44,758 nt of DNA from the IMG/VR virus record IMGVR_UViG_3300025853_000174, positions 1 through 44,758 of that record, one strand, 5' to 3'. The notes under the pieces were generated by a model. The model searched no databases, was not told the origin of the DNA, and saw only the letters and a list, made by a program, of their open reading frames with translations. A program made the position numbers and the translations under genes. This DNA is from a virus. Below are positions 1 through 44,758 of this stretch, one piece after another (the stretch's first letter is position 1; the number at the start of each line of letters is the position of its first letter).

Positions 1-52
<52 letters not shown>

Positions 53-61
53 GGTGGCGGC

Positions 62-75
62 GAGCGAGCTCGCTC
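62..75. repeat. GC-rich perfect palindrome next to the poly-G
   Basis: GAGCGAGCTCGCTC reads identically on both strands (14 bases). It lies directly inside the poly-G run. It could be part of a genome terminus or an artefact of the same end; the sequence alone does not decide. Confidence 0.6.
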
Positions 76-81
76 AGGCCC

Positions 82-170
82 TGCGACATTTTGTCGCACC
101 TGTTATGCAGTCGCGCCCGCGACATTTTGTCCCATGTTAAATTTATTACCGCGCGACATTTTGTCGCGCG
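82..170. repeat. Three GCGACATTTTGTCGC palindromes
   Basis: Three copies of one inverted repeat sit in 90 bases: 82-98 (TGCGACA, TTT, TGTCGCA), 119-133 (same core with one mismatch), and 150-170 (nine-base arms CGCGCGACA and TGTCGCGCG around TTT). A reverse-oriented copy is at 3015-3033 and related ones at 3717-3731 and 4671-4689. The half-site TGCGACA is also the first element of the intergenic cassettes further right. They look like repeated protein-binding sites or iterons. The remainder of 52-199 holds no gene. Confidence 0.75.
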
Positions 171-199
171 ATATATTAACACTAGGAGGTAGTTAATTT

Positions 200-331
200 T
201 TATGCACAGTCTCCACAATATCTTTTGTCACTTGTTGACCTGTTATCTCCTCTGATGTATTCGCCACAACATCTACAGTTGGTAAATTCATCACTTGGTT
301 TTGAATCATCTTTTTTATCTTTTTTATTCAT
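200..331 (-). CDS. Small zinc-ribbon protein, 43 aa
   Basis: A 43-residue ORF with a Lys/Asp-rich start (MNKKDKKDD) followed by two cysteine pairs, C19-x-x-C22 (with an extra C21) and C39-x-x-C42, the spacing of a small zinc ribbon. Such minimal zinc ribbons usually bind nucleic acid or a protein partner; the target is unknown. It is the last gene of the left minus-strand array. Its ATG lies only a few bases after the -10-like box (TATTATAC) of the preceding cassette, with no SD, so it may be translated from a leaderless message. The gene is shorter than automatic cut-offs, but the cassette, the clear Cys pattern and the intact frame support it. Confidence 0.7.
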   Translation of the reverse strand: MNKKDKKDDSKPSDEFTNCRCCGEYIRGDNRSTSDKRYCGDCA

Positions 332-334
332 ATT

Positions 335-383
335 AGTATAATAGCACAATGGAGATTAACTTGCCATTGCGCATTGTGTCGCA
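335..383 (-). promoter_or_regulatory. Intergenic promoter cassette 1
   Basis: Read on the minus strand: TGCGACA box (383-377), inverted repeat CAATGG / CCATTG (369-364 with 352-347), then a -10-like TATTATAC (343-336). It drives the 43-aa zinc-ribbon gene, whose ATG is 5 bases after the -10 box. It overlaps the 3' end of the upstream metallopeptidase gene. Confidence 0.65.
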
Positions 384-763
384 TGTTTAACATTTTCATA
401 ATAATAACTTTCAAAGATTTTCCATGCTTGAGCATTTGTGCAAGGCTTATCTAATACAGATGCCATTAGAGGGCAAGATTCGTTATGAGGTAAATTAAAA
501 ATTGCATGACATAACTCATGTAATACAACGTGTAATAAGTAATCTGAACTTCTGTCAATTGCAGTTTTAGTTATCCAAATATTAAGATTGCCACCAACAC
601 CCAAAACATTTGGGTAATTGTGAGTTGACTCACCTATTCTAACATTGATTCTTGGAAGTATGATTCCTTTACTTTTTGCTGTGTAAAGAATTTCAATAAC
701 TGATCTTCTCATCTTGTATGTAACGTCGTTCATTTTAAAGTTTTTTATTTGTTTTGTTTTCAT
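356..763 (-). CDS. Putative zinc metallopeptidase-like protein (HExxH)
   Basis: 135 residues. The centre carries HELCH at residues 82-86 followed by H93, the HExxH plus downstream-ligand pattern of zincin metallopeptidases; the preceding stretch YLLHVVL is the usual hydrophobic helix leading into the motif. Small zincin domains of this kind occur in phages as SprT-like or host-directed proteases, but I cannot assign a subfamily. The start ATG follows a clear AGGAG. The last residues (ATQCAMAS) are encoded inside the next intergenic cassette, so gene end and promoter share DNA. It sits among small, separately promoted genes, which suggests early expression and perhaps host takeover (inference). 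Confidence 0.75.
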   Translation of the reverse strand: MKTKQIKNFKMNDVTYKMRRSVIEILYTAKSKGIILPRINVRIGESTHNYPNVLGVGGNLNIWITKTAIDRSSDYLLHVVLHELCHAIFNLPHNESCPLMASVLDKPCTNAQAWKIFESYYYENVKHATQCAMAS

Positions 764-786
764 TTTCTTTCTCCTAGTTAATAAAC

Positions 787-834
787 GTATAATAGCACAA
801 TGGTGCAGTTAACACCATTGCACATAGTGTCGCA
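787..834 (-). promoter_or_regulatory. Intergenic promoter cassette 2
   Basis: Minus strand order: TGCGACA (834-828), perfect 8-bp inverted repeat CAATGGTG / CACCATTG (820-813 with 805-798), TATTATAC (794-787), then TAGGAG and the ATG at 763. The distance from TGCGACA to the -10-like box is 33 bases. Confidence 0.7.
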
Positions 835-835
835 G

Positions 836-931
836 TTAAAACTGTTCTTCATCTTCATCTTCTAAATCTTCCCATACATCTATTTCTTCTGAAACATCTT
901 CAAGTAAGTTGTAATCATTTTCGTAATCCAT
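836..931 (-). CDS. Tiny acidic protein, 31 aa
   Basis: A 31-residue ORF (MDYENDYNLLEDVSEEID...) with about half of its residues Asp or Glu and none of the basic residues Lys or Arg. It has a good SD (AGGAG, 7 bases before ATG), its own upstream cassette and a stop codon immediately before the next TGCGACA box, exactly like its neighbours, which argues that it is a real gene. Small highly acidic phage proteins are often DNA mimics or inhibitors of host enzymes, but nothing here identifies a target. Unrecognised. Confidence 0.6.
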   Translation of the reverse strand: MDYENDYNLLEDVSEEIDVWEDLEDEDEEQF

Positions 932-956
932 TTTTTTCTCCTATAAGTTAATAACC

Positions 957-1002
957 TATATTAGCACAATGGCTAATTAAAGCCATTGCACATAGTGTCA
1001 CA
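957..1002 (-). promoter_or_regulatory. Intergenic promoter cassette 3
   Basis: Minus strand: TGTGACA (1002-996, one change from TGCGACA), inverted repeat CAATGGCT / AGCCATTG (988-981 with 974-967), TAATAT (963-958), then AGGAG and ATG 931. The inner stem bases differ from cassette 2 but remain complementary. Confidence 0.65.
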
Positions 1003-1003
1003 C

Positions 1004-1216
1004 CTACTCAAAATGTTTTGAATAGGTTTTTTCGTTTTTTAATCCGTGCCACTTCTCTTGATCTATAGCCCACTCTTTTGCAGTGAATTTAGATTTTGGA
1101 TTATTTGGATATTTGCTGTGGAAGTCTGCTCTTTTTTGGAAATATTCTCTGATTTCTTCTCCACTCATGTGTCTTAATTTAATTAAAGTTTTTAGTACTG
1201 ATGTTGGCATTGGCAT
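1004..1216 (-). CDS. Hypothetical protein, 70 aa
   Basis: A 70-residue, charged, soluble protein with no signal peptide or membrane segment. I recognise no family. It reads MPMPTSVLKTLIKL at the start and is rich in Lys, Glu and aromatic residues in the second half (EWAIDQEKWHGLK). The ATG follows AAAAGGAG at good spacing, and the leader is nearly identical to those of the 60-aa and 120-aa genes upstream, so the same control applies. Position in the cassette array suggests a small early protein. Confidence 0.65.
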   Translation of the reverse strand: MPMPTSVLKTLIKLRHMSGEEIREYFQKRADFHSKYPNNPKSKFTAKEWAIDQEKWHGLKNEKTYSKHFE

Positions 1217-1242
1217 TTTTTACTCCTTTTGTTAATTTCCTA

Positions 1243-1288
1243 ATCTTAACACATGGCGCCGTTAGGCGCCATTGTGCATTGTGTCGCA
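1243..1288 (-). promoter_or_regulatory. Intergenic promoter cassette 4
   Basis: Minus strand: TGCGACA (1288-1282), perfect inverted repeat ATGGCGCC / GGCGCCAT around a 4-base loop (1272-1265 with 1260-1253), -10-like TAAGAT (1248-1243), then a leader ending in AAAAGGAGTAAAA before ATG 1216. Confidence 0.65.
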
Positions 1289-1471
1289 CTAGCCAGTCTT
1301 TTGTAATTTAACTGGTAATGCTGTTACGTAATAATTTACGTTTTCTTTTTCGTTTAACAATTCCAACGCACTTTTTTTATCTTGTGCCTTGCTGAAACTT
1401 TCGTCTTGATTTTTAACTGTATAAAAACTTGACACGTGTTGATATGTTGTTTCTTCGATTATTAAGTACAT
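1289..1471 (-). CDS. Hypothetical protein, 60 aa
   Basis: A 60-residue soluble protein (MYLIIEETTYQHVSSFYTVK...) with an alternating hydrophobic pattern at both ends suggesting a small beta-alpha-beta fold. No family recognised. SD AAAGGAG precedes the ATG, and the stop codon TAG directly abuts the TGCGACA box of the next cassette. Its codon use and layout match the neighbouring small genes. Confidence in the gene is moderate to good because cassette, SD and stop position all agree. Confidence 0.65.
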   Translation of the reverse strand: MYLIIEETTYQHVSSFYTVKNQDESFSKAQDKKSALELLNEKENVNYYVTALPVKLQKTG

Positions 1472-1497
1472 TTTTTACTCCTTTGGTTAATTTCCTA

Positions 1498-1543
1498 ATC
1501 TTACCACAATGGCTCTTTAAGAGCCATTGTCCATATTGTCGCA
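1498..1543 (-). promoter_or_regulatory. Intergenic promoter cassette 5 (longest inverted repeat)
   Basis: Minus strand: TGCGACA (1543-1537), then 12-base arms ACAATGGCTCTT and AAGAGCCATTGT separated by a single base (1530-1519 with 1517-1506), then TAAGAT (1503-1498) and the AAAGGAG leader of the 60-aa gene. The 3' end of the 120-aa gene lies inside the repeat. Confidence 0.7.
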
Positions 1544-1879
1544 TGGTACAATTCTAGTTTCAGTCCATGCTCGTTGTGTATAGTACCCATTATTAGATTC
1601 TGGGTGCTTGATTTTTTGAACCTCGATAGGTGTTTCAAGTGGCTCGGGTCTGGGTGCAATCGCAATAATTTGCTGAATGTTTGCGTTTGCATAATCGTTA
1701 TAGCAACTCATACTACAAAAATAATTATATAAATTATTAGGATTGTACCAACTACTATTAACATCTTGTTTTATTCTTTTGGTTCTTAGAACCTTTGAAC
1801 CCTTGACACCTCTTATTCTGTCTTGAGTGTGATTGGTATGGCATTTTGTACCATGACAATATATATATTCTTCAGCCAT
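1517..1879 (-). CDS. Putative zinc-finger protein, 120 aa
   Basis: 120 residues. Two cysteine pairs, C8/C13 near the N-terminus and C55/C59 in YFCSMSCYNDYA, resemble a split treble-clef or MYM/TRASH-like zinc finger. Between them is a basic stretch (RIRGVKGSKVLRTKR), consistent with nucleic-acid binding. The C-terminal tail is Pro/Glu rich and ends in residues encoded by the next cassette's inverted repeat. ATG follows AAAAGGAG. The role is unknown; a small DNA- or RNA-binding early protein is the likeliest reading (inference). Confidence 0.65.
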   Translation of the reverse strand: MAEEYIYCHGTKCHTNHTQDRIRGVKGSKVLRTKRIKQDVNSSWYNPNNLYNYFCSMSCYNDYANANIQQIIAIAPRPEPLETPIEVQKIKHPESNNGYYTQRAWTETRIVPCDNMDNGS

Positions 1880-1908
1880 TAGTTTTACTCCTTTTGTTAA
1901 TTTCCTTA

Positions 1909-1953
1909 GTATAACACAATGGCGAAGTTATCGCCATTGTGTAGATTGTCGCA
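1909..1953 (-). promoter_or_regulatory. Intergenic promoter cassette 6
   Basis: Minus strand: TGCGACA (1953-1947), 11-bp perfect inverted repeat CACAATGGCGA / TCGCCATTGTG with a 5-base loop (1941-1931 with 1925-1915), TTATAC (1914-1909), AAAAGGAG leader of the 120-aa gene. Spacing from box to -10 is 32 bases. Confidence 0.7.
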
Positions 1954-1954
1954 G

Positions 1955-2917
1955 TTAGTTCGCTCTAACGTCTTGTTGTAGTTGTGCTTTTGCTATTGCT
2001 ATTTTTTCATCTTTAGTCAACTCCACTTCATCAGTTAAAAGATCAGCTAAATTTTCTGGACTATAAATTGAAAGTGCCATTGAACTATGTGCGTCAAGTA
2101 CACTTTCATTTAAAGGAACTCCAAGTTTATCGGCTAACGATTTAGCTTGATCAAAGTATCGGTAAGATTTTAAACCAAGTTTTAATTTATCCATTTTATC
2201 ATTGATATGATCAAACAGTTTTTTATGTGCTAAAACAACATTTTCTTTTGCAATGTCAAATGATCTAAACCATTCATACTCTTGAGTATCAGTTTGAAAC
2301 ATTCTATTATGACAATAAGAACTCCCAATGACCCAAATTCTGAAATCATTTTCCCAACTATTTTTATGCTTAATAGTTTGATTTGTGCTTGAGTTATTGT
2401 CATTTGTCCAACCTAGATATTTATTAATATCACTTTCAGCATTATAATAACTAGGACTTCTTTTATCATAGTTGTTATCAAGTCTAACTGAATAATCTGG
2501 GTCAAGACCATTTGATCTTATCTCATCTCTATAATAAGAAGTTAGAAAATCTTTACTAGCTTTGAACTCAATATGAACATCATCTAAAACTTCTTTTGGA
2601 TTGCCATTGTAATCGGTATCCATACGAGGTGTTGAGTTTTGAACATAAAAACAATTATCATGGTGTAATTGACCACCATTGTTTTCTCCATATTTATTCA
2701 TCATGGTTCTAACTGTATCTACATCTTCTTGTGGTTGATGAAATCTTACAAGTTGTTCAATCTTTGTTTTAGCAACTGAACGCATATCATTGTAAGTTTT
2801 TATTGCGTCAGTATGTTGTGCTTTGTATTTTGATTTACTCTCAAAATGATCTTGAAACACACCACCAATAACTTTACGTTTTTCAGTATTTAGTGTTTGT
2901 CGTTTTTCTTTAGTCAT
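1955..2917 (-). CDS. Hypothetical protein, 320 aa
   Basis: The largest gene of the left array. I place the start at the ATG at 2917 (MTKEKRQTLNTEKRK), which follows AAAAAGGAG; the frame stays open to 2953, but those codons overlap the cassette. The protein is hydrophilic, rich in Asn, Asp, Lys and Tyr, with no membrane segment. The N-terminus is very basic; the middle has many aromatic residues (FLTSYYRDEIR, IWVIGSSYCHNRMF); the C-terminal 80 residues look helical. No family or catalytic motif is recognised. It is the first gene left of the bidirectional control region, so it is probably among the earliest transcribed from it (inference). Confidence 0.8.
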   Translation of the reverse strand: MTKEKRQTLNTEKRKVIGGVFQDHFESKSKYKAQHTDAIKTYNDMRSVAKTKIEQLVRFHQPQEDVDTVRTMMNKYGENNGGQLHHDNCFYVQNSTPRMDTDYNGNPKEVLDDVHIEFKASKDFLTSYYRDEIRSNGLDPDYSVRLDNNYDKRSPSYYNAESDINKYLGWTNDNNSSTNQTIKHKNSWENDFRIWVIGSSYCHNRMFQTDTQEYEWFRSFDIAKENVVLAHKKLFDHINDKMDKLKLGLKSYRYFDQAKSLADKLGVPLNESVLDAHSSMALSIYSPENLADLLTDEVELTKDEKIAIAKAQLQQDVRAN

Positions 2918-2942
2918 ATTTACTCCTTTTTGGTTAAGTTGA

Positions 2943-2988
2943 AATAATAGCACGACTAGAAAAAATTATCTATCGGCAGATTGACGCA
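2943..2988 (-). promoter_or_regulatory. Intergenic promoter cassette 7 (divergent sequence, same layout)
   Basis: Minus strand: TGCGTCA box (2988-2982), inverted repeat CGATAGA / TCTAGTCG with one bulged base (2975-2969 with 2960-2953), TATTATT (2948-2943), AAGGAG leader of the 320-aa gene. The stem sequence is unrelated to cassettes 1-6, yet an inverted repeat is kept at the same place. Confidence 0.6.
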
Positions 2989-2993
2989 CCTAG

Positions 2994-3054
2994 TTTAGAA
3001 TAATTCTAAAGTGGCTGCGACAAAATGTCGCAGGGCAATCTGTCATGTTGACAG
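2994..3054. promoter_or_regulatory. Bidirectional control region with three stacked inverted repeats
   Basis: Between the divergent 320-aa and 56-aa genes lie, in order, TTTAGAATAATTCTAAA (2994-3010), CTGCGACAAAATGTCGCAG (3015-3033, the reverse orientation of the left-end palindrome) and CTGTCATGTTGACAG (3040-3054). Three different perfect palindromes within 61 bases between divergent promoters look like operator sites. Confidence 0.65.
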
Positions 3055-3059
3055 AGTTT

Positions 3060-3084
3060 CAAGCCTCAAGCCTCAAGCTCCAAG
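3060..3084 (+). repeat. Degenerate CAAGC heptad repeats
   Basis: CAAGCCTCAAGCCTCAAGCT is followed by CCAAGG: tandem 7-base units of the form CAAGCNT/CAAGCNW. They lead directly into the TGCGACA box of cassette 8, as better-preserved copies do before cassette 9 (3751-3785). Confidence 0.7.
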
Positions 3085-3085
3085 G

Positions 3086-3131
3086 TGCGACAATAATGTG
3101 AATGTATTAAAAAATTTATTCATGCCATAAT
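3086..3131 (+). promoter_or_regulatory. Promoter cassette 8 (plus strand)
   Basis: TGCGACA (3086-3092), exactly 33 bases, then CATAAT (3126-3131), 6 bases before the ATG at 3138. A weak inverted repeat TGAAT / ATTCA (3099-3103, 3118-3122) occupies the middle. The geometry equals that of the minus-strand cassettes, and the short distance to ATG mirrors cassette 1. Confidence 0.6.
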
Positions 3132-3137
3132 TCGAAT

Positions 3138-3308
3138 ATGTTTAATTTAAATAAATTTGACACACAAAAAGAAATTTGGGAGGAGCCATCTTTAATAGAT
3201 GAAGTAGAAGATACTAAAAACTACCACGGTTTATTTCCTAGATTTTGGTATAACAAACCAAGTAATAAAGACATGGAGGAATTAGAAAAAATGTTTAAAT
3301 ATAATTAA
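3138..3308 (+). CDS. Hypothetical protein, 56 aa
   Basis: A 56-residue acidic, soluble ORF (MFNLNKFDTQKEIWEEPSLI..., ending EELEKMFKYN). No SD is visible; the ATG is 6 bases after the -10-like box, suggesting a leaderless message. It is the first plus-strand gene right of the bidirectional region. Codon use is normal for this sequence. No family recognised. The stop at 3306-3308 is directly followed by the pseudoknot element at 3311, so the structured RNA region may be its 3' untranslated part or a separate transcript. Confidence 0.6.
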   Translation: MFNLNKFDTQKEIWEEPSLIDEVEDTKNYHGLFPRFWYNKPSNKDMEELEKMFKYN

Positions 3309-3310
3309 AG

Positions 3311-3356
3311 AATTTCCGTTTGCTAGTATCCGAAATTAAAAACTCAAACTAGCAAG
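3311..3356 (+). ncRNA. Candidate H-type pseudoknot
   Basis: Stem 1 AATTTC (3311-3316) pairs with GAAATT (3332-3337). Inside that loop, TTGCTAGT (3320-3327) pairs with ACTAGCAA (3348-3355), which lies outside stem 1, forming a classic H-type pseudoknot. T3319 with G3356 would extend stem 2 as a U-G wobble only if the plus strand is the RNA. Such folds occur in small riboswitches, frameshift signals and exonuclease-resistant RNAs; the role here is unknown. Confidence 0.55.
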
Positions 3357-3361
3357 GACAG

Positions 3362-3403
3362 ACTCAGGGTCACACCGCCTACTGCAGGCCGTCTTCCCTG
3401 AGT
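3362..3403 (+). ncRNA. Structured RNA module A (hairpin)
   Basis: ACTCAGGG (3362-3369) pairs perfectly with CCCTGAGT (3396-3403), and within it GCCT (3377-3380) pairs with AGGC (3386-3389). It sits one base before module B and probably belongs to the same transcript. Confidence 0.6.
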
Positions 3404-3404
3404 A

Positions 3405-3484
3405 CTGATCCCTGGTCCATTGAGCGGTAACAGCTCCCGAAGTTCTAGACGTGTTTCGGCTAATATCGATGGACCTGGGATCAG
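3405..3484 (+). ncRNA. Structured RNA module B (three-way junction)
   Basis: CTGATCCCTGGTCCAT (3405-3420) pairs with ATGGACCTGGGATCAG (3469-3484): 15 pairs and one T-T mismatch (3413/3476). Inside are two hairpins, GAGC/GCTC with a 7-base loop (3422-3436) and CCGAA/TTCGG with a 13-base loop (3437-3459) that contains the self-complementary TCTAGA. A long, GC-rich stem like this stands out sharply from the AT-rich background. No known RNA family recognised. Confidence 0.65.
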
Positions 3485-3559
3485 GTAAGTTGATTGAAAA
3501 ATTAGATATCAAAAGCAGGATAACACGAGGATGCTAACGCTACCCGCACTTGCCCTGAA

Positions 3560-3661
3560 CTGATCCCTGGTCACTGTGAGATTGTTCTCACTTGCGAGAC
3601 ATCACCTTAAATGGTGGTTATAAATAGAAGATGCATCTTGCTTGCAGTGACCTGGGATCGG
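3560..3661 (+). ncRNA. Structured RNA module C, sharing the basal helix of module B
   Basis: CTGATCCCTGGTCACTG (3560-3576) pairs with CAGTGACCTGGGATCGG (3645-3661). The GATCCC-T-GGTC helix and its T-T mismatch (3568/3653) are identical to module B, while the distal base pairs differ but stay complementary. Pair 3561/3660 is T-G, a wobble only on the plus strand. Inner elements: GTGAGA-TTGT-TCTCAC (3576-3591), CACC/GGTG, and the palindrome AAGATGCATCTT (3628-3639). The linker 3485-3559 shows no clear fold. No protein-coding gene is supported between 3309 and 3850. Confidence 0.65.
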
Positions 3662-3697
3662 CTGGAAGACGCAATGAGCGCCAGCTGGTCCATAATT

Positions 3698-3785
3698 AAG
3701 CATCAAGCAACAAGCTGTGACAAATTGTCGCGCGTCAATTTGTTTCTTGACTCAAGCGTCAAGCATCAAGCGACAAGCTGTGACA
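3698..3785 (+). repeat. CAAGCGACAAGC-type repeats with TGYGACA junctions
   Basis: Two blocks: 3698-3722 (AAGCATCAAGCAACAAGCTG then TGACA) running into the palindrome GTGACAAATTGTCGC (3717-3731), and 3751-3785 (five CAAGC units) running into TGTGACA. The unit is 7 bases, CAAGCRW. The second block forms the upstream part of cassette 9. Confidence 0.75.
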
Positions 3786-3826
3786 ATTATGTAAGGTGAA
3801 TAAAAAAATAATTAGTTTAATATAAT
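3779..3826 (+). promoter_or_regulatory. Promoter cassette 9 (plus strand, GP88 gene)
   Basis: TGTGACA (3779-3785), 35 bases, TATAAT (3821-3826), then a leader ending ACCAAGGAG before ATG 3851. The leader is nearly identical to the leaders in the minus-strand array, so this gene belongs to the same control group. No strong inverted repeat is present here. Confidence 0.65.
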
Positions 3827-3850
3827 AAAAAAAACCAAGGAGTAAAAAAA

Positions 3851-4450
3851 ATGAATACTAAAGAAGCATGGGCCCTGGTTGGAGGGCTTAGTAAACCATC
3901 AAAGATGCCTGGCTGGTCAATAGGTATTCCCGCTAAGGAGTGCAAGACCGGCGCAAAGTTAAGACTAATTAAAGACTCAGTTTGTTTTAATTGCTATGCC
4001 CTGAAGGGTATGTATAGATTTAGTACTGTACAGAAGGCCCAATATAAAAGGCTGGACGCTTTAAAAAATCCATACTGGGTTGAAGCAATGACAACTTTAA
4101 TTAATTCAAAAAAGCCTGATGTCTTTAGATGGCACGACAGCGGGGACGTCCAAGACCTGGACCACCTGAACAAGATATATGAAGTCTGTAAGGCAACGCC
4201 AAGCAAGCGACACTGGATGCCAACTAGAGAAGCCTGGATCAAGGACCATCTAGACAACAAGCCTGACAATCTTGTAATACGTTTTTCTTCTCCAATGGTT
4301 GACCAGGGGCCAGTCATGAGCTGGCCCAATACGTCGACAGTTTCAACGAAGAGTCGAACATGTCCTGCACCTGACCAAGACAACGCCTGCGGTGATTGTA
4401 GAGCGTGCTGGGATCCTGAAGTTAAAAACATTGAATACGGACAGCACTAA
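3851..4450 (+). CDS. GP88-family phage protein
   Basis: 199 residues. It matches the phage Gene-product-88 family: an N-terminal block with C31, C45 and C48 (DSVCFNCYALKGMY), the central RWHDSGDV (93-100), HWMPTREAW (121-129), and a C-terminal cysteine cluster C171, C180, C183, C186. The cysteine arrangement suggests a bound metal or Fe-S centre. The family is widespread in phages of many hosts but has no established function that I know of. ATG follows AAGGAG. Its GC content is higher than that of surrounding genes, especially in the first half, a sign of different ancestry. It is followed one base later by a small ORF built partly from repeats. Confidence 0.85.
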   Translation: MNTKEAWALVGGLSKPSKMPGWSIGIPAKECKTGAKLRLIKDSVCFNCYALKGMYRFSTVQKAQYKRLDALKNPYWVEAMTTLINSKKPDVFRWHDSGDVQDLDHLNKIYEVCKATPSKRHWMPTREAWIKDHLDNKPDNLVIRFSSPMVDQGPVMSWPNTSTVSTKSRTCPAPDQDNACGDCRACWDPEVKNIEYGQH

Positions 4451-4451
4451 T

Positions 4452-4619
4452 ATGTTCGTATTCAAACACCCAAAATTTTATGATGAGCTGCGCAAAAAGC
4501 GCAAAGAATTTCAAAGACAACAAAAATTAGGAGAGAAAGCGATGAAGGATGAAGCAACAAGCGACAAGCAGCAAGCAACAAGCGTCAAGCGACAAGCGCC
4601 TGAGCAAGACAGCGATTAA
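4452..4619 (+). CDS. Small basic protein, C-terminus encoded by CAAGC repeats, 55 aa
   Basis: Start ATG is one base after the GP88 stop (TAATATG), implying coupled translation. Residues 1-32 are ordinary coding sequence (MFVFKHPKFYDELRKKRKEF...), basic and helical. Residues 33-55 (DEATSDKQQATSVKRQAPEQ...) are the direct translation of the CAAGC heptad repeat block at 4552-4599. Either the repeats have grown into the 3' end of a real gene or the gene is a remnant. No family recognised. Confidence 0.5.
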   Translation: MFVFKHPKFYDELRKKRKEFQRQQKLGEKAMKDEATSDKQQATSVKRQAPEQDSD

Positions 4620-4752
4620 GATCCATGAAGCCTGGTGCGTAGCAAACGGCTACAAGCGTCAAGCGACAAGCTGCGACATTTTGACGCAGGACAATTTGCC
4701 TGTTTACAAAAGTTCGGATTACAAAGCGTCAAGCGTCAAGCGACAAGCGTCG
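4552..4752 (+). repeat. CAAGCGTCAAGCGACAAGC repeat cluster
   Basis: Three blocks of the 7-base unit: 4552-4599, 4652-4690 (ending in the imperfect palindrome CTGCGACATTTTGACGCAG at 4671-4689) and 4724-4752. Plus-strand blocks overlap the end of the 55-aa gene; the last block encodes, on the minus strand, the C-terminus of the VRR-NUC protein. 4620-4718 between them has no convincing gene. Confidence 0.8.
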
Positions 4753-5081
4753 TAACCGGTGGCACAGGGGGCCTGAGTCAGGCCTCCGGCTACCAGATTC
4801 CGGATTCTTTTGCCCTCATAAAGTTTTGGAAGCATGCAAGAGGCATCCAAAACCATAATAAATGTATTCTCAGGATGCTTCACATGGAAGGCTATTTGGT
4901 GTGGGGAAAATTTAATTTTATTTGTTTTTGTATACTTTAATTCAACAGTGAAAAAGTGGCCGCTATTATTATAGCCCAATAAGTCGGGAGTACCAGGAAC
5001 ACTAAGGTTTTCAATCCTAATCCAGGATATTTCAGTAAGATTTCTTTTAACTTGTGCATAAAATTTAGTCTCAGGTTTCAT
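4719..5081 (-). CDS. VRR-NUC type PD-(D/E)XK nuclease
   Basis: About 120 residues from the ATG at 5081; a TTG at 5096 is an alternative start. It shows the VRR-NUC core: GTPDLLGY followed by FFTVELKYTK (the D...ExK catalytic triad), then SPHQIAFH. Stand-alone VRR-NUC proteins are Holliday-junction or flap nucleases, common in phages for recombination or DNA processing. The last residues (CRLTLDAL) are the reverse translation of the CAAGC heptad repeats, beyond the conserved domain, so the natural C-terminus has been replaced or extended by repeat DNA. A 15-base palindrome GGCCTGAGTCAGGCC (4770-4784) lies in the same tail region. Confidence 0.85.
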   Translation of the reverse strand: MKPETKFYAQVKRNLTEISWIRIENLSVPGTPDLLGYNNSGHFFTVELKYTKTNKIKFSPHQIAFHVKHPENTFIMVLDASCMLPKLYEGKRIRNLVAGGLTQAPCATGYDACRLTLDAL

Positions 5082-5102
5082 TGGTTTTTCACACAAACAT
5101 GC

Positions 5103-5327
5103 TTAACCAATTTTTTTCAAAACCTTACCCATATTCCATGTTTCAGCTTGAACTGTGAAGACTAATCGATGTGACTCTCTAGATCCCAATAGTTTATTTT
5201 CAAGAAGTTGTAAAGAATTAATATCATAATATTTACCATCGGGTAAACAAACTTGAACACGAGCACCCTGTGCTGTTTCCTGTTTCAACATTTTATCTAG
5301 GACTTGTCTAAGTAATTTTCCTTGCAT
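5103..5327 (-). CDS. Hypothetical protein, 74 aa
   Basis: A 74-residue soluble protein (MQGKLLRQVLDKMLKQETAQG...). An N-terminal helix is followed by beta-like segments (ARVQVCLPDGKYYDI, HRLVFTV) and a short C-terminal helix. No family recognised. It lies directly upstream of the VRR-NUC gene (TAA at 5103, 21 bases to the ATG), forming a two-gene unit. Its leader contains the multi-stem element 5341-5401, which ends 13 bases before the ATG on this strand. Confidence 0.7.
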   Translation of the reverse strand: MQGKLLRQVLDKMLKQETAQGARVQVCLPDGKYYDINSLQLLENKLLGSRESHRLVFTVQAETWNMGKVLKKIG

Positions 5328-5340
5328 AATTTCTTTTTTA

Positions 5341-5401
5341 ATATGGGGCCCCAGTATCAGTTGAGGGAGTAAATCTCAAGGTCGTAAGCCGAACCCCATA
5401 T
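5341..5401. ncRNA. Multi-stem element between divergent genes
   Basis: ATATGGGG (5341-5348) pairs with CCCCATAT (5394-5401); inside, TTGAG (5361-5365) pairs with CTCAA (5375-5379), and GGT...ACC can add a third stem. GC-rich, conserved-looking loops in an AT-rich spacer suggest a structured leader (for the minus-strand 74-aa gene) or a terminator. The strand is not settled. Confidence 0.5.
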
Positions 5402-5419
5402 AACGGTAAAAACAAAACA

Positions 5420-5467
5420 TTGTTAGGTTAACCAGAATACTATTGTTATAATATTTTACCCTAACAA
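5420..5467 (+). promoter_or_regulatory. Probable promoter region with inverted repeat
   Basis: TTGTTAGG (5420-5427) and CCTAACAA (5460-5467) form perfect 8-base arms flanking TATAAT (5447-5452). A promoter framed by an operator-like inverted repeat for the two-gene plus-strand unit 5517-6271 is the simplest reading. There is no TGCGACA box here. Confidence 0.5.
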
Positions 5468-5516
5468 CAGTTGATATATTATTATTGTTGTGCTAAAAGT
5501 CAATAGAGGAACAACT

Positions 5517-5753
5517 ATGACACAACGTGAAAAAGGTAGAACATTTGATGGTATTTCAAGACCTTCAAGTGATAATTACAGAAAAAACTTTGATAGAATA
5601 TTTAAAAATCCTGTAGCAAAAGAAGTTAGAACACCAAAATTTAAATCAAAAGTAATAGAAGATAAAACTAAGTATAATAGAAAAAAAGAAAAAACTTTTC
5701 ATGAAATGGCTATGGAAGGTTATGAATCAGAAAAAAAAATGTATGAGGAATAA
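5517..5753 (+). CDS. Hypothetical protein, 78 aa, upstream of small terminase
   Basis: I start at the ATG at 5517, which follows AGAGGAAC; an in-frame extension to 5490 is possible but poorly supported. The protein is very basic and hydrophilic (MTQREKGRTFDGISRPSSD...), with a Lys-rich centre and a helical, acidic C-terminus. No family recognised. The stop overlaps the next start (TAATG), so it is translationally coupled to the small terminase, and a packaging-related or DNA-binding role is plausible (inference). Confidence 0.7.
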   Translation: MTQREKGRTFDGISRPSSDNYRKNFDRIFKNPVAKEVRTPKFKSKVIEDKTKYNRKKEKTFHEMAMEGYESEKKMYEE

Positions 5754-6271
5754 TGGGATTACCTAAAAAACTGACAGAACAACAGATTAGATTTGCTAAT
5801 TTATTAATATCTGAAGAGGGTAGAAAAACTGCTACTCAATGTGCAATAGAAGCAGGTTATTCAAAAGAATCAGCAAGACACTCAGCTAGTGTATTACAAA
5901 ATCCTAAACATTATCCATTAGTTGTTCAATATATTGGTGAACTTAGGACTGAATGGCAAAAACAATTTGAAGTTACTTTTGGAAATCATATTGCAGAATT
6001 AGCTAAATTAAGAAATGAAGCTAGAGATAAAAAAGCATGGTCAGCTGCAGTTAATGCAGAGGTAGCAAGAGGGAAAGCTGCAGGGCTTTATATTGAGCAA
6101 AAGATAATTCGAACTGGTAAACTAGAAGACCTGTCAACAGAAGAACTAGAATTAAGAATGAAACAAATAATTGATGATTATAGTCCAATACTAGAAGGTG
6201 TAGAATTTGAAGAGTTGAAAGAAAAAGTAAAAGAAACACCAAAAAGAAAAAAAACAGATTCATTAAATTAA
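5753..6271 (+). CDS. terS: Terminase small subunit
   Basis: 172 residues. The N-terminal part fits the Terminase_2 small-subunit family: LTEQQIRFANLLI (7-19), then a helix-turn-helix ATQCAIEAGYSKESARHSAS. The middle is a helical oligomerisation region and the C-terminus is Lys-rich. Small terminases recognise viral DNA and activate the large-subunit packaging ATPase. Here the gene sits alone with the 78-aa ORF on the plus strand, far from the minus-strand virion operon, and the large subunit is not in the window. It converges on the 6273 gene, with only one base between stops. Confidence 0.85.
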   Translation: MGLPKKLTEQQIRFANLLISEEGRKTATQCAIEAGYSKESARHSASVLQNPKHYPLVVQYIGELRTEWQKQFEVTFGNHIAELAKLRNEARDKKAWSAAVNAEVARGKAAGLYIEQKIIRTGKLEDLSTEELELRMKQIIDDYSPILEGVEFEELKEKVKETPKRKKTDSLN

Positions 6272-6272
6272 T

Positions 6273-6590
6273 TTATTTTAATTTTTTAATAGATTCAATT
6301 ACAGCAGTTGGAATAATAGTTGTATTACCAATACTATCAAAGGTAGGCTTGTCTTTTGTTTTTATATAATCTGTGAATATTCTAGTAACACCATTTTTTT
6401 GACTTACAAGATAACCTTTTGATACACATGTTGGTAATTTTTCTTTATTTAAAGATTTAGTATCTGACCAGCCCGCATCACCTTCGATATCAAGCCATTC
6501 TATTTCTACAAATGGATATGCTTCAATTTTATTTCCTAAAGATTTTGTATTGAGAGGAATAGTTTTTCTATTTTTTTTCTTACGTCTCAT
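6273..6590 (-). CDS. Hypothetical protein, 105 aa
   Basis: Start chosen at ATG 6590, which has an ideal SD (AAGGAG, 6 bases upstream); the open frame to 6620 includes that SD. N-terminus very basic (MRRKKKNRKTIPLN), then a compact beta-rich domain with EIEWLDIEGDAGW and a C-terminal helix (IPTAVIESIKKLK). The aromatic EWxD-x4-GDAxW pattern resembles small phage proteins that have been found in many marine genomes, but I cannot name a function. The upstream 300 bases hold repeated TGTTCC motifs and hairpins, so it may be specially regulated. Confidence 0.75.
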   Translation of the reverse strand: MRRKKKNRKTIPLNTKSLGNKIEAYPFVEIEWLDIEGDAGWSDTKSLNKEKLPTCVSKGYLVSQKNGVTRIFTDYIKTKDKPTFDSIGNTTIIPTAVIESIKKLK

Positions 6591-6666
6591 TTGTTTTCTC
6601 CTTATACTATTTTTTAGCATACTTTTTTTATAAAAAAAGATAAAATACTATCTCTAAATTGGGTCT

Positions 6667-6879
6667 CTCAGAACAGAAATAAACGTTGATATATAACACT
6701 TTTTAAAAAGTGTATGTTCTAAAAGTGTTGATACACTTATGTTCTAGATGTTCTGAGCTGTAAACTGCATTTTATTCAATAATTTCAATAGTTTGTTCCA
6801 TTGTTCCAATGTTCCAGTGTTTATAAAATTTAAAAAAAATAAAATATCATTTGCTAAAAATATACCTATGGGTGGAACA
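6667..6879. promoter_or_regulatory. Iteron-like TGTTCC/TGTTCT region
   Basis: This 333-base gap (6591-6923) holds: CTCAGAACA (6667-6675) matched by TGTTCTGAG (6749-6757); an 18-base perfect palindrome ACACTTTTTAAAAAGTGT (6696-6713); hairpin AAGTGT-TGAT-ACACTT (6723-6738) flanked by direct repeats TATGTTCTA (6713-6721, 6738-6746); three tandem 8-mers TGTTCCAN (6794-6817); and an inverted copy TGGAACA (6873-6879). It resembles an operator array or replication origin. No gene is supported. Confidence 0.6.
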
Positions 6880-6923
6880 TGAACCCTGGAGCCGGATGCC
6901 TGATACAAAGTAGTAAACATATA

Positions 6924-7631
6924 TTAACTAGCTTCTTGCCCCACTTTGGACACTTTTTGGCCATAATATTCATCAACTCTTCTAAGCCATTGCCAAACAT
7001 ATCTATTAAACTCACGACCTTCAATTACAAATTTTTGAAATTGTTTGTCTTTAGTACACATTAAAACAACACCTTTGTTAATTTTACTACCATATACAGT
7101 GTTATGAGCCATGGCATATGCCACAAGTTGTACAAAATAATCTTCAACCCACTCACGTTTTTTAAATTTGTTAGATTGTTTAAAATCTACTATAGCTTCA
7201 GAGCCTTCATACACCCCAACTAGGTCAGTAGCCCCGGCGTACAGTCCAGGATAGTACAAAGCCACTTCAGACCCCCATATTTCGTCCATACAGCCCTCTA
7301 GACCCTCATTGTAAATAATTTCGGCCATTGCACCTGCTTGAACCCCAATATCGCTTAAATCAGCGTGTCTTGCCTCTAATAGATAAGACTCAATTATATG
7401 GTGCATAATTGATCCACGATTAGCTGCAGTGTTTTTAATGTGTTCAGCGTTGTCAGATCCAACTCTTTTCATCCAATTCTGTAAACTAGCTTTCTTTTCT
7501 TCAGACTGTGTAGCCTGTAAGATTGTAGTCACAGATGGTAGTTTCTCTTCATTAATAATATAATGACGTTGGCCTTCTATAGCTTCTCTTATTGTCTTAG
7601 GATACTTAAACTTTTTATTCCACTTTATCAT
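6924..7631 (-). CDS. PD-(D/E)XK exonuclease (RecB/Cas4-like)
   Basis: 235 residues with the order of motifs of the RecB-like nuclease superfamily: RGSIMHHIIE (72-81, the conserved His), GATDLVGVYEG (133-143, catalytic Asp), AIVDFKQSNK (146-155, DxK pair) and QLVAYAMAH (168-176, motif QxxxY). Enzymes of this type degrade DNA ends 5' to 3' or process recombination intermediates; phages use them for recombination or host DNA breakdown. It starts within the end of the upstream 129-aa gene (17-base overlap) at the end of the large minus-strand middle operon. Confidence 0.85.
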   Translation of the reverse strand: MIKWNKKFKYPKTIREAIEGQRHYIINEEKLPSVTTILQATQSEEKKASLQNWMKRVGSDNAEHIKNTAANRGSIMHHIIESYLLEARHADLSDIGVQAGAMAEIIYNEGLEGCMDEIWGSEVALYYPGLYAGATDLVGVYEGSEAIVDFKQSNKFKKREWVEDYFVQLVAYAMAHNTVYGSKINKGVVLMCTKDKQFQKFVIEGREFNRYVWQWLRRVDEYYGQKVSKVGQEAS

Positions 7632-8004
7632 CGATTGCTTTCTGTATGTTGTTAATAATTTTTTCAGATTTTTCTATAGCTTTTTCTGTTGCTTCAAACT
7701 CCATTTCACATTCTTTAACTAATCTTTTTAGTTCCCAATATGATTCTATTAAAAAGTTATAACCTTGCCATTTTAATTTTATAAAACCTATTGGATCTAT
7801 TATAAAAGCTGCAGTTTGTGCTCCAATATGTACATACCATGGAAATTTTCTAATTTTAATAAATTTTTTTACATGTCTTACACAATCTTGATAATCTTTT
7901 GTTAGTGGAAGGTAGTAGTCTTCTCTAACTTCATCTAAATATAATTCAGCTTTTCTATTTTTTACAATTAAATCTAGTTTAATTTTGGATAAGTCTATTG
8001 TCAT
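7615..8004 (-). CDS. Hypothetical protein with C-terminal coiled coil, 129 aa
   Basis: 129 residues. The N-terminal half is mixed alpha/beta with a hydrophobic section around residues 55-75 (WYVHIGAQTAAFIIDPIGF) that is not long enough to be a clear membrane segment. From residue 88 onwards it is a charged coiled coil (ELKRLVKECEMEFEATEKAI...). No family recognised. It overlaps the nuclease gene downstream by 17 bases and abuts the HNH gene upstream, so it is likely co-translated with the nuclease; a partner or regulator role would be speculation. Confidence 0.65.
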   Translation of the reverse strand: MTIDLSKIKLDLIVKNRKAELYLDEVREDYYLPLTKDYQDCVRHVKKFIKIRKFPWYVHIGAQTAAFIIDPIGFIKLKWQGYNFLIESYWELKRLVKECEMEFEATEKAIEKSEKIINNIQKAIDDKVE

Positions 8005-8005
8005 A

Positions 8006-8635
8006 TTATATTAACCGCGATCCTTTCTTGGCATTTTCTTCTCCCCACATGGGTTGAAGGTTAGTGTAATGAAAACAAATTTCCTGTTGTTTAGGATCAG
8101 AAAAATCAAAATTAGCACAAGCTATTATATGATCTACATGCCAAACTCCGTAATTATCCCAATTCATTCCGTCTTCAAATTTATTTTCTAAATGTTTTTT
8201 TAACTGTTCTAAAGTACATCCTGTTAATTTTAATGTTGAATTTGATTTTTTGTGTTTTTTCAAAACAGTCCATAATCTACTTCTTAAATTTTTAATTAAA
8301 CCATACGTAGGATCAATTTTTCTTTTATTTTTTTCCCAATTATTTAAATATTTTCTAATATGTTCCCTATTATTTTCTATAAATTTTAATTTTCTTATTC
8401 TTGCTTTTGCTTTATTTCCTGGTTTTTCTAAATATTTTCTGTGTAATTCTTTTATTTTTTCTGGATTTTTCTTTGCGTATTTTTTAGAGTGCTCTCTTTT
8501 ACATAATACACATATTTTATAATTATAAGGACCAAATTTTTTACCATTTTTTTTTTTATACTCTGTTTTTATAACAAATAATTCACTATTATTTTCAGAA
8601 TTTATATTATGTTTTTTACAATGTTTATATTTCAT
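8006..8635 (-). CDS. HNH endonuclease
   Basis: 209 residues. The C-terminal third carries the HNH signature: VWHVDHIIAC (164-173), N192 in YTNLQPMW and N201-A-K. An upstream C42-x-x-C45 pair plus early His/Cys (CKKHN) may bind a structural zinc, and the Lys-rich helical middle would bind DNA. It may be a free-standing homing-type endonuclease inserted in the operon, or a packaging-associated nicking enzyme; the distance from terminase genes favours the former. Its extreme Lys and AT content matches the surrounding sequence. Overlaps the upstream 79-aa gene by 11 bases. Confidence 0.85.
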   Translation of the reverse strand: MKYKHCKKHNINSENNSELFVIKTEYKKKNGKKFGPYNYKICVLCKREHSKKYAKKNPEKIKELHRKYLEKPGNKAKARIRKLKFIENNREHIRKYLNNWEKNKRKIDPTYGLIKNLRSRLWTVLKKHKKSNSTLKLTGCTLEQLKKHLENKFEDGMNWDNYGVWHVDHIIACANFDFSDPKQQEICFHYTNLQPMWGEENAKKGSRLI

Positions 8636-8864
8636 TTTCTATAACTTCAAATTTTCCATCTCTCCAAACAATAGCATGATTAGTATTTTTAATTATATTA
8701 TATTGCCAAGACATAGCTTCAATAATTTTACCTCGTTTTAATTCTTTACCGTACTTAAAATTTTTTGATAAAGTTTTTAACTTATCAGAAGCTTCTCTTG
8801 GTATATTTACAAAATCATATTGTAATTTTCTAAAATGATAATCTGAATATTTTTTAGCAGGCAT
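8625..8864 (-). CDS. Hypothetical protein, 79 aa (possible ribbon-helix-helix)
   Basis: 79 residues, basic. The stretch FVNIPREASDKLKTLSKNF followed by a second helix (RGKIIEAMSWQYNII) has the strand-helix-helix spacing of MetJ/Arc-type DNA-binding proteins, but the match is by eye only. A short beta-hairpin C-terminus (HAIVWRDGKFEVI) follows. It overlaps both neighbours by 11 bases in the tightly packed minus-strand operon, which argues for coupled translation. A second possible RHH protein is encoded close by at 9399-9578. Confidence 0.6.
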   Translation of the reverse strand: MPAKKYSDYHFRKLQYDFVNIPREASDKLKTLSKNFKYGKELKRGKIIEAMSWQYNIIKNTNHAIVWRDGKFEVIENEI

Positions 8865-9162
8865 TATTATCTTTCGTAGATTCTCTTAGTTTCTTTTGTA
8901 AGAATACTTTTTGTTTTTGAAGCATTCTAATTTTACTAATAAGACTTTTAACTAAATCTCTAGTTAATAAAGAAGATTTTTTATATAATATTCTTTGAAT
9001 TTTATTTTGTTCTTTTACTTTATCTAGTTCCATAGGTATTGCTCCTTCACTATTACACATTGGACATTGAACTATTCCATCTCTTTGATCTTCCACTGAT
9101 CTCTTTATCTTTATGTAGCCATTCCCCTGACATCGCGGGCATACTCGTTTCCCTTTTTTCAT
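8854..9162 (-). CDS. DnaJ-type zinc-finger protein, 102 aa
   Basis: Two CxxCxxxG modules, CPRCQGNG (8-15) and CPMCNSEG (33-40), match the cysteine repeats of the DnaJ central zinc finger; together they can bind one zinc. The rest (50-100) is a basic helical or coiled-coil region. Such DnaJ-zinc-finger-only proteins are frequent in phages and assumed to be nucleic-acid or protein binding; no reaction is known. The ATG has a strong SD (AAGGAG) although it lies 110 bases inside the upstream gene in another frame. Confidence 0.75.
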   Translation of the reverse strand: MKKGKRVCPRCQGNGYIKIKRSVEDQRDGIVQCPMCNSEGAIPMELDKVKEQNKIQRILYKKSSLLTRDLVKSLISKIRMLQKQKVFLQKKLRESTKDNNAC

Positions 9163-9430
9163 ATTTCTCCTTTAGTTTTTCTATTGCTTTAAATACTTTC
9201 TTTTTAACTATCGAATGTTCTAACTGAGCAAACTCACATATTAATTTAAAATCTTCATGGTGAAACCACATTTCTTCTAAACAATATGCTTTTCTATTCC
9301 ATTGATATTGAAGTTTCTTTTTTTTAATAAGATCTTCAATACCTACAATTAAAACATTACGCCATAAATCTCTAACAGGATCTTTTTTTTCGTAGAGATT
9401 AACTGTTTTCAGTCTTTCTAAGTTTACCAT
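9053..9430 (-). CDS. Conserved phage hypothetical protein, 125 aa
   Basis: 125 residues. The order DPVRDLWRNVLIVGIEDL, then MWFHHEDFKLICEFAQLEHSIVKKKV (split here for reading: WFHHEDF, LICEFAQLE, IVKKKV) matches a widespread phage family with the pattern LWRAVL...WF.S.DF..VC.LAGL....V, usually found among replication genes and of unknown function. Everything after residue 89 overlaps the start of the zinc-finger gene in a different frame and looks non-conserved, so the functional domain is probably residues 10-90. Confidence 0.7.
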   Translation of the reverse strand: MVNLERLKTVNLYEKKDPVRDLWRNVLIVGIEDLIKKKKLQYQWNRKAYCLEEMWFHHEDFKLICEFAQLEHSIVKKKVFKAIEKLKEKYEKRETSMPAMSGEWLHKDKEISGRSKRWNSSMSNV

Positions 9431-9578
9431 TTAGTTTTCTCGCTTTCTCATTTATTAATATATCTAAAGCTTTTGCTCTAGACACTGATACTTCAGGAAC
9501 AATAATTTTCCTAATGCTGTCTAACTTGTCGCAACTATCATGTGACAGTGCTACAGATTTATATTTTCTTATATCCAT
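9399..9578 (-). CDS. Putative ribbon-helix-helix regulator, 59 aa
   Basis: A 59-residue ORF: MDIRKYKSVALSHDSCDKLD, followed by a Ser/Ala/Lys-rich second helix ending KALDILINEKARKL. A short beta strand (KSVALS) followed by two helices separated by a V-S-V-S turn is the Arc/MetJ/CopG layout; proteins of this size dimerise and bind operators. It is the first gene of this sub-operon after the divergent signal-peptide gene, a typical place for a regulator. Its 3' end overlaps the 125-aa gene start by 32 bases. Confidence 0.65.
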   Translation of the reverse strand: MDIRKYKSVALSHDSCDKLDSIRKIIVPEVSVSRAKALDILINEKARKLNGKLRKTENS

Positions 9579-9651
9579 TTTTATGTTACTTTCGTTTGTA
9601 TTTTATAAATAATAATATAAGATAGTTATATTTAATTACAAGGGTTAGTCA

Positions 9652-9918
9652 ATGAAGTTTTTTTTAACATTATATATATGTTCAGTTGTGTCGCAACAAT
9701 GTGCTGAAGTTCCATTTGAAAAACATGAATACAAAAGGTTTTATGGTACACATTATGCCTGTGTTCAAAAAGGACTCGGTGAGTCTTATGGTATATTATT
9801 TGATGGCGATTTATTTGCAGCAGATCAAGTAGAGTCTTTAGAATTATATCCTAAATTTATGTGTGAAAAAACAGATAATAAGCAGAAGACAGACAATGAA
9901 CAGAAGCCTGAGGCCTGA
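9652..9918 (+). CDS. Small exported protein with signal peptide, 88 aa
   Basis: A lone plus-strand gene. It begins with a short hydrophobic signal-like segment (MKFFLTLYICSVVSQQC), followed by a small domain with further Cys (C18, C37, C71) that could form disulphides in the periplasm, and a hydrophilic Lys/Glu/Asn tail (KTDNKQKTDNEQKPEA). The ATG follows AAGGG. Small secreted phage proteins may act in superinfection exclusion or lysis timing, but no family or function is recognised. It converges with the minus-strand 45-aa gene, leaving 5 bases between stops. Confidence 0.65.
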   Translation: MKFFLTLYICSVVSQQCAEVPFEKHEYKRFYGTHYACVQKGLGESYGILFDGDLFAADQVESLELYPKFMCEKTDNKQKTDNEQKPEA

Positions 9919-9923
9919 TTCTT

Positions 9924-10061
9924 TTAGCCTTTACCTTGGCCTTTATAACGCTTAGTACGCTTCTGTCTTTTTTCGTTTTTATTTAATGATTTTTTATGTT
10001 TTCGAGGTCCTCTTTTTTTAGGCTGATCTCTAGTTTCAAATGATTTAAATTTTTTAGCCAT
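9924..10061 (-). CDS. Highly basic 45-aa protein
   Basis: A 45-residue ORF, MAKKFKSFETRDQPKKRGPR..., with almost half of its residues Lys or Arg and a Gly-Lys tail. No hydrophobic core, so it is probably disordered and binds nucleic acid. The start overlaps the stop of the zinc-ribbon gene (TAATG), showing it belongs to the operon. Short basic proteins of this type recur in marine phages without a known function. Confidence 0.65.
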   Translation of the reverse strand: MAKKFKSFETRDQPKKRGPRKHKKSLNKNEKRQKRTKRYKGQGKG

Positions 10062-10288
10062 TATTTAATATAATTTTCTTTAATCCATTTTTTATCAGAA
10101 GCATCTAATCTTAGATATCTAATTCTACCATTGATATGTTGTTTAGTATCATGACCACAATTAGTACATCTGTAAAATTCTGAAACAATCGCAACTAAAA
10201 TAGTTTCTTCTTCACACTCTTCACATACACCATGTACTGTATCTATTTTTTGAAATAATTTTATCGTTTTCTTATCTATTATACTCAT
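10061..10288 (-). CDS. Zinc-ribbon protein, 75 aa
   Basis: 75 residues with C22-x-x-C25 (CEEC) and C41-x-x-C44 (CTNC) spaced 15 residues apart around a beta segment (ETILVAIVSEFYR): a classic zinc ribbon as in transcription factors and phage regulators. The C-terminal part is basic and aromatic. Possible roles are binding to host RNA polymerase or DNA; not decidable here. It starts 4 bases before the end of the upstream endolysin gene and couples by TAATG to the basic 45-aa gene. Confidence 0.75.
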   Translation of the reverse strand: MSIIDKKTIKLFQKIDTVHGVCEECEEETILVAIVSEFYRCTNCGHDTKQHINGRIRYLRLDASDKKWIKENYIK

Positions 10289-10761
10289 ATCAAATCTACT
10301 GCTTTTCCTATAATTGGTTTGTATTTAGTTTTCTTCTCTTCTCTGTAGGCTCTAATGTATTGATGTCTAGGATGAAATGGTACATAACTTGCATGAATCC
10401 ATCCGCTGTTGGGTTGTCCAGGTGTGTAATACTCGAGAATCAGCTGATCCGTCTCAAGGTTTTGTTTTATCCAATCAGCAACTTCAGCATTGTCAACTCC
10501 AAGACATTCAAAATCAACCGCCTCAGCTTTGCAGTGCTGCGAATTAATTGAGCTGCCAATTGCAATACAAAGTTCTGGTGAACGGTATCCTGACGTCACC
10601 TTAACTCTACCAAATTGATCTCGTACCGGCTGTAAAATATTTTCACACAGCATTTTTAATTTATCTATTTGATCAGCGTTAGGTTCGTTATCAATACCCC
10701 TACGTATAGCTGTATCTGATTTGGTTAATTCTTGAAGGGAAAAATTTCGACTAAGATTCAT
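10285..10761 (-). CDS. M15 peptidase endolysin (L-Ala-D-Glu / D-Ala-D-Ala type)
   Basis: 158 residues, the usual length of the Peptidase_M15_3 family. Visible motifs: SGYRSPELC (57-65), SQH at 74-76 with H76, then AVDFE with D83, and WIHASY with H123; H76, D83 and H123 are the zinc ligands. These enzymes cleave peptide cross-links of peptidoglycan at the end of infection. It has no signal peptide, so it needs a holin or one of the neighbouring membrane proteins for access to the wall. Upstream genes encode three small membrane proteins, making this the lysis cluster. Confidence 0.9.
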   Translation of the reverse strand: MNLSRNFSLQELTKSDTAIRRGIDNEPNADQIDKLKMLCENILQPVRDQFGRVKVTSGYRSPELCIAIGSSINSQHCKAEAVDFECLGVDNAEVADWIKQNLETDQLILEYYTPGQPNSGWIHASYVPFHPRHQYIRAYREEKKTKYKPIIGKAVDLI

Positions 10762-10975
10762 TTACAATTTTTTTAATAGCTTTAGATCCATCTATATTTT
10801 CTTCTAGTTCTGCTTTTACTTTTCCGCATTTGTATTCAATATTATCACTTGCATCACGTTCTGCAACCCTCTTTCCTTTAAGACAATCACTCATTGCAGG
10901 CTGTATTCTATGCTCTGTAAGTTCTCCTGCTACAAACATACAAAGAGCTACTACACTACTGATGACCGTTTCCAT
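10751..10975 (-). CDS. Small membrane-anchored protein, lysis cluster, 74 aa
   Basis: 74 residues: an N-terminal hydrophobic segment (residues 3-17, VISSVVALCMFVAGE) followed by a soluble charged domain with two cysteines (C31, C50). One membrane anchor plus a periplasm-sized Cys-containing domain next to an endolysin resembles an inner-membrane spanin or lysis regulator, but no sequence family is recognised. Overlaps the endolysin gene by 11 bases and the 121-aa gene by 20 bases. Confidence 0.6.
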   Translation of the reverse strand: METVISSVVALCMFVAGELTEHRIQPAMSDCLKGKRVAERDASDNIEYKCGKVKAELEENIDGSKAIKKIVNES

Positions 10976-11321
10976 TTTGTCTTACCTTATCTTTTAGTTC
11001 TTCAACATCGTTTAATGCTTTTTCTAATTGTGCTTTTAAAAATTCTATATTAACTTTGTTAGTCATATTTTGCTCTTGAGTTATTTCAAGTTTTTCTGTT
11101 GTCTTATATAAATCTTCTATTAACATATATTGTTCCTGGTCTGTTGGTAACTGTTCTGACTTCTTGAGTAAGTCTGCTTGAAACAATTCTCTTGATGTCT
11201 CTAACGATGTAAGCCTAGCAGTTACTTCTGTATACGCAAAGACACCCATAGCAACAGCTACAACGATACCAATCATATTTTTCATTGGCATACTCACTGA
11301 TGTGTTTTCAGATATTTTCAT
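10956..11321 (-). CDS. Membrane protein with coiled coil, lysis cluster, 121 aa
   Basis: 121 residues: transmembrane segment about 15-32 (NMIGIVVAVAMGVFAYT), then a long periplasmic-type coiled coil (60-115, with KLEITQEQNM and KAQLEKALNDVEELKDKV). A single anchor followed by a coiled coil is the architecture of inner-membrane spanins (Rz type), which bridge to an outer-membrane lipoprotein; no lipoprotein partner is obvious here. Its ATG overlaps the stop of the tiny membrane protein upstream (ATGA). Confidence 0.65.
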   Translation of the reverse strand: MKISENTSVSMPMKNMIGIVVAVAMGVFAYTEVTARLTSLETSRELFQADLLKKSEQLPTDQEQYMLIEDLYKTTEKLEITQEQNMTNKVNIEFLKAQLEKALNDVEELKDKVRQNGNGHQ

Positions 11322-11389
11322 AATGGTGCTATTAAAATTGTTAATAAAATAAATGCAATAATGATACTTCCTGTAAAATAATAGTTCAT
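11318..11389 (-). CDS. Tiny single-span membrane protein, 23 aa
   Basis: MNYYFTGSIIIAFILLTILI plus three residues: practically one transmembrane helix. I prefer the ATG at 11389 because GGAG lies 9 bases upstream; an upstream ATG at 11404 would add five residues. The stop overlaps the next ATG (ATGA). Size and position in the lysis cluster fit a mini-holin, antiholin or lysis timing peptide. The frame is short, so the call rests on SD and overlaps. Confidence 0.5.
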   Translation of the reverse strand: MNYYFTGSIIIAFILLTILIAPL

Positions 11390-11405
11390 ATTAGCACACT
11401 CCATA

Positions 11406-11756
11406 TTAATTATCTTCACTTAAATTACTACGCATAATTAAAAAATTTTTAAAATCTTGTTCCATTTGTTTTATTTTTTCTTCCATTGTTTTAAGTTTAT
11501 CGTTTGTAACAATAGTATTACCTTTGTTGGTTTCAATATTTAACAATAAATGACTTTGATTTTCCTGTATTCTAGCGATGTATCCGATTTGATTTTTTAA
11601 ATCTGTTTTTTGTATTTTCTCAATTGCTGCTTTATTTTGATTGATAGTTTCTGTTAAAGATACAATATACCTAACACCTGTAAAAGTTCCGACAATAACT
11701 GACGCAACTACAGGAACCATGACTATATTTTTCTTTAACAGATCCACTAAGTTCAT
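11406..11756 (-). CDS. Membrane protein with long coiled coil, 116 aa
   Basis: 116 residues: N-terminal transmembrane segment about 10-30 (IVMVPVVASVIVGTFTG), then a coiled coil to about residue 110 (NQNKAAIEKIQKTD, KLKTMEEKIKQMEQDF). Same architecture as the 121-aa protein further down the operon, though the sequences are not clearly related. Together they may form a paired membrane complex used in lysis or in host envelope interaction (inference). The start overlaps the stop of the Cys-rich gene upstream (TAATG). Confidence 0.65.
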   Translation of the reverse strand: MNLVDLLKKNIVMVPVVASVIVGTFTGVRYIVSLTETINQNKAAIEKIQKTDLKNQIGYIARIQENQSHLLLNIETNKGNTIVTNDKLKTMEEKIKQMEQDFKNFLIMRSNLSEDN

Positions 11757-11902
11757 TATTTAAACCAGTTTAAAATTCTTTTCCAAATTTTTTTTAATGC
11801 ATCTACTTCTTCTTGATGTTCACATGTAGAGCAACCACAACCATTACCTGCTTGGCATATGTCATTACAATGACAATCGTGTTCACAAATTATACAAATC
11901 AT
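11756..11902 (-). CDS. Cysteine-rich 48-aa protein
   Basis: A 48-residue ORF whose first 27 residues hold eight cysteines and a histidine pattern (MICIICEHDCHCNDICQAGN then GCGCSTCEH); positions 3, 6, 10, 12, 16, 22, 24, 27. This density suggests a multi-metal site (metallothionein-like or Fe-S) or a compact zinc finger. The C-terminal 18 residues form a basic helix (LKKIWKRILNWFK). GAGGAG precedes the ATG at good spacing, the start overlaps the upstream stop and the end overlaps the downstream start, so it is a solid operon member. No family recognised. Confidence 0.7.
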   Translation of the reverse strand: MICIICEHDCHCNDICQAGNGCGCSTCEHQEEVDALKKIWKRILNWFK

Positions 11903-12540
11903 TTTTTCTCCTCAATATTATAAAACATTTTATCAGAATCTTCTGTTATCCAATCAGATCCTTCACAGTCCCAGTATGTATTTTGTACACTATAGTCGGG
12001 CCAATCATTATCTGTAGTATAACTATTAACATGCCAAATGATTCTGTTATTTGGCTGAGCGGCATAATTACCGTTTTCTAATGCAAGTATGTGTGCACAC
12101 TTGTGTTCTTGTGGAATTTCAGAATGTTCCGTATTTAGTATATTAGTCTCTGGATGAGCCCAGTCAACTGTAAAAAGATATTGACCTGGATAAAATTTTT
12201 TGTCTTTTCCTAGATATTTACCATTTATACCAGCCAGCCAATCAAAACAATGCACACTAGGATAGTAACTAAAACTATTCCACAATTGGAGTTCATCCAA
12301 TCGCATATCTGGCACTTGATCTCTTTCATATTCTTTTTGAAAAAAAGCCGAGATAGGTAATCTCCAAAAGCACGCACCGTTGGGTAACATAATATTAAAT
12401 AAGAGTGCACGACCTGAGATAGAGCTAATACCAAAGATAACACATTCACTAAATTGTCCTTTATTTTTCTTAAGATCATAAAGATATTCCTTCCTTATTT
12501 TACAATAAATTGGCGGTATATTAGCATTTAAATAAGACAT
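11899..12540 (-). CDS. Hypothetical protein, 213 aa
   Basis: 213 residues, soluble, unusually rich in Trp, Tyr and Cys, with many Asp/Asn. Blocks such as MLPNGACFWRLPISAF, LQLWNSFSYYPSVHCFDW and QYLFTVDWAHPETNIL suggest a beta-rich globular fold. The C-terminus has PNNRIIWHVNSYTTDNDWPDYS. I know similar unnamed proteins near polA in marine phages, but no function is established. It lies 6 bases after the polymerase gene, between replication and lysis modules, and could belong to either. Confidence 0.75.
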   Translation of the reverse strand: MSYLNANIPPIYCKIRKEYLYDLKKNKGQFSECVIFGISSISGRALLFNIMLPNGACFWRLPISAFFQKEYERDQVPDMRLDELQLWNSFSYYPSVHCFDWLAGINGKYLGKDKKFYPGQYLFTVDWAHPETNILNTEHSEIPQEHKCAHILALENGNYAAQPNNRIIWHVNSYTTDNDWPDYSVQNTYWDCEGSDWITEDSDKMFYNIEEKK

Positions 12541-12546
12541 AGTACA

Positions 12547-14484
12547 TTATTTTATTTCACCCCAGTTAGGTCCAGATTCATAATCTACTTTATTAGGTAC
12601 CTTTAAGTCAACTGCATTTTCCATTATATCTTTTATTTTTTTAGCTTGACTCTCTGATTCAATAGAGAAATCTAATTCATCATGTATTTGTATATGACCT
12701 ATTAAACCTTCTTTATATAAATTAATCATAGCTCTTTTAGTCATATCAGCTGCACTACCTTGGATTAATTTATTTAATGCTTTGTAAGTAAAAGCTCTAC
12801 GTGATGAATTATTATGCCAATAGTTTTTTTGTTTATTACCATCTTTGTCTTTAATAAATTCTCCATCTTCATTTTTTATATATGGACCCATTTCTTTTAA
12901 TTCTAACATAGTGTCATGATCTTGAGCAGGAACAAAATGTCCCCAATCAGAACCTCTAAGTATTGGTTCATACTTAGGAAATCTACAACGTCTACCTAGT
13001 AAAGTTTTTATTTGTCCTTTTGATTGAGCCGCAGACATAACTTCATTCATTAGCTGTTTTACGAATGGAACTCTACCATGATAAGTATTAAATAATTCAT
13101 CTGCTTTATCTTTTGAAACATTTAATTCGTTCTGAAGTTTTGCTTTACCCATTCCATAAAACAAACCTAAGTTAATTGTCTTAGCTTCTTTTCTATCTAT
13201 CTCTGCCATGTCAGCTACGATTTGATGAAAGTCTGTTTTAGGATCTTCTTGATATGCTTCTGATATTGGAGTTGCTGAATCTAAACCAAATCTTAAAGCA
13301 TAGTGTGCAACTAAACGTGGTTCTTGTTGTGAGTAGTCAAATGTACCCCACTTACAACCTTCTTCAGGTATAAATAAACTTCTAATTAATGGGCCTGTAT
13401 CTGGATCACGCGCCGGAATCTGTTGTAAATTAGGATTTGCATATGAGAATCTTCCCGTAACTGTTCCCCCATCATCAGATCTAATTTGATTAATGTCTGC
13501 GTGTATCCTACCTAAATGTGAATGATTTAAAATAGTATCTATAAAAGTTGTACTAACCTTGTTTATTTTTCTAGCTTCTGCTATCATACGAACCACAGGA
13601 TGACTATGTGTAGAAATAAAATTTTTAGTAAATGAAGGAGAGTCAGTCTTTTCAGTTCGGCTATAAGGTAGCTTCAGTTTTTCAAAAACTTCTGCAATCG
13701 ATCTTGCAGCCCATATTTGAGTATCTATTCCTGTTTCTATTTTTATTTGTTGTAATAGGTTTTGTTCTTTTACTGCCATTACTGTTTTCAATTGACTGGC
13801 TTTCTCGATATCTACCCGAACACCTAGGTGGCGCATATCAACTAAACAAGGAAACAGATCAGTCTCGAGATTAAATATATCTTGAAGATCATCTTCAATA
13901 ATAATTTTTTTTAAGTGATGCCATAATAATAAAGTTAATTCAGCATCTTTTTCTGCGTATCCACCTACTTCACTTGCAGGTAGTTTCCACATTTCTGCTT
14001 TAGGATCTAAACCTCTTTCTTTAGCTGCTTTAGTTAGTAAAGACTCATTCTTACCTTGTTTTAAATAAACCCAAGACAAAGAGTTTAATGAATATTGAAA
14101 TCTATTTTCATCAATAATAGATGCTGCAATCATTGTATCTATAATTAAACCATTAATTTTAATTCCTAAATTCTTAATCCAACACACATCATACATAGCA
14201 TTGTGAAATATTTTTGTAGCAGGTGATTCACATACGTCTGTAAACCAATCTAAAACTTTTTTACGATCCATGTTTGGACCTTCACCATGTGCAATAGGAA
14301 AGTATGCTTTATAACCATCTACAGCTACAGCTATACCTACAACTTCGCCACTACCTTTAATGGCCCCTGAACCCAGTTTCTTTAATTCTGGATCTCTTGT
14401 CTCCAAATCAATTGCAATTTCTTCTGCTTTTCTTAAATCAGGAAACTCCGTAGGTGCTACCCATTCTGTAGTTGGCATCAACAT
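12547..14484 (-). CDS. polA: DNA polymerase, family A, with 3'-5' exonuclease
   Basis: 645 residues, a T7-like length without the 5'-3' exonuclease domain of bacterial PolI. Exonuclease motifs: DLE (D26, E28), HNAMYDVCW (94-102, D99) and YAEKD (176-180). Polymerase motifs: A, FDYSQQEPRL with D383; B, RKEAKTINLGLFYGMG (431-446) with R431, K435 and Y443; C, IQIHDELDF with D602. The residue matching E. coli F762 is L439. The enzyme replicates the phage genome with the primase and helicase encoded just upstream. The start codon overlaps the DUF3310 stop (TAATG). Confidence 0.95.
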   Translation of the reverse strand: MLMPTTEWVAPTEFPDLRKAEEIAIDLETRDPELKKLGSGAIKGSGEVVGIAVAVDGYKAYFPIAHGEGPNMDRKKVLDWFTDVCESPATKIFHNAMYDVCWIKNLGIKINGLIIDTMIAASIIDENRFQYSLNSLSWVYLKQGKNESLLTKAAKERGLDPKAEMWKLPASEVGGYAEKDAELTLLLWHHLKKIIIEDDLQDIFNLETDLFPCLVDMRHLGVRVDIEKASQLKTVMAVKEQNLLQQIKIETGIDTQIWAARSIAEVFEKLKLPYSRTEKTDSPSFTKNFISTHSHPVVRMIAEARKINKVSTTFIDTILNHSHLGRIHADINQIRSDDGGTVTGRFSYANPNLQQIPARDPDTGPLIRSLFIPEEGCKWGTFDYSQQEPRLVAHYALRFGLDSATPISEAYQEDPKTDFHQIVADMAEIDRKEAKTINLGLFYGMGKAKLQNELNVSKDKADELFNTYHGRVPFVKQLMNEVMSAAQSKGQIKTLLGRRCRFPKYEPILRGSDWGHFVPAQDHDTMLELKEMGPYIKNEDGEFIKDKDGNKQKNYWHNNSSRRAFTYKALNKLIQGSAADMTKRAMINLYKEGLIGHIQIHDELDFSIESESQAKKIKDIMENAVDLKVPNKVDYESGPNWGEIK

Positions 14485-14732
14485 TATTTTTTCTTACCTG
14501 TATCTTTCATCTTTTTAATTTCTAATTCACAGTAATGAATTATCTTCTCTATATCTTGTATTCCATTTTTATTCAAGTATCTACAAACGTACTTCACAAC
14601 GTTCCCTTGAAAAAATGAGAGATCATTTTTAGAAATAAATTCATAGGGTTGAATATGAAAGTCTTTATAGTGACTCCCACCTATCTGCTTATCTTGTGGA
14701 AATGATTTATCAAACATATCTTTATTACTCAT
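14484..14732 (-). CDS. DUF3310 family protein, 82 aa
   Basis: 82 residues matching DUF3310: IGGSHYKD (17-24), IQPYEFI (27-33), then GNVVKYVCRYLNKNG and a C-terminal helix (DIEKIIHYCELEIKKMK). The family is common in phages, often annotated as a nucleotide kinase-like domain, with no firmly established activity; placement next to DNA polymerase fits nucleotide metabolism or replication support. The ATG follows AAGGAG, and a complex folded leader (14755-14848) lies upstream, so its expression, and through coupling that of the polymerase, may be controlled by RNA structure. Confidence 0.85.
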   Translation of the reverse strand: MSNKDMFDKSFPQDKQIGGSHYKDFHIQPYEFISKNDLSFFQGNVVKYVCRYLNKNGIQDIEKIIHYCELEIKKMKDTGKKK

Positions 14733-14754
14733 ATTTTTCTCCTTTAAGTTATTT

Positions 14755-14848
14755 GTGGCAGTAGTTGGTTTAACGGCTTAAAAACAAATGGGGTCCGCGA
14801 ACCGAACCAACGTCGCCCGCTAGAGCAAGATGCTGCCACCCACCCCAT
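14755..14848 (-). ncRNA. Pseudoknotted leader RNA upstream of DUF3310/polA
   Basis: On the minus strand, GTGGCAG (14839-14833) pairs with CTGCCAC (14761-14755); nested inside, GTTGGTT (14811-14805) pairs with AACCAAC (14770-14764), extended by CGG/CCG. ATGGGG (14848-14843), 5' of the outer stem, pairs with CCCCAT (14793-14788) in the inner loop, making a pseudoknot. It occupies the only sizeable gap in the replication operon, and its 3' end is about 22 bases before the ATG. Riboswitch-like or a protein-binding leader; no known class recognised. Confidence 0.55.
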
Positions 14849-14891
14849 AGGAAATGTCGCTACCCCGTTCTGTTTACACTGTTGTGTAATT

Positions 14892-16325
14892 CTATAATTT
14901 GTATGCATTAACTTTTTTCTTAGCTTTTAATTTATATAAATTATTTCTAGCACGTGTGATTCCTACGTACCAAACTCTATGTTCTTCATCACTTTTGTTT
15001 TTACTCTTACGAACTGCTTTTTTAATTTTGTTTGGTTGGTCTAAACAAAGTATTACATTGTCTTGTTCACCACCTTTAAATGCATGTATAGTTGATATAA
15101 ATATTCTAGCAGGTAAATCTAAATCTTCTCCATTTTCCATCATCTCTTTAATGTATTCCTTATCTTCATATTCAACCTCTTTGAATGCATCAAACCAATC
15201 TAAATCTGGTTCCCAATCTTCCATTTTTTTTCCAATGTATTCTTCAATATCTTTCCATTCTTTTTCATCTAATATCTTTCCTCTACACCAGGAGTTATAA
15301 TTAATATGTGCATTGTATACCCTAACTTTAAAAGATTTTTCTTTCTTTGTCTGATAATATAAATTTCTTTCTCTTAATTCTTTTTTCATACTAACTAATC
15401 TACTAATGGTTCTAGTTAATATAACCCATCTTTCTTTTGTTAAATCTACGTGATCTAGATTATTTATATACTCACATTCACCTTCATAGTCTCTTGGGTA
15501 ATAATCTTTTTGTTTTCTTAATCCTTCTATTTTTTCAATAGGTATTTCTGATTGTTCCTGAACTGATCTAGATATTCTTTTTGAATACTTTAAAACTTTT
15601 TCTTTATCAGATTTTTGACTTATAAATCTATCTACATCAGCACCAGCCCAAGCAAAAATAGCTTGATCATCATCACCTGCTAAATAAATATCATCAGTAT
15701 GTTCTTTTAGTTTATCAAATAATTTCCATTGTAATGGTGATAAATCTTGAGCTTCATCAATAAATATAACTTTAAATTTAGGTAAAGATTCTTTTTCAAT
15801 TAATTGTTTTATCATGTCATTGAAATCTAATTTCTTTTTTACTCTTTTGTATTCTTTCAAATTGTCATCAATTGTTTTTAGTATTTTCCATTTAATTTCT
15901 TTTTTATTGTGTTCTCCTCTATCATATTCATCTCTAATACTAATATCTCTATTAATTGCTCTACCAATCATTTGAAAATATGGACTGTCGCAGTTTAGAT
16001 AATTAATATCTTCCTTATTATACTTGTCGTAATATTTTACTTTAACACCTATCTCTTTACCTATTGCTTCATAGTCTGATGGTTGCATAACTTTTCCATC
16101 ATTTAATTCTAATTGATCGTATGCAAATGAATGTATTGTTCTAAAGTATGATAGTTTATCATTGTCTGCAGGCATTCTATCTCTTGCTTCACCTGCAGCT
16201 TTTTTAGTAAATGCAAAGTATGCAATGTTATCTAAAGGTGTACCTATTCTAACATAAGCTTTAGCTCTACTAATTAGTCTGTATGTCTTACCTGTACCTG
16301 GTGGTCCATAAAACTTATATATCAT
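14892..16325 (-). CDS. SF1 DNA helicase (UvrD/Dda-like)
   Basis: 477 residues with all superfamily 1 motifs: GPPGTGKT (7-14, Walker A), AFTKKAA (38-44, Ia), FIDEAQD (188-194, II), GDDDQAIFAW (217-226, III), a C-terminal STIHAFKGGE and YVGITRAR (453-460, VI). Compact, as in phage Dda rather than full-length UvrD. It unwinds DNA using ATP, probably 5'-3' at forks or during origin opening. Overlaps the primase gene stop by one base (TAATG), so primase and helicase are made together. No DnaB-type helicase is seen, making this a candidate replicative or accessory helicase. Confidence 0.9.
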   Translation of the reverse strand: MIYKFYGPPGTGKTYRLISRAKAYVRIGTPLDNIAYFAFTKKAAGEARDRMPADNDKLSYFRTIHSFAYDQLELNDGKVMQPSDYEAIGKEIGVKVKYYDKYNKEDINYLNCDSPYFQMIGRAINRDISIRDEYDRGEHNKKEIKWKILKTIDDNLKEYKRVKKKLDFNDMIKQLIEKESLPKFKVIFIDEAQDLSPLQWKLFDKLKEHTDDIYLAGDDDQAIFAWAGADVDRFISQKSDKEKVLKYSKRISRSVQEQSEIPIEKIEGLRKQKDYYPRDYEGECEYINNLDHVDLTKERWVILTRTISRLVSMKKELRERNLYYQTKKEKSFKVRVYNAHINYNSWCRGKILDEKEWKDIEEYIGKKMEDWEPDLDWFDAFKEVEYEDKEYIKEMMENGEDLDLPARIFISTIHAFKGGEQDNVILCLDQPNKIKKAVRKSKNKSDEEHRVWYVGITRARNNLYKLKAKKKVNAYKL

Positions 16326-17968
16326 TATACAATTTCCTCTTCTGTAAAGTCAGCAGTCTCTTCTACGTCCTCTTCTTCTTTATCAAATAAATATAAAGGT
16401 ATGGATACACATCCATTAACACCTGGATATGGTTTACCGGTCTTCTTATGTTTACCAGGGAATCTTTTCTTTTTACCAAACTCTGGTTGAGGTAATGAAT
16501 CATCTTTTGTATCAAACATTTTTTGAATCATGTGAGAAGTTCTTGATGAGTCTTTTCTCCAACCATTTTCTTTTAGTTCATTGTAAAATTCGTCATAAAC
16601 AAAATAAGAATACACTTCATCTTTTAAAACATTACCACTTTCAAATGATGCATATGTTTTTGCTTGTGTACCATTTATATATTCTTTTAAATGTTTTTTT
16701 AATATTTCCATTGGTCTGGTTCCTGGAGCCGGTTGCACTGTATCAAGAGTATCTAGTAATCCATTAATCATTACATGAAAGTCTAAAGGTTTTATAGGAG
16801 GAGGTAACACATTTACCTGTGCCATTATTAAACTTCCTAATTCTTTTTGATCTCTGAGTTGTATTACATTTTTTGCATGCACTACTACAGACTCCCCAGT
16901 TTTATTTTCTACTGTAAAATAATATTCAGGATCTGGTTTAAAATCTACTTTGATTAAATTAGTCATCATTGGCCAATCAATTTTTTTATCAGAGATAACA
17001 CCAAATCTTCTTTTAACACATTCAGATTTAACACAAACCGGTGCAAGTAATTGATCATTACAAGTATGACCTTTGGTATCTTTCTCCCAGTTTTTTATTT
17101 TCTTTTTAATATAATCATCAGTCCAAGTTTCATTGAACTCAAAATAATTTCTACCTGCTTGTAATACTTTCTTAGCCCAATCGTCAGCATATTTCTTTTT
17201 AGCAAACACCATGTAGTTATATAAAAATCTATCTCTACCATCATCCATTTTTTCTTTAGATAAAATTTCCAGACATGGTGGACCATCTTTAAACTCTTCT
17301 GCACCACCTGTAAGTTCTATTTTAACTATGTTTTCAGATATATCTTTTAGTTTAGTTGATGTCATTAAATTCATTCCAACAACTTTTAAAAATAAATCTA
17401 ATGTCATTTCTTGACCAGATGGATCTAATGCAACTCTTTCATTTTTATTAAAGTATGGAAGATTAATAAAATTACCATTTACTTTTTGATCATCTGTATT
17501 TGTTCCTAGTTTAGTTTGTTTAGGAAATATCTCTGTTGTAATAGGTAGTTTAAATAAAAATAATACTTGTTCTAAAAAATCTTTTACTACTTTTGCTTTG
17601 ACTAATTCTTCTGTAAATACATATAAATGAAGTCCACCACTTTTAGATTTAATAGGTATTAATGGTAATTTTTTTTCTTGGATTGTATCTAAATAAAATT
17701 TTATATCTAAATTCTTATATACTTTAGGATCAATATCTATTGCACCAAATCTTGCTAAACCATTATCATCACATGGTTGTATACCAATAGATTTAGTTCC
17801 ATTTAAATGTTGAGTATAATCTTCTTCAGTAATTAATTTTCCTGACCAACCATAGTCACCAGGATTAAATTTTAATTTACCTGTATCTGGATCTTTGTAA
17901 CCATTTTTAATGTTACAAAAACCAAAGTTTCTTTTTAAACCTGTAAAATATTTTATAAAGTCTTTCAT
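16325..17968 (-). CDS. Archaeo-eukaryotic-type primase (TOTE/AEP-like)
   Basis: 547 residues. The N-terminal 180 residues show the AEP/TOTE primase pattern: FGAIDID (74-80, with D78 and D80 as metal ligands), KSKSGGLHLYVF (107-118, with H114), TEIFPKQ (145-151) and GNFINLPYF (165-173). A helical PriCT-like region follows, with a cysteine group near residue 305-320 (HTCNDQ, CVKSECVKR) and a C-terminal part that could bind DNA (WRKDSSRTSHMIQKMF resembles a winged helix of D5-type primases). It makes primers for the family A polymerase. Operon with the SF1 helicase. Confidence 0.8.
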   Translation of the reverse strand: MKDFIKYFTGLKRNFGFCNIKNGYKDPDTGKLKFNPGDYGWSGKLITEEDYTQHLNGTKSIGIQPCDDNGLARFGAIDIDPKVYKNLDIKFYLDTIQEKKLPLIPIKSKSGGLHLYVFTEELVKAKVVKDFLEQVLFLFKLPITTEIFPKQTKLGTNTDDQKVNGNFINLPYFNKNERVALDPSGQEMTLDLFLKVVGMNLMTSTKLKDISENIVKIELTGGAEEFKDGPPCLEILSKEKMDDGRDRFLYNYMVFAKKKYADDWAKKVLQAGRNYFEFNETWTDDYIKKKIKNWEKDTKGHTCNDQLLAPVCVKSECVKRRFGVISDKKIDWPMMTNLIKVDFKPDPEYYFTVENKTGESVVVHAKNVIQLRDQKELGSLIMAQVNVLPPPIKPLDFHVMINGLLDTLDTVQPAPGTRPMEILKKHLKEYINGTQAKTYASFESGNVLKDEVYSYFVYDEFYNELKENGWRKDSSRTSHMIQKMFDTKDDSLPQPEFGKKKRFPGKHKKTGKPYPGVNGCVSIPLYLFDKEEEDVEETADFTEEEIV

Positions 17969-17986
17969 AATTTCCTATGTTATGAA

Positions 17987-18018
17987 AGAGGCGACACCAC
18001 TCTCGCGCCATCGCCTCT
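17987..18018 (-). other. Hairpin in the spacer before the primase gene
   Basis: AGAGGCGA and TCGCCTCT form a perfect 8-bp stem with a 16-base loop; on the minus strand it is followed by only TTTC. It lies between the 258-aa gene stop and the primase ATG (17968). It may reduce read-through or protect the upstream message; a full terminator U-tract is missing. Confidence 0.5.
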
Positions 18019-18042
18019 CCTCTAGAGTATTCACTTAGTGAA

Positions 18043-18819
18043 TTAGATAATCTCTTCAGTTGGTTTAGCAATTTTTTCTTCATACTTAGGTTTTGCTTGA
18101 CCTTTAGACACAGTCTTTTGAAGTTCTTGTGCCATTAAGTATAATTGAGTGTCAGCTTCAACAGAAATATCTAATGCTCTGTTCATTGAAGGTTTATAGA
18201 CATGCCAACTCTTACTACCTGCAACTTTACCTGCAGTTTTTAAAGTATAAACTGCTGCATATGCTGCCGGATTGTATTTACCTTTTTCATCTTGGAACCT
18301 GAGATTCTTAATCATTTGATTAATTTCTCTAGCAGGTGTTAAGTTAGATGATCTCATAGTAATTACAGCAGGTCTAGGTTCATCACCTAAAACAACTACA
18401 TAAAAATATGCAGTCTTTTCTAAATAGTTACCATTTGATAATCTCCACTTACCATTTCTTTCCTCAACGGCATCTGAAGGTACTGACATATGAGTTGCAA
18501 CAGGCGGAGCTGCTGTATCTCCCATTTCTTGCCATTCTGGATATCTTGTCTGCACGTGTGCAACTAATATATCCACACCTTTGTCACCATCTATTAATGT
18601 ACCAAGACCTTTTGCATAGATCATACCAGGTTTAGAACCTTCTACGTACTTTGCATTGCTCTGATTACATTCAGGCGATAGTTGATGTAGGATTTTTAAA
18701 ATCGGTGTAGATACATCATCCGATTTTATTTCTTCACTACCTTTCCCAGAATCATTTCTAAGACTGATAGTTGCCAGTGCGCCTGCACTGTTCTTCTTCT
18801 CAATAGCTGTATTAGCCAT
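18043..18819 (-). CDS. Hypothetical protein, replication operon, 258 aa (possible ssDNA-binding protein)
   Basis: 258 residues, soluble. Acidic/Ser-rich N-terminus, then a beta-rich body with DVSTPILKILHQLSPE, GMIYAKGLGTLI, KGVDILVAHVQTRYPEW and TAYFYVVVLGDEPRPAVITM, and a charged helical C-terminus. This size, fold impression and place just upstream of primase fit a phage single-stranded DNA-binding protein, but there is no diagnostic motif, so the function is an inference. ATG 18819 follows AAGGAG. The downstream hairpin (17987-18018) separates it from the primase gene, which may allow higher expression. Confidence 0.6.
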   Translation of the reverse strand: MANTAIEKKNSAGALATISLRNDSGKGSEEIKSDDVSTPILKILHQLSPECNQSNAKYVEGSKPGMIYAKGLGTLIDGDKGVDILVAHVQTRYPEWQEMGDTAAPPVATHMSVPSDAVEERNGKWRLSNGNYLEKTAYFYVVVLGDEPRPAVITMRSSNLTPAREINQMIKNLRFQDEKGKYNPAAYAAVYTLKTAGKVAGSKSWHVYKPSMNRALDISVEADTQLYLMAQELQKTVSKGQAKPKYEEKIAKPTEEII

Positions 18820-18848
18820 AATATAACTCCTTATATTTAGTTATTAGT

Positions 18849-19397
18849 TTATTTTTTATTTTTAATATACGTTTGATTTCCATCGAACGTATTGAAAAGT
18901 TCCTCGGGAATTTCTAGACCTTTGTCTTTTTGTTCCTCTAAAACTTTTTTGAGTGTCGATGGGTGAACCTTCTCTTCTTGAGTTGGTTCATACCCATTCG
19001 ACCTCGCAAGGCTAGCATAATCGACAGCCTTGTTATCTTCGCCTTGACCAAATGATACAGTAATATTATTTTTTACTATATCACCTAAGCCATTGTCTCG
19101 AAGCCAGTGTATGCCTTCAGCTTTTTTATCAGCTTTTAATGTGGCACTATAAATTTTTTTAACTTTTAAAAATGAACCATCCTTTAAATTTAAAGACTCT
19201 AAATTTTGATCTGCCATTATTTTTGGAATAATAACACAACTGTAATGTCGTTCATCTTCTTTTAAATCTTTTGCTTGATCTTCTAAAAGTTTTATTTTTT
19301 TTTGTATTGATAATAACTTTTCTATTTCTTCTGATAATGTTTCTGTCTCAACAGATTTCATTTGATCAGGTGCATCTTTTCGTAGGTCTATTAACAT
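18849..19397 (-). CDS. Conserved phage protein with coiled coil, 182 aa
   Basis: 182 residues. Residues 20-50 are a charged coiled coil (SEEIEKLLSIQKKIKLLEDQ); a beta-rich centre follows (SLNLKDGSFLKVKKIYSATL), then HWLRDNGLGDIVKNNITVSF and a GYEPTQEEKVHPSTLKKVLE block. The last block resembles phage proteins with a conserved pattern of P..T+...+E......P.e.F near the C-terminus, found in replication regions of marine and other phages; no function assigned. Start has TTAAAGGAG upstream. Possibly a DNA-replication accessory or nuclease inhibitor (low confidence). Confidence 0.7.
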   Translation of the reverse strand: MLIDLRKDAPDQMKSVETETLSEEIEKLLSIQKKIKLLEDQAKDLKEDERHYSCVIIPKIMADQNLESLNLKDGSFLKVKKIYSATLKADKKAEGIHWLRDNGLGDIVKNNITVSFGQGEDNKAVDYASLARSNGYEPTQEEKVHPSTLKKVLEEQKDKGLEIPEELFNTFDGNQTYIKNKK

Positions 19398-19473
19398 AAT
19401 TTAACTCCTTTAAGTATTTTCTGTTTAACTTTCATAGTGATATAAATAAGATCGATTATATCTTTTGTCAAGA

Positions 19474-19827
19474 CTATTTGTGAAAAATATTTACTTCAAT
19501 TGGGTAGTAAGTTTTTTCTTGCCTATCCCATTTTAATAAATTGTATTTTCCATTTGTAATATCAGATACAACAGAACAAACTACGCCAATAATTGCAGGA
19601 TCTCCTGATAATAATAAGTAATCATCCGTTGTATAATCTTTTAATAGTGTTCTTAATTTTTGAATTAGTGGGCCAGGTGATAAAATAATTTGACTTTTTT
19701 CTGGCAAAAGTGTGACAATATGTCCGAACTTTTGTGCTCCTACAACATTGTATTTTGGCTGTCCAATTGAACTGCCTGGTATATCTTGTGTTAAATAAAC
19801 TTTGCTCATTGACTTTTTCTTTTTCAT
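19474..19827 (-). CDS. Conserved hypothetical protein, 117 aa
   Basis: 117 residues, basic start (MKKKKSMSKVYLTQDIPG) then an alpha/beta domain with HIVTLLPEKSQIIL, LLSGDPAIIGVVCSVVSDI and KYNLLKWDRQEKTYYPIEV. An internal ATG seven codons in (MSKVYL) is the other plausible start. TATAAT lies 4 bases before the first ATG, so the message may be leaderless. Similar short proteins beginning SKVYLTQ are common in marine phages; function unknown. First gene of the minus-strand replication operon and divergent from the SNF2 helicase. Confidence 0.7.
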   Translation of the reverse strand: MKKKKSMSKVYLTQDIPGSSIGQPKYNVVGAQKFGHIVTLLPEKSQIILSPGPLIQKLRTLLKDYTTDDYLLLSGDPAIIGVVCSVVSDITNGKYNLLKWDRQEKTYYPIEVNIFHK

Positions 19828-19831
19828 AACT

Positions 19832-19860
19832 ATTATAGTAATTAGAAAGAAAAGTAAACA
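19832..19860 (-). promoter_or_regulatory. Likely promoter of the replication operon
   Basis: On the minus strand TGTTTA (19859-19854), 16-17 bases, TATAAT (19837-19832), 4 bases before the ATG at 19827. This is a good host-type sigma-70 promoter in a 44-base spacer shared with the divergent SNF2 gene. Confidence 0.55.
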
Positions 19861-19871
19861 GAGTATATATT

Positions 19872-21305
19872 ATGAATTATAAATTTAAAACTAAGCCTTA
19901 TGGCCATCAATTAGATGCATTAAAAGCATCTTGGGATAAAGAAAATTTTGCGTACTTTATGGAAATGGGTACAGGTAAATCAAAGGTATTACTAGATAAT
20001 GCTGCAATATTATATGATAAAGGCCAGATAAATGGCCTCCTTCTTATTGCACCTAAAGGTGTTTATAAGAACTGGTATGATCAGGAGGTGCCTGTGCATT
20101 TACCTGATCATATCGAAAAAAAAATGGTGCTATGGAAAACATCAGATAAATCTTCAAAACAAAAACAATTACTTAATACTTTATTTGAAACAGGAACTGA
20201 TTTTCATATTTTAATTATGAATGTTGAAGCTTTTTCATCTGGTAATGGTACAGAGTTTGCACAAAAATTTTTATCTTGCCACAAAGCAATGATAGCAATT
20301 GATGAGTCTACTACAATTAAAACTCCAACATCTAATAGAACAAAAAACATTTTTGAACTAAGAGAACATGCTAAGTATAGAAGAATATTAACAGGTTCTC
20401 CTGTAACTAAATCACCATTAGATTTATTTTCTCAATGTGCTTTTCTTGATCCATGGTTATTAGGTCATGATTCTTATTGGATATTTAAATCAAGATATGC
20501 TGTTACTAAAAAAATTGAAGTACAAGGTAGACGTGTTGAAATAGTTGTTGGATATAGAAATCTTGGTGAGTTATCAGAAAAAATAAAACCTTTTTCTAGA
20601 AGAATATTAAAACAAGACTGTTTAGATTTACCAGAAAAAACTTTTGTAAAACATTATGTTGAACTAACAGCTGAACAAAAAAAAGTTTATAAACAAATGA
20701 AACAAGAAGCTATTGCATTTCTTGATGGTAAAATGCAATCTTCAGCAACTGTTATGACTCAATTAATGAGACTACATCAAATTACTTGTGGTCACTTCAC
20801 TGCAGATGATGGTACTATAAAAGATTTACCTTGTTCTAGACTAGGTGAATTAATGAATATACTTGAGAACGTAGAAGGTAAAACTATTATATGGTCTCAC
20901 TATACTCACGATGTAAGAAGAATTATTTCTGAAATTAAAAAAGTATACGGTGAAGATTCTGTTGTAGATTATTATGGTGCAACAGATACTGATACTAGAT
21001 CAGTTAATATTAAAAAATTTCAAACAGATGATAAGTGTAGATTTTTTGTAGGTACTACTCATACAGGTGGTTACGGTATTACATTAACTGCAGGTAGTAA
21101 TATGGTTTATTTTTCAAATGGTTATGATTTAGAGAAACGTCAACAATCAGAAGCACGTATTGATCGTATTGGTCAAACACAAAAAATGACTTATATTGAT
21201 ATTATGAGTCAAGATACTATTGATGAAAGAATTGTAAAAGCTTTACGTAATAAAGTTAATATCGCTAATACGATTATGGATGAAGATTTTAGAGAATGGA
21301 TATAG
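19872..21305 (+). CDS. SNF2-type SF2 helicase/translocase
   Basis: 477 residues. N-terminal ATPase half: YGHQLDAL (Q motif, 10-17), MGTGKS (32-37, Walker A), LLIAPKGVYKNW (57-68), IAIDEST (141-147, DExx box) and ILTGSPVT (motif III). C-terminal half: IIWSHYTHDVRRI, FFVGTTHTGGYGITLTAG (motif V) and QQSEARIDRIGQ (424-435, motif VI). These are the marks of Snf2/Rad54-like double-stranded DNA translocases, common in marine phages and thought to act in replication, recombination or replication-fork restart. It is the only large plus-strand gene, between the two big minus-strand operons, and no SD is evident. Confidence 0.9.
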   Translation: MNYKFKTKPYGHQLDALKASWDKENFAYFMEMGTGKSKVLLDNAAILYDKGQINGLLLIAPKGVYKNWYDQEVPVHLPDHIEKKMVLWKTSDKSSKQKQLLNTLFETGTDFHILIMNVEAFSSGNGTEFAQKFLSCHKAMIAIDESTTIKTPTSNRTKNIFELREHAKYRRILTGSPVTKSPLDLFSQCAFLDPWLLGHDSYWIFKSRYAVTKKIEVQGRRVEIVVGYRNLGELSEKIKPFSRRILKQDCLDLPEKTFVKHYVELTAEQKKVYKQMKQEAIAFLDGKMQSSATVMTQLMRLHQITCGHFTADDGTIKDLPCSRLGELMNILENVEGKTIIWSHYTHDVRRIISEIKKVYGEDSVVDYYGATDTDTRSVNIKKFQTDDKCRFFVGTTHTGGYGITLTAGSNMVYFSNGYDLEKRQQSEARIDRIGQTQKMTYIDIMSQDTIDERIVKALRNKVNIANTIMDEDFREWI

Positions 21306-21309
21306 CGAC

Positions 21310-21348
21310 TATAGTCCCCACTATAATCAATCCCGGCAGCTGAGTGCC
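21310..21348. terminator. Hairpins between convergent transcripts
   Basis: TATAGT-CCCC-ACTATA (21310-21325) and GGCA/TGCC (21335-21348) lie between the SNF2 stop and the end of the virion operon. No classical U-tract follows on either strand apart from a T7 run read before the hairpin on the minus strand, so termination is only suggested by position. Confidence 0.35.
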
Positions 21349-21364
21349 CAACCTCCCAAAAAAA

Positions 21365-21562
21365 TTACAGTTTTTGTAATAGAACAATTATAACACCAGC
21401 CATACCTGACATCAATGCGCCCGTTGCTACTAAAAATATTTTTTCAATTCTATTGATTTGTGATTGTAGATCGTGAATTTTATCATGTGTTTGTTTTTGC
21501 ATGATACGACATAACTTTTCGTGGGATTCTATTTTTTCTAGTGCTAAATCTTTTTTAGGCAT
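21365..21562 (-). CDS. Holin-like protein (XhlA type), 65 aa
   Basis: 65 residues: an amphipathic, charged N-terminal helix (residues 5-41, LEKIESHEKLCRIMQKQTHD...) and one C-terminal transmembrane segment (about 42-62, IFLVATGALMSGMAGVIIVL). This is the layout of XhlA/hemolysin-type holin accessory proteins. It could deliver the M15 endolysin, although it is encoded 10 kb away at the end of the virion operon. Start overlaps the stop of the upstream gene (TAATG). Function is inferred from topology. Confidence 0.65.
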   Translation of the reverse strand: MPKKDLALEKIESHEKLCRIMQKQTHDKIHDLQSQINRIEKIFLVATGALMSGMAGVIIVLLQKL

Positions 21563-22440
21563 TATTTTGGTGACCCGTATTTTCCTCCAGGAACACCACC
21601 TGTAGTTTTTGTTTTACCACCGCTAAAAGTATCTGTTTTAGGTGCAAATGCCATACCTGGTCCACTGAAAGTAGATTTACCTATACTAGACATACTTTCT
21701 CCTCCCTTTTCTCTCATTTTCATTTCATCTAATTGTAGTTTTTTTAGTTCAGCTACTTTTGCTGCACTAGCTGCTGTTTGAGCCGCTTTTCTACCTAAAA
21801 TATTTTCAATTCTTCTTTGCATAGCTCCTGCTAAACCATAATTAGTTGGTTGACCAAATTTACCACCTGTAATCATATTTAAAAAACCACCGGATACTGG
21901 GTTGTATCCCTGCATAATTCCTGAAGCAACTTGACCTGTAGGTGTTAGACCATATTGACTACCATAAAAATTTTTCATAGCAATAGATTCAGGAGATTGT
22001 TTAGGTAAAATTTGTCCCAGAAGATTACCAGGAATTAAAAATTTAAGTAGTTTCATAATACCTGATTCTTCTTTTTCACCTGTTAATGAATCTACTTGTT
22101 CAACATCTTCTTCATTAGCAACACCATAAGAAGTATCAATACCTAAATTTTGTAAAGGCACCTCTTGCCTGATGTTTTTTTGTAAATTTGTAGGAAATAT
22201 GCTTTGAAAATTTCTTGGATCAAATGGATTAGCTTTCATTTGATTCTCTTCAATTATTTGGTCAACTATACTTTTGTTTTGAATATTAGGATCAAACTTC
22301 ATAAGCTGATCAGTTACATTAATAAATGGATTATTATTTATCATTGGTAAAGCATTAGTAGAATTTACAATACCTGTTTGATTACCTGTACTAAAAGGTG
22401 CTAACAATTGTTGTAATCTTATCTCGTCTAATGTTGCCAT
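21562..22440 (-). CDS. Virion-operon protein, 292 aa
   Basis: 292 residues, rich in Asn, Gly, Pro and Gln, low complexity near the C-terminus (GGKTKTTGGVPGGKYG). Middle part has a hydrophobic segment GIMKLLKFLIPGNLLGQIL and a helical, Ala/Lys-rich stretch (KAAQTAASAAKVAELKKLQ). Composition and position between the 1425-aa protein and the holin-like gene suggest an internal or ejection protein of the particle. No family recognised. It is separated from the 1425-aa gene by one base. Confidence 0.65.
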   Translation of the reverse strand: MATLDEIRLQQLLAPFSTGNQTGIVNSTNALPMINNNPFINVTDQLMKFDPNIQNKSIVDQIIEENQMKANPFDPRNFQSIFPTNLQKNIRQEVPLQNLGIDTSYGVANEEDVEQVDSLTGEKEESGIMKLLKFLIPGNLLGQILPKQSPESIAMKNFYGSQYGLTPTGQVASGIMQGYNPVSGGFLNMITGGKFGQPTNYGLAGAMQRRIENILGRKAAQTAASAAKVAELKKLQLDEMKMREKGGESMSSIGKSTFSGPGMAFAPKTDTFSGGKTKTTGGVPGGKYGSPK

Positions 22441-22441
22441 T

Positions 22442-25400
22442 TTATGCTAATCCTCTAGATCTTAATCTAATTTGTTTCTCTTCTTCAGATAATAAAGCAT
22501 TTTCTGTTGTAGTCAATCCTTGATTTAAGGCCCCTGATGCCTGAAGCGCTGCAGTTTGAACCACTTGTTGATTAGGCATTGGTGTAATAGGTAATTGACT
22601 TAACTGATCTCTAGTAGATTGTTTTAAAATATATTCATCAGGGTTGATTTTAAACTCTTTATTTAATCTTTGTTTATAAAGTTTTTTTTCAATTCTATCT
22701 ATTACTTTTTGCACTCTTTTATTTAAAGGATTTGGAATTTTCTTTTCTTTAGCTAAATCCATGTAAGCTTGTCTCATATTTTTAGAAACTCCAAAAGGTA
22801 TAAATTTATTTTTTTTAATACTATAGTAATCTTTTTTCATACCTCTTTTTGCAAATATTTCTGCTATTTCTTTATCTCTCATACCTAAAACTTTAGCTGC
22901 ATCATAAGTTCTTCTCATTGAATTAAATGTTTCAAGTCTTTGTTGGTTAGCTAAAATGTATTGTTGAATAATCTGATTATCATCTGTAACAGGATCTCCA
23001 CTTAAAGTACCTTTAAAAATTAATCTTCTTTCATCACGAGTAGCTTGTTGAAAATCTTGAATTTTAAAGTTCATAGTTTTTGGAATATCTAGAGGCACTT
23101 CTCTTGCACCGAAAAAACCCATTAACTCATCCGGTATTTCATATAAAGTTCCACCAATAGTTTGACCTGTAGATGCTTTATATAATCTTTTTAATTGTGG
23201 AAATGAACCTGGAGATAATTTGTATGCTACGTGTTTAAATGAATCTCTTAATTTATTACCTAGAGGATCTCTAGGATTCCAAACTCTATTACCATTATCA
23301 TCAATACCATTTCTTGTAAAAATATCCATCACTGCTCCAAAGTAAATAGATTCACTTACAAAAGGTTGAACTGCTTTAGCAAATGCACGTCCCATTCCTT
23401 TAACTATACCTTCTAATAATGGAGCTTCATCTAATTCATCGACTTTATTTACTGTAGCAACTACAGGAGCTGTCATAGTATCATAAAAAAATCCATGAGA
23501 AAAATCTATGTATTTGTATTTACCATTTTCATAAACAGGTAGAATTGTATTATCTTTAGACCAATCAGGTACAAATTCTCTTATGGCTGCTAATTGATCT
23601 CTTGTTATACCATAGAGTGCTCTAAAACCTTCCACAGCTACAATAGGTGCTGTAATATATGTTAATGCTTGTCCTGTTAATCTTCCTTTTCCAATAGGTG
23701 CAAGTATAGGGTCTTTGGCTTCTTTAATACCTCTAGTTAAATTATTAGTTCCTGTTCTATAAATTTCAGATGGGAAAGATGCAAAGTTTCCAAGTGGAGA
23801 TCTTCTAAATCCTTTTACAACATCAGATACATAGGCGTAATTTGGAATAGTTTCTCTTACAATTTTAGCTGCTTCTTTCATAAAGAATATATCATCTGGC
23901 ATTTTATTAATTAAACCTTTTCTTAATGCAACAGTATAAGCATCTTTTAATTTAGCTCCTTCTCCTAAGAAATTAAATACTCTAAAAAAATCATCACCAC
24001 CAACATATAATTCTTGTGCAACATTATATAAAGATTTTATTCTTTTGGTTCCTGTATTTAAAATTCTATTCATAAAACCATCTATAGATGATTCTTTACC
24101 TCCTTGTACAATATCAGAAATAATTCCTTCTACATCTCTAAAAGTTGTACTTTGATTAGTAACACCTTCCTCTAATAAAAATTTATATAACTGTTGATTT
24201 TCAGGTGTATTTCTATATTTAGGATTACCGGTTGATTTGTAAAGTAGCTGAGGTTGAATAGCTCCTGTAGACTGTTTTATATAATCTATAAATTTTCTAG
24301 GGTTACCTGCAAAATATAATAAATTACCATTATGTAACGTTGTAAAAAAGTTAGATGTAAAGTTTCTTATTTGAGTTACAGGACCCAAAACAGTTTTACC
24401 AACTTGTGTTAAACCTTTTGGTATTAAAACTAAATATCTATACATAGCTGATTTCATCAAACCAGTTGAAAGTATTTCATCTCCTTGTTTAATTGCATCC
24501 GCCCATTCCTTGGTTGTAAATAGTCCATCTAATGGAGATGTGTAAATTTCATCAGATAATCTATTAGGTAATGTTAATCCTTTTGAAGAAGTAATAATAT
24601 CTTTACCAGGAAAAGCTTGTAGTGCTTCATCATAAGTTTTTCTAAAAACACCTCTACCACCATTTGCAACAGTGATATTACTATTTTTTAATAGATCAGT
24701 ATAAAATTTATCTCTGCCTGCAATTTGAGCAAGGTCTCCCATTGTATTATAAACTATATTTTTAGCGTTAGTATATTCACCAAATAATTTTTTAAACGCA
24801 GTTAAATCAGATACAGTTTGTATTAATCCACCTTTACCATCTGGTTTAAATTTATTTCCTCCTGTAACATTATCTGCAAGATTTTTCATAATAACTCCTT
24901 CTTGAGCCATTATACTATTACTTCCTAATGGAAACACTGGACTTTTTTCTATTGGATTTATCTTTACATTTTTAAGTATGTTTTCAACAATATCTCTTGC
25001 TCTACCTGCATCAATTGGAAAATTTTGTGCTTGATAATATCTTTGTATAATTTTTCCAACTTGTTCTTTTAATTCATCAGTTGGTTTAAAACCTTTTATT
25101 AAACCTTTATTTGCATCAACTATTTTATAATCATTTATTAAAAATTTACTAATTCTACTACTCATTATATCATTAAACTCATCAGCACCTTTACTAATGT
25201 TACCGCCTTGTAAAATATCATTTTTAATATTAGCTACTTTAGTTCTAAATTCTACAGCATCTTTAACTACTTTATTAACAGTTTCATCACCCACACCTAT
25301 TTTTTTCATTGATGTAGTAAAGTCTTGTAATACTTTTTTATTAAAACCATTAAAAGATATTTTACCTTTATTGACAGCATCTTTTGTTTTCATCATAAAC

Positions 25401-26719
25401 TTAGCAATCATTCCAGATGCAGTATCAGGACTAACTGCTTCTGCAACATTTATTGTTTCTCTAGATATTCTTTTTAATGAATCATCAATACTTTTTCCAA
25501 GATCATCAGCAGTTAATTTTAATGATGCTTTAGTTCCTTCTAATTTCTGTGTACCTGTAAAAATTGATTCATCTTTAAAACTTCTAGATCTAAATTTAGA
25601 TGCAAATTTATCTATCCATCTATCAATTCTGGAATTACTAAACATTAAGTCATTGCCTTTTTGTGACATTAACTTTGAAGTAAACCCTTTTATACCAACA
25701 ATAGCGGGTATAATTGGAAAACCATATTCTGCACCAAATAATAATTTATTATGTAGTTGTCTAAGAGCATCGTCTCCTGCTTCTTCTTTTTTTTCTCTAT
25801 CTAATTTTGTTGGTATAAAACTTATAAAATCACCAAACGTACCTATATCTTCTTCTTTGGCTACAAGTGCACCTACTCCTAAACCGCCTCCAACAGTAAT
25901 ACCTACAAATTTATCTAATCTAGATAATTTATTTAATTCAGTTGCTTTCTTACCTGCTTCTAAAAAAGTTTTTGTATTTTTACTTGTGTTTAAATAAGTA
26001 CCATTCTTAATTGCTTTTGTTATAATTGGAGCTATTTGTCTTGCCTTTTGACTTAACTTAGCAACAACAGGTACAGCTGTTTTAGACGCTATCTTACCGG
26101 CTCCATATAACGAAACTAATGCTTCTGTTATTTTACCAGTTACTGTTGCGTCAGCTTTTTCTGCTGATTCTTTTTCAATAATACCTAAATAAGTATCTTC
26201 AAAAGCTTTATTAAATTTGTATGTTGCACCTTCTTCTACAGGTATGCCCTCTTCTTGCATTGCATCATAAATCAAAGTTCCGAAATTAACTACACCTTTT
26301 GGTATTTTTATAAGTCCACTATTAATAGCATTTCCAAAAGACTCACCTAAAGATACTTCATTGTTTTCTTCTGGTGGTAAACCAAGATCTCTTAATGTTT
26401 CTTCAATTTTAGGTTCTTTGGTAAATGTATCTTTTACAACTTTTACTGTAGAGTCTACTGGATCTTTAATAAATTTTTCAATCTTAGGCATGATGGCTTT
26501 GTCATTTTTTTCTGCCATCTTTTGAACTTCAGATTCAGGTACACCTGCTTCTAAAGCTTTTTGTTCTTCTAATAATTGTTTAGCTTTAAAATAACCTTCT
26601 TTTTCATAAACTTCAAAGAAACGTTTGCTTAATTCTCTACCCTCTAAGAATTCTTTTTTAGATTCTTCAGAGGGAGTTATACCTTTTAATATTTTTTTAA
26701 AAAAATTTGGTTCAGCCAC
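22442..26719 (-). CDS. Giant internal virion / ejection protein, 1425 aa
   Basis: The longest gene. It starts with GTG at 26719 behind GGAG (MAEPNFFKKILKGITP). At 1425 residues it is close in size to T7 gp16-like internal core proteins. Visible features: charged helical N-terminus, a hydrophobic segment about residue 270-290 (FVGITVGGGLGVGALVA), a second around 330 (PIIPAIVGIKG), extended helical central region, and a C-terminal helical, basic tail. I see no lysozyme motif. Likely ejected into the host to form a channel for DNA entry (family knowledge plus inference). Confidence 0.7.
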   Translation of the reverse strand: MAEPNFFKKILKGITPSEESKKEFLEGRELSKRFFEVYEKEGYFKAKQLLEEQKALEAGVPESEVQKMAEKNDKAIMPKIEKFIKDPVDSTVKVVKDTFTKEPKIEETLRDLGLPPEENNEVSLGESFGNAINSGLIKIPKGVVNFGTLIYDAMQEEGIPVEEGATYKFNKAFEDTYLGIIEKESAEKADATVTGKITEALVSLYGAGKIASKTAVPVVAKLSQKARQIAPIITKAIKNGTYLNTSKNTKTFLEAGKKATELNKLSRLDKFVGITVGGGLGVGALVAKEEDIGTFGDFISFIPTKLDREKKEEAGDDALRQLHNKLLFGAEYGFPIIPAIVGIKGFTSKLMSQKGNDLMFSNSRIDRWIDKFASKFRSRSFKDESIFTGTQKLEGTKASLKLTADDLGKSIDDSLKRISRETINVAEAVSPDTASGMIAKFMMKTKDAVNKGKISFNGFNKKVLQDFTTSMKKIGVGDETVNKVVKDAVEFRTKVANIKNDILQGGNISKGADEFNDIMSSRISKFLINDYKIVDANKGLIKGFKPTDELKEQVGKIIQRYYQAQNFPIDAGRARDIVENILKNVKINPIEKSPVFPLGSNSIMAQEGVIMKNLADNVTGGNKFKPDGKGGLIQTVSDLTAFKKLFGEYTNAKNIVYNTMGDLAQIAGRDKFYTDLLKNSNITVANGGRGVFRKTYDEALQAFPGKDIITSSKGLTLPNRLSDEIYTSPLDGLFTTKEWADAIKQGDEILSTGLMKSAMYRYLVLIPKGLTQVGKTVLGPVTQIRNFTSNFFTTLHNGNLLYFAGNPRKFIDYIKQSTGAIQPQLLYKSTGNPKYRNTPENQQLYKFLLEEGVTNQSTTFRDVEGIISDIVQGGKESSIDGFMNRILNTGTKRIKSLYNVAQELYVGGDDFFRVFNFLGEGAKLKDAYTVALRKGLINKMPDDIFFMKEAAKIVRETIPNYAYVSDVVKGFRRSPLGNFASFPSEIYRTGTNNLTRGIKEAKDPILAPIGKGRLTGQALTYITAPIVAVEGFRALYGITRDQLAAIREFVPDWSKDNTILPVYENGKYKYIDFSHGFFYDTMTAPVVATVNKVDELDEAPLLEGIVKGMGRAFAKAVQPFVSESIYFGAVMDIFTRNGIDDNGNRVWNPRDPLGNKLRDSFKHVAYKLSPGSFPQLKRLYKASTGQTIGGTLYEIPDELMGFFGAREVPLDIPKTMNFKIQDFQQATRDERRLIFKGTLSGDPVTDDNQIIQQYILANQQRLETFNSMRRTYDAAKVLGMRDKEIAEIFAKRGMKKDYYSIKKNKFIPFGVSKNMRQAYMDLAKEKKIPNPLNKRVQKVIDRIEKKLYKQRLNKEFKINPDEYILKQSTRDQLSQLPITPMPNQQVVQTAALQASGALNQGLTTTENALLSEEEKQIRLRSRGLA

Positions 26720-26720
26720 G

Positions 26721-27563
26721 TTACGCTCCTATTGGTACTAGCTGATTCCCTTGTCTTTTGAAATATTTATTTCTTCTATAGTCGTAAATAACACCACCAT
26801 TTTGATATTCAGTAGCATCATCTTCATCTATTTCTAATATACCACCTTCTAATTCTTTAAGTATTTGAGTATCTTTTTTTAAGAAAGGTGTATCAAGATC
26901 AATATCATCATATGATATTCCTTCTACTTTACCACTTTTAACATTATTAATTGCGTTAACAACTTCTCTTGCACCATAAGGTGTAATTAGTGCATTACCC
27001 GCACCATCAGTTATGTTTATTAAACCGGCCATATCTACTTCAAAACCTTCTTCTTTTTTCTGTTGAGGTGATTTACCTTTTCTATATAATTCTGTTTCAA
27101 CTAATTTATTTAAAACTGTTTGATAATCTCTACCTGTTTCTTTAGCTATTTGTTTAGCTTTTTCAATAAATGGAGCAATGTCTTCATCTTCCATACTATC
27201 TAATACTTCTAATGCAACACCAGTTTTAAGTTTCTTTTGAGATTGTACATTTTTTAATAAACTAGCCACTGGTTTTTCTGCAGCTCCAACTGCAGTTCCA
27301 ATTATACCACCTGTAGGTGTTTTATTAGCAAGTGCTGGTCCATACTGTAATAAGAATTGTGTTAATGGGTCATCTAATCCTGTACCACCTGAAACAGATT
27401 CAATTAAATCTATTCTATTTTGAACATTATCTCTAAAAGTTTGACCACCTACTCCATCAGGATCAGATAAAGCATGATCTTCTCTATCAACAATACCCGT
27501 CATAATGCCGTCACCAACATTACCACCTTTTCTAAACATAGGTCTTCTAAATATTCTACTCAT
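26721..27563 (-). CDS. Virion-operon protein, 280 aa
   Basis: 280 residues. Start MSRIFRRPMFRKGGNVGDGI is a basic, Gly-rich opening seen in other proteins of this operon type in marine phages. A Gly/Pro-rich segment (GGTGLDDPLTQFLLQYGPAL) is followed by charged helices (FIEKAKQIAKETGRDYQTV). The end has a short motif GGVIYDYRRNKYFKRQGNQL. No enzyme motif; probable structural or ejection protein packed next to the 1425-aa protein, with one base between the genes. Confidence 0.65.
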   Translation of the reverse strand: MSRIFRRPMFRKGGNVGDGIMTGIVDREDHALSDPDGVGGQTFRDNVQNRIDLIESVSGGTGLDDPLTQFLLQYGPALANKTPTGGIIGTAVGAAEKPVASLLKNVQSQKKLKTGVALEVLDSMEDEDIAPFIEKAKQIAKETGRDYQTVLNKLVETELYRKGKSPQQKKEEGFEVDMAGLINITDGAGNALITPYGAREVVNAINNVKSGKVEGISYDDIDLDTPFLKKDTQILKELEGGILEIDEDDATEYQNGGVIYDYRRNKYFKRQGNQLVPIGA

Positions 27564-27564
27564 A

Positions 27565-28371
27565 TTAACTAAACGCTCTATATACTCCAGCTAGTGTAGC
27601 ACCCGCACCTAAAGCAGTTTGTAAAGCTGTTGGAGATGGTTGCATTTGAGTTTGAGTTGAACCAGGGTAACCTGCAATTAATCCAGTGATCCCTGAACCC
27701 AGAGCCTGTGTAGCTTGAAGTGGTTGATTTAATTGTTGTTGTAATAATTGTTGTTGTGCAGATAATTGTGCTTGTAGTTGAGCTTGGTTAATACCACCTA
27801 GTGTAGATAAAGCTCCAACATCTTGACCTAAGAAAGCTTGACCAGCTTGACCTAGTTGTAATTGATTTCCAATATTTTTTTGAGCTAATTGTTGTGCTTG
27901 TTGAAATCCTTGTTGCTGTAACTGCGCTTGTAAAGCTGCTCTGTTTCTATCAGATGATGATTGATATTCTGCTCTTTGCACGCCTTCTCTACCACCACCA
28001 AAGGCACCGGCTGCAATTGCTGCTGCTGGTACACCTTGTGCACCTTTTTGAGCTTGAACATCAAATCCTTGTAAAGTTGTATCAATGACATCTTGTTGAT
28101 ACGGAGACATAAATTGTTTGTAAGCATTCGGCCCTGCTGAAGCTGCTGCTGCTTGTAAGAAAGGTTTATAACCACCTATACCCGCAAGTGCTGTTGATTG
28201 AGCTTGTTGTTGTAATGGACTAAGTCCTGCTACAAATTGTGGACCAAATATTTTTGAAAGATCTGCTTGAGATAAAGCACCTGTTACTTGTTGTAATTGA
28301 GTAATATATGGTTTCGCTGCCGCTTCTATAAACTCAGGTGGTTGTTGAACTACTGTTGATACTTCAGCCAT
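27565..28371 (-). CDS. Gln/Ala-rich virion-operon protein, 268 aa
   Basis: 268 residues with an extreme Gln and Ala content, long stretches such as QQGFQQAQQLAQKNIGNQLQ and QAQLQAQLSAQQQLLQQQL. It is predicted to be a continuous alpha-helical rod. Start MAEVSTVVQQPPEFIEAAAK. Proteins with this composition in the same place are internal core or ejection components of podovirus particles; here it would accompany the 1425-aa protein. No named family recognised. TAATG overlap with the 354-aa gene. Confidence 0.65.
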   Translation of the reverse strand: MAEVSTVVQQPPEFIEAAAKPYITQLQQVTGALSQADLSKIFGPQFVAGLSPLQQQAQSTALAGIGGYKPFLQAAAASAGPNAYKQFMSPYQQDVIDTTLQGFDVQAQKGAQGVPAAAIAAGAFGGGREGVQRAEYQSSSDRNRAALQAQLQQQGFQQAQQLAQKNIGNQLQLGQAGQAFLGQDVGALSTLGGINQAQLQAQLSAQQQLLQQQLNQPLQATQALGSGITGLIAGYPGSTQTQMQPSPTALQTALGAGATLAGVYRAFS

Positions 28372-29435
28372 TATGCCCTACCATTCTTTTCTAATTGTTT
28401 CATCATACTGTACATACGTTGTGCACCTTTATTAACATTACCATCTCCAAATTCTTTTACAGCATCTGCTGTCATTACAAATTCATTGTTTGCTAACATC
28501 GCTGGAATGTCATCTGCCTTTTCTTTTACACCAACTGGAGGAATAAATCCACCTGTTTCTCTAAGATCTAATTCTGTAACCCCTGCAGGATTTTGATTTA
28601 AAGGCAAACCTTCTATTAGAGAAGCTGCCATAGCATTTTGTTCTGGATTATTAGATCCTTTTGCAAATCCGATTCTACCACCATAAGCTGCTTCTTGTCT
28701 ATCATCTATACCATTAAAATTTTCATCTATAAAATAATTACTATTATTAGAATTACTTGTTTTTAATTTTTCTAAAATATTAGGATTATTATTAAGTAAT
28801 TTAGCAATCATTCCTCCCATACTACTATTTTTTGTAACAGGACTATCTCCTGCTTTCATTGAAGCTGAAACTAAACTACCCAAACCGTATTGCATACGGC
28901 CACCATAAGCAACGTTTGTTCTATTCATATCTTGATTATACTCTGATAAATCTATTTCTACTTGATCAGCTATAGCTGCATCTTCATTTTCTGACTTAGC
29001 AAATGTTCTTTGATTTTTATATGCATTAGTTAGTTTAGCTCTTAATGCTCCAACATCTCTAGTAATACCTTCAGGATCACCTTCTTCTTCAGCTTCATTT
29101 AATAATCCACCTAATAAAGAACCACCTGCAAATGCTGCTAATGTACCACCTAAACTTTTTTCACCTGCTTTTTTTGCTCCACCTGAAAATAATGAAGTTA
29201 TTCCAGGTATAGTACCTACTCTACCTGTTAAATTTCCCATTCCAATAAAAGGAGCGCCACCTCCAAACATAGGTAACATAGGTGCAAAATTTAATGCAGC
29301 TAAAGATAGTAAAGGATTTTCTTTTACAGTATTAGCTATACCTTTAATACCAGTCTTAACACCTTTTTTTATAGATTTAACTAGGCTTCCTAAGCCGTAT
29401 AATTGTCTTGGTTGTAATCCTCGTGATATTGCCAT
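28371..29435 (-). CDS. Virion-operon protein, 354 aa
   Basis: 354 residues. Gly/Leu-rich N-terminal part with hydrophobic patches (LLSLAALNFAPMLPMFGGG, LAAFAGGSLLGGLL) typical of internal virion proteins that interact with membranes. Three YGGR(M/I) motifs with the neighbourhood MQYGLGSLV are scattered; the C-terminal 70 residues contain IPAMLANNEFVMTADAVKEF, a motif I recognise from unnamed structural proteins of marine phages. No function can be named beyond that. A 67-base gap separates it from the glycosyltransferase gene upstream. Confidence 0.65.
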   Translation of the reverse strand: MAISRGLQPRQLYGLGSLVKSIKKGVKTGIKGIANTVKENPLLSLAALNFAPMLPMFGGGAPFIGMGNLTGRVGTIPGITSLFSGGAKKAGEKSLGGTLAAFAGGSLLGGLLNEAEEEGDPEGITRDVGALRAKLTNAYKNQRTFAKSENEDAAIADQVEIDLSEYNQDMNRTNVAYGGRMQYGLGSLVSASMKAGDSPVTKNSSMGGMIAKLLNNNPNILEKLKTSNSNNSNYFIDENFNGIDDRQEAAYGGRIGFAKGSNNPEQNAMAASLIEGLPLNQNPAGVTELDLRETGGFIPPVGVKEKADDIPAMLANNEFVMTADAVKEFGDGNVNKGAQRMYSMMKQLEKNGRA

Positions 29436-29502
29436 AATTTAAATATATTTATACTGTTAAGCAGGCATAGAATCCTGTAAATATAATACTTTATTTGATT
29501 TT

Positions 29503-30411
29503 TTAACTATCGTCAACAGGTTTTGCGTTCTCTAATAAATCATAAAATCTACCACAATATTGATGGTCACCAACATGAGTTATATTATCTAAAGCATAGA
29601 TATATATTTCTCCTCCCATATCACCCCATCTTTGACAAAAACCAAAATCTTCACCAAAATATCGTTTAGTCTCTATATCATGTAATGTATCAAATAAGTT
29701 AAACATATTTTCTTTTTTAACTTCTTCACCATTTATAACAGTTGGTTGATATATCTCTAATTCTGGATGATTCTTAATCATCTTTTCAATAACTTTTCTT
29801 TTAATTAACATACATCCTGTGGGAGCATGAGTTACTTTAATAACACCATGTTCCATTTTTAATTCATTATCTCCTATTTTTAATGGAAACACATGAGCTG
29901 ATTTTAATACATCATCTTTTGTTTTAATCATATTTGTCTCTTTCATTGTTCTCCACATCTTATCTGTATCAAATGTTTTCATTGGATATGGACAAGAAAT
30001 AATATCTTTGTCAGCTCCAATCATTTTAAATATAGTGTTTGATTGAAAATCAATATCAGAATCAATAAACAATAAATAATCATAATGATCTTTGTGATTT
30101 AAAAATTCAGCTACACATAAATTCCTACCTTGTGTAACTAAAGAAGATTTTAATAAAGTAAAACTAACTAATATACCTTGTTGCATACATTCTTGTTGAA
30201 ATTTTAAAACAGCTTGAGTGTAATGCATAGATACTTCACTATGACAAGGAGTACAAACCATTATCTTTGCTTTTGGATTATCTAACATAGCACCTATATT
30301 AATAGTTTTAACACTAGAGTTTACCTGTTCTATTTTTTCAGTTTGATAAGTATCTGAATTAATGTTTGTTTCTTTTTTTTCAGAAAACCATATTGGTTCA
30401 TTATTTTGCAT
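29503..30411 (-). CDS. Glycosyltransferase, GT-A fold
   Basis: 302 residues. After a 45-residue polar extension, KIMVCTPCHSEVSMHY (49-64) is the nucleotide-sugar binding start, RNLCVAEFL follows (96-104), and LLFIDSDIDF (113-122) contains the DxD motif (D117, D119) that holds the metal-UDP. Later, EDFGFCQRWGDMGG is a typical acceptor-side motif with the general base. It probably transfers sugar to a virion protein, phage DNA or host surface glycan. It overlaps the upstream GT-B gene by 11 bases, forming a pair inside the structural operon. Confidence 0.8.
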   Translation of the reverse strand: MQNNEPIWFSEKKETNINSDTYQTEKIEQVNSSVKTINIGAMLDNPKAKIMVCTPCHSEVSMHYTQAVLKFQQECMQQGILVSFTLLKSSLVTQGRNLCVAEFLNHKDHYDYLLFIDSDIDFQSNTIFKMIGADKDIISCPYPMKTFDTDKMWRTMKETNMIKTKDDVLKSAHVFPLKIGDNELKMEHGVIKVTHAPTGCMLIKRKVIEKMIKNHPELEIYQPTVINGEEVKKENMFNLFDTLHDIETKRYFGEDFGFCQRWGDMGGEIYIYALDNITHVGDHQYCGRFYDLLENAKPVDDS

Positions 30412-31339
30412 TTATTGCTCCTCTCAAAAATCTTGTCCAAGATTGGCCTTTATCTTCCCAATTATAAAATTTATTTACGTAATTTTGTTGCATCTTTAAA
30501 TGTTCCTGGATATCTGAATTATGAAGCATGTCTGCAGAAGCTTCTATAGCTTGAGCAAATTTCCTAGCTAAACTTTTATAATTATTTGAGTAAGGTATAT
30601 AAATTGGAAAATCTGCACCTGTTTCATATATAGCACCAAAGTTAGTAGTAATACAATATAAACCCGCTGACATAGATTCTAATAATGATATACAAGATGT
30701 CTCTTCCCAAATACTAGGGTATACAAACATTCTATAATTTTTTAAATTTTCTTTAATATATTCATTTGGCTTGTAACCAATATAATTTACATTAGGTAGT
30801 TGTCTTGCTTGTTCATATAAAGCTTTATATGATTCATCATTAGCTTCTGCAAAATCTTTTCCATATACTTCACAAGAAGAATAAACATCTAAACTAATTA
30901 ATGGATTCTTAACTAATTGCATAGCACCTAATAATACACTTAATCCTCTCCAAGGTGTACAGTGATGTACTATTTTTATAGGATCACCTTTTTTATATTG
31001 AGTTAAAACAGGTTGTACTTCTTCAATACCATTTTTAATAACTATACATTTCTCTCTAGGTAAATCAAATTTTTTTGTAAATTGTTCAAAGTTCCAATTA
31101 GAGTTAAATACATACCAATCGTATTTATGGTGGTTTGATTTATTATCAAACCATGGTTTTAAATTAGGTTGGTCCCATGAATTTTTTTGCCAAAGAATAT
31201 TTAACTTAGTTGAATGTAATGGTGTTTTTTCTGGTACAGATGTACAAATTTCCACTTGATTAAGTAAGCTAGGTTCTACATGCTTTCTTAAATATTCTAA
31301 TTGTAACTCTGTTCCGCCTCTAGGATTTTGGTTTTTCAT
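30401..31339 (-). CDS. Glycosyltransferase, GT-B fold (GT4-like)
   Basis: 312 residues. Motifs of GT4-type enzymes: a Gly-rich acceptor loop at the very start (NPRGGTELQ), VIKNGI (100-105), TPWRGL (128-133), and PSIWEETSCISLLES (208-222) with the donor-binding ExxxxxxxE pair E213/E221. It is shorter than usual for GT4 (about 370) because the first strand of the N-terminal Rossmann domain seems missing; a degenerate or very compact form. Overlaps its neighbours at both ends (20 and 11 bases), which ties it to the virion operon. Confidence 0.8.
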   Translation of the reverse strand: MKNQNPRGGTELQLEYLRKHVEPSLLNQVEICTSVPEKTPLHSTKLNILWQKNSWDQPNLKPWFDNKSNHHKYDWYVFNSNWNFEQFTKKFDLPREKCIVIKNGIEEVQPVLTQYKKGDPIKIVHHCTPWRGLSVLLGAMQLVKNPLISLDVYSSCEVYGKDFAEANDESYKALYEQARQLPNVNYIGYKPNEYIKENLKNYRMFVYPSIWEETSCISLLESMSAGLYCITTNFGAIYETGADFPIYIPYSNNYKSLARKFAQAIEASADMLHNSDIQEHLKMQQNYVNKFYNWEDKGQSWTRFLRGAINAK

Positions 31340-31553
31340 TGTTTTGATTCATTACTTTCTGTAAAATATTTAATCCTTTCGGAGATACTACTACTGTAAG
31401 ATCTTGTGCAATATGTTCTGCAACTGTTTCAGTATTAGGATCTGCTATATCAGCTTCTTTCTCTGTTTCATCTTTATATACTTTATTAGTTCTAGTATTT
31501 CTTAAAACTATTGTTGTTGTACAATCAATTTTTAATACATCTTCGTTAGCCAT
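31320..31553 (-). CDS. Hypothetical protein, virion operon, 77 aa
   Basis: 77 residues, acidic. An N-terminal beta part (KIDCTTTIVLRNTRTNKVYK) is followed by an Asp/Glu-rich turn and helix (AEHIAQDLTVVVSPKGLNIL). No family recognised. In marine phages small genes of this type sit between tail-hub and glycosyltransferase genes. It starts at the stop of the 113-aa gene (TAATG) and ends 20 bases into the GT-B gene. Confidence 0.6.
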   Translation of the reverse strand: MANEDVLKIDCTTTIVLRNTRTNKVYKDETEKEADIADPNTETVAEHIAQDLTVVVSPKGLNILQKVMNQNNEKPKS

Positions 31554-31894
31554 TATCCATTCTCCTGTGATCTATCTACTAAAGCGTAACCAACTACTAC
31601 TTCAAGTTTATTAGCGGTTTCTGCTTGAACTTTTATAGCATCTCCTGCTTCTAAATTCAACCCCTGTTCAACAGCATTTACTGTGCTTGTAGCAGGTATA
31701 TCTTTTCTAAAAAATTCTATGTCTGTACTAGCAGAAGAATCTCTTAAATCACAGTTAGCTAATACAGCTCCTGTGCTATTATTAGATATATACACAGATT
31801 TTACAATAGCGATAGATGAGGTACTTATAGTTAAAACAGTAGTCATAGCTGTACCACTTAATATCTTACTAGCGTTTTTATATTGTATAGTCAT
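31553..31894 (-). CDS. Small beta-rich virion-type protein, 113 aa
   Basis: 113 residues with almost continuous alternating hydrophobics (TTVLTISTSSIAIVKSVYIS, EAGDAIKVQAETANKLEVVV) typical of a beta sandwich. The pattern AIVKSVYISNNSTG followed by an EAGD turn and a VVVGYALV strand resembles small phage decoration or fibre-associated domains; the 91- and 97-aa proteins at the right edge look similar in kind. Role in the particle is likely but unproven. Coupled by one-base overlaps on both sides. Confidence 0.65.
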   Translation of the reverse strand: MTIQYKNASKILSGTAMTTVLTISTSSIAIVKSVYISNNSTGAVLANCDLRDSSASTDIEFFRKDIPATSTVNAVEQGLNLEAGDAIKVQAETANKLEVVVGYALVDRSQENG

Positions 31895-32058
31895 TAGGAT
31901 AAAAAGTAATTATATGTATCTTGCTCTTCTTTCAAGTCATTTTGAAAAGCAAAATTAAGTTGGTTTTGTAATGTAGTTAAAGACTCTAATATCTGTCTTT
32001 GATTTTCTACATCATATTCTGGTTGCGGTTCAGGTATGTATGCAGTTATTTTAGCCAT
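31894..32058 (-). CDS. Hypothetical protein, 54 aa
   Basis: 54 residues from the ATG at 32058, which overlaps the stop of the 653-aa gene (TAATGG). A short Pro-rich opening (MAKITAYIPEPQPEYD) is followed by one amphipathic helix (VENQRQILESLTTLQNQLNF) and an acidic tail. Many marine phages carry a similar small gene directly after the tail-hub gene; it may be a chaperone or a plug peptide, but no evidence is visible. I reject the longer frame to 32109, which overlaps the upstream gene. Confidence 0.65.
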   Translation of the reverse strand: MAKITAYIPEPQPEYDVENQRQILESLTTLQNQLNFAFQNDLKEEQDTYNYFLS

Positions 32059-34019
32059 TATCTTCTTCCATCTGGTTGTGCATCTAATCTTAAAGTTCCA
32101 TATCTCCAAGTCTCACCAGTACCATCATTTTCTATTTTAATTGATACTAATCTTCCTCTTGCTCTTGTATCTACTTTACTAGTAGAACTTGTAATTGTAA
32201 ATGGGCCAAGAGGTGAACTAGATGCAGTATTATTTGGATAATTATTTAATAGTAAAGTAATTTTTGAATTACCTGTTAATACTTTAAAATCAGGTATAAA
32301 TCTTTTTACAGACATAAAGACTTCTCCATCTCCTTTATAATCAATCGTGCCGGTTCCTCCTCCAAAGGGACTTTGTCTTGCAGTAATATCAAAGTCTCCT
32401 GATTGAATAAATGCATCAATAGAGGTTGTACCTGAACTGTTAATTTGATCAGTTCCTTTTTCATGTTCGTAATAAATAGATGCTCCAAATTTATTTGTAA
32501 TTCCTTGTATCGGAAAATTAGGTGTAGCACCTTTGTCATAATCAGTTGCGTAAGGTAAATCATAGATTCCTTGATCAATATAGCTTGATCTATCAAGTGA
32601 ACTTGTAGTCCAGATATTTTCTCCATAATTATATACTACACATCTATTAACTTGTTCTGAACTTGCTGAAGGATAAAACCAATTTATTTCATTATATAAA
32701 CTATTATGTTCACAATAAATTAATTGACTAGAACTATAATTTACACCTAAATTATCTCCAGTAGTTGTAAATACAAAATCTTCTACTAAACATGGTAAAG
32801 CTTTTACAGTACCATCAAAAACAAAAAAACCACCTTCACCCGACATCCAAAATACTTTACCATCAGAATAACTTATTGCGTTCTGTCCTATTAAACCACA
32901 GTTAGTACCAACTTGTCTTACAGAAAAAGTAAACGGTGGACCAACATATTGAATTACATATGCAGATGTATCTGTTAAAACTAATGTATAATCTTTACCT
33001 GATACTGCTCCCATAATTTCATTACCTTTATCTAATCTAAATGTTCCTGCAGTATTTGTTGCAGTGGGTAAGTACGTATTTAAATCTTCTTGGTTTGAAA
33101 ATCTAATAAACATTGGATCTTGAGTTGTTGCATTACCAATAGTTGTTTCAGTTCCAAAATGAAATAAATGTCTATCTCTATCAGATACTTGCGTTAATAT
33201 TGTAGCAGTTGGATTACTACTTGTTGGAATACCAGAAGTAGTTGTAGATGCTCTAACAGTCCTCGGATTACCTGCACCTGCATTCCATGTAAATGTTTTA
33301 CCATTACGAATAGTTGCAACCAACACTTGACCAAAATTATCAAGAGACCATAAACCAGGATCTAAGGTTACATTACTAGTTGCACTTGCAGTTCCCCATG
33401 TACTTGATCCCCATGTAGATGTACCCCATCCTAAACCAGAAGTTTGAAACGTTGGTCCTACTATTTCATATGGATCAATTTGAGCAGACCCTGTTCCACT
33501 ACTAGCACCTGCTGAGTTTGTTGGCATAGTAATTTGAAATGTATTATTTGTTTTGTTTAATACTTCAAAAGTATTTCCAGTGAAATCTGCTATTGCATAA
33601 CCTGAGCTTGTTGGAACAGTTACACTTGAAAATGTTATATATCTTCCATCTAATAAACCATGTGAAGTTTTATTAACCGTGACTGTTGCTGATCCAGAGG
33701 TAACTGTAAAAGTAGCTCCTGCAATAACGTCATTATCTAAAGGAGAAATATCAAAAAACTCACCTTCATAATATAAAAATAGACCTTGTGATGTTCCAAT
33801 TGCTACGTATTTTTCACCTGCAATAGATGTGAAAGCATGTTGTGCTCTTGCTGCACCTGGTAATGTATTATTTGAATTAGTGAGTTGACTCCAGCCACCT
33901 ATTTTTTCAGGCAGTCCGTATCTAAATCTAACAAAATCTCCATCGACCCACTGTGATTCACCACCTGAGTCTGTGACCATTTTATTAAAACCAGGTTTGA
34001 AAAAAAGTTTTTGTAGCAT
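32058..34019 (-). CDS. Tail hub / stabilisation-type protein (P22 gp10-like), 653 aa
   Basis: 653 residues. N-terminal signature: KPGFNKMVTDSGGESQWVDG then FVRFRYGLPEKIGGWSQLT, well known from podovirus tail proteins of marine and enteric phages. The body is a series of beta repeats (for example GEKYVAIGTSQGLFLYYEG), suggesting a beta propeller; a segment VTSGSATVTVNKTSHGLLDG is related to one in the 165-aa protein at 42824. By position with P22 gp4-like and adaptor proteins I read it as the gp10-like hub that closes the portal. Assignment to gp10 is by eye. Confidence 0.7.
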   Translation of the reverse strand: MLQKLFFKPGFNKMVTDSGGESQWVDGDFVRFRYGLPEKIGGWSQLTNSNNTLPGAARAQHAFTSIAGEKYVAIGTSQGLFLYYEGEFFDISPLDNDVIAGATFTVTSGSATVTVNKTSHGLLDGRYITFSSVTVPTSSGYAIADFTGNTFEVLNKTNNTFQITMPTNSAGASSGTGSAQIDPYEIVGPTFQTSGLGWGTSTWGSSTWGTASATSNVTLDPGLWSLDNFGQVLVATIRNGKTFTWNAGAGNPRTVRASTTTSGIPTSSNPTATILTQVSDRDRHLFHFGTETTIGNATTQDPMFIRFSNQEDLNTYLPTATNTAGTFRLDKGNEIMGAVSGKDYTLVLTDTSAYVIQYVGPPFTFSVRQVGTNCGLIGQNAISYSDGKVFWMSGEGGFFVFDGTVKALPCLVEDFVFTTTGDNLGVNYSSSQLIYCEHNSLYNEINWFYPSASSEQVNRCVVYNYGENIWTTSSLDRSSYIDQGIYDLPYATDYDKGATPNFPIQGITNKFGASIYYEHEKGTDQINSSGTTSIDAFIQSGDFDITARQSPFGGGTGTIDYKGDGEVFMSVKRFIPDFKVLTGNSKITLLLNNYPNNTASSSPLGPFTITSSTSKVDTRARGRLVSIKIENDGTGETWRYGTLRLDAQPDGRR

Positions 34020-34059
34020 ACTTTAAAATATACCAGTTTGTTTGTTATAGCAAGTTGTC

Positions 34060-35115
34060 TTATCTAGCTGGAGTTGGTATACCAGTTGACGTTACAAAAG
34101 GGTTTTCAGCAAAAGCCATATACATATATGTTGAACCAGAACCATTAATAGCAGCAGAAGAGTTTCTCCATTTAAAACCATTGCTTACAAAATCTATCGC
34201 ATCATAGTTTCCTTCAGCTGCAGAATCATCTGGAAATAAAGCATTATCCATTTCATTAAATGTATCTCTCGTGGTATCGTAAATTCTCCATGAGTTACCA
34301 GATGCACTAATTCTTTTCATCATAATAAAAGCTGGTTTAAATCCTGTATAAACAAATGTTCCATCACTACTTCCATTTCCTGTGTATCTTCCTATTTTTG
34401 AATAACCTTTAACACTATGAAAACAGTAGGCTATAAAATCTTCGCCTGATTGATTTGTGTCAGCATAACTTCCATTTGCTATAGTAAAAACTGAGCTTGT
34501 AGGTGCTGTGTTATTAAATGGATTGCTATTTGCATTTTCTCCGCCAGTATCAAAACCAAGACTATAATCAAATCCATTACCAGATAAAGCCGTACAACCA
34601 ATTTTCCAACCAGCAGTCCTATCTCTATTTTTAATAATTAAAAGATCTAAAGGTTGAGTTAAACCATGACCAACTGTATTATTAGAGTTTCCTGTTCCTG
34701 TGTATCCTACAACACTAAATCCAGCAGTAGTGTTTGCAGATACAGTTGAAGTTATTGCACCATCTGAGTTTGATGAAGTTCCATTAGCAGCTAACCAATT
34801 CCATGTTACGTATGTTCCACCACTAGTATTAAAATCCGAGCTGTCTGTTCCTACTACATATCCATCACCAGTAAATGATTCTATTAAATCTTGCGTACCT
34901 TCAGCACTTGTGCTTTGTTGAGATAAAACTTTTCCAGAAGCTCCAAAACCTCTAACAACATCTGCTGTTTTATGACCTGCTACAGCATTTCTTCTTTTAA
35001 CCCAAACCCAATCTGCTTGAAAATCCATTCCTGATAATGTTACATTACTTCCTGTTCCTGTATAAAGTAAGGTATTAAAATAATCGTCTGATTTATCTAT
35101 TGGTGTGTAAGCCAT
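34060..35115 (-). CDS. Tail-appendage protein (DUF7483-like), 351 aa
   Basis: 351 residues. MAYTPIDKSDDYFNTLLYTG, MDFQADWVWVKRRN, and repeated blocks WVWVK / LLIIKNRDRTAGWKIG / FIMMKRISASGNSWRIYD are hallmarks of the domain annotated DUF7483 in phage appendage proteins: two or three copies of a beta sandwich. Gly/Ser/Thr-rich linkers (TGTGNSNNTVGHG) separate them. Probably a receptor-binding or fibre component. Adjacent 473-aa LamG/SPRY protein overlaps its start by one base, so both belong to one appendage. Confidence 0.75.
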   Translation of the reverse strand: MAYTPIDKSDDYFNTLLYTGTGSNVTLSGMDFQADWVWVKRRNAVAGHKTADVVRGFGASGKVLSQQSTSAEGTQDLIESFTGDGYVVGTDSSDFNTSGGTYVTWNWLAANGTSSNSDGAITSTVSANTTAGFSVVGYTGTGNSNNTVGHGLTQPLDLLIIKNRDRTAGWKIGCTALSGNGFDYSLGFDTGGENANSNPFNNTAPTSSVFTIANGSYADTNQSGEDFIAYCFHSVKGYSKIGRYTGNGSSDGTFVYTGFKPAFIMMKRISASGNSWRIYDTTRDTFNEMDNALFPDDSAAEGNYDAIDFVSNGFKWRNSSAAINGSGSTYMYMAFAENPFVTSTGIPTPAR

Positions 35116-36536
35116 TATCCATACTCCGCTAAGTTTTTTGTGTTAAGTGCATAAAAATTTTTTGAACTTCCATCAAATGTACCAGCACTTGGGTCGTATT
35201 CAAAGTTTCCATAACCATTTGGATCAGAATTACCTGATGAAATTGTATAAGTTGGATTACCAAAATTAACTTCCCAAGTAGATGAATTTGATGACGTACC
35301 ATCAGCAACACAAGGATGGTAAACTCCAGTTGGAACACTTCCTGGATCAGTTATAGATACTCCAGTTCCACTATTTTGTATTGTTCCATTTTTTGCAAAA
35401 TATAATTTATTGTTATCTAAATCTAAATACATGCCCATTATGTCTCCTGTAGTATATGTATTTCCATAAGAAGAACCACTGGCATTATTATAAACTTGTC
35501 CATCAGATGATTTATAACCCCATTGATAAGCGTCATTAGCATCTCCTGTTCCACCACCTCCAGCTAAAAATGTTGTATTATCTGCTGGTTGTTCCGATGC
35601 AATACCAATATAATTATGGTCTGCCGCATTTGTTAGTTTTGCTTCCATGTACCATTTACCTTGACTTAAACCAAATGTTGAATTTGACCAATAATATTGA
35701 CTAGCAGTTGAAGGTGTCCATTTTAAATTACCTTCTGTAAAAGTTGATGAAAAAGTTGGTAATAAACTATTTAATGTTGCAAAATTATTTGTACAAGTAT
35801 CAGTAGTTTGATCTATTGCTGTAAGATTACTAACTGTAAAGTCATTACTATTACCAGAAGTATCATCTCCTAAAGCTGAAGAATCTTGAAATTGTAAATA
35901 ATATCCGTTAGTTCCAAAAGTTAAACCAGATACATCTATAGGTTTCCATATCCCACTATCACTATCAAATTCTCCAAATGATGTTGGGTCTAGTTGTTGT
36001 CCATCTATATATACTGATTCTGCTAAATAACCTTGTAAATATCCTATACCACCACCTTCTCCAACTCCAACAGCTTGAGTTGATAAATCTACACCTAAAT
36101 TTGCATTTTGTGATGGTGCACTATTTGTATCAAATGCAGTTTCCAATACTCCATTTACATACATTTTTATTCTGTCATTTGCTGTTCCTAGTGTTGTATC
36201 TACTGCAACAACAATATGATACCAAGCTGAAACATCTCTAAATTTTGCAGTTGTAATTTTTCTAGCAGTTGTACTTCCTTCGTAGTTAATAAAATCAAGT
36301 CTATCAGTACTTAAAAAAGAAATTGCACAATAATTACTAGAATTAGAATAGAAACCTTGCATTATATCAAAGTTACCTACTGTTGACCTTTTTACCCACA
36401 CACTATGAGTAAATTTTTGTTGGCTAGTAGGTGTTCCATTACTTCTTGTTAATTTATCGCTACTAGGCTCATTAAACCTTAATGAGTTATCTACTTCATA
36501 ACCCCCTGCCGATTGGTTTCCTCCAACTATTAACAC
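35115..36536 (-). CDS. Adhesin with LamG-like and SPRY domains, 473 aa
   Basis: 473 residues from a GTG start at 36536 with GGAGG upstream. Residues 30-190 form a concanavalin-like (LamG) domain: KFTHSVWVKRST, AWYHIVVAVDTT, KMYVNGVLET, YIDGQQLDPTSFGE. Residues 280-440 form a SPRY-like domain: GKWYMEAKL, YIGIASE, GMYLDLDNNKLYFAKNGT, GVYHPCVADG. Both fold types bind sugars or proteins, so this is a good candidate for host-surface recognition. The last residues (NFEYDPSAGTFDGSSKNFYALNTKN) repeat a motif common at the end of such phage adhesins. Confidence 0.8.
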   Translation of the reverse strand: MLIVGGNQSAGGYEVDNSLRFNEPSSDKLTRSNGTPTSQQKFTHSVWVKRSTVGNFDIMQGFYSNSSNYCAISFLSTDRLDFINYEGSTTARKITTAKFRDVSAWYHIVVAVDTTLGTANDRIKMYVNGVLETAFDTNSAPSQNANLGVDLSTQAVGVGEGGGIGYLQGYLAESVYIDGQQLDPTSFGEFDSDSGIWKPIDVSGLTFGTNGYYLQFQDSSALGDDTSGNSNDFTVSNLTAIDQTTDTCTNNFATLNSLLPTFSSTFTEGNLKWTPSTASQYYWSNSTFGLSQGKWYMEAKLTNAADHNYIGIASEQPADNTTFLAGGGGTGDANDAYQWGYKSSDGQVYNNASGSSYGNTYTTGDIMGMYLDLDNNKLYFAKNGTIQNSGTGVSITDPGSVPTGVYHPCVADGTSSNSSTWEVNFGNPTYTISSGNSDPNGYGNFEYDPSAGTFDGSSKNFYALNTKNLAEYG

Positions 36537-36537
36537 G

Positions 36538-37158
36538 TTAGATTACCTCCTCTGGCCACTCTCCTAAAGGTCTTGTATACACAGGATCTTGTTCTGTTCC
36601 TGTGTTAGTATATTCATATAATGCTTTAAGTGCATCGACATTTGCTGCACCATCTATTGCAGTTTCCATTTGATTTGATTTAGTTCTAACTGCTGCTCTA
36701 TACGTTGTAATATCTGCAGGTACAGTATAATCAGCAACTTCAGTTGCTTTAACCACATACCAATCTGTTTTAGCAAGTAATCCTGCAGCTTGATTTTTTA
36801 CAATTCTTTTCTTTTCAGTTTTTAAACCATAGTTAATAACTTGAACACCATCTTTTAAAACATTATTTCCATCTTCATCAACTGCATTTTCATCTACTAA
36901 TCTTTTAGCAGTTGCAGTTTCCCAAGATTCTGTAACTTGATTGTTTGCAAATGCAATAGTTGAATTTGTATTTATATAATATTCTGTGTCTTTATAATTT
37001 GTTTTGTCAACGATAACTTCATATATACCAATAGCCTCTTTTTCTTCTTTAGACCATTTAGTAAATATATCTCTTGGATATTGTGTATCATTTAACACAA
37101 ATCCTTTTGCATGACTAAATGTTTTTATTATTGTTTCATCTTGTACTAATACCCACAT
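36538..37158 (-). CDS. Tail-fibre assembly/chaperone-like protein, 206 aa
   Basis: 206 residues. N-terminal part (MWVLVQDETIIKTFSHAKGF, YPRDIFTKWSKEEKEAIGIY) and the C-terminal helix QAAGLLAKTDWYVVKATEVADYTVPADITTYRAAVR (read as LLAKTDWYVVKATE and ITTYRAAVRTKSN) match the pattern of phage tail-fibre assembly proteins, in which a helical end reads LL..tDW...R......vP..i..yR..lR. Such proteins chaperone or cap fibre tips; here it lies between two fibre-type genes. The assignment is by motif only. Confidence 0.7.
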   Translation of the reverse strand: MWVLVQDETIIKTFSHAKGFVLNDTQYPRDIFTKWSKEEKEAIGIYEVIVDKTNYKDTEYYINTNSTIAFANNQVTESWETATAKRLVDENAVDEDGNNVLKDGVQVINYGLKTEKKRIVKNQAAGLLAKTDWYVVKATEVADYTVPADITTYRAAVRTKSNQMETAIDGAANVDALKALYEYTNTGTEQDPVYTRPLGEWPEEVI

Positions 37159-37168
37159 AATTTTTCTC

Positions 37169-38170
37169 CTAACTTAATATTAAATTCAATGTTGTTCCAA
37201 CCTCTAACCACTTTGTACCATTATATCTAAAAACAAACAAGTCTCCTCTATTAGCAGTTGTTGTTAAAGTTGGTGCAGTGTCCCCACTAAATTCATATAC
37301 AGCATTCCAAGTTATTGTTCTTGAACCTGTACCATCTTGTATTACCAGTAAAGAGACGAATTGTCCAGTAGCACCTCCACTTGGTGCTGCAATTGTTCTA
37401 TTACCAGCTAAAGTTACTTTTGCAACAGGAGCTGTATTTACAGCCCAATCTATAGTTGTTGCATCTGTTAAAGCAACTTCTGGGTTATAAACTGCATCAT
37501 TAAATTTAACTAATCCAGTTCCTTTTGTACTAATATTTAACCCTACATTAGTATCTCCTCCTTCTACGGATAAACCAGGGTTATCACCTGTTGCAGAATT
37601 AGTCATTTCAAAATAATTAACAGCTGATCCTATTTTTTGAAAAATTAATTGTTCATTATCTGAGTCATCTGTAATTCCATGTGCATCATCAAATTTTATA
37701 TTAAAAGAATTAGTATCTAAATTTCCTCCTAATTCAGGAGAACTATCTTCTAGGATATTAGAAATTAGTCCTGTATCTACAACATTTGTACCATCAGAAT
37801 AAACTATTTTAGTTGTTTTTTCTGTAGCTCCCCAAGTAACTCCTGTTCCTGAACTTGTTTTAAAAGTTACAGTATGTGCTCCTGTTGTTGAATTAAATAC
37901 AATATAAGTTTTTTCAATACTATCTGGTATAACTACATTAACATTTCCAGAAATAGTTCCTGTTAATTTTAAAACTTGGTTTTTACCATTTGATAAAATA
38001 CCATTTGAAAAAGTTAAAGTTGCACCTGAAGTAATTCCAACTGCATCATAACCACCAATTGCTTGTTCTAAAATTAATAAATTAGTATTAGTAAACTGAC
38101 CCCAAGTTCCTGAATTTTCTCCGGTTTGTTGTACAGTTAATTTTAAATTAGCTGAAGTTGCATTTGCCAT
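37169..38170 (-). CDS. Tail-fibre protein with shared C-terminal domain, 333 aa
   Basis: 333 residues. N-terminal opening (MANATSANLKLTVQQTGENS then WGQFTNTNLLILEQAIGGYD) is a frequent tail-fibre start in marine phages. The middle is beta-rich. The last ~100 residues, from about TDATTIDWAVN onward with AKVTLAGNRTIAAPSGGATG, TWNAVYEFSGDTAPTL and DLFVFRYNGTKWLEVG, closely match the C-terminus of the 846-aa fibre encoded at 39151-41691. Two fibres with one terminal domain suggests either domain exchange or a common partner. Confidence 0.8.
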   Translation of the reverse strand: MANATSANLKLTVQQTGENSGTWGQFTNTNLLILEQAIGGYDAVGITSGATLTFSNGILSNGKNQVLKLTGTISGNVNVVIPDSIEKTYIVFNSTTGAHTVTFKTSSGTGVTWGATEKTTKIVYSDGTNVVDTGLISNILEDSSPELGGNLDTNSFNIKFDDAHGITDDSDNEQLIFQKIGSAVNYFEMTNSATGDNPGLSVEGGDTNVGLNISTKGTGLVKFNDAVYNPEVALTDATTIDWAVNTAPVAKVTLAGNRTIAAPSGGATGQFVSLLVIQDGTGSRTITWNAVYEFSGDTAPTLTTTANRGDLFVFRYNGTKWLEVGTTLNLILS

Positions 38171-38216
38171 ATTTTAAATTCCTTAAAATTTCATTATATT
38201 TATATTTTTACTCTAA

Positions 38217-38927
38217 TCAAGCTACTTCTTTCCAACCTGGAGGATCAATAGGAGCACCTCCTGTATTAACTTCAGTCCATACTACATTTTTAACACTATT
38301 TAATGACATAGTCATTTCAATTCCTGTTAATATAGCTAATGAATCTGGTGCTGTTGCAGTACCTTCCTGCATAGTCATTATCTGACCAGTTACATCTATT
38401 AAACTATTAGCATCTGCAACTGCTGTACCAAGTGCAGCTGTCATAGGTAAAGCTGTTACAGTAACATTAGCATCTGCTCCAATTGTTACAGAATCTTCTT
38501 GCATGGTCATTGCTTGACCAGTGATAGATACATTTGCAGCACCTGTAATAGCAACAGAACCTAAATTAGCAGACATTGCTATTCCAGTTACATCTTCTGT
38601 TACAACATCTGTAAATGCTTGAGCAGTGCCTAAGGCAGATGTCATTGCTATTCCAGTAACACTGGTATTACCCTCTGCAGTTACAGTGGTAGAACCTAAG
38701 TTAGATGTCATTGCTATTCCTGTTGGCAATGCGATAACACCTGCAAATATACTAACTGTACCTAAGTTAGAAGACATTGCTTGACCTGTTACAGAAACAT
38801 CTACATCAATTACGACTCCTTCGTTACCTTGATTAAGAGCAAGAGCTTGACCGGTTACAGCTACAATTGGATTTTCTACAATTGCAGCGAAAGGCGATTC
38901 TGAAAAAGAATTAAATGCAAAAGCCAT
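38217..38927 (-). CDS. Tandem-repeat beta protein, 236 aa
   Basis: 236 residues made of at least nine repeats of about 22-25 residues with the core VTGxAMTxxLGxxxV (variants VTGQAMSSNLGTVSI, PTGIAMTSNLGSTTV, ITGQAMTMQEDSVTI, VTGQIMTMQEGTATA), ending in WTEVNTGGAPIDPPGW. A repeated short strand with a hydrophobic M/L position is characteristic of beta-solenoid fibre shafts. Located between the two related fibre proteins, so probably a fibre shaft or tip component. Repeat number may vary between relatives. ATG follows GGAG-like CCTAG/GGAGCC. Confidence 0.75.
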   Translation of the reverse strand: MAFAFNSFSESPFAAIVENPIVAVTGQALALNQGNEGVVIDVDVSVTGQAMSSNLGTVSIFAGVIALPTGIAMTSNLGSTTVTAEGNTSVTGIAMTSALGTAQAFTDVVTEDVTGIAMSANLGSVAITGAANVSITGQAMTMQEDSVTIGADANVTVTALPMTAALGTAVADANSLIDVTGQIMTMQEGTATAPDSLAILTGIEMTMSLNSVKNVVWTEVNTGGAPIDPPGWKEVA

Positions 38928-38930
38928 AGT

Positions 38931-39143
38931 CTAGGCTCCTGTTTTATTTTCTTTTAGTTTTTCTTTAGGTAATTCTTTTTTAAGTAATTCAGAATAATGT
39001 TTTTGTAAAACTTCTAAATCAGTAAATTGAATATTTAACTGTTGTTTTTGAGCAATAATGTTTTGTAATTTTTGTAAATATAATTTACCTTCATTTGATA
39101 ATTTTTCACTATCATATTCTTTTTTATCAAAATTAAAATTCAT
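38931..39143 (-). CDS. Small coiled-coil protein (DUF6447-like), 70 aa
   Basis: 70 residues: a short opening FNFDKKEYDSEKLSNEGKLY followed by a helical region with heptad hydrophobics (LQNIIAQKQQLNIQFTDLEV, YSELLKKELPK). This resembles the small DUF6447 family, frequently found beside phage tail fibres. A role as fibre assembly factor or subunit linker fits but is unproven. Followed 3 bases later by the repeat protein gene; preceded by 7 bases after the 846-aa fibre. Confidence 0.6.
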   Translation of the reverse strand: MNFNFDKKEYDSEKLSNEGKLYLQKLQNIIAQKQQLNIQFTDLEVLQKHYSELLKKELPKEKLKENKTGA

Positions 39144-39150
39144 ATATATC

Positions 39151-41691
39151 CTAACTTACTGTTAATAATAAGTTTCTACCTACTTCTAACCATTTACTTC
39201 CATTATATCTAAATACAAATAAATCTGCTTTATTAGCTGTTGTTGATAATGTTGGTGCTGTATCAGCTGCAAATTCATACACAGCGTTCCATGTTAATGT
39301 TCTCGATCCTGTTCCATCTTGAATAACTGTAATAGAAGCAAATTGACCTGTACTTCCATTTGATGGAGCAGCCATTGTTCTGTTACCAGCTAGTGTTACT
39401 TTACACACTGATTGAGTTGACATATTCCAGTTAATAGTTGCACCATCTGTTAAAGTTGTTTCTGCGATATAACCTTTATCAGTTACTAATGTTCCATCAA
39501 TATTCAAACCTGTTGTAAATGAAGCTGCTCTAGTTGATCTTGTAATTTCTAAAACAGGATGAGCGGTCGATGAATAATAAACACCAAGCACTGCAGTTGC
39601 ATCACTATCAGCAAAACCAAGATATGTTCCAGCTGCTGTTGGAGAAACAGCTGCACCAAATAAGGTATTAACTCCATCTGTTGATGGGGTAGCTACGTTT
39701 AATGGAAATGCTGGAGTAACACCTACTCCTAATTTAGATCCATCAAAAATTAAATTTGCTTCTGCATTCATAGCATCTGTGCCAGTTGCAGTAACTATTC
39801 TATTATTAGAACCATTGGACATGAAATCGGATACATCAACAGCGACTGTATCTGCTGCTACATCGATACCTGTACCAGCACCAACGTTAAGTGTAACAGA
39901 ACCAGAAGCACCGCCTCCTGTTAAACCAGATCCTGCTGTAACTCCTGTAATGTCTCCAGTATTAGTAGTATAACCAGCATCATTATTAAATCCTGAGTTA
40001 TTAATATTACCTTTAGTTAATTTTTTCTGATTATTAGAAGAATCAATTACAGCAAAAAAATCTCCATCTCCATCTGAAGTAGAAGTTGATAATTCTGATA
40101 AATCGACATTAAGTGTAACATCTCCTGAAGTTCCACCACCATCTAATAATGTTCCAGCAGTTACACCGGTTATATCTCCAACTGTAGGTGTTTGAAAAGA
40201 TGGTTGTGCTCCAGCTCCTCCTGAAGTTAAAACTTGACCAGAACTTCCTGTTGCTATTGCAACTGGATTTCCTGAAGCGTCATAAGAAATAATATTACCA
40301 TCTGTACCTGATGCCATTTCAGCTAATCCAACAGCATTGTCAGCGATCTGAGCTGTGTCTATAGCATTGTCTGCCATTAAGGCATTCGTAATTTGATCAT
40401 TTGCAATGTGGGCTGTGTCTATTGAACCGTCAACGTATTGATTGCTGTCGACACTGTTCGCTGCCATTTTGGCAAGCGTCACATTAGAATCTGCTATCTT
40501 GGCTGTCGTTACTGCACTGTCTTGAATTTCTGCTGTTGCTACACCTGAATCTTTAATTGTTATTGCTCCAGAACTAGCTGCAAAGTTGTCTGAGCTAAAT
40601 GAAGCAGCTCCTTTTGCAGATGTAGAAGCATCTGCTAGATTGATTGTGACATCACCTGAAGATCCACCACCTGTTAAATTTGTACCTGCTGTAACACCTG
40701 TAATGTCTCCAGTAGTTGGAGTTTCAAAAGTAAGTGTTCCAGAACCATCTGTTGTTAAAACTTTACCTGCTGAACCGTCTGCAGTTGGAAAAGTATACGC
40801 ACTATTAAAAGTAATTGCACCTGCATTTGTTCCTGAAATCCAAGTTGTAGTTGTTGAACCATCATGTCCAGCAATTTTTAATTGTCTATCTCCTGTTGCA
40901 CTATCAGCATCAACAGTTCCAATAATTACGTTACCAGCACCACTTGTTATATTGTCTCCACCATCATAACCAATTAGAATGTTGTAATCACCAGAACTAA
41001 CTCCTCTACCAGAATCTCTACCAACCGCAACGTTAAAAGCACCACCATTTAAAACATTTAATGAATTAGCACCTACGGCTACATTATATCCACTATTAGT
41101 ATCAGCCATAGTTCCACTTAAAGCACCAGAACCTATTGCCGTATTATCAGGAGCGCCAGTAATTGCATCTCCAGCTTGAGCACCAATTAAAGTATTATTA
41201 CCAGCAGTTGTTAAACTTGTTCCAGCATCACTACCTACTGCTGTGTTTTGATCTCCAGAAGTAATTGCATCCAAAGCCGCAATTCCAACTCCTGTATTAT
41301 CTTGTGCTGATGATAAAGTTCCAGTTGTTGCATGGCCAATCAATAAACTATCTGCAAAATTAGTACCTTCTAATTTACCTGGCACAAATCTACTTGCAGG
41401 AAGGGTACAGAAAACATCTTTAGTGCCCGCAGAAAAATCTACTGCTGAATCACTATTAGATGATGATAATATAGTATCTCTTGATAATGTATCGGGTGAA
41501 GCATCGGTAACAGTTCCTTGACCAACTTCAAATTCACCATTGCTATTTACAATAGAATAGAAAGTTGTGTTACTATTTCCAATTCCTGCAACAAAGGTCT
41601 CAAAACCTGTTGCTGCTCCTGCTAAATTTATTGTGCCCGTACCTGTACTTGTAGAGGTTTCTCTTACCCTATCATTTACAACTAATGCCAT
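39151..41691 (-). CDS. Long trimeric tail fibre, 846 aa
   Basis: 846 residues. Residues 1-110 are the conserved virion-binding start (MALVVNDRVRETSTSTGTGT, DTLSRDTILSSSN). Residues about 120-290 hold head-type repeats of trimeric autotransporter adhesins (NTAVGSDAGTSL, NTLIGAQAG, NTAIGSGAL, NVAVGRDSG, NVIIGT). From about 320 come blocks TGDITGVTAGTNLTGGGSSG repeated four times and an AEI-QDSAVTTAKIADS...ANDQITNALMADNAI stretch with a 10-residue period, typical of a triple beta-helix. The last ~100 residues match the 333-aa fibre. This is the main candidate for long-range host recognition. Confidence 0.85.
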   Translation of the reverse strand: MALVVNDRVRETSTSTGTGTINLAGAATGFETFVAGIGNSNTTFYSIVNSNGEFEVGQGTVTDASPDTLSRDTILSSSNSDSAVDFSAGTKDVFCTLPASRFVPGKLEGTNFADSLLIGHATTGTLSSAQDNTGVGIAALDAITSGDQNTAVGSDAGTSLTTAGNNTLIGAQAGDAITGAPDNTAIGSGALSGTMADTNSGYNVAVGANSLNVLNGGAFNVAVGRDSGRGVSSGDYNILIGYDGGDNITSGAGNVIIGTVDADSATGDRQLKIAGHDGSTTTTWISGTNAGAITFNSAYTFPTADGSAGKVLTTDGSGTLTFETPTTGDITGVTAGTNLTGGGSSGDVTINLADASTSAKGAASFSSDNFAASSGAITIKDSGVATAEIQDSAVTTAKIADSNVTLAKMAANSVDSNQYVDGSIDTAHIANDQITNALMADNAIDTAQIADNAVGLAEMASGTDGNIISYDASGNPVAIATGSSGQVLTSGGAGAQPSFQTPTVGDITGVTAGTLLDGGGTSGDVTLNVDLSELSTSTSDGDGDFFAVIDSSNNQKKLTKGNINNSGFNNDAGYTTNTGDITGVTAGSGLTGGGASGSVTLNVGAGTGIDVAADTVAVDVSDFMSNGSNNRIVTATGTDAMNAEANLIFDGSKLGVGVTPAFPLNVATPSTDGVNTLFGAAVSPTAAGTYLGFADSDATAVLGVYYSSTAHPVLEITRSTRAASFTTGLNIDGTLVTDKGYIAETTLTDGATINWNMSTQSVCKVTLAGNRTMAAPSNGSTGQFASITVIQDGTGSRTLTWNAVYEFAADTAPTLSTTANKADLFVFRYNGSKWLEVGRNLLLTVS

Positions 41692-41703
41692 TTAGTTCTC
41701 CTA

Positions 41704-42156
41704 TTAACCAGAGATTCTTAATATAGCTGCTGAAGTCGTTGCTGCCGGAAACTGTATTGTAAAAGTTCCCGAAGTAGCTGTTTTATTTCCTCCAAAATCT
41801 AAAACTGCAACTGCTGCATTAGTAACTGCAGAAGATGTGTTATAAATTAATGCACCTCTAGCTGTCAACGTTACACCTGTAAAAGATAAATCCGCAAAGT
41901 CAACGAATGCAACACCTTTACCAGTTCCGGTTCCGATGTTTGCACTTTGACCTGTTAATGGATCACCGCCTGCTGCGTAAGTACCTGTGTTTGCTACTTC
42001 ATTACTTGAAGAGTAAGCTGTAGTTGTTGAGTTTAGAGTTGCTGAAGAAGTAAAAAGAGCTAGCTTAAAAACATCACCACCAGATGATTTAAAGTTTACA
42101 TCACCTTCTAGTAATTGTTTTTTGAAAGCATTTGCGATCGCTTGTGTTATAGCCAT
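41704..42156 (-). CDS. Virion protein, 150 aa
   Basis: 150 residues, beta-rich, with Thr/Ser/Gly-rich strands. The opening AITQAIANAFKKQLLEGDVN followed by FKLALFTSSATLN and the ending GTFTIQFPAATTSAAILRIS are familiar from a small marine-phage structural protein that appears beside tail fibres. The pattern FKLALFTS recalls tail-completion or fibre-connecting proteins. No assigned function. ATG is preceded by AGGAG. Twelve bases separate it from the fibre gene downstream. Confidence 0.7.
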   Translation of the reverse strand: MAITQAIANAFKKQLLEGDVNFKSSGGDVFKLALFTSSATLNSTTTAYSSSNEVANTGTYAAGGDPLTGQSANIGTGTGKGVAFVDFADLSFTGVTLTARGALIYNTSSAVTNAAVAVLDFGGNKTATSGTFTIQFPAATTSAAILRISG

Positions 42157-42170
42157 AATTTTCTCCTAGT

Positions 42171-42824
42171 TTATTTTCCACCGACTCGAGGAACACCTGA
42201 TTGATATTCATCTCGTCTTCGTCTCCCCATTTGTTCTACTGAGAAGCCTTCTAATACTTGTTTATACTTTCCTTCGTATAATTGCAAGAGATCATTTGGC
42301 CCCTTTAAAAAAGAATATGCTTCAGCCAGGCATGCATATAAAAGTCCGTTGGGAAAATACTTACTGATATATGTTTGTGTATTTGTACTAGATAAACCGG
42401 CATCTTTCAAGATATAATTAAGTTGAATTGTGTAAGTAGCATCAGGGGTAGGTGCTACAACTATTTTTTGCTCATCCCATAAACTGTAATATTTTGGCAC
42501 ACCAGAAGCTCCTGTTGGATTATATTCTGACATAAAACTTGTATCTCTATATTCTAAAAATTCTCTATTATCAGGGTTAGAACTTCCATCAGAATCTACT
42601 ATTTGAGCTGATCTAATAATTAATAAATCTGCTGGTCTATCTATAAATCTATCTGAAGTTACTAAACTAGCTGTTGCATATCTTCTATTATTATCAGAAT
42701 CTACATCTCTAAATATTCTAAATTCAGCATCACTAATTATTCCATCAACAATAGTAGATGTTAAAACATTTGAATCTACTTCTGTGTAATCTCTAATTTT
42801 TTGTATTAATTCTGCGTATGTCAT
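42171..42824 (-). CDS. Head-tail adaptor protein (SU10-type / gp6-like)
   Basis: 217 residues. MTYAELIQKIRDYTE followed by IISDAEFRIFRDVDSD, FIDRPADLLIIRSAQI and a C-terminal helical part (KYFPNGLLYACLAEAYSF, LQLYEGKYKQVLEGFS) is the typical order of SU10-type adaptor proteins, which dock below the portal to connect head and tail. The Asp-rich beginning and the basic tail (MGRRRRDEY) fit. Coupled with the 165-aa gene by one-base overlap and part of the adaptor/tail set with the 240-aa protein. Confidence 0.8.
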   Translation of the reverse strand: MTYAELIQKIRDYTEVDSNVLTSTIVDGIISDAEFRIFRDVDSDNNRRYATASLVTSDRFIDRPADLLIIRSAQIVDSDGSSNPDNREFLEYRDTSFMSEYNPTGASGVPKYYSLWDEQKIVVAPTPDATYTIQLNYILKDAGLSSTNTQTYISKYFPNGLLYACLAEAYSFLKGPNDLLQLYEGKYKQVLEGFSVEQMGRRRRDEYQSGVPRVGGK

Positions 42825-43321
42825 TATGGTGTTAATGTAACTGGACCTGCAGTTACAGACATTCCTCCAAAGTTTCCTGTTACTGTTGCAGTGCTTCCAC
42901 TGCTAAAACTATAACTATTTGTATTAATAACTGTTATACTAAATCCTGCAGAATTTTCAAACACTGTATAAGCTAGTCCTCCAGGACTTCCGTCTACATT
43001 TCTAAGAACAACAGTATTTCCGGTTGTTCTACCATGACCAGGTTCTGTAACAGTTACAGTACTTGAACCTGAAGTTAAATTTAATGGATTTCCAGGTAAT
43101 AAATTTTCTGTTGCAGGTTCAACTCGAGCAGGTCTTGCATATTGTAAACCTTGTGGATCAGCAACAGTTGGTTTAGGATTTAACTGTGGTTGCTTTGGTT
43201 CAAATTCAGATGTATGTACACGTGAGCCATTCCATTCAACAACCATTTCTTTGTATGGAAAAGCCATACCTGAACGATCTGAAATAAATTGTGCGTATTT
43301 TCCTTTAGATAAATTAGACAT
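42824..43321 (-). CDS. Virion protein with Ig-like beta domain, 165 aa
   Basis: 165 residues. N-terminal 75 residues: SNLSKGKYAQFISDRSGMAF and MVVEWNGSRVHTSEFEPKQP, a strongly conserved block in marine phages, where it often follows the adaptor. C-terminal 90: beta domain LTSGSSTVTVTEPGHGRTTG, resembling one in the 653-aa hub. So the protein may be a small linker or decoration at the head-tail junction. Overlaps the 240-aa gene by 8 bases and the adaptor gene by 1. Confidence 0.7.
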   Translation of the reverse strand: MSNLSKGKYAQFISDRSGMAFPYKEMVVEWNGSRVHTSEFEPKQPQLNPKPTVADPQGLQYARPARVEPATENLLPGNPLNLTSGSSTVTVTEPGHGRTTGNTVVLRNVDGSPGGLAYTVFENSAGFSITVINTNSYSFSSGSTATVTGNFGGMSVTAGPVTLTP

Positions 43322-44036
43322 TTGGATAATAAGTTTGTGGAGTTATAAATGTACTTGAAGAAGAACCATCTTCTTCTAAAGCTCTTTTTAATTCATCTTC
43401 ATAAAGTAATTTCATTTGTTGAACTAATTCTGGTTTAAATTTTTGTGATAAATAATAAGCTAATCCTGATACCATACAAGGTACAAATCTATATGGTACA
43501 TCTGCATTGTTTGTATAGTTTCCTGCATCCTGAATCCGGCTTACATAATAATAGTTAATAAAGTTTCCGGCTTCAGTGGATCCTGGAGTTAGATATAAAG
43601 TAATAGTTACTTTATCAATAAATCTTTGTACAAAATATTGTGTTGGAGTTCCTGTGTCAGTTTTTGATGAAAGACCTTGATAACCTGATCTATTAATTTT
43701 AGTTAAAGAAAAATCAACATTATCTGAATTTCTATAAACTGCTTCTAGTATATCATCTACACCATAAACAGCATTTGGACTTGAAGTTCCATCAGCTGTT
43801 GATCTAAACATTGTATAAGTTGATTGACCATCAACTAATGTAATTGAATTATTTTTTACTTCCCAAAAATGAAGACCTCTATTACCCCATTCTTGAAACA
43901 TTATATTTAAAGAACGTCTTGCTGTTTTTATATCATTACCAGAATAATCAAATCTACCTATTCTTTCATAGGCTTCCGTGATTATATCATCGATAAAAAA
44001 ATTCGATTCAAAAGTTGTAATTCCTGAAGTTGCCAT
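43314..44036 (-). CDS. P22 gp4-like tail accessory (head-completion) protein
   Basis: 240 residues. Residues 10-75 show the P22 gp4/TTPA-like pattern: DIITEAYERIGRFDYSGND, TARRSLNIMFQEWGNRGLHF, WEVKNNSITLVDGQSTYTM. Then a beta-rich middle with YYYVSRIQDAGNY and a helical end (FVPCMVSGLAYYLSQKFKPE, LLYEDELKRALEEDG). Proteins of this family add to the portal ring and receive the tail hub, sealing the DNA channel. The neighbouring adaptor and 653-aa hub complete a P22-like neck. Confidence 0.8.
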   Translation of the reverse strand: MATSGITTFESNFFIDDIITEAYERIGRFDYSGNDIKTARRSLNIMFQEWGNRGLHFWEVKNNSITLVDGQSTYTMFRSTADGTSSPNAVYGVDDILEAVYRNSDNVDFSLTKINRSGYQGLSSKTDTGTPTQYFVQRFIDKVTITLYLTPGSTEAGNFINYYYVSRIQDAGNYTNNADVPYRFVPCMVSGLAYYLSQKFKPELVQQMKLLYEDELKRALEEDGSSSSTFITPQTYYPNV

Positions 44037-44329
44037 TAAGCTCCTGTTATAGTTACTGTAATGCTTCCACCTGCTCCTGCTAAATTATAAACAATACCAT
44101 TTTCAAATTTAATACCTGAACCTGGAATATAAACTTCTAATCCTTCAGTTCCATACTTATAAGTAGCTACTGCTGTTCCTGGCGTTGATGCATCTGCTGA
44201 ATCATAAAAAATAATTGTAGATGATGCTATACCTAATCCTTGGATAGAAGTAATTCTAGTTCTACCTGTTCTAGCTAAAGTGTTAGCTCCCACTGTTGTC
44301 ACATTTAATGTTTTCTGATCTGAATCCAT
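44036..44329 (-). CDS. Small beta-rich virion protein, 97 aa
   Basis: 97 residues: alternating hydrophobic strands (LNVTTVGANTLARTGRTRIT, GTAVATYKYGTEGLEVYIPG, GGSITVTITG). Together with the 91-aa protein upstream it forms a pair of similar size and composition in the usual place between capsid and neck genes. Possibly capsid decoration or stabilisation; not assigned. The pattern LARTGRTRITSIQGLGI parallels FAGRTRLRGIILSN in the 91-aa protein, suggesting the two are paralogues. Confidence 0.65.
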   Translation of the reverse strand: MDSDQKTLNVTTVGANTLARTGRTRITSIQGLGIASSTIIFYDSADASTPGTAVATYKYGTEGLEVYIPGSGIKFENGIVYNLAGAGGSITVTITGA

Positions 44330-44338
44330 TTTGTCTCC

Positions 44339-44614
44339 TTACTTATCTATTAATACGGTTGATTTAGCACTAGTAATAGCACTACAAGTCATTCCAGATT
44401 TAAATAAAATTCCATCTTCAGGCATGTTAAAAGTAAAAACATCTCCTGGAGGAACTTCTGCCGTAAATTGCGTTCCACTGATATCTTGTAAAGTTATTGA
44501 TCCTGTATCAGTAGTAGTTGTTGTGTTGGAAAGAATAATTCCTCTTAGTCTTGTTCTTCCAGCAAACACTTGACCTGTTGCTGTTATTTGAATCGCTTTT
44601 ACATCTGATCTCAT
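44339..44614 (-). CDS. Small beta-rich virion protein, 91 aa
   Basis: 91 residues from the ATG at 44614, which follows TTTAGGAG; the frame remains open to 44656, but those codons lie in the hairpin. MRSDVKAIQITATGQVFAGR, ILSNTTTTTDTGSITLQDIS and VPPGDVFTFNMPEDGILF give a beta-sandwich impression. It is the first gene after the terminator-like hairpin 44639-44656 and likely a decoration or stabilising protein of the capsid. Similar in plan to the 97-aa protein downstream. Confidence 0.7.
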   Translation of the reverse strand: MRSDVKAIQITATGQVFAGRTRLRGIILSNTTTTTDTGSITLQDISGTQFTAEVPPGDVFTFNMPEDGILFKSGMTCSAITSAKSTVLIDK

Positions 44615-44638
44615 ATTTGATTCTCCTAAAATATTTAT

Positions 44639-44656
44639 GTGGGGCCGAAGCCCCAC
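44639..44656 (-). terminator. GC-rich UUCG hairpin after the upstream gene
   Basis: On the minus strand GTGGGGC-TTCG-GCCCCAC is a perfect 7-bp stem with a UUCG tetraloop, the most stable loop type, in AT-rich flanks; it is followed by ATAAATATTTTAG rather than a run of T. It lies 12 bases after the stop of the partial gene. Partial terminator or 3'-end protection that sets high expression of the preceding gene is the likely function. Confidence 0.7.
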
Positions 44657-44668
44657 ACTAATTATTTA

Positions 44669-44758
44669 TTAAGCTGCCCAAGCAAATGCGCCTTTAACTG
44701 CTAAAGGATCTTTAGACGAGTCAAGACCTACATGCCAAAAGCCATCTTCTGTACAAGA
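44669..44758 (-). CDS. C-terminus of a virion gene (possibly major capsid protein), partial
   Basis: Only the last 29 residues are inside the window: SCTEDGFWHVGLDSSKDPLA then VKGAFAWAA and a stop at 44669-44671. The gene begins beyond the right edge. Its place directly before a strong hairpin and small decoration-type proteins is where the major capsid protein lies in related podoviruses, so I suspect that, but 29 residues carry no decisive motif. Codon use is slightly more GC-rich than in neighbours, in line with strong expression. Confidence 0.55.
   Translation of the reverse strand, partial: SCTEDGFWHVGLDSSKDPLAVKGAFAWAA

Follow-up and report, generated by a model that had tools for sequence, protein, structure and literature searches.

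Exchangeable RNA modules closed by a U–U mismatch helix and carrying self-complementary sequences that differ among marine phages

In this work we analysed a stretch of viral DNA of 44,758 nucleotides (IMG/VR record IMGVR_UViG_3300025853_000174, positions 1 to 44,758, called the window throughout) and found that two structured modules in it, B and C, are, by comparison with their relatives, members of a widespread RNA class that has remained unannotated and that many marine phages, from its distribution among contigs, appear to carry as an RNA gene. Comparative analysis of the sequences demonstrates the predicted structure of this RNA, its strand, its place in the genome, the exchange of its modules and the preservation of self-complementarity through change. 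We consider it probable that the array is an independent phage RNA gene whose modules self-associate and whose pairing specificity diversifies; transcription and dimerisation are untested. The features of the locus are summarized in Table 1.

Results

The noncoding region upstream of gp88

The region of about 540 bases that the initial annotation described as free of genes measures 542 nt (3309–3850) and is flanked by a 56-aa ORF and by gp88; it contains no tRNA and only short unsupported ORFs, with no supported gene, and a protein-coding test found no conserved reading frame in the modules. Compared with shuffled sequence, the entire stretch folds with a z-score of −6.7, module B with −5.5 (−38.6 kcal/mol) and module C with −6.5 (−45.4 kcal/mol), while the fold of module A has an energy of −20.0 kcal/mol. 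Modules B and C do have the common basal helix attributed to them: both start with CTGATCCC-U-GGTC and end with GACC-U-GGGATC, and both carry the T–T mismatch (T3413 opposite T3476 and T3568 opposite T3653, the U–U of the RNA). The adjoining pairs differ yet pair (CCATTG/CGATGG and ACTG/CAGT), the two interiors are unrelated, and the T–G pair reported for module C is present (T3561–G3660). A chance origin of the common helix is excluded because relatives exist. The two hairpins proposed for module B are backed by covariation, with double changes at 8 pairs in an alignment of 4 sequences in which 98.9% of cells are paired. Module A had been called a perfect hairpin, which holds for its outer arms but not beyond them, where an internal loop UCAC/CUU and a C–C mismatch follow. 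It combines an internal-loop motif, UCACACCG..CGUCUU, with the palindrome CTGCAG (3382–3387), and module C contains the palindrome AAGATGCATCTT (3628–3639). The initial annotation had overlooked the self-complementary sequences of the interiors, the exchange of the modules and the persistence of the U–U on replaced helices.

Table 1. Features of the array and its surroundings in the window
Feature	Position	Strand	Basis or remark
Possible −10 box TATAAT	3300–3305	+	Sequence; promoter role inferred; precedes the 5′ hairpin; no good −35
5′ leader hairpin, loop ATCCGAAATTAAAAACTCAA	3318–3356	+	Loop conserved, stem altered yet paired in relatives
Module A hairpin ACTCAGGG/CCCTGAGT	3362–3403	+	Fold z −4.3; relatives L019, L128
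Module B, basal helix CTGATCCC-U-GGTCCATT/GATGGACC-U-GGGATCAG	3405–3484	+	Covariation in relatives
Module B hairpin P2	3422–3436	+	Covariation in relatives of B
Module B hairpin P3, palindrome TCTAGA (3444–3449) in loop	3437–3459	+	Covariation in relatives
B–C linker, probably structured	3485–3559	+	Fold; 97% identity in L128
Module C, basal helix as in B, three hairpins	3560–3661	+	Relatives L264, L187
3′ hairpin GGCTGG..GCCAGC, directly 3′ of C	3660–3686	+	Fold; relatives L135, L127
Two CAAGC-repeat elements closing the array, into the gp88 upstream region	3698–3723, 3761–3786 (3698–3786)	+	Repeats follow the array in relatives
gp88 (Pfam PF17338), context, outside the RNA	3851–4450	+	Constant downstream neighbour

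The stem of the 5′ leader hairpin is formed by TTGCTAGT/ACTAGCAA (3320–3327 paired with 3348–3355), and it is changed and still paired in L205, L060, L251, L161 and other relatives. The same hairpin, with its conserved 20-nt loop and compensated stem, was seen at 3239–3277 of L205 and at 1035–1076 of L142; it lies directly 3′ of the promoters of RNA arrays and, in the phage 023Pt_psg01, of the promoter of an ORF, and is a candidate for a 5′ stabilising leader. The UCACACCG...CGUCUU motif of module A (3370–3395) also recurs in hairpins immediately 5′ of the first module in other loci (L013, L173, L199, L232 and L291), with very different apical loops.

A widespread class of modules

At least 386 distinct modules were collected in at least 333 loci, nearly all of them on uncultured marine viral contigs. 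The loci came from a scan of IMG/VR for the exact basal helix, which matched at least 120 stretches, from a scan for a second, compensatory helix type, GATCCCTGATC/GATCTGGGATC, which matched at least 120 stretches there as well, from the neighbouring gene gp88 and from a third motif; some of them overlap or stem from one population. Most were selected by pattern, which biases the counts of helix conservation upward, a bias that is weaker or absent for the counts of orientation, U–U, G–U and gp88-first retrieval. Loci retrieved through gp88 only, with at least 1 kb upstream, contained modules in 57 of 65 cases. Two complete phage records, HTVC027P and 023Pt_psg01, carry unannotated modules; the former has Pelagibacter HTCC1062 as its host and the latter comes from seawater. 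A SAR11 host is plausible for the window phage, given that HTVC027P infects Pelagibacter; the host is not shown for the window contig itself. No exact module was found in the GTDB contigs (84,980 bacterial and archaeal species genomes). A blastn search with 900 bases against deposited phages gave no nucleotide relatives, because hardly anything except the helices is conserved, and open-access papers dealing with noncoding RNA in pelagiphages or with RF02976 hold no description of such an RNA.

Covariation, strand and the U–U mismatch

In 73 non-redundant module ends, 98.0% of the cells of the basal helix are standard pairs, compared with 77.5% when shuffled and 18–53% when slid, both sides have changed in 11 of the 15 pairs, and covariation scores 0.557 versus 0.144. 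The interiors are free in sequence and in length (42–124 nt) while pairing is maintained. Loss of the stems in homologues had been named as an outcome that would refute a new phage noncoding RNA; relatives retain them by compensatory change and, with no Rfam match in the window, that candidacy is strengthened. G–U pairs outnumber A–C pairs by 168 to 37, and by 321 to 52 in a larger set, which argues that the array is an RNA of the + strand. The claim of a plus-strand RNA, first made from the T–G pair alone, is thus upheld by this asymmetry and by gene order, without expression data. These observations also bear on whether the array might act as DNA, in the form of cruciforms or dyad sites used for recombination, for packaging or by a DNA-binding protein. 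Palindromes and inverted repeats near terminase genes, in cassettes that are exchanged, would suit such an element, but the excess of G–U over A–C on one strand and the strict orientation of the modules indicate that a single strand is read, and the stems are free to vary while pairing persists, so that we give a DNA element very little credence.

The U–U is found in 360 of the 369 copies whose arms are otherwise consensus, both mismatch positions having been left free in the search. It outlasts replacement of the helix: L264 and L187 keep the interior of module C on replaced basal helices with U–U at the junction, and U–U also persists in a relative of module B with a replaced helix (L380). 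This suggests, as an inference, that the mismatch and not the helix sequence is what is recognised.

Gene order and transcription unit

The modules lie in one orientation, between the divergent terL/p332 and gp88/terS. Downstream and on the same strand are gp88 (427 of 427 modules) and terS (333 of 335); terL is upstream on the opposite strand (247 of 250). Where phages lack gp88 (L064, L097 and L082), the array is still a neighbour of terS and is flanked on its other side by terL or an ArdC-like gene.

In 84 of 231 loci the first module is preceded by a sigma-70-type promoter that matches at least 10 of 12 positions; by the same criterion, 18 are found in shuffles and 68 on the opposite strand, on which the divergent gene would be expected to have a promoter of its own. 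Since shuffles and the opposite strand also score, the case for a promoter rests on clustering, mostly at 100–150 nt upstream of the first module, and on a recurrent sequence, TTGACAATAGGATAGTCAAGCATTATATT. Relatives have a TTGACA-17-TATATT promoter at the place that corresponds to TATAAT in the window. Of 226 loci, 171 have a hairpin of at least 7 bp directly adjoining the first module, compared with 50 of 226 shuffles, and 3′ of the array a CAAGC-repeat element, which runs into the next TTGACA promoter, is present in 214 of 286 loci, at a median of 425 nt from the predicted start (81 loci). Because promoter, abutting hairpin and CAAGC element flank the modules, we read the array as a putative transcription unit of its own, for which there are no expression data. 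In the window, transcription of the unit may start farther upstream, as its own promoter is weak, consisting only of the box listed in Table 1.

Besides the two copies that close the array, the window has CAAGC repeats at 3068–3093 and 4654–4679; all four are on the + strand within a single locus, have a period of about 7 nt and run into TTGACA-like boxes, as if they formed a regulatory element of these phages that is tied to promoters.

Exchange of interiors between phages

Only 10 of 237 phage pairs with 85–95% DNA identity in gp88 have a module in common (at least 75% identity), whereas 148 pairs with at most 70% identity in gp88 have one in common at 85% identity or more, some modules being identical. 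As near phages differ and distant phages match in their modules, the interiors must move between phages, and by this comparison they are exchangeable cassettes. The alignment of very divergent interiors is uncertain, and their diversification could be the product of recombination without selection.

Extreme diversity and exchange between phages are also what an arms race would be expected to produce, and an RNA with its own promoter could serve as a decoy or counter-defence RNA, its interiors diversifying to escape or titrate host defence factors and its constant helix providing stability. Such a role does not predict the palindrome switching described below, and no defence-related family is found among the neighbours, where defence-system models gave no match; we regard it as improbable, even if it counts, together with the structured RNA without self-pairing considered below, as one of the two strongest rivals to self-association.

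Self-complementary sequences

Palindromes are in excess in 162 non-redundant modules, with 200 of 6 nt (117 ± 10 expected), 79 of 8 nt (29 ± 5.5 expected) and 26 of 10 nt (7.5 ± 2.8 expected). In the largest family, of which 25 modules were aligned (24 in one listing) and which has UAUUAGUG...GUGAAGAG in common, all except two modules have a palindrome near the apex, which may be TCTATAGA, GCATGC, CTGCAG, TCTAGA, CGGCCG, CGTACG, CCCGGG, GCTAGC, CTCGAG, AGGCCT or AGATCT. Between relatives that are 70–90% identical, a changed palindrome is palindromic again in 70 of 136 comparisons, against 4.8 expected. Because these comparisons are not independent and the alignment of interiors is uncertain, tests at the level of families were used. 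When the central adjacent bases change, self-complementarity is kept in a mean of 49% of cases, compared with 3% for self-complementary dinucleotides outside palindromes (16 families), and family-weighted palindrome switching is higher in 11 families, lower in 1 and tied in 3 (p = 0.0015). Comparison of the modules shows, in their sequences, selection for self-complementary stretches that differ among phages. Of the 64 possible 6-nt palindromes, 58 occur in the non-redundant modules, some of them by chance.

Self-pairing is not universal, because palindromes of at least 6 nt are absent from 73 of the 248 non-redundant modules and several conserved families are without a palindrome. Of the switching palindromes, 34% fall within closable hairpin loops, compared with 11% of other hexamers; for the remaining 66% no simple closable hairpin loop could be assigned. 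In relatives of module B, TCTAGA stays in the loop with stems CCGAA/UUCGG, CCGGA/UCCGG and CUAGA/UCUAG. Modules within one locus have a palindrome in common in 2 of 101 pairs (about 5% at random), and cross-pairing among modules of a single genome or locus is not above chance. The G–U strand asymmetry within palindromes mostly reflects base composition and was not used as evidence.

The strong intramolecular folds, and the modules that hold no palindrome, would be explained without self-pairing if this were simply a structured phage RNA in which each palindrome formed the tip of a hairpin with a four-base loop and the interiors bound proteins or acted as aptamers, changing by drift and recombination. 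Against this stands that the central adjacent bases, which cannot pair within one chain, stay self-complementary on change; the stems of module B that vary around a retained palindromic loop also speak against it. We think this reading unlikely, but less so than the decoy.

An RNA domain catalogued previously

No Rfam family reaches its gathering score in the array of the window, and at a relaxed threshold the segment 2950–3860 gives just miRNA and PreQ1 matches at chance level. That no known RNA family was recognised therefore stands for the window, but not for the arrays as a whole, since two relatives hold the Rfam family RF02976 (Flavobacterium-1) as a 3′ domain: HTVC027P (L203, 3477–3597, 90.2 bits) and L224 (1168–1287, 105.8 bits), against a gathering cut-off of 58.9 bits. 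RF02976 itself is not found in the window at either gathering or relaxed thresholds. Among the loci fetched, 108 contain its core motif; of the 51 occurrences that share a locus with a module, 43 are on the strand of the module, 135–347 nt downstream of it. It is an optional domain, missing from most arrays, and the modules, the U–U helix and the palindromes are outside its model. The sole reference genome found with the exact core is the Flavobacterium single-cell scaffold KB911123.1 (L332), which encodes a TerS 91% identical to that of the window and a relative of gp88, and which has a canonical module whose palindrome is CTCGAG; it is therefore a phage contig of the same kind, and the host implied by the name of the family is probably an artefact of this contig.

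A second conserved domain, CAGTCATTRTTGACTGTGAGNATAAACACTAGAACA...CGTAGCATAGTGACTGATC, was observed right after the first module (L208, L209, L224, L226 and L203); it joins modules in many arrays and has no Rfam match.

Discussion

A model of self-association

The model that we favour is that of an RNA of about 425 nt (median of the loci in which both ends can be guessed), which would be made up of a hairpin at the 5′ end, between one and three exchangeable modules that the U–U helix closes, and further structured domains. Palindromes would be largely looped and would pair with the same loop on another copy of the same RNA, so that transcripts of one genotype would form dimers and would not associate with those of other genotypes; with several modules per transcript, contacts would be multivalent and larger assemblies possible. 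The constant U–U helix could serve as the shared handle, contacted by a common protein or by stacking, and specificity would lie in the interior, which would be exchanged and diversified since a match to the code of another phage would be disadvantageous. A role in infection, for example in host takeover or in sensing the number of own transcripts or genomes, can only be guessed. We hold more tentatively, as a possibility somewhat short of even, the further step in which the pool of cassettes acts as a genotype code by which like transcripts assemble and those of other phages do not, with diversifying selection on the code.

Comparison with known RNAs

OLE, ROOL and GOLLD are ornate homo-oligomeric RNAs, the latter two found in phages and prophages (PMC12286853). 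In OLE, a palindrome switch from GGCC to GAUC or AGCU supported symmetric loop contacts that were seen directly by cryo-EM (PMC12286853), and a signature of this kind also backs symmetric loop–loop pairing between GOLLD copies. The array RNA resembles GOLLD and ROOL in being a phage-borne structured RNA whose function is unknown, and OLE in its palindrome switching, which fits symmetric loop pairing, although no oligomer has been shown for the module RNA. It differs from all three in its hypervariable, exchangeable modules on a U–U helix and in its palindromes of 6–10 nt and of at least 58 kinds. The Rfam models of GOLLD, ROOL and OLE gave no match in the window and 20 related loci at gathering thresholds, nor in 2950–3860 at a relaxed one.

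In the dimer initiation site of retroviruses, a hairpin loop with a 6-nt palindrome pairs with its counterpart on a second RNA, and the packaged RNA genome is dimerised with the use of few palindromes. The likeness is one of working only, without relationship, as the module RNA is a separate RNA of a DNA phage and has many palindromes. The phi29 packaging RNA is one species with complementary, non-palindromic intermolecular loops that forms a ring on the packaging motor. The module RNA also has paired ends, here with a conserved mismatch, its intermolecular loop–loop contacts are inferred, and its location between terL and terS would suit a packaging RNA that acts with terminase in the phi29 manner. 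Nevertheless, symmetric palindromes would lead to dimers and not to rings, there are several differing modules per genome without mutual complementarity, and a small terminase subunit is already present in these phages, all of which makes a packaging role no more credible than a DNA element. Complementary loops of the phi29 type were rejected directly, module loops being self-complementary and complementarity between modules of a locus not being above chance.

ToxI, the RNA of type III toxin–antitoxin systems, repeats a single sequence next to the gene of a toxin, and the arrays are similar in that tandem structured RNA units precede a gene that has their orientation. A system of this type was rejected: modules within a locus differ, and the neighbours match GP88 and TerS but no toxin of the ToxN, CptN or TenpN kind.

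Significance

If self-association alone is true, this RNA is nearer to the ornate self-assembling RNAs already known; what is new is that a fixed U–U helix is combined with interiors that can be exchanged and with a palindrome code that switches. The many orthogonal palindromic loops, evolving like a code and swapped as cassettes, suggest RNA self-recognition, and we know of no described counterpart of code-like self-recognition through exchanged palindromic cassettes. The orphan family RF02976, one block that was catalogued earlier without a function, gains a context as a domain of a phage RNA. As HTVC027P infects a cultured Pelagibacter, expression and dimerisation are experimentally accessible.

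Other conserved features of the locus

The divergent neighbour p332 (1955–2953 in the window) is conserved beside the arrays; its AlphaFold model is confident (pLDDT 84) and has no PDB match, and the protein belongs to no Pfam or PHROG family. The likewise confident model of gp88 gave only weak, barrel-like matches in the PDB, including radical-SAM enzymes, none of them at E ≤ 0.001, and its alignment has invariant cysteines at C31, C45, C48, C171, C180, C183 and C186 (alignment numbering). Finally, a palindromic element, TTTAGAATGATTCTAAA, is found near promoters of the region in 68 loci, in many of them downstream of the arrays; in the window it occupies 2994–3011 as TTTAGAATAATTCTAAA and is possibly an operator.
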